Origin: a virus
Reading direction: 5' to 3' (one strand)
DNA: 35,242 nt
Virus record (IMG/VR): IMGVR_UViG_3300030450_002812
Coordinates: 1 to 35,242 of that record
Position numbers and translations under genes: made by a program
The notes under the pieces: generated by a model
The model's input: the letters and a program-made list of their open reading frames with translations, nothing else
Databases searched by the model: none
What the model was told of the DNA's origin: nothing
Part shown: in pieces, positions 1 through 35,242 of the stretch
Numbering within the stretch: the first letter of the stretch is position 1
Layout of the letters: each line of letters opens with the position of its first letter

Positions 1-4
1 TTCC

Positions 5-22
5 CTTTATATCTATCCCCTT
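5..22. repeat. Iteron-like 18-mer, copy 1
   Basis: An 18-base word starting CTTTATATC and ending CCCCTT occurs here and again exactly at 93-110. The copy at the right end of the contig (35195-35211) matches 17 of the 18 bases. A related CTATCCCC core also occurs at 56-63. Repeats of this kind near a genome junction can mark a replication origin or a packaging signal; the role here is not known. Confidence 0.6.
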
Positions 23-53
23 AGATTAGAGCTAAGAGTTTTGCCTAGAGGAA
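6..53. repeat. Terminal direct repeat, left copy
   Basis: These 48 bases are identical to the last 48 bases of the window (35195-35242). Extending the match five bases further to the left gives only two more mismatches. This shows that the contig closes on itself or has a short redundant end. The repeat lies in a region that already contains shorter repeats, so it could also be a further copy of a local repeat family. A hairpin with arms CTTAG (20-25) and CTAAG (32-36) lies inside it. Confidence 0.9.
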
Positions 54-93
54 TCCTATCCCCATGATTATAAATCAGAGGTGGATTCTAGGC
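43..93. other. Long imperfect hairpin
   Basis: GCCTAG (43-48) and AATCC (52-56) pair with GGATT (83-87) and CTAGGC (88-93), leaving only AGG (49-51) bulged. Within the loop TGATT (65-69) pairs with AATCA (73-77) around ATA. The hairpin lies between the end of the rightward tiny-gene operon (if the genome is circular) and a possible leftward gene ending at 151. It could therefore be a terminator, an origin hairpin or a packaging site. No long T run follows it, which weakens the terminator reading. Confidence 0.55.
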
Positions 94-110
94 TTTATAT
101 CTATCCCCTT
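93..110. repeat. Iteron-like 18-mer, copy 2
   Basis: Second exact copy of the 18-base word found at 5-22. The sequence after it differs (GAGTTATCGC rather than AGATTAGAGC), so only the word itself is conserved. It directly follows the long hairpin at 43-93. Confidence 0.6.
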
Positions 111-150
111 GAGTTATCGCTTCGGATATGCCTATGAGTTATAAATCTTA

Positions 151-342
151 CTATAATTCACGCTCTAATTCCATTTTCGGTAGTAAGCTACCTATCAGAT
201 CAAGTTTAGAGTTCGTCTTTGATTGTGGCTTTACTGAATCCCTTATTGTAACCACTTTTATAAATCCCTTATGCAATAAGTACATAATCCAAACCATAAG
301 GACTAATATTATAAGCAATCTGATTATATTTTCCAAGTCCAT
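151..342 (-). CDS. Possible small membrane protein
   Basis: A 63-residue reading frame with one strong hydrophobic segment at about residues 7-23, followed by a basic and polar tail. That charge pattern suits a single-span membrane protein with a cytoplasmic C terminus. No Shine-Dalgarno site precedes the ATG. A frame on the opposite strand (128-409) covers the same bases but looks less like a protein. It would be the only minus-strand gene in this part of the genome. I do not recognise a family. Confidence 0.4.
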   Translation of the reverse strand: MDLENIIRLLIILVLMVWIMYLLHKGFIKVVTIRDSVKPQSKTNSKLDLIGSLLPKMELEREL

Positions 343-396
343 TTTGAAATTTAATTATATTTCTCGTCTGAATTTGCACTTTGTTATATTTTTTGT

Positions 397-426
397 TTGC
401 ATTTGGTAAACATTTTATTTTATATT
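397..426 (+). promoter_or_regulatory. Candidate early promoter
   Basis: TTGCAT (397-402) and TATATT (421-426) are separated by 18 bases, a usable sigma70-like arrangement. The TATATT box ends exactly six bases before the ATG at 433, so transcription would start at or next to the start codon and give a leaderless mRNA. This fits the lack of a Shine-Dalgarno site for the first gene. The box also reads TATATTTG, the shape of the Bacteroidota -7 element, but the strong ribosome sites elsewhere do not favour that phylum. Confidence 0.45.
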
Positions 427-432
427 TGAAGC

Positions 433-663
433 ATGAAACTAAAATATTTTAATTATACAAAACTAAAAGAAAAGATAAAAGAGTCTGGGCTAAAATCTAA
501 GTTTATAGCAGATAAGCTAGGCTTTCACCGAATAACATTAACCTTTTATTGTACTGGAAGACGTAATCCTTCTCACGAAACATTAAAACATATAGCAAGG
601 TTATGTCATTGCAAGCTAAGGGATTTTTATGACACCGAAAAAGAACACCAAGAAAAAAGCTGA
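433..663 (+). CDS. HTH transcriptional regulator (XRE/Cro type)
   Basis: This 76-residue protein has a helix-turn-helix of the phage Cro/CI type at about residues 24-57: a FIADKLG helix, a turn, then a recognition helix and a GRRNPS segment, followed by ETLKHIARL. The short length without a C-terminal oligomerisation or cleavage domain is more like Cro or an early regulator than a full CI repressor. It is the first gene of the plus-strand operon and overlaps the next gene by 35 bases. There is no Shine-Dalgarno site, and the promoter box is placed for leaderless translation. No integrase is seen, so a lysogeny role is not supported. Confidence 0.8.
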   Translation: MKLKYFNYTKLKEKIKESGLKSKFIADKLGFHRITLTFYCTGRRNPSHETLKHIARLCHCKLRDFYDTEKEHQEKS

Positions 664-994
664 GAATATAAATACTATTGTCAAGAATTATAAAGACAAT
701 GTGGATTTGAAGAGGCACGATCTATCTAATGGCAGGTGGTACGAATCCAAGAATAAGTATTATATTTCAGTTACGAGTTTTGATTCGATAGTAACTAAGG
801 GCGAACATTATGATAATTGGCTAATGACTAATGGCTTTGATGCAATAAGAATAAGAGATGAAAAGGCTTTGATCGGAACTATTGTCCACGCTTATATAGA
901 TATGCTTGTTGAGGGCGAAGACATAGATATTAAGCAAGGCTTTAACTATAATGGTCAGCATTATAATTTTGGGTACAATTCTGATGAAGAATAA
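629..994 (+). CDS. RecB-like nuclease, N-terminal part (split gene)
   Basis: A 121-residue protein matching the N-terminal half of phage PD-(D/E)XK (RecB/Cas4-like) nucleases. After a lysine-rich start come the segment YYISVTSFDSIV (44-55) and the helix motif GTIVH (83-87), followed by a VEGEDID segment where the family continues toward its catalytic half. The frame stops at 994. The catalytic half appears 230 bases later in another frame (1225-1707), with a third open frame bridging the gap. The parts may work as separate subunits, be joined by frameshifting, or be a broken gene. The start overlaps the HTH gene. Confidence 0.6.
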   Translation: MTPKKNTKKKAENINTIVKNYKDNVDLKRHDLSNGRWYESKNKYYISVTSFDSIVTKGEHYDNWLMTNGFDAIRIRDEKALIGTIVHAYIDMLVEGEDIDIKQGFNYNGQHYNFGYNSDEE

Positions 995-1241
995 TAAAAT
1001 AGAAATCGCTTTTTCAAATTATAGGAACTTTCTTGCTAAAAAGAAGGATTTGACCTCTAGTTTGCGAAGTTTTACAGAAAGAACCAAGCAATGTGCTGTT
1101 GAGTATGTAGATATGGTAAGTGATTGCAAAGAGCCTGGATTTACTATGGCATTTGACAAAAGACCTATCAATTTCTACCCACGATTATATTATATAACAT
1201 ACAAAGGGATAAGGATACTACCACATGATGATACCAAGTAA
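951..1241 (+). CDS. Unknown 96-aa frame bridging the split nuclease
   Basis: This frame overlaps the end of the upstream nuclease part by 44 bases and the start of the downstream part by 17 bases. Each junction is a +1 frame step. The product is polar and mixed in composition, with two cysteines (in KQCAVE and SDCKEP), and looks like real protein rather than chance reading. In related nucleases as I recall them, the two flanking parts are joined by only a few tens of residues, so this segment is extra. The start could be ATG 951 or ATG 984; neither has a good ribosome site. It may be an insertion domain, an independent small gene or a remnant. Confidence 0.4.
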   Translation: MVSIIILGTILMKNNKIEIAFSNYRNFLAKKKDLTSSLRSFTERTKQCAVEYVDMVSDCKEPGFTMAFDKRPINFYPRLYYITYKGIRILPHDDTK

Positions 1242-1707
1242 AGAGATTAATAAAAGGCTTATGGGTTTCTGTAAGTTTTGGGATGATTATAAACCAATCG
1301 CATTTGCCTCAGAAATTCAATTACACCATAAGGATATCCCATTTTGTGGGACTGCTGATTTTGTAGGTATGATAACAGATCCAAAGACTGGTAAGGCTGA
1401 TATTACTCTTGTTGATTATAAAACTGGCCTCCCTTATAAGGTACATCAAATTCAGTTATCTGCTTATGCAATGATATGGAATAAGCTATTTCCCAAGTAT
1501 AAAATAACAAGGACTGCATGTCTACACCTTAAAAGCACTTGGATTAAATCACCGACCTATACCCTTAAATATTATGATATTGATTATAATTTGGTGAAGG
1601 ATTCCTATAATATTTGGAAATGGCACAATTCTGATGCTAAGGGAAATGAGCCAACACCACGATTTAAAAAAGAATTTGAAACGAAGTTTAGTTTAAAGGA
1701 GAAGTAA
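1225..1707 (+). CDS. PD-(D/E)XK (RecB-like) nuclease, catalytic part
   Basis: A 160-residue protein carrying the whole PD-(D/E)XK active site: E30 (ASEIQ), D45 (GTADF), D64 and K66 (VDYKTG), and the RecB-type QxxxY motif at Q77-Y81. Such proteins cut or trim DNA ends with Mg2+ and usually act in phage recombination or host DNA breakdown. The family's N-terminal helical motif (GTxVH) lies upstream in a different frame. ATG-ATG at 1225 overlaps the stop of the middle frame, which allows translational coupling. Because all catalytic residues are here, this part could be active alone if it folds. Confidence 0.7.
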   Translation: MMIPSKEINKRLMGFCKFWDDYKPIAFASEIQLHHKDIPFCGTADFVGMITDPKTGKADITLVDYKTGLPYKVHQIQLSAYAMIWNKLFPKYKITRTACLHLKSTWIKSPTYTLKYYDIDYNLVKDSYNIWKWHNSDAKGNEPTPRFKKEFETKFSLKEK

Positions 1708-1709
1708 AA

Positions 1710-1889
1710 ATGAAATATTACAAAACAGTAACACTGAGAAGTACAAGTGAAAGTCAAATAAATCTACCAAAGGCTGCTTGGTCAAAATTAGGTTGGAAGT
1801 TAAATGATAAGCTTAAGATGACATTTGCATTTAATGGTCCTTGCGCTGATGCAGAGCCTGTATCTTTATGGATAGAAAAAGAAGATTAA
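1710..1889 (+). CDS. AbrB/MazE-like small DNA-binding protein
   Basis: A 59-residue protein with a strong ribosome site (AAAGGAG, eight bases before the ATG). The segment INLPKAAWSKLGWKLNDKLK (17-36) has the layout of the swapped-hairpin AbrB/MazE fold: a beta strand, PKA, then LGWKLNDKLK as in LGIKxGDKL. Such proteins bind DNA as dimers and act as transition-state regulators or antitoxins. No toxin-like gene lies next to it, so a phage regulator is more likely. It sits between two recombination-type genes of the same operon. Confidence 0.55.
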   Translation: MKYYKTVTLRSTSESQINLPKAAWSKLGWKLNDKLKMTFAFNGPCADAEPVSLWIEKED

Positions 1890-1911
1890 TTAAACTAAGG
1901 AGAAGTAACCA

Positions 1912-2283
1912 ATGAAAGTGAAATATACAACAGGAAAATTTCAAGTAGAGGCCGAAGGTAGCACGACTGAGATATTTAAGCAGTTGGCAGCTTTTGACAG
2001 CGTATTTGGAAATTGTAAGAATAAAGCTAATGATAGTGAGAATATAGGCTTTAGACATAGAATCGTAGATGAAAATGACTACTTTGAAATGTATGATAAG
2101 GATAGTGGTCACGTTCTTAAGTTTGGTAGGACTAAAAAAGATGGCAGTTTATTTCCTCGTAGGAAAGACCCAGAGGGAAATTGGCTTGATAATGGTGGTT
2201 GGGTTAAGTGGGATCCAAATGCACCAAGTGTTAAGCAAACAAAGTCTGCACCTGCTAAATCAGATGAGGAAATTCCCTTTTAA
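1912..2283 (+). CDS. Single-strand DNA-binding-type protein with SSB acidic tail
   Basis: A 123-residue protein with ribosome site AAGGAG. It ends in SDEEIPF, very close to the DDDIPF tip that bacterial SSB proteins use to recruit repair enzymes. The middle (LKFGRTKKDGSLFPRRKDP, then GGWVKW) matches my memory of a conserved phage protein. In those relatives a four-cysteine zinc site lies before this segment; here only one cysteine remains. The likely role is binding DNA during replication or recombination. The OB fold itself is not obvious, so the function is inferred from the tail and the neighbours. Confidence 0.5.
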   Translation: MKVKYTTGKFQVEAEGSTTEIFKQLAAFDSVFGNCKNKANDSENIGFRHRIVDENDYFEMYDKDSGHVLKFGRTKKDGSLFPRRKDPEGNWLDNGGWVKWDPNAPSVKQTKSAPAKSDEEIPF

Positions 2284-2708
2284 TGATTAAAATTTATATA
2301 AACAAGAATGGTAAGGAATACTGGGCAGATGGCGACAAGGTGTTTTCTTGGTTATATGAACGATATATAAAAAATGAGGGAAGGAAAGCAAAGGGAAAAC
2401 CTGTGCCTTACTCAGAAAAATTAGATAACTTCTTTGGAGAGATTGTTTTAGACAAGCAATGGTTATCTGACATGGGTAAGGCCTTTCCTGGGATTAACAT
2501 TAAAAATGAGTTAGATAAAGCTAAAATGTGGCTTATATCTAACAAGTCTTATAAAAAAGACCTCAAAAAGTTTTGTTATAACTGGATTAGTAGAGCGACA
2601 CCTAATATGGTCGATGAGCCAGTAAAAAGTAAGAAAGAGATAGAAAAAAGAAATGAATTAGCCAAGGCATTTAAAAAAATGGAGCAAAAATACAAAAATG
2701 ACAGATAA
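2283..2708 (+). CDS. Phage replication-protein-like (C-terminal domain type)
   Basis: A 141-residue protein that starts on the stop codon of the SSB-like gene (TAATG). Residues 60-105 (KQWLSDMGKAFPGINIKNEL, then KMWLISNKSYKKDLKKFCYNWISRA) resemble the C-terminal domain of phage replisome-organiser or DnaD-like proteins, which ends in a helical segment of the type WLxxNPxKKxKxFxxNWLxR. The C-terminal tail is a lysine/glutamate-rich helix. This is the best candidate for a replication initiator or helicase loader. The usual N-terminal winged-helix part is short or missing. Confidence 0.45.
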   Translation: MIKIYINKNGKEYWADGDKVFSWLYERYIKNEGRKAKGKPVPYSEKLDNFFGEIVLDKQWLSDMGKAFPGINIKNELDKAKMWLISNKSYKKDLKKFCYNWISRATPNMVDEPVKSKKEIEKRNELAKAFKKMEQKYKNDR

Positions 2709-2844
2709 TCAAAAACACCTAGAGATTATATATGAAGCCCTAGAGGTAGCAAGAGAGGGTCTAAAGCAGATGACCGAGAATCCTATCGCTGTTAAAACTC
2801 TTGCAGAAATTGATAAAATAACTACCAAAGTCTTCGATAATTAA
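2698..2844 (+). CDS. Small helical protein, unknown
   Basis: A 48-residue frame starting inside the end of the replication-like gene with an ATG overlap. The product is predicted helical (EIIYEALEVAREGLKQM, then KTLAEIDKITTKVF) with no cysteines or membrane segment. No family is recognised. Its position and tight overlap support it as a real small gene of the operon. Confidence 0.55.
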   Translation: MTDNQKHLEIIYEALEVAREGLKQMTENPIAVKTLAEIDKITTKVFDN

Positions 2845-2866
2845 TTATATTATGGAGGCTACCCAT

Positions 2867-3142
2867 TTGAAGGTTTTTCCAATCCTTTCTTTTCCTTCAT
2901 CGTTAAATTTTAACAGGGTAGCCACTCTTTTTATGTATGGACTCCAAGAAAAATTACCAAGAAGCGAGTATAACTGCGATATGTGCAAGGCTTATTATAT
3001 GTTTGAGGTGAGTTTTGCCTTTCATACCTTTGAAGTGCTGCCTCTAACACCATCTAAGAAGCTGAAAATCTGCAAAAAGTGCGCAATTAGAGAAGGAACC
3101 TTTAAAAATGCAAAACAATTTAACGAACATTTCGGTAAATAA
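2867..3142 (+). CDS. Small zinc-binding protein, two CxxC knuckles
   Basis: Cysteine pairs CDMC and CKKC, about 30 residues apart, suggest one bound zinc. I choose the TTG at 2867 because GGAGG (2854-2858) lies eight bases before it; other choices are ATG 2852, which overlaps that ribosome site, or ATG 2933, which has none. With the TTG start the protein is 91 residues and begins KVFPILSFP. The function is unknown; it resembles small zinc proteins of uncultured phages from memory. It ends on the start of the next gene. Confidence 0.6.
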   Translation: MKVFPILSFPSSLNFNRVATLFMYGLQEKLPRSEYNCDMCKAYYMFEVSFAFHTFEVLPLTPSKKLKICKKCAIREGTFKNAKQFNEHFGK

Positions 3143-3582
3143 TGCCTAACTATACTGAATCTTTTAAAAAAAGGAATACAATCAATATAGCAGAGGAAAA
3201 ATGCGTAGAATATTTAAAAAACAGCAGTATTCTGTACACTAGGTATGGATTTGACTGCTTACACGATGTACCTGCGAAAGATTTTATAAAAATTCCAGAG
3301 AATTTAAGATCCACACCAGATTATATGATATTTAGAGATTCTGCTTACTTTTTAGAAGCAAAAGGATGCTTTGACATACTAAAATTAAAGTTAAGTGACT
3401 TAAAAGCTTATAATTTTTGGAATAATCTCTGCAAACTTTATATTTTTACTTATTCTACTAAGTTTAACGAGCATAAAATAGTTGAGCTTGATAAAATTAC
3501 AGAAATAACTGCCAGTTGCAGTATAGATTACTATGAAGACAATGGAAAAGCATATTATAAAATACCTTGGGAGAAAATATGA
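3142..3582 (+). CDS. PD-(D/E)XK nuclease-like protein
   Basis: A 146-residue protein with a compact restriction-endonuclease-like site: D60 in STPDYM, E72 and K74 in LEAKGC, and further lysines on the following helix (ILKLKLSDLKAY). E19 in an N-terminal helix could be the fourth ligand. The spacing fits small phage endonucleases or resolvases that cut branched DNA. It overlaps its neighbours at TAATG and ATGA. It is the second of three nuclease-type genes in this operon. The substrate cannot be told from the sequence. Confidence 0.6.
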   Translation: MPNYTESFKKRNTINIAEEKCVEYLKNSSILYTRYGFDCLHDVPAKDFIKIPENLRSTPDYMIFRDSAYFLEAKGCFDILKLKLSDLKAYNFWNNLCKLYIFTYSTKFNEHKIVELDKITEITASCSIDYYEDNGKAYYKIPWEKI

Positions 3583-3926
3583 TAAAAGAAATGGAAAAAC
3601 AATATCCAGAATGTACAAATGAATTACTAGATAACTTTGACAGAGCATATAAGCTTTGGTGTCAAAAGCAACATGACTATTCAGATTCTAATATCCGACT
3701 TGGGCTAGACCTTTCCTCCACATCCGAGCGTTCGCAAAACAATAGGTTGGCCCAGTTGGGTATCGTGATAAGACTGAATGACAAAATCAGCAGATTGATT
3801 AACTTGTATAAGAAAGACATGGTAGAGACGTCTGCTGTGAGCGAGTCTATAGAAGATACATCTATTGATATAATGAACTATGCAAATATGCTTATGGTTT
3901 TAAGAGCAGATAAGTGGGGTAAGTGA
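3579..3926 (+). CDS. Nmad1/DUF1599-like protein
   Basis: A 115-residue all-helical protein. The KQHDYSDS segment (30-37), IRLNDKISRL (64-73) and SIEDTSIDIMNYANM (90-104) match the pattern of the DUF1599 family, also named nucleotide-modification-associated domain 1, which is related in shape to MazG-type pyrophosphatases. Such proteins occur in phage clusters that alter nucleotides or DNA. I start at ATG 3579 because GGGAG lies six bases ahead; an upstream in-frame TTG is less likely. A methyltransferase gene follows two genes later. Confidence 0.6.
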   Translation: MIKEMEKQYPECTNELLDNFDRAYKLWCQKQHDYSDSNIRLGLDLSSTSERSQNNRLAQLGIVIRLNDKISRLINLYKKDMVETSAVSESIEDTSIDIMNYANMLMVLRADKWGK

Positions 3927-4108
3927 TGAATTGTTGGCATTGTAATAGCGAGGTTATATGGGGTGGCGATCACACCTATGAAGATTATGGTAAGGAAGGT
4001 GAAGGGATTGTAAGTAATTTAAGTTGCAGTAAGTGTAATGCGTTTTATTTATGTTATATAGGAGATGAAGATGAGTCACCCAAGCAAAATGATAAATGTT
4101 ATAAATAA
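3926..4108 (+). CDS. Small zinc-ribbon protein
   Basis: A 60-residue protein with cysteine pairs CWHC (residues 3-6) and CSKC, the typical frame of a zinc ribbon, and an acidic C-terminal tail. It may be a DNA- or protein-binding adaptor; the function is unknown. The ATG at 3926 overlaps the stop of the preceding gene (TGATG). An in-frame GTG three bases earlier is possible. The last 38 bases overlap the methyltransferase gene in another frame. Confidence 0.6.
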   Translation: MNCWHCNSEVIWGGDHTYEDYGKEGEGIVSNLSCSKCNAFYLCYIGDEDESPKQNDKCYK

Positions 4109-4742
4109 TGACTTTAGAAAGTGTAAAATTCCAAATGGGCTAATAATTACTGATCCTCCTTATAATCAAGGGTATTCATATAATAAATATAAAGATAAAA
4201 TGTCCGAAAAAGACTACATTCAACTTTTATCAAGCATACCAACGCCCTGTGTAATAATTCATTACCCTGAAGAAACTATCAATATTCTTCCAAAAGCAAT
4301 CAAATCAAAATGCGAACAGGTTGTTTGTTGGGTTTATAATTCAAACACAGGAAAGCAAAGTAGGTTAATATCTTGGTGGGGATGTAAGCCTGATTTTAAT
4401 AAAGTTAAACAACCATATAAAAATTTAGAAGACAAAAGAATCCAACAAAGGATAAAAGAAGGTAAAATTGGTTCTAAGTTATATGACTGGTGGAGTATTA
4501 ATCAAGTAAAAAACGTAAGCAAAGAAAAGACAGCTCACCCTTGCCAAATACCTGAAGAATTAATCCAAAAAATAATTTTAACAACTGCCAAGAAAAACGA
4601 AACAATTATAGATGTGTTTGCAGGCAGTGGTACAACTGGTATGGCAGCAAAGAAATTGGGATATAACTCAATATTATATGAAATTGATGAAAGTTATTGC
4701 GAGATAATAAAAAAAAGAACACAACAAGGAGTATTATTTTAA
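4071..4742 (+). CDS. DNA methyltransferase, beta class (N6A or N4C)
   Basis: A 223-residue protein with catalytic motif IV TDPPY (27-31) before the S-adenosylmethionine motif I DVFAGSGTT (181-189). This is the beta-class order of N6-adenine and N4-cytosine DNA methyltransferases. It transfers a methyl group from SAM to DNA. No restriction enzyme partner is next to it, so an orphan methylase protecting phage DNA from host restriction is likely. I choose ATG 4071 (AGGAG six bases ahead); ATG 4065 directly abuts that site. The first six residues, MSHPSK, are also the start of the next gene's product. Confidence 0.85.
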   Translation: MSHPSKMINVINNDFRKCKIPNGLIITDPPYNQGYSYNKYKDKMSEKDYIQLLSSIPTPCVIIHYPEETINILPKAIKSKCEQVVCWVYNSNTGKQSRLISWWGCKPDFNKVKQPYKNLEDKRIQQRIKEGKIGSKLYDWWSINQVKNVSKEKTAHPCQIPEELIQKIILTTAKKNETIIDVFAGSGTTGMAAKKLGYNSILYEIDESYCEIIKKRTQQGVLF

Positions 4743-5116
4743 TGAGCCACCCATCGAAGATTAAGGGCAACAAGTTCGAGAGAGATGTAGTAAAAAAAGC
4801 AGAATTATTTGAGATAGATGGTAAGCGTGCATGGGCATCAGATGGCAGATCATTAGGTTTAGATGCTGAGGTTGATGTTGTTATAGGTAATAAAAAATAT
4901 AATGATGAGATGCATGTTCAATGTAAGATAAGAAAGCGTTTACCAGAGTATATCTTTCCTAAAAATGATGCTATAGATAGCCACGTTATTAGAGAAAATA
5001 GAGGCGAGGCCTACATAGTACTTAGGTATGATGATTATCTTGCAGAAATGCGTAGATATCGGCAGTTAAAAGACGAACTAGAGCTATATAAGCCTACCAA
5101 ACCTGAACAAACTTAA
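4742..5116 (+). CDS. Holliday-junction-resolvase-like nuclease
   Basis: A 124-residue protein starting MSHPSKIKGNKFERDVV. It follows the archaeal-type resolvase pattern: E13 in the first helix (FERD), D45 in the strand EVDVVI, and QCK (60-62) in place of the usual ExK. Such enzymes cut branched DNA in recombination or before packaging. GGAG lies ten bases before the ATG. It is the last gene of the plus-strand operon and runs 23 bases into the end of the opposing tail operon. No clear terminator lies between the two operons. Confidence 0.7.
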   Translation: MSHPSKIKGNKFERDVVKKAELFEIDGKRAWASDGRSLGLDAEVDVVIGNKKYNDEMHVQCKIRKRLPEYIFPKNDAIDSHVIRENRGEAYIVLRYDDYLAEMRRYRQLKDELELYKPTKPEQT

Positions 5117-6095
5117 AAGAAATTTCAAATACGCCATGTGCTACTTGAGTTATGCTTGTAGATTTTTGGTCTAGCTTCACCATGTAAAATTCATTCTTAT
5201 CTCGATTTGGCTGCAGTACGTGCTTCAATTTTCCCCCCAAAGTCCTAGATAAATACGTTCCTATTATAGAGGATGTTTCGGCAAACCCACCACTAGTGTA
5301 TGTTCCTGCTGAACTTCCAGATTGTATTGCATTGAACATATCGGTCTTATCTACATACGAAAATTTCATATCCCAAGTCTTTCTTCCAGTTAATCCAGCG
5401 CCTGAGAAATTTATAGTATCATTGTCGTCATCTTTTATTGTAAATGGTGGCAAGTCTCCCCAATTTGGTGAGCCAGAGTAAGAAACGTGAGTTAAATCTT
5501 TTCCTGCGATAGTTCTCTTGCTCTGCACGCCTTCGTGAGAGTATCCCATTTTGACATTAAGGTCTGGGCTTACAGGGAAGTCAAGGTATGTTCCAAGTGA
5601 AAAGCAACCTATATTGTAGTTGTGTGAAGGGGATAATAATCCACCATTTTCCCAATTTGTGTCACGAATCCTAAAGTCAAATTGTACAAGTGTCTCTCCA
5701 ATGTCGATATCTGCTAGCATAAATCCATCAGAGGACACGCTTGAAAAGCTACCTACATTATCATCTGGAGTTATGTCAACATTGTTAGCCTCTAGTCTAA
5801 CTGTGACTGTATTGCCTCCAGTAAAAAGGTTGTGGTTAAGCACACCTACATAATTAGACGTACTAAGTAAATCTGAAAATCCATTGCTAGTTCCTTGACT
5901 CGCTGTAGGTACAAGAAGCTCAGAGTGGATTTCAAGAACTTCCCCTAACTGATAGTTAGTTGTTCTAACTGGATCCATATCCCATAATAATTTACTTCCT
6001 GTTGTTACACTTAATGGCATCCCAATAGAACGTGCGAATAAAACATTATCTATATATACTCTGGGTGTGCCTGGGACACTATATGTTTCTGCCAT
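5094..6095 (-). CDS. Tail-associated structural protein, last gene of late operon
   Basis: A 333-residue beta-rich protein (many TG, SG and GT turns, few cysteines) with ribosome site AGGAAGAG. It is the last gene of the minus-strand tail operon, two genes after the tail-tip protein, where phages often keep receptor-binding or distal tail components. No enzymatic motif is visible. It could be a distal tail protein or a fibre. The start overlaps the end of the preceding gene by 17 bases. Confidence 0.55.
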   Translation of the reverse strand: MAETYSVPGTPRVYIDNVLFARSIGMPLSVTTGSKLLWDMDPVRTTNYQLGEVLEIHSELLVPTASQGTSNGFSDLLSTSNYVGVLNHNLFTGGNTVTVRLEANNVDITPDDNVGSFSSVSSDGFMLADIDIGETLVQFDFRIRDTNWENGGLLSPSHNYNIGCFSLGTYLDFPVSPDLNVKMGYSHEGVQSKRTIAGKDLTHVSYSGSPNWGDLPPFTIKDDDNDTINFSGAGLTGRKTWDMKFSYVDKTDMFNAIQSGSSAGTYTSGGFAETSSIIGTYLSRTLGGKLKHVLQPNRDKNEFYMVKLDQKSTSITQVAHGVFEISFKFVQVW

Positions 6096-6531
6096 AACTC
6101 TTCCTTCTAAATTTTGGTGTTCTTTTAATTTTTATTCCCTTATAAGGGTATGTAATACTTCTTCTTGTTTCGCCTGACATACTTATAAAATCATCATACC
6201 ACTCCCACTTATCTTCAGACTCATCCCACTTGTCAGAAACTCTTTGGAATGTCGAGTCTAGGAGTTTTATTGATGCTGAGTCCTTGCCATTTGCGCCCCA
6301 TGATGTTGCTTTTTTAATATTCATCCATCCTTTGTAAGTAAAGAGCGTGTCTTGGACTTGGGTGTCTTTATTGAAGAATATTTTTATAATTTTATCTAAC
6401 ATGACAACTTTTCTTGCATTTATATTCATTTCAATAGACATCTTCCCACTATACTCTATTACTAAAATCTTAACTACTCCTTTAGAGTCGAAATCAACAT
6501 GGTCTTGATATTGTATTATAGATGCGCTCAT
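6079..6531 (-). CDS. Tail protein, unknown
   Basis: A 150-residue protein starting on the stop codon of the giant tail gene (TAATG), so the two are translationally coupled. It is mostly beta-type in the first half, has a tryptophan- and aspartate-rich centre (SDKWDESEDKWEWYDDF) and ends in a strongly basic tail (KIKRTPKFRRKSYGR). No family is recognised. Position suggests a small tail-tip or baseplate component or assembly factor. Confidence 0.55.
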   Translation of the reverse strand: MSASIIQYQDHVDFDSKGVVKILVIEYSGKMSIEMNINARKVVMLDKIIKIFFNKDTQVQDTLFTYKGWMNIKKATSWGANGKDSASIKLLDSTFQRVSDKWDESEDKWEWYDDFISMSGETRRSITYPYKGIKIKRTPKFRRKSYGRNI

Positions 6532-9500
6532 TAAACAAAACCATTTGGGTTTGCTGTTAATTCATATCCATCTATAACCCATAGCTTAAAAATAAGGTCA
6601 TGTTGAAAAGTTGGCCTTGCAAAACCACCAGTTGGGCCAGTCTTGTTTAAATTTATAGTATCTTCATCAGACTCACCTACATTAAAAGTAACTATTCCAT
6701 TTTCAACTGTAGGTCTATTCCCATACTTGTCATATATTTTCAAAGGATTAAAATAAACATTACATCCAGAAGACCATGAACTACTAAAAGCGCTCCAACC
6801 CCCAGTCCACGCATCTCCATAAGAAAGATAATCAAATGTAAAATCAGACGTTGCAAATTTTATAATATTATCATAAGAATCTTTCTGCTCTTGACTCAAA
6901 GCATCGTAATTAAAAGTATCTCTATGCTCAATAGTAAGCTTAACAGGCCCCTTACCTTGAATTGACCAAGGCTCAAGACTTGGCATTGCCGAATCTGTTT
7001 GAGATTCAAAATTAGTCACTGTGGCATTATTAATATTTGTATAATGTTCTGGGCCAGTAACTATCGCTTGTAAAGGAAGAACGATTAATAGGTAATTAAT
7101 ACCCCAGTATGAATTCACGCCCACATTAAGCCTAGTTTTATTATGTTGGCTAGGATTGTTGATAAATTCTTCTGTAAAATATGAAGTATCAAACCAATTT
7201 ACATATCCTTCAGGCCCTTCTCCTGGTGGGTCTGGTGGGTCTGGTGGGTCTACATCCTCTGGCGTTCCCCATATTTCTACGTTTGCATCATTAGTCTCTC
7301 CAATGTCGTCAAGTGATATCCCTAGGTCGCCTGTGTCAAGAACTATAGTGTAGTTTGGGTTATCATATGTAATTGACAAGACAGAGTAATCTCCAGCTAC
7401 ATTTAACCAGTCCCATGGTGGGGTGTCTAAATCTCCAGTAAGAACAGGTTGGAATGTCACGACAGTTCCCTCGAGGGTTTGGTTAGCCCCCAAGGTTTCT
7501 TCTAAATATTCTGATAAATCATAATCAGGGTTAATCGTTGTAGACGAATTTATTACTATGGTTATTTTATCTCCATCATACTGCATTGACACAACGCCAT
7601 TAGAACCATCTTCGCTAGTGTTAATAAGAATCGATCCTATCGGCTCAACATCTTCTGGAGGAAATACAGCTAGTTTTCCTATTTTAACAAGGTCTTCCTC
7701 ATCTACTACGCCACTTAAATCAATATCTGCATTTGCAATTTGCTGTAGGCTGAGTGGATTTGCCACTGGGTCATCTATGTAAGCTTGTACTAAATCAATA
7801 TCTTCTTGTGTTACATATCCATCTCCATCAAGAGTTACGTCACCAGGGGAATAACTATCCCCCATGCCTGCTATGATATAGTTGATAAATTCTATTAAGT
7901 CAAGTAGGTCTACGTTTCCATCTAAATTCAAATCTCCATTTAATAGTTGTTGTTCACTTAGGTTTGCATCCTCAGGATAAAAGCAATGCCAACGCATCAT
8001 ATCATAATCTGATTGTTGATATGGAACCCCATCTATAAGAACATCCCCAGGAGTTTGGATTAATTCTGGTGGTTCTTCCTCTTCCTCGTCATCCTCTGGG
8101 TCTGGGTCAGGAGCTTGTACTGCACCCTCAAGAGCATGTAGCTGTATTGCTTTAATCGAAACGCTACTCATTGTTTTATTAATTTCTGTTATCATAAAAT
8201 AAGGAAGGACTGCTTGAGCCTGTCCCTCTAAAGACTGCAGGTAAGGTAGTCCTGATTCTGCCATAATATCTACCCCATAAGGAGAGAAGAATGAGGTATA
8301 GTCCCCATCACCTATGGTTGCAAAATTTATAGTATCTCCAACCTCTAATTCAAAGCCCTGAGATAGATTAAGTTTAAAGTCTACAACAGTGTGCTGATTT
8401 TTATGTAATTCATGTAAATGATTTCTAAGTAAGAGAGCAGTAGGCTCATCTTGGATATATGGGGCCTCATGTTCTAATAGGAAATCATCGCCCTCGACTT
8501 GCTCAGTAGTAAGTCCATAAAAATTCTTATAGTCTTCGATGTTTGTAGATGTGACTTCCTGAGTTACATGCTTAAAGCTTTCTGTAATATAATCATAGCC
8601 ATACTTAACCCTACATTTAATCGCAAGGTCTTCTATTTTAGTTTTGCTGAATTTATAAGACTCTATATAATCAACGAATATTGTTTTATCTGCCTCGCTG
8701 TATGAATTTAATATGCCCACCACAGTAGGGTCTGAGCTGCTGATGCTAGTCTTGTAAAAGAAATTTGTATTTTGTGCTATGTTCTGAAGGACATCTACAG
8801 TCTTTTGTGGCTTATCTATAGAAAAGTTTAGTTCATAGTTAGCGTCTGCTGTGTTTTTACTAACAAGGTTGCTTGTTCCAAATTCGCTAGATAATAAGCT
8901 ATTGATGATATTCTTGGGTCTTTTTATTAATTTTTTAACATCACTATAGATATAGTCTTCATTAAACCTGACAATAACGTGACTTTCTTCACCATCAGGG
9001 GCAGGAAGATTAAAATCTAGCTCATCCATTCTATCGCTAAAAACATCAATTTCTTCTTCTGATTCTTCGTCTACGCTGCCATCTTGATTTTTAAGACAAC
9101 GAACCAGTCTAACATCTATTGCAATATGATCGGAGCTATCAATAGCATCTGTAAATTCATTTTCTGTTGAGTGTCTATATAAAGTTCCATTAATTGTTAT
9201 AGTATGCTTGGAGAAAGAACTAGTGCAAAAATTATACATTTGGTTTATCTCTAAATCATAAATATAATTTACCTCACCTTGCATCTCCGAGGGAGTATCA
9301 GATGCGTTATGGGAAAATTTAAGCATAATTTCTTTTTTATCATCTGTTATAGGAGTGTATTTTAATTTATCATTTCCAAGGTAGTCTATTAATAGTGCAT
9401 AAATATTATCTTCTTCATCTTGGTGCGAATCTGGATTTGGGCCTATCTTATTATTTGGGCTACAATAAACAACTGGAAGTCCCTGAACTCTTCTTACTCT

Positions 9501-11402
9501 CATATCATTTTGAATCGAGCATCTTCCTTTTGCGTTTAAATAAAATTTATTATTAATAGCATTTTTTTGATACCAAGTCCTTCGTAATAACATCCCCTTG
9601 AACTCTGCAAACAGATTTATTCTTGTTTTATATCCAAGAGTATCTTTTAATGGAACGAAATTTATTAAAAAGGAATTAGTGTCGTGCATTGTATAATTTG
9701 TTATTAAATCTCCCCTATTCCTCCATTGATTGACCTCATTGTCTGTAGGCCCATTAGTTGGTACGTTAAATGGATGCCTATAATCAGTATATATAGCCCC
9801 ATCATTAGTTAAGTCCATATCAAATCTTAATCTCATGGGGCAAGTATCTATTATTGTTCTGGCGTGCTTTTCTAGGTCATCGGCATCTAAAAATCCTGTC
9901 ATAGGGTCTCCTGGCGTAGGGTCTACCCCATTTAATGTACCTGAGCTAAAACCCATACCATCTATATTATACAGACCATCTATTTCACTCCCATCAAGCT
10001 GAATAGTAAAATTATCATAATAGTGGTCAGCAGTTTCAGGGAAAAAACAAGCTATAAACCTTGGGTTGCTATCGTATGCAAAAATATGATCAATAGCAGA
10101 CATTGTAATTTTCATAAAAGATATTAAATTGACATCAGATGGTGTTTCTATCCCACTTTTGCCTTTATATATATCAGAGCTTGATTTCATGGCTTCAAAT
10201 TCGAGAGACATACAAGGATTATCTACAATGTAATGGTTTGCTGCCTGCCCTGATAAATTTTGTATATTAATATGGCCACCTTCTATTGTGTATTGGCCAT
10301 CAGAGTCAGAACTGCTCCCCCACTGGCAAGCCATATCAGATAATATATCAGAGTTTTCTATTTGATTTTCAATCAAATCACCTGCTTCATATCTACCGAA
10401 TTTAGTCCCAATCTGCCCAGATACACTAGTGTGAACTGCGTAAGCATTTTTAAAATTTGTAACCTTTTTTAGGTTTGAATTTTCAGAAACTAGCAATACA
10501 TCTTGTCTAATGTATGGAGAGGCATCATATATTTCGTCTGTGTAGAACTCTATATAATCATTATATATATCAAATTGTTTATCCCAATATATATCGTGTA
10601 GCCTATCATTATTCTGTCTATAGGCAGTTTTTAGTACTCTCGCACCACCCTCGCCTAGTTTGACAGTCATTACGTCTTGCTCTACTAGGTCAGTAACATT
10701 TGAGCCAGATCCACCATCGCTGTATAAGTCTATAAAATCCATTGGCTTTACGCCACCAATTTCCTCATTAGTAAGCATTGCCCTATCAGGGATAACTTTA
10801 ATAGCGCCATCATCATTATCTATAAATGTAATAGCTGGGGCTTCTTTTAAATGACCATATAGGATAGGCACTCTCTGCTCGTTATAAACCTCATAAGTCT
10901 TTCCATCAAGCGTAGCGCCATCATTATCCTCTGAGTATAGGGTGTATTCTTTCTTTGGAAGTTCAGTATGCAGAGACTCTGATAAAAATTCATCACATTG
11001 TAATGTAACTTTCTCTGGGCTTTGGTCGAATCTGGTGACTTTTAATTTAGCAAGCTTTGCGCATTCTTCTAACGTCTCGCAACTTCCTGTCTTTAGGTAA
11101 ATCTCTACAGTTGCATTAAGTATTCCATATTTAGCTCTATCTGTAAATCTTACCCCATCCTTAGCATAATTATTTAAGGTTATGCTAGTTCCAGACATCT
11201 TTACTTTCTTTGATTTAAAATTTATTGATTCTTTTAATGCGCTGATTCTAAGGTCTAGGTCTTCAAAATACACATCTTCAAAATATTGTTCTCTTGTAGA
11301 GAAGTAAAATGTGTCGCTAGCTGATGTAATGACAGCCATAACGTCAAAATTATTAACATCAGTAATTAAGTCTTTCTGTATCTGTTCAGGAATCGTTATC
11401 AT
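6531..11402 (-). CDS. Giant tail-tip protein with dockerin-like repeats
   Basis: A 1623-residue protein directly after the tape measure (ATGA overlap), the usual place for tail-tip hub or host-contact proteins. Residues 1 to about 1090 form the tail part. An acidic linker (PDPDPEDDEEEEEPPE) starts near 1097. Three calcium-loop repeats of dockerin type start near 1156 (GDLNLDGNVD), 1187 (GDVTLDGDGY) and 1225 (ADIDLSGVVD), each followed by a helix. A likely Ig-type beta domain follows, then a PPDPPDPP linker near 1385, and a C-terminal domain of about 230 residues rich in W, Y and S that may bind a surface glycan. Dockerins bind cohesins in cellulosome-type complexes; here they may add calcium-stabilised stiffness or dock another protein. 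An in-frame tandem nine-base repeat encodes the proline linker. Confidence 0.8.
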   Translation of the reverse strand: MITIPEQIQKDLITDVNNFDVMAVITSASDTFYFSTREQYFEDVYFEDLDLRISALKESINFKSKKVKMSGTSITLNNYAKDGVRFTDRAKYGILNATVEIYLKTGSCETLEECAKLAKLKVTRFDQSPEKVTLQCDEFLSESLHTELPKKEYTLYSEDNDGATLDGKTYEVYNEQRVPILYGHLKEAPAITFIDNDDGAIKVIPDRAMLTNEEIGGVKPMDFIDLYSDGGSGSNVTDLVEQDVMTVKLGEGGARVLKTAYRQNNDRLHDIYWDKQFDIYNDYIEFYTDEIYDASPYIRQDVLLVSENSNLKKVTNFKNAYAVHTSVSGQIGTKFGRYEAGDLIENQIENSDILSDMACQWGSSSDSDGQYTIEGGHINIQNLSGQAANHYIVDNPCMSLEFEAMKSSSDIYKGKSGIETPSDVNLISFMKITMSAIDHIFAYDSNPRFIACFFPETADHYYDNFTIQLDGSEIDGLYNIDGMGFSSGTLNGVDPTPGDPMTGFLDADDLEKHARTIIDTCPMRLRFDMDLTNDGAIYTDYRHPFNVPTNGPTDNEVNQWRNRGDLITNYTMHDTNSFLINFVPLKDTLGYKTRINLFAEFKGMLLRRTWYQKNAINNKFYLNAKGRCSIQNDMRVRRVQGLPVVYCSPNNKIGPNPDSHQDEEDNIYALLIDYLGNDKLKYTPITDDKKEIMLKFSHNASDTPSEMQGEVNYIYDLEINQMYNFCTSSFSKHTITINGTLYRHSTENEFTDAIDSSDHIAIDVRLVRCLKNQDGSVDEESEEEIDVFSDRMDELDFNLPAPDGEESHVIVRFNEDYIYSDVKKLIKRPKNIINSLLSSEFGTSNLVSKNTADANYELNFSIDKPQKTVDVLQNIAQNTNFFYKTSISSSDPTVVGILNSYSEADKTIFVDYIESYKFSKTKIEDLAIKCRVKYGYDYITESFKHVTQEVTSTNIEDYKNFYGLTTEQVEGDDFLLEHEAPYIQDEPTALLLRNHLHELHKNQHTVVDFKLNLSQGFELEVGDTINFATIGDGDYTSFFSPYGVDIMAESGLPYLQSLEGQAQAVLPYFMITEINKTMSSVSIKAIQLHALEGAVQAPDPDPEDDEEEEEPPELIQTPGDVLIDGVPYQQSDYDMMRWHCFYPEDANLSEQQLLNGDLNLDGNVDLLDLIEFINYIIAGMGDSYSPGDVTLDGDGYVTQEDIDLVQAYIDDPVANPLSLQQIANADIDLSGVVDEEDLVKIGKLAVFPPEDVEPIGSILINTSEDGSNGVVSMQYDGDKITIVINSSTTINPDYDLSEYLEETLGANQTLEGTVVTFQPVLTGDLDTPPWDWLNVAGDYSVLSITYDNPNYTIVLDTGDLGISLDDIGETNDANVEIWGTPEDVDPPDPPDPPGEGPEGYVNWFDTSYFTEEFINNPSQHNKTRLNVGVNSYWGINYLLIVLPLQAIVTGPEHYTNINNATVTNFESQTDSAMPSLEPWSIQGKGPVKLTIEHRDTFNYDALSQEQKDSYDNIIKFATSDFTFDYLSYGDAWTGGWSAFSSSWSSGCNVYFNPLKIYDKYGNRPTVENGIVTFNVGESDEDTINLNKTGPTGGFARPTFQHDLIFKLWVIDGYELTANPNGFV

Positions 11403-13276
11403 GATATGCCGAAATCTACACCTTTTCTAACAGCTTCTGTTATTTTATCTGCAAGCTCGCCTTCTACAAAGTCAGAACTCATCACGTTTCCAGTAATATT
11501 AATATTGACAGCACCACCACCTGCATTCATTGCCTCTAAGGTATTCACGCCTATAGACTCTACAGCATTTCTGCTCATAATAAACTCGCCACGCTCTGCC
11601 TCTATCATTGTTCCACCTTGGCTATGTCTTTGACCACCAATTAGTCCCCCAGTTTCAAACTTAGGCGCTAAAGTATTAAGCAATGCGCCTGCTGCTGTTC
11701 CTGCTCCTGCTGCTGCGACAAAATTCCAAGGATATGGCACAGCTTTAAAGGCACTTGCAATAGCATCTGCAATAACTAAAGATTGTCTGGCAACGTATTC
11801 TTGAACCATAGCGTTCATCACATCTTTATGTGCAGTTTTTATAGTTCCTGCTGATTTCATCGATTGGGTAGCTGTTGCATTCATAGCATTTTGCAACTTT
11901 TCTTCCATGGCGATTTCACGCATTTTTGATTTCCATTTAAGATCTGAGAGGAACACAGTGTCTTTAATTTGTTCACTAGTATTATTAATAAAATCATCAT
12001 CTTGCTCATTGATTTGAGATTGGATATCCAAAACTTGTTGTTGCGCATCTCTGTATTTTTCCCACAAAGCAAGTTTTTCTTCATCCCTAGCTATGCCGAT
12101 ATCTTGTATATCAACAGCCCCTTTACTTAGTTCTACTATAGATATTTGCTTCTGAATCAGTTTGCCATAAGCATCATTCGCATGAAACAATGCTTGCAAT
12201 CTAGCAGCATCTATAGAGCCAAATTCTTTAATTAGAAAATGCTCTGCAGCTAGTCTATCGTTAGTTTCATCAAGAGCAGCTATCCTACCATTATCAATCC
12301 TCTCTCTGAGATCATCTTCTGTTTCTAGGTTTGATACTCTAGCCTTAGCCTCAGACTCTGCCCTCTTAGCAACAACTAGTTGTGACCTCAAAGTCTCTTG
12401 GCTCATTTCCTTTAGTTTTCTTATAGTGGTATCTAAAGATGTTTCGGTTAATTTGGTGAAAAATTCTCCAGCACTTTCTGCTGCTGTTTTAAAAAAGCCT
12501 GCTAAAGATATAACTGCTGGAGATAAGGCGCTACCTATGGACTCGAAAGTATCTCCTATGGCGTTCTTCATCTGTTCTATTGAGCCAGTTAATGTTTCTG
12601 CTTGAGCTTTAGCTTGTCCCCCAAATGTTTTCGCTATATTTTTAGTAAGAGTGTCTAATCTTTCGGTAGAGCCAACTACGCCAGTAACCTCAATACCATA
12701 TCTAGATAAAGAGTTGGTTGAAGATCCTAGGGTCTTACCAACAAGGTCTGCTGCTGAGTTTAAGTCCATCCCTTTAGCTGCTGCTAAGTCAAGAGTTGCA
12801 ACTGTAGCCTTTTTTAATTGGTCTTCGTCTTTAATAAAAGCAGCCAATAGAGACTGAGCTGTTATTGTAGCTTCATCCCCAAAGGTTGTTATTTTCTGCA
12901 ATGCTGATGCTTGGACTAAAAGTTCATCGCTTGTTCTCCCAAGTGCTTGCTCTAGCTTCTTTTCTGCCAATTCTTGCTCGCCATGCGCCCTTGTCATCGC
13001 ACCTAAAGTTTTATTAACCAACGTCATTGCAAACGCACCTAGCAAAAGCTTTGAACGAAGTGTAGCAAAAGTGTTTCCTAAGAGTCTATTGTTTCTTACA
13101 GACATTGGAGTAAGCTTATTATTGAGTTCTGTCTCTCTATTTAGCTTTGAAAGCGCACGCTTATATGCCTCTGTCCCTTTTTCTAGCCTTACTTGGGATA
13201 GGTGTAGTTGGTCTATAGCAGACTTTAATGCCTTAGACCCTTGTGCCTCAAATTTTACTGTTATCTTATTTGCCAT
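11399..13276 (-). CDS. Tail tape measure protein
   Basis: A 625-residue protein, long, alanine-rich and helical, with a hydrophobic segment near residues 75-90 and conserved tape-measure-like text around GFFKTAAESAG. Glycine/alanine-rich hydrophobic helices lie near 510-530 (FVAAAGAGTAAGALLNTL), followed by a GGLIGGQRHSQGG turn typical of tape-measure C-terminal parts. It sets tail length: at roughly 0.15 nm per residue it predicts a tail near 90-95 nm (inference). It follows the two tail chaperone genes and overlaps the first by 11 bases. A modest ribosome site (AGAAGG) precedes the ATG. Confidence 0.9.
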   Translation of the reverse strand: MANKITVKFEAQGSKALKSAIDQLHLSQVRLEKGTEAYKRALSKLNRETELNNKLTPMSVRNNRLLGNTFATLRSKLLLGAFAMTLVNKTLGAMTRAHGEQELAEKKLEQALGRTSDELLVQASALQKITTFGDEATITAQSLLAAFIKDEDQLKKATVATLDLAAAKGMDLNSAADLVGKTLGSSTNSLSRYGIEVTGVVGSTERLDTLTKNIAKTFGGQAKAQAETLTGSIEQMKNAIGDTFESIGSALSPAVISLAGFFKTAAESAGEFFTKLTETSLDTTIRKLKEMSQETLRSQLVVAKRAESEAKARVSNLETEDDLRERIDNGRIAALDETNDRLAAEHFLIKEFGSIDAARLQALFHANDAYGKLIQKQISIVELSKGAVDIQDIGIARDEEKLALWEKYRDAQQQVLDIQSQINEQDDDFINNTSEQIKDTVFLSDLKWKSKMREIAMEEKLQNAMNATATQSMKSAGTIKTAHKDVMNAMVQEYVARQSLVIADAIASAFKAVPYPWNFVAAAGAGTAAGALLNTLAPKFETGGLIGGQRHSQGGTMIEAERGEFIMSRNAVESIGVNTLEAMNAGGGAVNINITGNVMSSDFVEGELADKITEAVRKGVDFGIS

Positions 13277-13676
13277 CGCTTGTAGCCTTCTCTTTAATCT
13301 TATTAATTACTTTCTTTATAATAAAGGATTTCTGTACCCATCTACCTGGTTGGTCTCCATAAGCGCCATTATAGGGTTGTATCCCGAAGTTTTCGCAGTA
13401 TATGTATCGTTGGATATCTTTTTGACAATCATTGTCGTATATGACATTATTGCAAGCAAAGAAAGGAAGCTGGGATTGGACTGATTTTGCTGTACTAAAG
13501 TTTTTATTGTCTCTCAAGTTCACTTCCTTGGTTTCTTCTATAATTAAACGTATCACTTCCCAAACGTCTTCCTCGCAATTAAACGTGCGAGTTTCATACT
13601 TTCCATCTATCATGACAGGCAACCTTGCCTCGTAAGGAAAATTATGGAATTGACAGCCCCCACATGGCTCAATCAT
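13266..13676 (-). CDS. Tail assembly chaperone, second frame
   Basis: A 136-residue protein between the first chaperone and the tape measure. It has several cysteines (CGGC near the start) and a segment YCENFGIQPYNGAYGDQPGR that matches my memory of tail-chaperone T-type proteins. There is no Shine-Dalgarno site before its ATG. Its frame is -1 relative to the preceding gene and stays open upstream past that gene's stop codon. Translation by -1 frameshifting, as in the lambda G-GT pair, or by reinitiation is therefore plausible. Confidence 0.65.
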   Translation of the reverse strand: MIEPCGGCQFHNFPYEARLPVMIDGKYETRTFNCEEDVWEVIRLIIEETKEVNLRDNKNFSTAKSVQSQLPFFACNNVIYDNDCQKDIQRYIYCENFGIQPYNGAYGDQPGRWVQKSFIIKKVINKIKEKATSDGK

Positions 13677-13687
13677 GACATTGAGTT

Positions 13688-13969
13688 CTATTTGGAGGCT
13701 TTCTTCTCCCCCACAAGTATATATTGTTGTAGAGCTAAGAAGATTTCTGTCCTATCTTCCATTGTAAGTGTTCCTAAAAACTTATCAGAGGTATCACCCT
13801 TGAGTCCACTTCTGATCCACTTAGTGATAGTAGTATTCATCATCTTAAATGTGCCTACATTACCATCTTCATCGTAATTATATTCAACAGAATCTAGGAG
13901 CGTATCCTTCTCATCTATTGAAATGTCTTTAAAAACAACTTTCTTTCCAGACTTTGTTTTAAATTCCAT
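13688..13969 (-). CDS. Tail assembly chaperone, first frame
   Basis: A 93-residue acidic protein with a strong GAGGGG ribosome site. It lies between the tail tube gene and the tape measure, the standard position of the lambda-G-type chaperone that coats the tape measure during assembly. It starts with a beta segment (FKTKSGKKVVFKDI) and continues as helices. A G-rich run followed by GAGAAGAAAG near its 3' end could allow slippage into the -1 frame of the next gene. Confidence 0.7.
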   Translation of the reverse strand: MEFKTKSGKKVVFKDISIDEKDTLLDSVEYNYDEDGNVGTFKMMNTTITKWIRSGLKGDTSDKFLGTLTMEDRTEIFLALQQYILVGEKKASK

Positions 13970-13995
13970 AATTCCCCTCTTTTTTTAGTTATTTA

Positions 13996-14994
13996 TTAAT
14001 CACTTAGCTCGACTTCTAATAATGCGTCAGTGCCATCATCTACTGCTTTAATCGAAACATCAAGCATCATTATATCGCCCTCTGAATATGCCACATTGGT
14101 CAATACACCATTAGCTGTATCTACCCCAAAGTTGCCATTGTTAGCAATAATAAATGCGTTTTCTGCTATTGCAGCAGTTTGAGTATCGAATGAGTTTACA
14201 AAACCCTTAGTCTCAGAGTCGTATTTAACTTGACAGTCGTGAGTTACCGAACATTCTGCACCTCTAGCTACAGCTTGATATCCTGTTGATGACATGCCTG
14301 TAAATACAGCAGGATAATCGATTGTTGTAGTAAAACTGTTTAGCATTGCATCCTTATTATATATCTTTGTCACTGAAGCAGAACCTAAAGTTGTTGTAGT
14401 GGTATTTGCATATGCAGTTATTGTAGGATTAGCAGTAGAAGCAAGATCAGGTGTCTTACCTGTCTGTAAAGTAGCAGACCATTTATATCTTCCACCCTCT
14501 GTTCCAGAATCAGCCGAAATTGCGAAGTTAGTAACCACACAACCGAAAAGCTCTAATCCTGTTTGGTTAGAAACATCTGATGGTTGTAATACTACAGTCA
14601 ATGATGATGCGTTATTTGTTACTGCTGCACCATATAATTGAGATATTATTTTATGACCACTTGCAATCGTTTGGTTTGTATCGTCTGCTTGTGCAGCTCC
14701 ACAAATATTAGCAAGTAGTAATCTATGACCTACGTCATCGTGTAGTGTGCCTGAAAGAGATAATTCTACTACTCTCATTTTATTATCTTGGAAAAAATCC
14801 TCATCCTTTAGAGTATGCCCCACGCCACTCCTCACATCTAATGATTGTGTAGGATTAAGTGTTGGAAAAGATATTGAATCAACGTCTAATTGATACATTG
14901 TTGTTCCTATTCCTGTTGCGCCTGCATTAGTCGCATCTGATACAATAGCTGCCTTCCATTCTTTAGGGGAAAATGTATGTGCCGATGTCGCCAT
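13996..14994 (-). CDS. Major tail tube protein
   Basis: A 332-residue protein rich in beta strands, threonine, serine and alanine, with an AAGGAG ribosome site. It sits directly before the tail chaperones and tape measure, as tail tube proteins do in siphoviruses. The segment RYKWSATLQTG and repeated beta patterns fit a tube-forming fold. The C-terminal part (VAYSEGDIMMLDVSIKAV) reads like the final beta strands. No enzyme motif is seen. An alternative is a decorated tail protein. Confidence 0.7.
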   Translation of the reverse strand: MATSAHTFSPKEWKAAIVSDATNAGATGIGTTMYQLDVDSISFPTLNPTQSLDVRSGVGHTLKDEDFFQDNKMRVVELSLSGTLHDDVGHRLLLANICGAAQADDTNQTIASGHKIISQLYGAAVTNNASSLTVVLQPSDVSNQTGLELFGCVVTNFAISADSGTEGGRYKWSATLQTGKTPDLASTANPTITAYANTTTTTLGSASVTKIYNKDAMLNSFTTTIDYPAVFTGMSSTGYQAVARGAECSVTHDCQVKYDSETKGFVNSFDTQTAAIAENAFIIANNGNFGVDTANGVLTNVAYSEGDIMMLDVSIKAVDDGTDALLEVELSD

Positions 14995-15188
14995 TATTTA
15001 GCTCCTTTAGGGCTTTGCCCCTTTTTTGATGCTGACTCAACAACATCTATGTTATCTTTAATTAACTCAGGGAGAGATTTAACTTCAACAGTTTTTCCTG
15101 CCTCTAAATCCTTCCACTCTTCTATTGTCATTCCACAGCTTTTCCAAGCATTGGGAAGAGCTTGTGGATTTTTTAGCTTTACTTTCAT
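14994..15188 (-). CDS. Small protein before the tail tube, unknown
   Basis: A 64-residue basic protein. The ATG at 15188 is chosen because GGAGGG lies just ahead; the frame is open further upstream but without a ribosome site. It starts MKVKLKNPQALPNAWKSCGM and ends in a lysine-rich tail (SKKGQSPKGAK). The first part resembles short head-tail or neck peptides. It overlaps the tail tube start by one base, so the two are co-translated. Confidence 0.6.
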   Translation of the reverse strand: MKVKLKNPQALPNAWKSCGMTIEEWKDLEAGKTVEVKSLPELIKDNIDVVESASKKGQSPKGAK

Positions 15189-15199
15189 TTTAATCCCTC

Positions 15200-15637
15200 C
15201 TAAGAGATATTTCCTGTGTGCTGACCTTTCCACACAAATTCAACTACATATTCATTTTGTTCATCTAATGCGTTTAATGCAGTAGATTCAATCCTACCAT
15301 TATATAGATTACTACTATCTGCTAAGGTCGTGCTAGTGTAATCGTGCATCAGCGCCTCAATTCTTGACATATACCGAAGCACATGGTCAAGAGAAGTTTT
15401 TTTAATATTCTTGTCAAGAAAGTAATAATACATATTTACTGTATATTCTCTACTTTCTGACGTAACCATGTACTCAATTAGCTCTGACCCTATTGGATCT
15501 AGCCTTAAAAACTGCGCACCTGCTTGATTGGTCTCATGGCCTATATATACAGGCAATGCACCCTTAAATTCTGTCCTTAAAATGTTCTTTAATTTATCAA
15601 GAATATTCTTAAAGTTGTTAGTAAAAGTTACAGCCAT
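15200..15637 (-). CDS. Tail terminator/completion-like protein
   Basis: A 145-residue mixed alpha/beta protein with an opening helix (FKNILDKLKNILRTEF) followed by a beta pattern, typical in size and order of tail-terminator proteins (gpU/DUF3168-like) that cap the tail tube before head joining. It lies between the connector-type gene and the tail tube, as expected. It starts on the stop of the previous gene (TAATG). The assignment rests on position and fold pattern, not on a diagnostic motif. Confidence 0.5.
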   Translation of the reverse strand: MAVTFTNNFKNILDKLKNILRTEFKGALPVYIGHETNQAGAQFLRLDPIGSELIEYMVTSESREYTVNMYYYFLDKNIKKTSLDHVLRYMSRIEALMHDYTSTTLADSSNLYNGRIESTALNALDEQNEYVVEFVWKGQHTGNIS

Positions 15638-16596
15638 TATAAATAATGCCTTCTTCTAGTCATCTTTATACCTTTTAGGTCGCCAGTATCAACTTCTTCG
15701 TTGTATCCTCTGACTTCAACTTCCCATTCGTTGCTAGCTGTGGCTACAGTAGCATCTGATGTTCCTGCGAACCTAACTTGTAAGCCATGAGCTAAACTCT
15801 GATAATCTCCAGTTATTTTCTCGTCTGTAACAACTTGGTTTTGCTTTAACCCATTACTATCTTTTACCCATACATTGTATGTCGCTGTACCTATAACTCC
15901 ACCAGTGCCTATAGTGATTTTAATTAAATCATAATCAACCCCACCTGCTCTACCTCTAAAATCAACTGGCCTAACCTTACCCTCTGTATAAGTAACATCT
16001 CTAAGTACGCCCTTAGACGCATCTCCAGTATTCTGCCAAGAAAGCGCAGCTCTACCTTCATTTAAAAGTTGCACATTATTATCAGCTTCTGTCATAAGCG
16101 CAGTTGCAAGCTCTGATGTTGGGTCTTTAGTCTTTACCATAAAAGAAGCAGCGTACAGAGCTGTTGTCCTTATTACCATGTAATCAAAATTACCATTCTT
16201 ATCTTTAAGTTGATTCTTTGGTAGCTTAGGGTCAAGCCTAGAATCTAGGTATCTACTTGCATCTGTTCTGAATTGGGTTACCATTGCAGTGAAAAGCTCC
16301 CCTGCCTCCATTAGCTTATCTAGAGGGTTGCTAGCAGAGTAATAGTAAAGTACATCATCAGTAGAATTGTAGAACCATTCTCCCTCAACATTCAAGTCGG
16401 TGTGAGCAGATTGTGCTGGCCCCAAAGATTCTCCATCTACGAATAATTGATCTACATGGCCACTATCGTGAGCAGCATATTTATTGCTTGTGACCTCTAC
16501 CCATCCATATACAGGAACCTTCTGATCATAGTCATCTATCTGAGGAAATACTCTTTTAAACTCTGCGTGCGTACAATATATTGGTGCTGATGCCAT
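15637..16596 (-). CDS. Head-tail connector-like protein
   Basis: A 319-residue protein. The N-terminal part (YCTHAEFKRVFPQIDDY, then DASRYLDSRLDP) resembles head-tail adaptors such as the Mu gp36 type (DUF1320), with a helical core near 100-180. The second half is beta-rich and unlike classical adaptors, so this may be a fusion of an adaptor with a beta domain. Its ribosome site (GAGGAG) overlaps the end of the upstream AT-hook gene. Confidence 0.5.
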   Translation of the reverse strand: MASAPIYCTHAEFKRVFPQIDDYDQKVPVYGWVEVTSNKYAAHDSGHVDQLFVDGESLGPAQSAHTDLNVEGEWFYNSTDDVLYYYSASNPLDKLMEAGELFTAMVTQFRTDASRYLDSRLDPKLPKNQLKDKNGNFDYMVIRTTALYAASFMVKTKDPTSELATALMTEADNNVQLLNEGRAALSWQNTGDASKGVLRDVTYTEGKVRPVDFRGRAGGVDYDLIKITIGTGGVIGTATYNVWVKDSNGLKQNQVVTDEKITGDYQSLAHGLQVRFAGTSDATVATASNEWEVEVRGYNEEVDTGDLKGIKMTRRRHYL

Positions 16597-16598
16597 AC

Positions 16599-16694
16599 TT
16601 ATCTCCTCTTAATAGACTTTCGTTTCGTTTTTCTTTTTGCTGACTTTTTGGGTCTTCCTCTTTTTTTCCCATAAGTTCCTTTACCCTTTGGCAT
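16599..16694 (-). CDS. 31-aa basic AT-hook peptide
   Basis: A very short but convincing gene: AGGAG lies six bases before the ATG, and its stop is two bases before the next start. The product is almost half lysine and arginine, and contains KKRGRPKKS, an AT-hook core (GRP flanked by basic residues) that binds the minor groove of AT-rich DNA. It lies between two virion protein genes, so it may be packed in the virion or bind phage DNA during head filling. Its actual role is unknown. Confidence 0.75.
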   Translation of the reverse strand: MPKGKGTYGKKRGRPKKSAKRKTKRKSIKRR

Positions 16695-16703
16695 AATTAT
16701 CTC

Positions 16704-18260
16704 CTAAAATGTTTCTACTTTTAATTTTGCGCTACCCTTCTGCTGAGGAGTGTTTCCAAGTACCTCAATAAGAGAATTTATCTTAGCTGCGTCTGTTGCG
16801 TCTTGCTTTCCACTAAGTGGTGAGTTATATAGAGCGCTTACAACAAACTCTGCGTTAGGGCAACTACTGATTGTCCAATCTACAGCGCCTGTCTCATAAT
16901 TGATTCTACCTACATTGCTTCCACTATACTTTAGATTTCCATATCCATCGTCTCTAACGAAAATATCTTTAGTCGATGAGGAATATGTTACTGGATCATA
17001 TACAGTATCAGCCTCAAGCCTAGCATTTACTGCGCTTGGTACATTTGCAAGTGCTGGGATTCTACCATTAGCCTGAGCTAAGAATCTAACTGATGCTCCA
17101 GCGCCACTTGTTCCTGCTGTTAGTGCTATTGCTGATGTTGAAAGTTTTGTCTGTGATTCAAATATTACATCTCCACCCCTAATAAATACGTTTACTTTCT
17201 TCTCAAATAGATTGCCTGCTGTGTAATAAGCTGTATCTAAAGCGTCTTGTATTTTTGATATCAGACCATTAGCGCCACCAAAATTACCATTAGTTGCATC
17301 TGTAGTAAAGCTTATCTCTAAGGCTGAACCACCATCTGCTGCTACTGTTAGGTAGTATGTGGTCGATGCTGTTAATCCTGTAGGTGTATTTGATGTTACA
17401 TCTGATAGCCCTAGGCCTTGATAGCCTTTAGTATAGAACTGTATCGCTACTGAGCCTGGCATAATTCCACATAGAGCCGATGATGCTCTACCATATCCAA
17501 AGAAATTCATAGCTTTAAATCTTCCAAGATTATCTGTTTGGGCTACACTATACTTGTCATAGTCATGATATGCGTTGAAGAATGGCAATCTAACTGCAAC
17601 GTCATCTGCATGAGTTGCTGCTGTAGATCCATGTACTCCTCTTTTAACTGTAATCGTACTATTGGCTAGGTCAGCTCCAGTCCCTACAGTTAAAACCTCA
17701 AGTATTTCATTCTCAAGTCTAATTAAATCTCCAACTCTAATAAATTTAGAGTGTCCATTTTCTAGGTAAATTGTAGTTACTGTGGCATCCGATGCAACGT
17801 CACCTGATGTGGCTGTGTCTATATCTGCTGTTGAGTCTACATACTCATTTGAATTTGGCGCTACAGATGTTATTACGTCTCCTTCATATAAGTCTGTGTC
17901 ATTGTCAGTCATTATTGCTCTAACTGCTGGCATTGTAATAACCTCACCAGGACTTAGAAGGAAATGTAGGAAGTTTTCATTGCCTATGGTATCCTCATCT
18001 GTCCATTGTTGGAATCCAAATATTGCTATCGCTGGGAAAGAACCAGTATTAGATACTCGCACCATCGATATATCTCCAGACTTTTGCGCTGAAGCGCTAG
18101 AGTCTTTGCTGATATCTAAAAGCAAATCATTAGTAGTGTCACTGTAGCCTATAGATTTGCTAATAGATGTGATTGGTTTCGAGGCTCTCCTTCCTCCCCT
18201 AAAGACATTGCCACTTATTGTTCCATATTGTGGTGTGTCGCCACCTGCTCCTAAACCCAT
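16704..18260 (-). CDS. Large beta-rich virion protein
   Basis: A 518-residue protein, rich in T, S, G, A and D, with ribosome site AGGAG. The N terminus is glycine-rich and basic (GLGAGGDTPQYG, RGGRRASK). Repeated beta patterns, including a segment TPTGLTASTTYYLTV like a fibronectin-type strand, suggest several surface domains. It is a structural protein of the head-tail or fibre class; no enzyme motif is visible. It lies between fibre-like genes and the connector genes. Confidence 0.6.
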   Translation of the reverse strand: MGLGAGGDTPQYGTISGNVFRGGRRASKPITSISKSIGYSDTTNDLLLDISKDSSASAQKSGDISMVRVSNTGSFPAIAIFGFQQWTDEDTIGNENFLHFLLSPGEVITMPAVRAIMTDNDTDLYEGDVITSVAPNSNEYVDSTADIDTATSGDVASDATVTTIYLENGHSKFIRVGDLIRLENEILEVLTVGTGADLANSTITVKRGVHGSTAATHADDVAVRLPFFNAYHDYDKYSVAQTDNLGRFKAMNFFGYGRASSALCGIMPGSVAIQFYTKGYQGLGLSDVTSNTPTGLTASTTYYLTVAADGGSALEISFTTDATNGNFGGANGLISKIQDALDTAYYTAGNLFEKKVNVFIRGGDVIFESQTKLSTSAIALTAGTSGAGASVRFLAQANGRIPALANVPSAVNARLEADTVYDPVTYSSSTKDIFVRDDGYGNLKYSGSNVGRINYETGAVDWTISSCPNAEFVVSALYNSPLSGKQDATDAAKINSLIEVLGNTPQQKGSAKLKVETF

Positions 18261-18270
18261 AATTCTTCTC

Positions 18271-19065
18271 CTACGTTAAATGATACTTTACTGTTATATT
18301 TACTGAATAGTCAGAGTTTACGCTATCTGACCTTAAAAACGCTAAAATTACTTTTCCTGATGTTACTGCTGCACTATCTACTGTCCAACTAGTTAAATAT
18401 GGTTGCTCACTACCTGCATTAGTTACATCACTATTGTGTGCTAATAATGTTCCATTTGTTAAGCACGATGTTGCCCCTGATGTAAAATCATAGCTAAATA
18501 AGTGCATACGAGTTGTGTCACCTGTGGCTGCATCTGCACCCTCTATTGAAGTAACAGCATCTATGGATATATTATCTTGTATATACCATAGAACTGGAAC
18601 TAAGTCACTTGCTCGTGTTCCATTTGCATCTGCTGTTGTAAATGTTGTCGCAGGGTCAGTCCCTGTGCCAAATGCAGGGTGATACCCTGATATAGAAGAA
18701 CCAAAATTAGCACTTGAGAATGGAATAGCGTGATGAGTGTCGTCTATAAAATTTGTAGATTCTGAATTACCTGTATTGAAGTGTGCATACTGAGTGTTTA
18801 CTATATTACCTGAACCATAAACAAGCTCGTTAGTTGTATCTACTTGCATAACCACGTCACCTGAAGTATTTCTAACCATAAGTGTCGCTGTAGCATCATC
18901 ATTAATAGGTGCAATTCTAACTTGGTCATCTGAAAGTGCTAAAGCAGATGAAGTCCCACTACCATCTTTTACAACTTTTGTGCTTGTAGAAATTCCACTA
19001 TTAGAATTATCTAATTGCAATAAATCTACATAGCTTGCTTTTAATGTCTTCCCTGATAAACTCAT
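18271..19065 (-). CDS. Fibre-like virion protein
   Basis: A 264-residue beta-rich protein with strong GAGGAG ribosome site. The first part resembles phage fibre shaft text (LQLDNSNSGIS, VRIAPINDDATATLMVRNT, followed by VMQVDTTNELV), in which data-like beta repeats precede a globular head. It has no cysteine-rich or catalytic motif. Together with its neighbours it forms a group of fibre-type genes. The receptor is unknown. Confidence 0.55.
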   Translation of the reverse strand: MSLSGKTLKASYVDLLQLDNSNSGISTSTKVVKDGSGTSSALALSDDQVRIAPINDDATATLMVRNTSGDVVMQVDTTNELVYGSGNIVNTQYAHFNTGNSESTNFIDDTHHAIPFSSANFGSSISGYHPAFGTGTDPATTFTTADANGTRASDLVPVLWYIQDNISIDAVTSIEGADAATGDTTRMHLFSYDFTSGATSCLTNGTLLAHNSDVTNAGSEQPYLTSWTVDSAAVTSGKVILAFLRSDSVNSDYSVNITVKYHLT

Positions 19066-19074
19066 AAATCTCCT

Positions 19075-19761
19075 CTATTGCCCATCGTATATTGTTGATG
19101 GCAATACTGTCGCCTTAATAATAAATGGGGGGTCACATAAACCATGTGTTACTCTTAATCCATAATACAAGTACGCAGATTTAGTTGAGCCTGCTGTGCC
19201 AAACCCTATCCAAAATTCATTTGATTCACCTATAGCTGCTAAATGAGTTGAATTTAAAACCCATTTTACAGTCTTGACATGGTCATCATATTCACCATCA
19301 CTATAATAAAGACCTATAGCACCATCATATTCAAGCTCTGCCGATACAGCAGAATAGCCATCTGTTGCATTTGCACTGCTCAGTCCTATATCTATTCTTG
19401 TACTTGTAGACCTAACATCTATAGCAAAATGAGCTTCAATTTCGACTAATTCACTGTCAGGGGTTTTGAAAGATACTTTATGGGTATCATCCTCAACTGT
19501 GATTGCATTTTGAATTTCATAAGATACTGAACTTGTTAAATCCCCTTGCAACCTTGTATAACCAATAATCTTGCCTGCAAAATCATTATCATCTACATAT
19601 TTCTTAGTCGCAACTTCATTTTCCTCTGTTGGTTGCTCCTCTACAAAAACACGATTATCTTTAAGCAATAACCCAGTAGAATCATCATTGATCTTAACCA
19701 CCTGTCTATCTGATGATAGATTGTTCTGCAATTTTAAAGTATTTTCGTTTATAAACGCCAT
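19075..19761 (-). CDS. Fibre-like virion protein with KKYVDD motif
   Basis: A 228-residue protein with ATKKYVDDND near residue 52, a motif common at the base of phage tail fibres. The N terminus (ENTLKLQNN, then VVKINDDSTGLLLKDNRVFV) matches shaft-type repeats seen in the next gene. The C-terminal beta domain could be a lectin-like head. It starts at the stop of the preceding small gene (TAATG). The function in adsorption is inferred. Confidence 0.6.
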   Translation of the reverse strand: MAFINENTLKLQNNLSSDRQVVKINDDSTGLLLKDNRVFVEEQPTEENEVATKKYVDDNDFAGKIIGYTRLQGDLTSSVSYEIQNAITVEDDTHKVSFKTPDSELVEIEAHFAIDVRSTSTRIDIGLSSANATDGYSAVSAELEYDGAIGLYYSDGEYDDHVKTVKWVLNSTHLAAIGESNEFWIGFGTAGSTKSAYLYYGLRVTHGLCDPPFIIKATVLPSTIYDGQ

Positions 19762-19979
19762 TAATCTGTGCCTTCGTAATTCTTCATTCTTGGAAACTTC
19801 TCAACAAACTTTGCTGTCTCCAAGTCTTCTAATCTTTTGTGTATCTTGTTTACTTGCTCTTTCTCAAATAGAGGGGGGTGAGCCTGCCCCTCTATCTTTT
19901 CTAATCTTTTAAATATGTTTGTGACCCACCCTTGTCCTTGTATAAGTGGATTTAGTTTATTTGCTAGCCACTTTATCAT
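19761..19979 (-). CDS. Small coiled-coil protein
   Basis: A 72-residue helical protein with heptad-like segments (NIFKRLEKIEG, then QVNKIHKRLEDLETAKF). ATG 19979 is chosen; a GTG three bases upstream is possible. It overlaps the end of the preceding gene in another frame and is coupled to the fibre gene that follows. It may be a trimerisation or assembly helper. No family is recognised. Confidence 0.5.
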   Translation of the reverse strand: MIKWLANKLNPLIQGQGWVTNIFKRLEKIEGQAHPPLFEKEQVNKIHKRLEDLETAKFVEKFPRMKNYEGTD

Positions 19980-20265
19980 CACTTCTTAGCCCCTTAATAA
20001 AACCTCTTACCATAGAGCCGAAAATGTTATCTATTAAGTCTATAAACCATGGCTCCACTGTCTTGTTCCAAACCTTTTTAGTGACGCTCCATTTACTTAA
20101 ACCTAAAGTCATTACCTTGCCAACACTCTCACATGCTGTTTCAATGACTGAGCAGATATGCTCGTTAGGTACTTTCTTTAGTACCCATAAAACCATTGCA
20201 GATGCTCCACCACCTACCATTAAACCTGAATTGCTACTTAATACTCCTAGTACTGAATCTAACAT
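19957..20265 (-). CDS. Small protein of lysis region, possible holin partner
   Basis: A 102-residue protein with strong AGGAG site. The N-terminal part has a glycine- and small-residue-rich hydrophobic stretch (GLMVGGGASAMVLWVLKKV, residues about 14-32) that could insert in a membrane. The rest is amphipathic, with two tryptophans and a basic C terminus. I recall similar proteins from marine phages without known function. Placement after the holin candidate supports a lysis or membrane role. Confidence 0.45.
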   Translation of the reverse strand: MLDSVLGVLSSNSGLMVGGGASAMVLWVLKKVPNEHICSVIETACESVGKVMTLGLSKWSVTKKVWNKTVEPWFIDLIDNIFGSMVRGFIKGLRSDDKVASK

Positions 20266-20278
20266 ATGTTATCTCCTT

Positions 20279-20575
20279 TTAATAATGTTTGTCTTGCTTT
20301 CGCATAAATTTTTCTTTTAATCCATTGCCACTCATAGATGCTAGGATTTCTACTATCGCCCTGTAACTTGCCTTTAGCTCTGATTGCTTTATCTCAACCT
20401 TCTTGCTGTTGTCGATAAGCTTAATCACGATCGATTCAAGACGAGTAAAAGATTCTCTAAGCTCTGTCTGTAGCTCGTTCGTTATCCAATCGTTCTGAGT
20501 CTTTACGTAATATGCTAGGGCCACTAAACCCACGAGACTAACGCCATATTCCCTAATTAACTCAAAAATATCCAT
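20279..20575 (-). CDS. Holin-like membrane protein (BhlA/UviB type)
   Basis: A 98-residue protein with one N-terminal membrane segment (about residues 10-25, YGVSLVGLVALAYYV) followed by a long charged coiled coil (QTELRESFTRLESIVIKLI and on). This matches the BhlA/UviB holin-like layout. Such proteins open the inner membrane to let the endolysin act. It lies just after the endolysin and the metallophosphoesterase in the late operon and before another small membrane-type protein. It starts on the stop of the previous gene. Confidence 0.6.
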   Translation of the reverse strand: MDIFELIREYGVSLVGLVALAYYVKTQNDWITNELQTELRESFTRLESIVIKLIDNSKKVEIKQSELKASYRAIVEILASMSGNGLKEKFMRKQDKHY

Positions 20576-20724
20576 TATTTAATTACAAATTTTTTAAATA
20601 CATATAATGCTACTATTACTATAAAGACAGATAAGACATCTACAACATGATTCCCACTGTCACTTTCAAAAGAACCTACAGGCGTTTCCACCTTAAAGGA
20701 TTCTAGCTTTTGCCTACCTTCCAT
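20575..20724 (-). CDS. Small single-span membrane protein
   Basis: A 49-residue protein, with a polar acidic N-terminal half and a C-terminal membrane segment (VVDVLSVFIVIVALYVF, about residues 27-43) ending in lysines (KKFVIK). This is a C-tail-anchored topology, N-out and C-in by the positive-inside rule. Its stop overlaps the start of the holin-like gene. It may be a second holin, an antiholin or a spanin-like element. The ribosome site is weak. Confidence 0.6.
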   Translation of the reverse strand: MEGRQKLESFKVETPVGSFESDSGNHVVDVLSVFIVIVALYVFKKFVIK

Positions 20725-20767
20725 TTACTTGTAAAATGTTGGAAGTGACGTTGCATTACTCCAATAC

Positions 20768-21982
20768 TTATACGACAACTTCAAAGATTGTTTTTGTTTT
20801 CTGTCTTTTCTTTGCACTTTTTGCATTATATGCCTCCAGTGATTCTTTAATATTGTAACCCTTATCCTTTACATTCTGAAGATCTACCTTGATTCCATCT
20901 CTATTCCCATCGTTATAGAAGATGTAGCAGTTTTGACTTGCCCTGCCATTTAAATTTAGAGCCTTCTCTGAATAATCATTAGCTCCAACCATTGACGAGC
21001 TTCTACCAAAATTATCGCCCACTCTAGCTGAATGAACATGCCCAAATATAACGTAGTCAATCTTTATTCCCTTTAAAGAGTATCTTCCAGCGATTTGGTT
21101 CACTGAGGAGTCTAGTTTTCCTCTTAGCGAGCCATGCCCATGAAGCATTAATAAATTTTGACCTGCGACATTTATTACTAATTCTGATGGATCCCCATGT
21201 ATAAATTTAACACAACTATCTCTAAATAAATACCTTAAACATTGAAATATCGTATAATCATAGTTATCTGAGGCTACAACATCACTCCACCCCATCTCTT
21301 TATTAGCTCTACCTTCATTACCAATAACAGATGCGACAGTGACGTTAAAGTCTTCATTTAAGTCAAGTATAGCCTGTTGCAGTATGTCCACACCAAGGAA
21401 TGTCGCATTAGCTCTGTTTGTAGCTTGATTTAAAAGTTCATCGAGTCTTCTATCGCTATTCATTAAATCACCAGTCAAAGCCATTACTACATTGCTTATG
21501 TTTGCTGTTTTAAAGTAGGTTTTAGCCTTATTTACGAAATGTTTTACTCTTGATGATGCAACCTTGAAATCATATCGATTGTTTTCTAATTCGACCAATT
21601 CGTTGAAGTGGACATCACTAAATTGTATAACCCCAACAGCCTTATTACTTGTTCTATGCTTGCTGGTCGTCTTACTTAACTTGTTATTTTCAAAAAGCGT
21701 TATTAATTCTTTAGTATACTCTTCTACAGCATTTTCTATTCTAGCATGTTCACGAAATGCCTTATTGTAGATTCTATTGTTGTCCTGAGCCTTCTGCTTC
21801 TGCTTAGATAATCTTACGTTCTCTCGTACGATATCGTGGTCAGCATCCCATATTGGGAATACTGTCTTTGAGCGACATTTAATGCAACCATACCTCTGCT
21901 TGTCTGTTGTAGCGCATCTACCTTGCTTAGACATGCCTATATGGTAACAATTAGGACAAATCAACTTCTTAGGGTCTATCAT
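20768..21982 (-). CDS. Zinc-ribbon/metallophosphoesterase fusion
   Basis: A 404-residue protein with very strong AGGAGG site. Cysteines 9, 12, 33 and 36 form an N-terminal zinc ribbon ending RYGCIKC, like the ribbon of transposase-type DNA-binding proteins. A charged helix follows, then a calcineurin-like phosphoesterase with D123-V-H125, G171-D172, GNE (221-223), HGHG (281-284) and GHVH (314-317). The usual GNH[DE] histidine is replaced, reading GNEGR. Such enzymes hydrolyse phosphodiesters, often of nucleic acids. The position between endolysin and holin-like genes is unusual. It may act on host DNA or on phage DNA ends. Confidence 0.8.
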   Translation of the reverse strand: MIDPKKLICPNCYHIGMSKQGRCATTDKQRYGCIKCRSKTVFPIWDADHDIVRENVRLSKQKQKAQDNNRIYNKAFREHARIENAVEEYTKELITLFENNKLSKTTSKHRTSNKAVGVIQFSDVHFNELVELENNRYDFKVASSRVKHFVNKAKTYFKTANISNVVMALTGDLMNSDRRLDELLNQATNRANATFLGVDILQQAILDLNEDFNVTVASVIGNEGRANKEMGWSDVVASDNYDYTIFQCLRYLFRDSCVKFIHGDPSELVINVAGQNLLMLHGHGSLRGKLDSSVNQIAGRYSLKGIKIDYVIFGHVHSARVGDNFGRSSSMVGANDYSEKALNLNGRASQNCYIFYNDGNRDGIKVDLQNVKDKGYNIKESLEAYNAKSAKKRQKTKTIFEVVV

Positions 21983-21997
21983 AGACCTCCTGGCTTG

Positions 21998-22420
21998 TTA
22001 TTGTGACTTAACTATCTCACTTAACTCTTTAGCCCTATTAGGACTATCTGACCTTGCCCATTTACTATCGAGCATCTCCTCACCAGCCATCTTAAAGTTA
22101 TCATCTTTTATGTATTGTATTGTTTTTCTAAATTTTCGTACTCCAGAGAATCCTATCTGGAATATCATATTAATGAGGACTTCTTTTATCGCTTTAGGCT
22201 TATCCCAGAACCATTCGTTCCAGTCATCATTAGAGCCTATGCTTTTGATAATTCCTTTAATCTTATTGTCTAAGACTAGGTCGGCAGTCTCTCTATCCAT
22301 GTATAGATCTTTTATAGCGAACCCATAACCAATAGTATCAAATCCATTAGAGCATTTATAAACTTTAGGCTCGTAGCCTTCGTGGTGTGCAATCTGTTTT
22401 TTTAAATTATCAAGATTCAT
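21998..22420 (-). CDS. Endolysin, T4-type lysozyme (GH24)
   Basis: A 140-residue muramidase that cuts the glycan chains of peptidoglycan for lysis. The active-site layout is E14-x8-C23-x5-T29 (HHEG, then YKCSNGFDTIGYG). In T4 lysozyme the second position is Asp20; cysteine there occurs in many phage lysozymes and is known to keep activity. The later segment WFWDKPKAIKEVLINMIFQIG is typical of the family. There is no signal peptide, so export depends on a holin. I choose ATG 22420; a TTG upstream at 22444 is less likely. It overlaps the previous gene by 11 bases. Confidence 0.9.
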   Translation of the reverse strand: MNLDNLKKQIAHHEGYEPKVYKCSNGFDTIGYGFAIKDLYMDRETADLVLDNKIKGIIKSIGSNDDWNEWFWDKPKAIKEVLINMIFQIGFSGVRKFRKTIQYIKDDNFKMAGEEMLDSKWARSDSPNRAKELSEIVKSQ

Positions 22421-22646
22421 CTTCTGTCCAATTTGATTTAGCAAGTTCTATTAATATTTCACTATGGCTATAGGTTGTCATGCCATCAAAACAAGTAGGT
22501 GTGTCACCATCCCATTTTAATATCGCTTGAGTGCCATCTAATGTTTTTCTTAGCGTACTCATAGATGATTGTATTGCACTTGAAATCATTTCATCTGTTA
22601 TATCAGATACATTTACAATTACCCATTTTCTATTACTATAATCCAT
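22410..22646 (-). CDS. Small conserved-type phage protein, unknown
   Basis: A 78-residue protein starting on the stop of the LamG gene (TAATG) and running into the endolysin. The text WVIVNVSDI, then RKTLDGTQAILKWDGDTP and TYSHSEILIELAKS, matches small proteins I recall next to endolysin genes of uncultured marine phages. No motif or membrane segment is visible. Possibly a lysis-timing or virion protein. Confidence 0.5.
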   Translation of the reverse strand: MDYSNRKWVIVNVSDITDEMISSAIQSSMSTLRKTLDGTQAILKWDGDTPTCFDGMTTYSHSEILIELAKSNWTEDES

Positions 22647-23779
22647 TAAGGTGTCTCTCCTTTAAAAGCTGATGCATCCATATTTTTCAAAATACCTGGA
22701 TTCCCATTAACTTCTTGTACAACCAAGTTCGTTAAGTATAAAACTTCACTTGAACTCATATTGTATGCTTTGAGCTTACAAGTAGTTGCATGTGTTGCTA
22801 CAAAATTAATCTCACATCTTTCAAATGTTGTATTAGTTGTATCATATGCATGATGATAATTTCCACCATCATATACTATCCATCTCGCAGAACCTGTATT
22901 GATTTTAGTATCAAAAGACACCTTGTAGGTTTGCCCTATAGTTAAATTAGTTGAGAATCCAGTTTCAGCTGCTTTTAAATTAAAATCAGCACCATCATCG
23001 TCATCTACATAAGTAATCTCCAAAGCATTACTAACATTAGCTATTGTATTATTACCTATAGCTTCCCATCCATATGTTCCACTTGCAAATACACTTGCAT
23101 CTGAATCTACTAAATTAGAACCTAAAGTAGGATTAGTTTCATCTCCTATTATTTCAAGTTTAGAAAGGTGGCTATCAAGCACTCCATCACCCATACGCCA
23201 CCATGCTTGTAGATTAGATGAGCATACGCCTTCTTTGTGATTATAAGGCTCTCTGCCATTATATAGTGTTTTAACTTCTGATGCTGATAATGCTTTATCG
23301 TAAATGGTTACTTCTGATATGTTTCCATTCATATAGGCATCAATAGCTTCTCCAATGACTAAACTTCCTGTGGGGAAAGTTATAGTAACTGCTGTACTTG
23401 ATGAGCCATCCTCTACACCATTTAAGTATATTTTTCTTGTTCCTGATGTATATGTTGTGACACAATGATACCATTTATTTGCACCTAAAGCTGTTCCTGA
23501 TACCAAAGAATTTGCACCTGTATTATCTCCAATATATGTCCTCAATTTCCCATCAGTATTTACAAAAAAATTATAACCATTATTGGTAGCATAATGACTA
23601 AGTATACCATTATAATCTACATCATTAATTTTTATCCATGCCGATATAGTAAATGATTGTATATCAAAAGCACTTTTATCTCCACAATCTATATAATCAT
23701 TAGTACCATCAAACGATAAAGAGAACTCATCTCTGAATTTATCGCCACCCATTGTTGTTATTCTACGTGTCGGGAACAT
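22646..23779 (-). CDS. LamG/concanavalin-like adhesin on virion
   Basis: A 377-residue protein. Residues about 20-180 are a LamG-type jelly-roll lectin fold: SFDGTNDYIDCGD, FTISAWIKI, WYHCVTTYTSGTRKIYLNG, then GNISEVTIYDKALSASEV. Residues about 220-370 look like a second beta domain of carbohydrate-binding-module type (TYKVSFDTKINTGSARW). It is expressed a few genes after the major capsid, so it may decorate the head and help the particle stick to polysaccharides or mucus-like surfaces. The glycan target is unknown. Coupling with both neighbours is by TAATG overlaps. Confidence 0.75.
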   Translation of the reverse strand: MFPTRRITTMGGDKFRDEFSLSFDGTNDYIDCGDKSAFDIQSFTISAWIKINDVDYNGILSHYATNNGYNFFVNTDGKLRTYIGDNTGANSLVSGTALGANKWYHCVTTYTSGTRKIYLNGVEDGSSSTAVTITFPTGSLVIGEAIDAYMNGNISEVTIYDKALSASEVKTLYNGREPYNHKEGVCSSNLQAWWRMGDGVLDSHLSKLEIIGDETNPTLGSNLVDSDASVFASGTYGWEAIGNNTIANVSNALEITYVDDDDGADFNLKAAETGFSTNLTIGQTYKVSFDTKINTGSARWIVYDGGNYHHAYDTTNTTFERCEINFVATHATTCKLKAYNMSSSEVLYLTNLVVQEVNGNPGILKNMDASAFKGETP

Positions 23780-24285
23780 TAATCTTTTACGATGCCAAAT
23801 TTAAAGAGAATATCTTCACCCGAACCAATAACAATGTCGCCACCACTTGAATTAACAACTCCAAATTTCAAGTCTTTGTAAGTGTCTGTTGATTTCATTA
23901 CTAAGCCTATATTTGCTTTAGTCCCAACTCTTGCAGCACCAACGTCTGTCCAATTACTAATTTCAACTATTGCCACACTATTATCTGCCACAGCAACTGC
24001 AGCGTTTACAGCACTACCAACAGTACCTAAATCAGTTCCACTTGTGTCTGTTATTATTAGATATATAGTTCCACCAGTGTCTGTTGTGTCTATTGCTGTT
24101 ATAGATTGCAATATACAGACACCACCTTTAACTGCTGTTGCATTTGGAATTGATATGTTTTCACACATTAGATCACCATTTGAATATGTTGCTTCTGCTA
24201 TATCAGGTACTACTGTAATTAAATCAACTGCCATCTTGTTGAGTTTTTCTGCTGCGCTATATCCTTTTAAATCTGTCTCTGCCAT
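23779..24285 (-). CDS. Virion surface protein, unknown
   Basis: A 168-residue beta-rich protein with valine, threonine and aspartate repeats (DTTDTGGTIYLIITDTSG) and no cysteine-rich or enzymatic motif. It sits between the capsid module and the LamG adhesin. This suggests a head decoration or fibre base, and it starts on the stop of the previous gene. I recall similar proteins in marine phage genomes without known function. Confidence 0.55.
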   Translation of the reverse strand: MAETDLKGYSAAEKLNKMAVDLITVVPDIAEATYSNGDLMCENISIPNATAVKGGVCILQSITAIDTTDTGGTIYLIITDTSGTDLGTVGSAVNAAVAVADNSVAIVEISNWTDVGAARVGTKANIGLVMKSTDTYKDLKFGVVNSSGGDIVIGSGEDILFKFGIVKD

Positions 24286-24458
24286 TATTTCTCCTTAGTC
24301 TTGTTCTTCTTGAAAATTTTATCGTAATTTTTTTTATATTGATCGTCTGCCAAGTCTATTCTAAGCCAGTCACCTTTTCCATTCCTATTAAGGTCTCCCT
24401 TTTTCCTAATCACTCTGTGCTGACCTGTAGTTGAATTTAAATGTGGGTCTGCAGCCAT
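24285..24458 (-). CDS. Small basic protein, unknown
   Basis: A 57-residue protein with many lysines, ending KNKTKEK. The middle (RNGKGDWLRIDLADDQYKKN) suggests a small folded unit. Its stop overlaps the start of the next gene (TAATG), and it begins two bases before the end of the previous gene, so it fills an otherwise empty gap in the operon. No family is recognised. Confidence 0.6.
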   Translation of the reverse strand: MAADPHLNSTTGQHRVIRKKGDLNRNGKGDWLRIDLADDQYKKNYDKIFKKNKTKEK

Positions 24459-24459
24459 T

Positions 24460-24645
24460 CTACTTTTCCTCTTTCTTCGCTTTTTTAACCACCTTCTTCT
24501 TTTTCTTAGGCTCTTGATATAAAGTGTAGTCTTTCATTCCATTCACTCTTACCCACTGGCCTGATTCAATTAAATTTTTAGCCTCTTTTGTTTCAGAGTC
24601 TTTTAGTGTAGCTATGTTCCCACCAATATTTTTTAAATATATCAT
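24460..24645 (-). CDS. Small lysine-tailed protein after capsid
   Basis: A 61-residue protein with a GGAG ribosome site five bases before ATG 24645. An upstream extension to 24699 would run through the terminator hairpin and is rejected. It begins MIYLKNIGGNIATLKD, a small beta-type domain with GQWVRVNG, and ends in a lysine-rich tail (PKKKKKVVKKAKKEE). It is the first gene after the capsid terminator, and resembles small head-completion or decoration proteins by position only. Confidence 0.6.
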   Translation of the reverse strand: MIYLKNIGGNIATLKDSETKEAKNLIESGQWVRVNGMKDYTLYQEPKKKKKVVKKAKKEEK

Positions 24646-24662
24646 ATGTTCTCCATTTAAAT

Positions 24663-24688
24663 AAAGGGGGCAGTTACCCACCCCCTTT
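24663..24688 (-). terminator. Intrinsic terminator after major capsid gene
   Basis: AAAGGGGG (24663-24670) and CCCCCTTT (24681-24688) form an eight-pair GC-rich stem with a ten-base loop. On the minus strand the stem is followed by a short T-rich run. It lies 20 bases after the capsid stop codon and before the next gene. It probably lets capsid mRNA be made in excess over downstream tail genes through partial termination. Confidence 0.75.
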
Positions 24689-24707
24689 AGTATTAACAAC
24701 TTACTGA

Positions 24708-25679
24708 TTATGAAGCATTAACAAAATTAAGTCCCATTTTGTTTGTTGAGCTATCTAGTAGTTTAACTCCATATATCATATCTGCAATCACTTTAGTACC
24801 AAGGTAATCAACATCGTACTGTGACTGTAGCCTTACATCCTGAGATGCAGCAAAGGCACAAGCCTCTGGTACATATACAGCACCACTTCTACTTGTTCCC
24901 CCAGTAGATATGGCTTGAGAGAAAAATACATCCATGCCATATATAAGTCCTACAGCACCATTAGAAACGTGGCTTCCACCAGCAGCAGAACCACCACCAG
25001 GTATTGCATCAGCTCTTGTGAAATAAGAACCCATACCTGCTGTTGGATTTAATATGTCTGCAAGTAGCAAGTGATTCACTGCCATTGAACATCTATTTGG
25101 ATCGATATCTAACTCATAAAGATTAGCTAATATGCTTTCTAGGTCACCAGTAGCCATAGCATCGTCTGCTGTTAGAGTTACTGTTGTTTGAAATCCATCT
25201 AGCTCTGCCCAAAGGTCTGTCTCAACTTTTCTAGCTAAAGACTCACCAAACATTTTAGCATATTTGCTGATTAGTTCGTATTGAGCCTGAATTACTGCGA
25301 TGTCTTCAAATATCTCAGCTTGATAGATGTGAGATGTTATTGGAAGGTTTACTGCTGTTACATCGTGAGGCTGAGGTGTAGAACCTTTGTTAGTATCCCA
25401 AGCAACTGCAGCTGAAGCGCCTTTATCTTGCGCTGTCTGCATTAGAATTGCAGGGATATTAATAGAGTCACCCTTGTTCTTAACTAGAGAGCTGTAATCA
25501 CTAACAGAACCTCTTAGTTTATTTGTTTGCATAAAAAAGCTGTAGATTGCATCAGACCATAAATCTGGGATAAATCCACCAAGCGAGGTTGTATCTAGTA
25601 AATCACCTGCTCCCATTCGGTCATTACCCATCGGGCCATTCTGCACCCAACCATTAATGTTATTTAATAAATGATTCAT
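24708..25679 (-). CDS. Major capsid protein (HK97 fold)
   Basis: A 323-residue protein directly after the scaffold gene, with a strong AAGGAG site and a terminator behind it, as expected for the most abundant head protein. The text DSINIPAILMQTAQDKG, the helix IAVIQAQYELISKYAKMFGESLARKVETDLW, and the C-terminal QYDVDYLGTKVIADMIYGVKLL match HK97-type major capsid proteins of marine phages. There is no protease domain or delta part, so scaffolding is by the separate upstream protein. Confidence comes from pattern and gene order. Confidence 0.85.
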   Translation of the reverse strand: MNHLLNNINGWVQNGPMGNDRMGAGDLLDTTSLGGFIPDLWSDAIYSFFMQTNKLRGSVSDYSSLVKNKGDSINIPAILMQTAQDKGASAAVAWDTNKGSTPQPHDVTAVNLPITSHIYQAEIFEDIAVIQAQYELISKYAKMFGESLARKVETDLWAELDGFQTTVTLTADDAMATGDLESILANLYELDIDPNRCSMAVNHLLLADILNPTAGMGSYFTRADAIPGGGSAAGGSHVSNGAVGLIYGMDVFFSQAISTGGTSRSGAVYVPEACAFAASQDVRLQSQYDVDYLGTKVIADMIYGVKLLDSSTNKMGLNFVNAS

Positions 25680-25705
25680 TGTTTCTCCTTACCTATAAAG
25701 GTAGT

Positions 25706-26245
25706 TTAATTTTGCTTACTTCTATCCTTAGCTTGATTAACAATGTCACCCCAGTTATCTCTTAATTCATCGGCCGATAACTTAGTCCAATCTTTCGGAA
25801 GTTCTTTATAACCCCTTGGATTTCCAGCCACTTCTGGAGCATTAGGCTTAGAAGAAGTAATTTTTCCTGTTACATACTCAAGAGTATCAAGATCGAGTGC
25901 TGCTAATCTTTCTCTCTCTTCTTCAGGGGCTGATTCTAATAAAGTGTTTCTTCGATTCTCTTCATACTTGTTCCACTTCTGCGCATTTTCATTTAAACTC
26001 TCATTGTCAGAAGAGACCTTTTCATACAAGGCTTTAAAGTCTTCTTTCTCTTTAAGTTTGGCTTCCTCTGCACTAGCAAGCTTTTTTTCAAGTTTAGCTA
26101 ATCTTTCCTCAGCTTCCTGCGACCTTTGACGATACTTTTTATTCTCAAGCACCAACCCTTTGATATCGGTCGAATTATCATTGGTTTCTACTGTAGGTTG
26201 CTCACTTACTGTTTCGCTAACCTCTTGACTATTTTCTTGTGACAT
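25706..26245 (-). CDS. Head scaffolding protein
   Basis: A 179-residue, highly charged protein. ATG 26245 has GGAGG four bases ahead; a start at 26287 is open but lacks a ribosome site. The acidic, disordered first 30 residues are followed by a long coiled coil (about 30-105, rich in E and K) and a C-terminal part with RGYKELPKDWTKLSADELRDNW that likely contacts the capsid protein. This is the usual layout of a phage scaffold. It is the first gene of the minus-strand late operon. Confidence 0.85.
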   Translation of the reverse strand: MSQENSQEVSETVSEQPTVETNDNSTDIKGLVLENKKYRQRSQEAEERLAKLEKKLASAEEAKLKEKEDFKALYEKVSSDNESLNENAQKWNKYEENRRNTLLESAPEEERERLAALDLDTLEYVTGKITSSKPNAPEVAGNPRGYKELPKDWTKLSADELRDNWGDIVNQAKDRSKQN

Positions 26246-26280
26246 ACTGCCTCCATTATATAGTGTTTTTTTATAGTAAA

Positions 26281-26298
26281 TATACAATATCTTGTATA
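26281..26298. promoter_or_regulatory. Inverted repeat in divergent head promoter region
   Basis: TATACAA (26281-26287) and TTGTATA (26292-26298) form a perfect inverted repeat with a four-base spacer. It lies between the divergent scaffold and terminase genes. For the plus strand, TTGTAT (26292-26297) and TATATT (26316-26321) form a possible -35/-10 pair with an 18-base gap. It may be an operator or a shared promoter for late genes. The transcription start sites are not resolved. Confidence 0.45.
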
Positions 26299-26335
26299 AT
26301 TCCTATAGCGTAACTTATATTATGTTGGGTTATAA

Positions 26336-27661
26336 ATGCAAACATTTAATAACAATCTAAAAAAATTTAAGGATAAATGGTTTGATTTTATGGGGTATAG
26401 CCCTCATAATGGTCAAATTAAATTGCACTTTCCATCGAAGGAAGATGCAAGGTTTTTTGTCATGGTGTGTGGTCGTAGATTTGGAAAATCAACAGCAGCA
26501 GCTATGGAAGCAACTTATTACGCATCCCAGCCTGATAAGAGGATTTGGCTTGTTGGTTTGTCCTATGATAAGGCAGATATCATGTTTAGAGAAGTTTGGA
26601 AGCGAATGGTCGTTGGTAAAGCTAATGATATAGACAAGGCCTCAGAGAAAGAACGATATATACGCTTCAAATGGGGTAGCGTAGTAGAAGCAAAGTCAGC
26701 AGATAACCCAGATTCTTTAGTGGGGGCTGGACTTGATCTACTTGTTATTGACGAGGCAGCTAAGGTTAAAAAGAAAATATGGGAGATGTATTTATCTCCT
26801 ACCCTAGCAGATAAGAAAGATAGTAAATGTATTTTTATTACTACCCCAGAAGGATTTAATTGGATATATGACCTTTATTTGTTAGGTCAGTCTGATAAAT
26901 TATGGGAATCGCATCAAGCTCCTTCGTGGGAGAATCAATATGCCTTTCCTGATGGACAAGAAGACCCTTTTCTTATAGAGAGAAAAAGGAATATGTCCAA
27001 GGAAATGTTTGACCAAGAGTTTGGGTCGGCCTTTACATCGTTTGAGGGGAAGGTTTATCCCTTTGATAGGAACAAAGATGTTGGTCATTTCCCATACAAT
27101 CCTAACTTTCCAACGTATTGTTCTATTGACTTTGGATATAGGATGCCAGCAGTAGCTTGGTTTCAGACTCATAGAATAAATGGAGAATGGCACATAAATG
27201 TTATTGACGAGATTATACACGAGAAAAATATAAAGACAGATGAGCTTATTGCTAGAATTGAACAGAAAGGATACCCTATCAGAGCTTATTATGGTGACCC
27301 AGCAGGGATGCAAGCTCAAGGGCAATCAGGATTAGGAGATATAGAAATTTTTAGAAGACATGGAATAAATGTAAGGTCTGTAAGAGATAAAACTTCAAGG
27401 AATATTGCTTCTGGAATCACCCACGTTAGAGGATTTATAGAAAATGCTAATAATGATAGATATTTGCATCTGGATAATAAATGCGTGGGGTTGGCTCAAG
27501 ATCTTGAAAACTATCGTTATCCAGAAGCTATTGAAAACAAAGATTTAAAACCTGACCCACTTAAAGATGGATATCACGACCATGGATGTGATATGCTTAG
27601 GTATTTTTTTATAAACCAATTTCCAATCAAACGAAATAAACTAATAATGAGGAATAGATAA
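26336..27661 (+). CDS. Terminase large subunit
   Basis: A 441-residue packaging motor protein. The ATPase has Walker A GRRFGKST (46-53), Walker B LLVIDE (135-140) and the coupling segment TTPEG. The nuclease part shows D265 (SIDFGYR), D321 (YGDPAG) and D415/D419 (DHGCD). It cuts concatemers and pumps DNA into the head with the portal. There is no Shine-Dalgarno site before the ATG. It is the first gene of the plus-strand head cluster and ends on the portal start. Its small partner lies 3.2 kb away on the opposite strand. Confidence 0.95.
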   Translation: MQTFNNNLKKFKDKWFDFMGYSPHNGQIKLHFPSKEDARFFVMVCGRRFGKSTAAAMEATYYASQPDKRIWLVGLSYDKADIMFREVWKRMVVGKANDIDKASEKERYIRFKWGSVVEAKSADNPDSLVGAGLDLLVIDEAAKVKKKIWEMYLSPTLADKKDSKCIFITTPEGFNWIYDLYLLGQSDKLWESHQAPSWENQYAFPDGQEDPFLIERKRNMSKEMFDQEFGSAFTSFEGKVYPFDRNKDVGHFPYNPNFPTYCSIDFGYRMPAVAWFQTHRINGEWHINVIDEIIHEKNIKTDELIARIEQKGYPIRAYYGDPAGMQAQGQSGLGDIEIFRRHGINVRSVRDKTSRNIASGITHVRGFIENANNDRYLHLDNKCVGLAQDLENYRYPEAIENKDLKPDPLKDGYHDHGCDMLRYFFINQFPIKRNKLIMRNR

Positions 27662-28965
27662 TGACCACAGTTGAACAAATTATAGCAGAATCTATAAAAG
27701 ACTTTAAATTAAGCCAAGCTAGATCCAGAAGGGAGGAGATTTACAAGCTTATAGATTATTATTCAGGTACAGAGACACAGAAATATATATCAAGTTACTT
27801 TGATGCCGATGCTTTTAGGGAGATTCCTCTTTATAGCGCTAACTTTACTAAGCGTTTTATAAATAAAATGTCAAGAATTTATAATGTTGGCGCAAATCGT
27901 AATATGGGTTCTCGCTATGATGAGCTTACTATTAGAAAAGATGCTAGAATGAAACACATCGAGAAGATGACGAGGCTTGTTGGGAGCGTAGCGACCCAAG
28001 TTATTTTTAGGGATGGGGATATGCCTCATTTTGATTATCGCCCAGTATATTACTTCGATGTTCACATGGGAGACAATCCTTTTGTGCCACAGGCGATTAC
28101 TTATCCTATCTTGCACAACGTAAATGAGGTTTATGATACAAGAAAACTAGAATATGCGTATTGGGATGCTAATATCTATGCTCACTTTGATGAAGATGGC
28201 AGTATAATGAATGAATATCAGCATGGCTATGGCGTTATTCCTTTTGTATTTACTCACAGGGAAAATCAGATAGATTCTTTCTTTGTCGAGGGGGCTAATG
28301 ATATTGTTGAGTGTAACGAGCAGGTTAATATTACAATGACCGAGCTTCAGCTTGGTTTAAGGTTCCAAATGTTTGGGCAGCCTTATGTTACAGGCGTTTA
28401 TAGTGATAAAGGTATGAAGAGAACTGGTAGTGATCAGATACTTGACCTTCCTGAAGGCTCTACTTTTGGAATTGCATCTCCAGGTGGTAATATAGACTCT
28501 GTAATTGAAAGTGTTAAGTTCCAGGTAGACCTTGTAGCACAAAACAATCACTTATATGTTCAATTTGCTCAAGATGGTGGCGAGGTTCCATCAGGTATCG
28601 CACTTAAGATTAAAGACTTAGAGAGATTTGAAGATTATCAGGATGATATAGAGCTTTGGAGAATGTATGAGCATGAACTGTATCACGTTGAGCGTGCGAT
28701 TGCAGGTTATAATGGAATTAACCTTCCAAATGAGCTTAAGCTTGATTTTATTGAGCCTGAGTATCCTAAAACAGTTCAAGATCAGATTTTACTTGATAAT
28801 CACGCACTTCAGAATAACCTAACCACTCAACCAGAGATGATGGTTAAGCAAAACAAGGATTTATCTATAGAGGAGGCCAGAGAAATTGTCAAAGCAAACA
28901 AGCAAGAAAACGAGCAACAATCAATCTTTGAGAGAATACGTCAGCAAAATCAAAGACCTGCATAA
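27661..28965 (+). CDS. Portal protein
   Basis: A 434-residue protein following the terminase with a TAATG overlap. The N-terminal part (YKLIDYYSGTETQKYISSYF, then FTKRFINKMSRIY) and the central EQVNITMTELQLGLRFQMFG fit the SPP1-gp6-like portal family, which forms the 12-fold ring through which DNA enters. The C-terminal part is a helical, glutamine-rich tail. A further small gene starts within its last 80 bases. Confidence 0.85.
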   Translation: MTTVEQIIAESIKDFKLSQARSRREEIYKLIDYYSGTETQKYISSYFDADAFREIPLYSANFTKRFINKMSRIYNVGANRNMGSRYDELTIRKDARMKHIEKMTRLVGSVATQVIFRDGDMPHFDYRPVYYFDVHMGDNPFVPQAITYPILHNVNEVYDTRKLEYAYWDANIYAHFDEDGSIMNEYQHGYGVIPFVFTHRENQIDSFFVEGANDIVECNEQVNITMTELQLGLRFQMFGQPYVTGVYSDKGMKRTGSDQILDLPEGSTFGIASPGGNIDSVIESVKFQVDLVAQNNHLYVQFAQDGGEVPSGIALKIKDLERFEDYQDDIELWRMYEHELYHVERAIAGYNGINLPNELKLDFIEPEYPKTVQDQILLDNHALQNNLTTQPEMMVKQNKDLSIEEAREIVKANKQENEQQSIFERIRQQNQRPA

Positions 28966-29119
28966 AATAGATATTGAAATTGATGGAGATATTAGCGAAA
29001 TTATACTAGACCCAAAAGAGTGGGCTGGTAAGATAGCTAACAAAATATTGCTTGAGAACGTCAATCGAATCATGAAAGCACGAAAACTAGGGGAAGAATT
29101 TGGCAAAACCATTATATAG
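28886..29119 (+). CDS. Small protein after portal, TTG start
   Basis: A 77-residue protein in a frame overlapping the portal 3' end. AGGAGG (28871-28876) lies nine bases before TTG 28886, the only start with a good site. After the portal stop the frame continues alone and must be coding. The N-terminal part is basic and polar (KQTSKKTSNNQS), the C-terminal part helical with an acidic patch. It may be a portal-associated or head-completion factor. No family is recognised. Confidence 0.6.
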   Translation: MSKQTSKKTSNNQSLREYVSKIKDLHKIDIEIDGDISEIILDPKEWAGKIANKILLENVNRIMKARKLGEEFGKTII

Positions 29120-29573
29120 CGTAAAATTTACCTCTAATTTCAGGTTTTCTAAGCTAAAAGCTGACTTTGATGAGGTTATAGGAGATTCCAATAAAGAAAT
29201 AACCGATTCTATCGCCAGGAATACTAAAAAGAATATTTTAACTGCTTCTACTAGACCTTTATCTAACAATACCTTGGAAATAAGAAGAAGGGGCTTAAGT
29301 TCATTTTCTGGACACAATCCTTCGCCTACCACAGAGACTAGGCCATTATTATACTCAAAAAGACTATTTGACTCTATAAAAGGAACGAAAGATGGGCTTG
29401 AGATGATGGACTATGGACTTATTCACCAAGAGGGGTTTACTACAACCGAAGGAAGGAGCGTTCCAGCGAGACCATTTATAGCAACTATGGAAGATGATAA
29501 GGGCGCACTTGATAAGGTAGAGAAAAGAATTGTAGATAGAATGAACAAAGCTATGCTGAAGACTTCAAGATAA
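29100..29573 (+). CDS. Virion morphogenesis protein (Mu gpG-like)
   Basis: A 157-residue protein that starts with TTG and a GGGGAAG site. The segment LLYSKRLFDSIKGTKDGLEMMDYGLIHQEGF, followed by VPARPF, matches the phage virion morphogenesis family, whose members combine a serine-rich strand with an IPARPFL motif and finish tail or head-tail assembly. It overlaps the preceding gene by 20 bases and ends on the next start. The assignment is by motif and context. Confidence 0.65.
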   Translation: MAKPLYSVKFTSNFRFSKLKADFDEVIGDSNKEITDSIARNTKKNILTASTRPLSNNTLEIRRRGLSSFSGHNPSPTTETRPLLYSKRLFDSIKGTKDGLEMMDYGLIHQEGFTTTEGRSVPARPFIATMEDDKGALDKVEKRIVDRMNKAMLKTSR

Positions 29574-30112
29574 TGCCTGAACAGTACGACAACCTGGAGG
29601 AATTTTTAGATGCCGAAGAAATCGAACAACAAGACGAAGACACCCTTCTCTGGGTCGCACTCGGACTTGCTTATGGAATTGATGTACTTGCTTCAAGAAT
29701 TGAACGAGAAATTGCAGTACTCAGAGGATCTGGAGTCGGAGATAGAGCAATTATCCAGATATTGTCCGATGATCTTAGGGCTGGAGGAAGAATTTTTGGA
29801 GAGTTCAGAAATACCATTAAGCGTGGAATTGTTGGAGGTATTATGCAAGGTTTCAGGGTCGGACAAGACAATATTTATGGGGATAACGTAATGATGCGCT
29901 GGGTTTCTGTTGGAAGCCCTAAAATATGCGATGATTGTGCCTCTAGGGTTGGAGAAATCGATACTTGGGAAAATTGGCAAGCAGAAGGACTACCTGCAAG
30001 TGGATTTTCGGTCTGTAAAGAGAATTGCTACTGCCAGCTTATACCAGAAGACATACCTATTGACGATAAGGTGATTATCCAAGGCGTTGGTGGGGTTGAG
30101 TCTACTCGGTAA
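29573..30112 (+). CDS. Minor head protein (Mu gpF/SPP1 gp7-like)
   Basis: A 179-residue protein. After an acidic N-terminal part comes a helical region and then a zinc-binding C-terminal segment with CDDC and CKENCYC, joined by GEIDTWENWQAEGLP. This is the typical end of the phage Mu F-like head morphogenesis family, which sits near the portal. It is short relative to Mu gpF, so only the C-terminal unit is kept. It ends one base before the stop of the opposing gene cluster. Confidence 0.75.
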   Translation: MPEQYDNLEEFLDAEEIEQQDEDTLLWVALGLAYGIDVLASRIEREIAVLRGSGVGDRAIIQILSDDLRAGGRIFGEFRNTIKRGIVGGIMQGFRVGQDNIYGDNVMMRWVSVGSPKICDDCASRVGEIDTWENWQAEGLPASGFSVCKENCYCQLIPEDIPIDDKVIIQGVGGVESTR

Positions 30113-30265
30113 TTACTTATACTTCTTAATAATAGGTTTAATCTTCTTCCACATCTCATCATCTTTCTTAGATTTAGTGGTTTTTACGATTAATTCACCT
30201 ACAAATAATAAAAAAGGTATACTACCCTTCTTTAGAATCCACTTCGCTAGCATTGCTTGAATCAT
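30113..30265 (-). CDS. Small basic protein, last gene of packaging-side cluster
   Basis: A 50-residue protein with text KWILKKGSIPFLLFVGEL, then KTTKSKKDDEMWKKIKP, which I recall from short marine phage proteins. It has one mildly hydrophobic segment (about 15-26) and a strongly basic tail. It starts inside the preceding gene (ATG 30265 or 30253). Its stop is directly next to the stop of the head gene on the other strand. Function is unknown. Confidence 0.55.
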   Translation of the reverse strand: MIQAMLAKWILKKGSIPFLLFVGELIVKTTKSKKDDEMWKKIKPIIKKYK

Positions 30266-30434
30266 CTTGGGCCTTTTTCTTGATTTCTTCGTTTAAATCG
30301 ATAATATGCTTCTGAAAATCAGCAGATAAGCCTCTCCACTCTATATAACTTGCGAATAAAGTGTTCATGTTCTGAATTTGGCCTGTAAGCCATCTTAATT
30401 GCTGATCTCTTTCTTTATTTGTTAGCTTTGGCAT
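30222..30434 (-). CDS. Small helical protein, unknown
   Basis: A 70-residue protein with GGAAG ribosome site. It is helical (NKERDQQLRWLTGQIQNMNT, then FQKHIIDLNEEIKKKA), with an acidic tail. I recall similar proteins beginning MPKLTNKxRD in uncultured marine phages. It overlaps both neighbours in other frames. No function is known. Confidence 0.55.
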   Translation of the reverse strand: MPKLTNKERDQQLRWLTGQIQNMNTLFASYIEWRGLSADFQKHIIDLNEEIKKKAQDDSSNASEVDSKEG

Positions 30435-30597
30435 ACTCTTTCTTCCTTTTTTGTGACGAAATCTTAGATGCAGCGCTTACATACTCTTCGCCTATTAAAT
30501 TACCAACCACCCAACCATTGGGCATATCTCTATATTTATCCTTCCAAAACTTAATTCGGCTAATAAGTGGAAGTTTACTATATTTTTTTGGACTCAT
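30415..30597 (-). CDS. Small basic protein, unknown
   Basis: A 60-residue basic protein (MSPKKYSKLPLISRIKFWKD, ending SSQKRKKEYAKANK). It overlaps the preceding gene by 20 bases and the following gene by 20 bases. Both ends are lysine-rich, which would suit nucleic-acid binding. No family is recognised. Confidence 0.5.
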   Translation of the reverse strand: MSPKKYSKLPLISRIKFWKDKYRDMPNGWVVGNLIGEEYVSAASKISSQKRKKEYAKANK

Positions 30598-30820
30598 TCC
30601 AGTATTTACTCCTATAATGCGCTTTTATAGCGTTATCCTTCTTTCTTTTCTGTCTTAAGACCTTTTGGCCATTAAGGTTTGTGTAAAAATCATCTTCATC
30701 CCAGTCACATACATAATGTGGCACGATTCCAGTTAAATTAGGATTATTGCAATTATGTATTTCCTCTATAGGCTGAAATAACAGCAAAACAAGTAAGTAA
30801 GTACTCACAACGTCTATCAT
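30578..30820 (-). CDS. Small protein with N-terminal membrane or signal segment
   Basis: An 80-residue protein with a hydrophobic start (VVSTYLLVLLLF, residues 4-15), followed by a polar part with two cysteines (HNCNN, HYVCDW) and a basic C-terminal tail. The start could be a signal or anchor. It is coupled to the terminase small-subunit gene through an ATGA overlap. Possibly a small secreted or membrane factor; unknown. Confidence 0.5.
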   Translation of the reverse strand: MIDVVSTYLLVLLLFQPIEEIHNCNNPNLTGIVPHYVCDWDEDDFYTNLNGQKVLRQKRKKDNAIKAHYRSKYWNESKKI

Positions 30821-31473
30821 CTCTTCTTTGCTCTCTTATGTTCAAGCTCTGCTTTCTTAACCTTCTTGATCCAGTCCTGTTTTTGCGCTTTAGTTGGGCG
30901 ACCATTAGGTAAAACGTCTACACCAACAGCTTTAGCACGCTTTTTCCAATGATACATCCTATTTCTATTGACTTTGCGCCTATGCTTATGCTTCTCCCTC
31001 TTAATTGTAGTATATTCAGTCCTAGTGCGCTCCTCTTGGTCTTCAATCTTACGCTCTGGAAGCTCAACATCTTGTATCTCTGGAATATCCTCTACAATAT
31101 CTTGTACTTCAGCATCTACAAACTCTACAGGCGTTTTATCTGCCTTTAAAAACTTCTCAAAAGGACTATCAATCGTGACGTTTATATTCTTAACAAGCTT
31201 ACCACTATGCTCAAGCACTAATCTAGCTGCTTGGACATTTCCTGCCTTAGCTTCCCTAATCATAGACTTTAAAACAGCAGGTATATCACTACCAAATTCA
31301 ATCATATAAAGCTCATAAACCATATCTACGAAGTTTGGGTCTCTGCGCCAATGTTGTACTGTTGTAGGGGCAACCTTAAGCGTTGTAGCTATCTCTTTTA
31401 CGCTCATTTCAGGGTTAAATGCCATCATTTCAGCAGCTTTCTGTCTTTCTTTTATTTTGGCAAGCTTATTCAT
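30817..31473 (-). CDS. Terminase small subunit (HTH type)
   Basis: A 218-residue protein. An N-terminal helix-turn-helix (about 23-45: MSVKEIATTLKVAPTTVQHW) is followed by a helical segment GNVQAARLVLEHSGKLVKNI and SPFEKFL, matching the phBC6A51-type small terminase proteins as I recall them. An acidic middle (about 115-150) and a strongly basic C-terminal tail follow. It recognises the packaging site and assists the large subunit. There is no Shine-Dalgarno site; a TATATT box lies six bases before the ATG. Confidence 0.75.
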   Translation of the reverse strand: MNKLAKIKERQKAAEMMAFNPEMSVKEIATTLKVAPTTVQHWRRDPNFVDMVYELYMIEFGSDIPAVLKSMIREAKAGNVQAARLVLEHSGKLVKNINVTIDSPFEKFLKADKTPVEFVDAEVQDIVEDIPEIQDVELPERKIEDQEERTRTEYTTIKREKHKHRRKVNRNRMYHWKKRAKAVGVDVLPNGRPTKAQKQDWIKKVKKAELEHKRAKKR

Positions 31474-31479
31474 TATTCT

Positions 31480-31485
31480 AATATA
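31480..31485 (-). promoter_or_regulatory. Candidate -10 box for terminase small-subunit operon
   Basis: TATATT on the minus strand ends six bases before ATG 31473, which would place the transcription start at the start codon. The same spacing is seen at the early gene at 433. A good -35 hexamer is not obvious. Confidence 0.35.
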
Positions 31486-31559
31486 TGCAAACTTTGACCT
31501 TATTTTCTAATTTTTTTTTATTACGCCGAATTGACCTTTTAAACCCTATTTTGTGTGGG

Positions 31560-31685
31560 ATGGAGGCTGTTAAGGATCCCAGGAATCCATACGTCATAGG
31601 GGGGTTTATTTGCTTTCTGATAACATACAATATGTTAACTTATTTAATGGGCGTTCTCCTCTATAAATATAAAGTAATACTTTAG
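31560..31685 (+). CDS. Possible 41-aa membrane peptide
   Basis: A frame in an otherwise gene-free region. The product starts MEAVKDPRNPYVIGG and has one membrane segment (about residues 16-33). The start has only a weak ribosome site. The frame is open further upstream (from 31485), but that part looks less like protein. A perfect inverted repeat at 31621-31637 lies inside it, which leaves open that the region is regulatory instead. Confidence 0.35.
   Translation: MEAVKDPRNPYVIGGFICFLITYNMLTYLMGVLLYKYKVIL
31621..31637. promoter_or_regulatory. Inverted repeat, candidate operator
   Basis: TAACATA (31621-31627) and TATGTTA (31631-31637) with a three-base centre CAA form a perfect 17-base inverted repeat, the size of a dimeric repressor site. 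It lies inside a possible small open frame, which may or may not be expressed. Confidence 0.35.
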
Positions 31686-31731
31686 ATTGAGGGCAACACA
31701 TACAACATATAGTAGATAGTTCTTGTTAATT

Positions 31732-31767
31732 GGCTTTCCTTTGGAATGGGTGCGAGATACCCAAGCC
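31732..31767 (+). ncRNA. Perfect three-way junction element
   Basis: All bases except loops pair with no linkers: GGCT (31732-31735) with AGCC (31764-31767), TTCC (31736-31739) with GGAA (31743-31746) around TTT, and TGGGT (31747-31751) with ACCCA (31759-31763) around GCGAGAT. The three helices stack directly on one another. It lies 220 bases before the tiny-gene operon, between the divergent terminase and tiny-gene operons, and is not part of a convincing gene. Neither tRNA nor a known ribozyme core fits. The strand is assumed plus. Confidence 0.45.
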
Positions 31768-31788
31768 CATAATCCTACATAAATAACA

Positions 31789-31804
31789 GTAAGTAATTAC
31801 TTAC
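31789..31804. promoter_or_regulatory. 16-base perfect palindrome, candidate operator
   Basis: GTAAGTAATTACTTAC is its own reverse complement. It lies about 60 bases upstream of the likely -35 of the tiny-gene operon, a position suited to a dimeric activator or repressor. The phage's own HTH or AbrB-like protein are possible ligands (inference). Confidence 0.5.
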
Positions 31805-31864
31805 ATACTTAACACATCAACAGAATATCTACATAAACTATCTTATATAGTGTAAACATTTTTT

Positions 31865-31896
31865 TTTACAAAGTATTAGGTATTGTCATATATAAT
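31865..31896 (+). promoter_or_regulatory. Candidate promoter of the tiny-gene operon
   Basis: TTTACA (31865-31870) and a perfect TATAAT (31891-31896) are 20 bases apart; an overlapping TATATA gives 18. The first gene starts 56 bases downstream with its own ribosome site (GAGAGG). The spacing is slightly long for a strong sigma70 promoter. No other good candidate is seen in this gap. Confidence 0.5.
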
Positions 31897-31951
31897 CGAT
31901 AAATTGTATTAAGTTACTAATTAAGCTAACAATTAAAAGAGAGGTTTTAAA

Positions 31952-32296
31952 ATGAAAATACAAACAGCAACTGAGTTAATAAAAAAACAGGCATTAAAAA
32001 ATAGATTATCAGAATTTGATTCTATATTGAGTGTAATTGAAATGGCTTCTGGCGTAAGTAGGGATGACATGAGATATGATATAGAGGTTTGGACTGGTAG
32101 TGTGTGTTTAAGGATAAATGTAGATGAGTGGTATTTTGATATAGATGGTTTATCATTTGAAGATTGGTGTAGGCAAAATTGCGAAGGTGATTTCAATACT
32201 GATAAATGGTACAGAATAGACTCTTTGAATGGCACACCATGTTCTAATTCTGATTTTGATGTTATAAGAAAATTAGAAAACAAAGAAAACAAATAA
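31952..32296 (+). CDS. First gene of tiny-gene operon, unknown
   Basis: A 114-residue acidic protein with several cysteines and tryptophans (VWTGSVCLRINVDEWYFDI, then FEDWCRQNCEGDF). The N-terminal part is helical, the middle mixed alpha/beta. No family or catalytic motif is recognised. A GAGAGG ribosome site precedes the ATG. As the first gene after the promoter it is likely expressed early or strongly, and it may be a host-directed factor (inference). Confidence 0.6.
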   Translation: MKIQTATELIKKQALKNRLSEFDSILSVIEMASGVSRDDMRYDIEVWTGSVCLRINVDEWYFDIDGLSFEDWCRQNCEGDFNTDKWYRIDSLNGTPCSNSDFDVIRKLENKENK

Positions 32297-32308
32297 AGGA
32301 GTAGAAAA

Positions 32309-32521
32309 ATGAAAAACTTAAGAATCAAATTATCAGCAATTAAAACTTTTTGGAATTTTAAAAGTGACCACCTAGCATTGAGTTCAAGGTTTATATTAAT
32401 CTTGTCTGTGTTAACTGGTGACAGAATTTCATCTAAAAATTTAAATAGATGGTTTGGTTGGAGTTTACATCTATGCTATTGTAGTGAATGCAAAACAAAC
32501 AAAGCAGTAGCTAACAATTAA
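32309..32521 (+). CDS. Small protein with cysteine cluster, unknown
   Basis: A 70-residue basic protein with strong AAAGGAG site. The C-terminal part has CYCSEC, a possible metal-binding group, preceded by a hydrophobic stretch (FILILSVL). No function is known. It lies 12 bases after the preceding gene. Confidence 0.55.
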   Translation: MKNLRIKLSAIKTFWNFKSDHLALSSRFILILSVLTGDRISSKNLNRWFGWSLHLCYCSECKTNKAVANN

Positions 32522-32537
32522 AAGAGAGGATATAACA

Positions 32538-32855
32538 ATGGAATATAAAAAAGAAGAGATAAAAGAATATTTAGAAGATAGTATTAAAAATTATGATAAT
32601 GAAACTATCAAACAATTAATAAAAGATAATGAATTACATCATGAGATATTTAATACTGATTATTACATAGTATATACATATGATGCTAAGCAATGGCTAG
32701 GGAGTAAATCTTTTGATATTATCGGTTTTATAAAAGATTATGAGGAGCTTAATTTTGGTGAGGTATATACAGACTTAAGTGATGCTTGTAAGGTTGTCAA
32801 TATGTATGTTTATATTATTGGTGAAGAGTTAATTAATAATAAATATTATAACTAA
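32538..32855 (+). CDS. Small acidic protein, unknown
   Basis: A 105-residue acidic protein with an N-terminal helix (EEIKEYLEDSIKNY, then ETIKQLI) and an alpha/beta centre with many tyrosines (YYIVYTYDAKQW). A GAGAGGA site precedes the ATG. No motif is recognised. Confidence 0.6.
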   Translation: MEYKKEEIKEYLEDSIKNYDNETIKQLIKDNELHHEIFNTDYYIVYTYDAKQWLGSKSFDIIGFIKDYEELNFGEVYTDLSDACKVVNMYVYIIGEELINNKYYN

Positions 32856-32873
32856 TAAAGGAGATTAATTAAT

Positions 32874-33065
32874 ATGAAATTAGGATTTATATATAAAAAT
32901 ATCTATTACTTTAATAAAAATAATAGATTAATTAATGAGAGGTCATTTACAGATTACGACCATTTTAACAAAGTATTTAGAACTAAATTAAAATTAAATA
33001 ATAATTTAAAAATTAAGTTTATAAAAATAGAAAACTTAAAAAATAGATACTGGAAATCAAAATAA
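32874..33065 (+). CDS. Small basic protein, unknown
   Basis: A 63-residue, very lysine- and asparagine-rich protein with an AAAGGAG ribosome site. Tyrosine- and phenylalanine-rich beta-type start, then a basic helix (KLKLNNNLKIKFIKIENLKN). Possibly nucleic-acid or ribosome binding; unknown. The codon use is extremely AT-rich, as in the whole operon. Confidence 0.55.
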   Translation: MKLGFIYKNIYYFNKNNRLINERSFTDYDHFNKVFRTKLKLNNNLKIKFIKIENLKNRYWKSK

Positions 33066-33084
33066 AAAAAGGGAGTAAATAAAA

Positions 33085-33255
33085 ATGAATGAACTACAAA
33101 AACATAAAATAAATAGAAAGCTTGATACAAAAGAAAAAATAGTAATTAAAGCTCAAGCTGAAAAAATCGAATCTTTAAAAGCTGAAATTAAAGACCTTAA
33201 ACAACAGCTTTATAAAAAAGTTGATACTATAGACTATTACAGAAATAAATTCTAA
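33085..33255 (+). CDS. Small coiled-coil protein upstream of ribozyme
   Basis: A 56-residue, lysine/glutamate-rich helical protein (AQAEKIESLKAEIKDLKQQL forms a heptad-like coiled coil). GGGAG precedes the ATG at a usable distance. Its stop codon TAA (33253-33255) is the last part of helix I of the hammerhead ribozyme, so a ribosome finishing this gene covers the ribozyme's first strand. The function is unknown. Confidence 0.65.
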   Translation: MNELQKHKINRKLDTKEKIVIKAQAEKIESLKAEIKDLKQQLYKKVDTIDYYRNKF

Positions 33256-33315
33256 CTGATGAGAGATTAAATCTCGAAACTTTGAACGCTGTGAAGCTGT
33301 GCGAAGTCTTAGAAT
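33249..33315 (+). ncRNA. Type I hammerhead ribozyme
   Basis: Helix I: ATTCTAA (33249-33255) pairs with TTAGAAT (33309-33315). Core: CTGATGA (33256-33262). Helix II: GAGAT-TAA-ATCTC (33263-33275), five perfect pairs. Core: GAA (33276-33278) with A15.1 at 33279. Helix III: ACTTTG (33279-33284) with CGAAGT (33302-33307), an internal loop AAC/TGTG, then GCT-GTGA-AGC closed by a GNRA-type loop. Site: C17 at 33308 (GUC triplet), so cleavage falls between 33308 and 33309. The open helix is I, which makes it type I. All conserved core bases of the hammerhead are present. It fills the 79-base gap between two small genes and would split their shared mRNA, leaving a 5'-OH 26 bases before the next start codon. 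Confidence 0.93.
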
Positions 33316-33334
33316 AAATTAAGGGAATAAAACA

Positions 33335-33532
33335 ATGAAATTAAAGACATCAGAAAAACATATTATTATATTAGCATTTGGAGAGTTATTATCTAAAGCA
33401 AAAAGAAAAATTAAAGGCATTGAAAATAAAGGGGTGGATTCTGTCCACGAAGCACAGAGTATAAATCAAATTCACAGATGGATAGCCACATTAAATGATT
33501 TAGAAAATAAACTAATAAATGAGCAAAATTAA
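33335..33532 (+). CDS. Small helical protein after ribozyme, unknown
   Basis: A 65-residue basic helical protein (KHIIILAFGELLSKAKRKIK, then NQIHRWIATLNDLENKL). An AAGGGA site precedes the ATG. If the ribozyme cuts, its mRNA would begin at 33309, giving a leader of 26 bases that still contains this ribosome site. Its stop overlaps the start of the next gene. No family is recognised. Confidence 0.6.
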   Translation: MKLKTSEKHIIILAFGELLSKAKRKIKGIENKGVDSVHEAQSINQIHRWIATLNDLENKLINEQN

Positions 33533-33627
33533 TGATTTTAACAATAATAATATTAATAGGCTGTATCATATTACTAAAATATAAACATAGCCTTAAAATT
33601 GAGGATTTAAAACAATGGAATATATAA
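33532..33627 (+). CDS. 31-aa single-span membrane peptide
   Basis: A very short gene starting on the stop region of the preceding one. The product is a hydrophobic N-terminal span (residues 2-15, ILTIIILIGCIILL) followed by a basic and polar tail. It is a probable inner-membrane microprotein of unknown target. The next microgene starts inside it. Confidence 0.55.
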   Translation: MILTIIILIGCIILLKYKHSLKIEDLKQWNI

Positions 33628-33707
33628 TATTAGGTTTTATTCACTTGATTATATTGGCAACTTGGCTTTATAAATTACTTTTTACAGATTGGGACGCTTT
33701 AAAATAG
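33615..33707 (+). CDS. 30-aa single-span membrane peptide
   Basis: Starts within the last bases of the preceding microgene. A membrane span (about residues 4-17, ILGFIHLIILATWL) is followed by YKLLFTDWDALK. A weak GAGGA site lies 10 bases before. A gap of 63 bases without a gene follows. Confidence 0.5.
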   Translation: MEYIILGFIHLIILATWLYKLLFTDWDALK

Positions 33708-33770
33708 GCTAGGATTATAATATTAACCTCAATTATAAATATAAAGTTAATTTTTAAAACAAGGGAAAAT

Positions 33771-33869
33771 ATGAGAGATATATTAGATATTATAAAACTA
33801 ACATTGATTTTGATTATAATTATAACCTCCATTTTGATCTCTGCATTATATTTCACACTTGGATTATAA
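33771..33869 (+). CDS. 32-aa single-span membrane peptide (paralogue A)
   Basis: A GGGA site precedes the ATG. The product has a charged start (MRDILDIIK) and a span LTLILIIIITSILISALYF. A 23-base stretch of its DNA (33816-33838) matches 34947-34969 in another membrane microgene at 20 of 23 bases, and the encoded spans are similar. This suggests duplication. Function is unknown. Confidence 0.55.
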   Translation: MRDILDIIKLTLILIIIITSILISALYFTLGL

Positions 33870-33923
33870 TTATAAATTGGATTTGGATTTTGAATAATAA
33901 AAAAAAGAAAAGGAGTTAATAAA

Positions 33924-34148
33924 ATGAAATATACAGCAATCAAAACACGTTATAAATGGGCAGAAATTTATAAATATAAGTCTCAATTCTTTATAAAGGA
34001 TAAAGATAGTTTATTTTATGAGATTTCTGATCCTAGCTTTTCAACATATACGTTAATAAGTAAAGGTTATAAAAATATTGATGATTGTATAGAACATGCA
34101 ATTATTGGAAAAGAAGAGTTTTTAAATAATCATATAATTATAATGTAA
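33924..34148 (+). CDS. Small protein, unknown
   Basis: A 74-residue protein with an AAAGGAG site. Tyrosine- and lysine-rich alpha/beta text (KWAEIYKYKSQFFIKDKDS). The C-terminal segment GYKNIDDCIEHAI resembles the end of small phage proteins that carry a single DUF-type fold, but no family can be named. A 54-base gap with TTGGAT repeats precedes it. Confidence 0.55.
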   Translation: MKYTAIKTRYKWAEIYKYKSQFFIKDKDSLFYEISDPSFSTYTLISKGYKNIDDCIEHAIIGKEEFLNNHIIIM

Positions 34149-34161
34149 AGGAGAGCGAATA

Positions 34162-34356
34162 ATGAGTACAGAACAAATGTATAGTGCAGTAGTTTGTGTT
34201 ACATCGCAACATTGTGATATTTATAAGCAAGATATCAATTATGTTTTTGATGCCTTTGATGACAATGATGCTATTGCTTATTTAAAAGATAATATTGATG
34301 ATGATTATGGAGTTAATATTATAAATAGTGATATAGTTGAATTGGAGGTAGTATAA
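34162..34356 (+). CDS. Small acidic protein, unknown
   Basis: A 64-residue acidic protein (FDAFDDNDAIAYLKDNIDDDYG) with a GGAG site. No cysteine pair or catalytic motif is clear. It is packed one base from the next gene. Strong acidity could suggest mimicry of DNA, but this is speculation. Confidence 0.55.
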   Translation: MSTEQMYSAVVCVTSQHCDIYKQDINYVFDAFDDNDAIAYLKDNIDDDYGVNIINSDIVELEVV

Positions 34357-34464
34357 ATGGAAGAATTGATATGGCATATAAACTCAGTATTAAAAATAGT
34401 TGTTCAGATGGGATTAATTGGTTGCATATATAAGTATTTAACTAAAAAAGAGGAGGAAAAATAA
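34357..34464 (+). CDS. 35-aa membrane peptide
   Basis: A short gene directly after the preceding stop, with a GGAG site inside the upstream gene. The product has a moderately hydrophobic segment (about residues 10-27) and an acidic/basic tail (KKEEEK). Probably a membrane microprotein. Unknown function. Confidence 0.5.
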   Translation: MEELIWHINSVLKIVVQMGLIGCIYKYLTKKEEEK

Positions 34465-34602
34465 ATGGAATGCACTTACTGCGATAGAGAAAATCTTACC
34501 ACCTATTATATTATTAAGGTCAATTCTGATGAAGAAATAGCGTGTGAAGGATGTAATGATTATTTATATAAACAAGGTCTTATTGAAAAGGAGGATAAGT
34601 AA
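34465..34602 (+). CDS. 45-aa zinc-finger-like protein
   Basis: CTYC (residues 3-6) and CEGC form a compact two-pair zinc site, followed by a charged tail. GAGGAGG lies just ahead of the ATG. Such mini zinc proteins often bind host proteins in phages. Unknown function. Its 3' end shares an identical 25-base start block with the gene at 35030. Confidence 0.6.
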   Translation: MECTYCDRENLTTYYIIKVNSDEEIACEGCNDYLYKQGLIEKEDK

Positions 34603-34722
34603 ATGAAAATAGATTATAATAAAATTAAAGAAATAATAGAATGGGCAGAGGGCAAGTATGATTATAATACAGATAGTATTATTGTCGATGAAATAAAAAA
34701 ACTAATTAAGGAGGGTGAGTAA
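34603..34722 (+). CDS. 39-aa acidic helical protein
   Basis: A short gene with a perfect GGAGG site that lies within the end of the previous gene. The product is helical and acidic (KIKEIIEWAEGKYDY, then DEIKKLIKEG). Its start block from 34587 is repeated exactly at 35014. Unknown. Confidence 0.55.
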   Translation: MKIDYNKIKEIIEWAEGKYDYNTDSIIVDEIKKLIKEGE

Positions 34723-34926
34723 ATGAGTTATAAAAAAGAAAGCATTGCAGATTTATCTATAAAAATAGATCTTAGAACAGATTGGGAAAGATTGTTTGGC
34801 ATACTCCAAGCACTTAATCCAGAATCAGATAAATTTGAAATAAAAGAAGATATATCAGATTCTGAAGATAGATGGGAAGATGTATGTTATTATATGGATT
34901 CACTTAAACCAGAGGAGGAAGAATGA
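34723..34926 (+). CDS. Small acidic protein, unknown
   Basis: A 67-residue acidic protein (DISDSEDRWEDVCYYMDSL) with a GGAGGG site. It has a mixed fold with a helix near WERLFGILQAL. Its stop overlaps the next start (ATGA). Unknown function. Confidence 0.6.
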   Translation: MSYKKESIADLSIKIDLRTDWERLFGILQALNPESDKFEIKEDISDSEDRWEDVCYYMDSLKPEEEE

Positions 34927-35012
34927 GAGGATTTGTATGGATGTTTATAATTATATCTTCCATTTGGATTTGGTATAACATTATAAAGTTGTTGTTAATT
35001 TGGTTTAATTAA
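34923..35012 (+). CDS. 29-aa single-span membrane peptide (paralogue B)
   Basis: The start overlaps the preceding stop, with GGAGG ahead. The product is almost entirely hydrophobic and tryptophan-rich (WMFIIISSIWIWYNIIK). It resembles the microprotein at 33771 in both DNA and protein. A membrane-acting peptide is likely. Confidence 0.55.
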   Translation: MRGFVWMFIIISSIWIWYNIIKLLLIWFN

Positions 35013-35029
35013 TAAAGGAGGATAAGTAA

Positions 35030-35176
35030 ATGAAAATACAAGAATCTTGTAATGATAGTCATTTAGTAGATATAAAGCTTACAAATAAAGATATTGACCA
35101 AATATTAAAAGGTAAGCTTGTTTATATAGAATGTGTAAAAGATGATACAGAAATATTTATTGGATTAGAGGATTAA
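35030..35176 (+). CDS. 48-aa small protein, last gene
   Basis: A short gene with a perfect GGAGG site. The product is acidic to neutral with beta-type text (LVDIKLTNKDIDQILKGKLV). It is the last gene of the operon. Its initiation block (35014-35038) is identical to that at 34587-34611, which suggests a duplicated translation start. After it only 18 bases remain before the terminal repeat. Confidence 0.55.
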   Translation: MKIQESCNDSHLVDIKLTNKDIDQILKGKLVYIECVKDDTEIFIGLED

Positions 35177-35194
35177 TTATAATTATAACTTGCT

Positions 35195-35242
35195 TTTATA
35201 TCTATCCCCTTAGATTAGAGCTAAGAGTTTTGCCTAGAGGAA
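35195..35242. repeat. Terminal direct repeat, right copy
   Basis: Identical to bases 6-53. Together with the left copy it shows redundancy of the contig ends. If the genome is circular, the unique length is close to 35.19 kb. Confidence 0.9.

Follow-up and report, generated by a model that had tools for sequence, protein, structure and literature searches.

Hammerhead motif at a junction of small phage genes

The window (the whole stretch of DNA analysed, a virus contig of 35,242 bases) contains genes for the terminase large subunit, major head protein, tape measure and tail proteins and, judged from these, is a tailed-phage genome. As its last 48 bases (35195-35242) are an exact repeat of bases 6-53, the contig probably represents a complete circular map, on which the small plus-strand genes at the right end would run on into the small genes of the left end. 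No DNA relatives of the window were found among named phages, the weak matches there being attributed to chance, and among bacterial genomes a related terminase was seen in one marine MAG contig, bacterium TMED88. On the minus strand, positions 6531-11402 encode a 1,623-AA protein of the structural region, in which dockerin type I was matched weakly (E 1.6e-4) and short of the curated cut-off.

Two small plus-strand genes, 33085-33255 (56 AA) and 33335-33532 (65 AA), both without a match in the family search, flank a hammerhead motif located on the coding strand at the junction 33255/33335. For the downstream gene no protein relatives were found. The UAA stop of the upstream ORF (33253-33255) falls inside the 5′ strand of helix I of the motif, and a Shine-Dalgarno-like AAGGGA (33321-33326) precedes the downstream start codon at 33335. 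This arrangement, together with the terminase, major head and tape measure matches, bears out the initial annotation, which had placed a hammerhead of a phage within a run of small co-directional genes, in a position to split their mRNA. The operon itself is presumed, since in a promoter and terminator scan of the region the signals stayed at shuffle level and none stood out.

Read from the sequence, positions 33249-33315 of the plus strand form a complete type I hammerhead with all core bases, three full helices and a GUC site; the core, the five-pair helix II and the GNRA-capped helix III described initially are all present. Helix I consists of 7 pairs between ATTCTAA (33249-33255) and TTAGAAT (33309-33315), both strands being also recognized in the alignment of relatives. 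It is followed by the core CTGATGA (C3 to A9, 33256-33262), by helix II, GAGAT-TAA-ATCTC (33263-33275), in which 33263-33267 pair with 33271-33275 around the loop TAA, and by the core GAA (G12 A13 A14, 33276-33278). Helix III (33279-33307), seen in the sequence, the fold and the relatives' alignment, starts with the pair A15.1-U16.1 (33279 and 33307) and comprises 11 standard pairs, one A-G mismatch and one bulged T, with a GTGA tetraloop of the GNRA type at 33291-33294. C17 is at 33308 and cleavage is predicted between 33308 and 33309, so that the 5′-OH end is expected at 33309, the position given in the initial annotation.

All bases of the hammerhead core as defined in PMC3088659 (C3 U4 G5 A6 N7 G8 A9, G12 A13 A14, A15.1-U16.1 and H17) were found within 33256-33308. 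The core-adjacent pairs 10.1-11.1, 1.1-2.1 and 15.1-16.1 are formed as G-C, T-A and A-T, and the topology is that of type I, with helix I open to the transcript and loops closing helices II and III. Among phage hammerheads an A precedes helix I in 157 of 201 and AA follows it in 152 of 201 at each place, while loop II is mostly UNNAU; in sequence comparison, the corresponding bases of the window are TTAAA and AA. The conserved flanks only suggest a tertiary contact between the helix I region and loop II, as in the fast form.

Model searches and Rfam

A loose core pattern gave 2 matches in the window vs. 0.91 expected, and we rejected it as evidence. The whole motif, defined by at least 5, 4 and 4 pairs in helices I, II and III, respectively, was absent from all 1,200 windows simulated with matching dinucleotide composition, and RNAfold predicted a similar three-way junction (z-score -2.4). 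With an independent covariance model, trained on 30 other phage hammerheads with the window copy left out, the motif scored 48.5 bits (E 6.1e-12); the same model found no second significant site in the window. For model building the MAFFT alignment A4 was dropped, as its helix columns were out of register, and two-sided changes among the 30 selected hammerheads were not counted as proof because those sequences had been picked by pairing.

Small circular RNAs and retrozyme-like elements carry hammerheads, and the motif could accordingly mark one end of such an element. Yet release of a circle requires two sites or a tandem unit and the window holds a single hammerhead. A small circular RNA was rejected on this ground, and we consider the explanation as a whole most improbable.

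The scan with Rfam models proposed in the initial annotation did not support the motif: no match to the window was obtained at gathering scores. The best match of the hammerhead was RF03152 (RAGATH-1-hammerhead) with 25.4 bits vs. a cut-off of 56.3, and RF00163 (Hammerhead_1, gathering score 34) reported no match for the window copy. A second RF03152 match, at 28943 (11.2 bits, E 1.06), was dismissed as chance, the same search giving a signal in 8 of 14 control genomes. The window motif shares its core and its open helix I with RF00163, from which it differs in the long helix III with a GNRA loop and the short uninterrupted helix I. Its match to RAGATH-1 covers model positions 1-77, but it is far under the cut-off, and the window offers no support for the additional 5′ hairpin which this model has.

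Scores below the Rfam thresholds would fit a chance look-alike or a dead relic. Rfam is, however, equally silent on many perfect phage hammerheads: in 14 loci examined that carry them, no model reports any at its gathering score. Sub-threshold matches of phage hammerheads fall to RF00163 and RF02275, and other phage hammerheads of our set reach 27-30 bits with RF00163. The empty simulations, the score with the independent model and the same-locus conservation with paired changes (see below) also argue against this explanation, which we regard as very unlikely. At curated cut-offs Rfam thus misses phage hammerheads, and annotation pipelines undercount them.

Same-locus relatives and variant forms

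Relatives were collected through the terminase, a related one being present in each of eighty IMG/VR loci; the model of 30 phage hammerheads gave matches in 7 of 41 relatives' records, most of these records being fragments. Two loci, L008 (terminase 94% identical, retrieved via the terminase and not the motif) and L194 (retrieved by pattern), carry the ribozyme at the window's position, two genes downstream of a homologue of ORF 32874-33065. Across the three sequences all 23 of 23 pairs are kept and no pair is broken. The initial annotation had suggested looking for compensatory changes in related phages, and we found four two-sided pair changes in this comparison: helix II has three of them and the tip of helix III the fourth, the loop there remaining GNRA in all three sequences. 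The pairing result was matched by 8 of 500 shuffles, and slid pairings were 29-48% paired vs. 100% for the true register. Helix I is identical in the three sequences and is thus neutral evidence; its support comes from the wider set only.

The genes around the ribozyme are less constant. The upstream ORFs of the window, L008 and L194 are dissimilar to one another, and in L194 the ribozyme is followed by the counterpart of the window's next-but-one gene. Together with L005 (its end is L323), these loci have differing neighbours on both sides and retain the ribozyme, which, by sequence comparison, is better kept at this locus than the neighbouring genes. Helix II of L194 vs. L005 differs as a block. 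L015 (terminase 90% identical) spans the syntenic region and has no ribozyme.

The change of neighbours around a persisting ribozyme and the block difference in helix II could mean that the hammerhead is retained mainly because it travels with recombining small-gene cassettes or provides homology for them, its cleavage being of little effect. Selection on the RNA fold is nevertheless shown by the pairs that changed on both sides and by the loop, which has stayed GNRA; the strand bias and the distance to the following start codon, described below, point to a role in the transcript. We therefore hold gene exchange to be an unlikely explanation of the motif.

Variant hammerheads were seen in several loci. 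Five copies share CTGATGA-C-GCT-TAA-AGC-A-GAAAC, with a C-A mismatch at 10.1/11.1 (L322:1507-1547; L325:4681-4726; L326:1612-1657 and 2271-2316; L404:9114-9158); each forms 7 pairs in helix I and 7-10 in helix III. The stem-loop C-GCTTAAAGC-A is fixed in these five copies, whose helices I and III are variable and fully paired. A C-A mismatch with another stem is located at L077:15714-15774, and A-A mismatches at 10.1/11.1 occur at L323:1501-1562 (L005, the window's close relative) and L329:3462-3487. The only natural active mismatch at this position in PMC3088659 is U-U, and we found no description of the C-A or A-A forms in the open-access literature. It is conceivable, if doubtful, that the hammerhead is a fixed punctuation mark of this phage lineage around which genes turn over, and that its helix II is swapped as one unit between the canonical form and an unreported, predicted active C-A/A-A 10.1/11.1 form with the fixed C-GCU-UAA-AGC-A stem-loop, which would set the rate of cleavage and, through it, the balance of the mRNAs.

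Other forms include hammerheads in which a single additional T separates A9 from helix II (CTGATGA-T-GG...CC-GAAA or CTGACGA-T-...; L153, L165, L293:10923, L316:6348-6400, L107:9872, L151), one of them in the TMED88 MAG contig with the related terminase. A subfamily, CTGTCT-CTGATGAGTCCGTAGGGACGAAAC (TCTGTCTCTGATGAGTCC...GGGACGAAAC...GTCAGACAGC), is located 13-363 nt after a phage tRNA gene on the same strand (L229:585-621; L223:5283-5319; L292:3877-3913; L242:5255-5291; L257:5645-5681; L305:5357-5393; L265:2170-2206) and, from this position, possibly acts in tRNA 3′ processing. Theta ribozymes (PMC10879173) are likewise a self-cleaving RNA class in phage genomes; these have an HDV-like fold and are linked to phage tRNAs, a setting that only the tRNA-linked hammerhead subfamily resembles.

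Phage hammerheads in IMG/VR and predicted transcript cleavage

Two pattern scans of IMG/VR for canonical hammerheads, with helix I specified or unspecified, covered at least 120 stretches each. Among the matches listed for the unspecified scan 106 were distinct, and they formed two clear groups, 50 with 5-8 and 55 with 0-2 helix I pairs, which indicates that about half of the matches are real hammerheads. Over all loci, at least 226 distinct hammerheads were confirmed in at least 155 loci; by these pattern counts, hammerheads are common in phage metagenomes. Several contigs (L150, L151, L101, L187) carry 3 to 6 in a row, and L150:1264-2952 and L151:6271-11133 contain tandem series of 4 and 6, each hammerhead between genes. 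An unannotated hammerhead (51.2 bits) was also found in the cultured Agrobacterium phage OLIVR1 (MT234338.1, L448:1198-1247), between the tiny genes gp12 and gp13.

The view that a hammerhead between coding genes of a phage transcript is a rarity, as the initial annotation had it, is contradicted by the pattern scans and by the literature. In prophages, clustered hammerheads flank single genes or short gene blocks, some cleave in vitro and in vivo, and a splitting of long phage transcripts was proposed for them (Perreault et al. 2011, PMC3088659). A 2017 review (PMC6155905) describes hammerheads as frequent neighbours of ORFs for small, non-conserved proteins, ties them to phages and leaves their role open. 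The window motif resembles the prophage hammerheads in its position at a small-phage-gene junction, its agreement with the direction of transcription and the proposed transcript splitting. Unlike the clustered ones, it is a single copy in an uncultured phage; beyond the prophage case, the copies at this locus in its relatives carry paired changes, and the genes on either side of them turn over. The HHphage of haloviruses HF1/HF2 (PMC3088659) is also found shortly upstream of a phage gene, and a 5′ end was mapped within 3 nt of its cut site, but its core contains insertions, and the gene 13 nt downstream of it encodes a helicase. The window hammerhead is thus a sound new example of an arrangement described since 2011, and not a rare one.

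We compared the context of 192 phage hammerheads with flanks, among the matches listed, with that of 573 control positions. Of these hammerheads 167 were co-oriented with the local ORFs and 24 were against them. A Shine-Dalgarno sequence and ATG followed 15-59 nt after the site in 65 of the 192 listed hammerheads vs. 19 of 573 controls, and 18 of the 192 listed were inside long ORFs vs. 246 of 573 controls. The stop of the upstream ORF was within -4 to 9 nt of the core in 141 of the 192 listed vs. 42 of 573 controls, a closeness that is partly built in, as the motif itself contains UAA and UGA, which stop any entering ORF.

This closeness, and the UAA at 33253-33255 as part of helix I, could reflect cleavage tuned by translation: a terminating ribosome would cover helix I and the core, so that cutting occurred only between ribosomes and was tied to translation of the upstream gene. 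Apart from the built-in share of the count, conservation of the overlap is lacking, as the upstream ORFs of L008 and L194 stop 5-10 nt ahead of helix I. Such tuning appears quite improbable to us.

From the sequence, structure, conservation and gene-junction position of the motif we infer cleavage, separate mRNAs and an effect on stability, and consider it probable that constitutive self-cleavage of a polycistronic phage mRNA separates the mRNAs of neighbouring small genes. The RNA would fold while RNA polymerase passes and then cut itself after C33308, giving the neighbouring small genes mRNAs of their own. The helix III hairpin, bearing a 2′,3′-cyclic phosphate, would form the end of the upstream mRNA, and the downstream mRNA would start with a 5′-OH, followed by a 26-nt leader (33309-33334), the ribosome-binding site and, at 33335, the start codon. 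Bacterial 5′-end-dependent decay favours a 5′-monophosphate and 3′ exonucleases are blocked by a hairpin; mRNA stability would therefore probably be altered through the 5′-OH and the terminal hairpin. Functionally, the predicted cleavage would do without a protein what RNase III processing does in T7-like phages. Counting against it, the ribozyme is not universal, being absent from the syntenic L015, and the core-adjacent mismatch of some relatives is expected to slow cleavage.

The purpose of phage hammerheads has been open since 2011, and this locus bears on that question. With one ribozyme, three relatives with the same site, differing neighbours and natural helix II variants, it offers a good test case.
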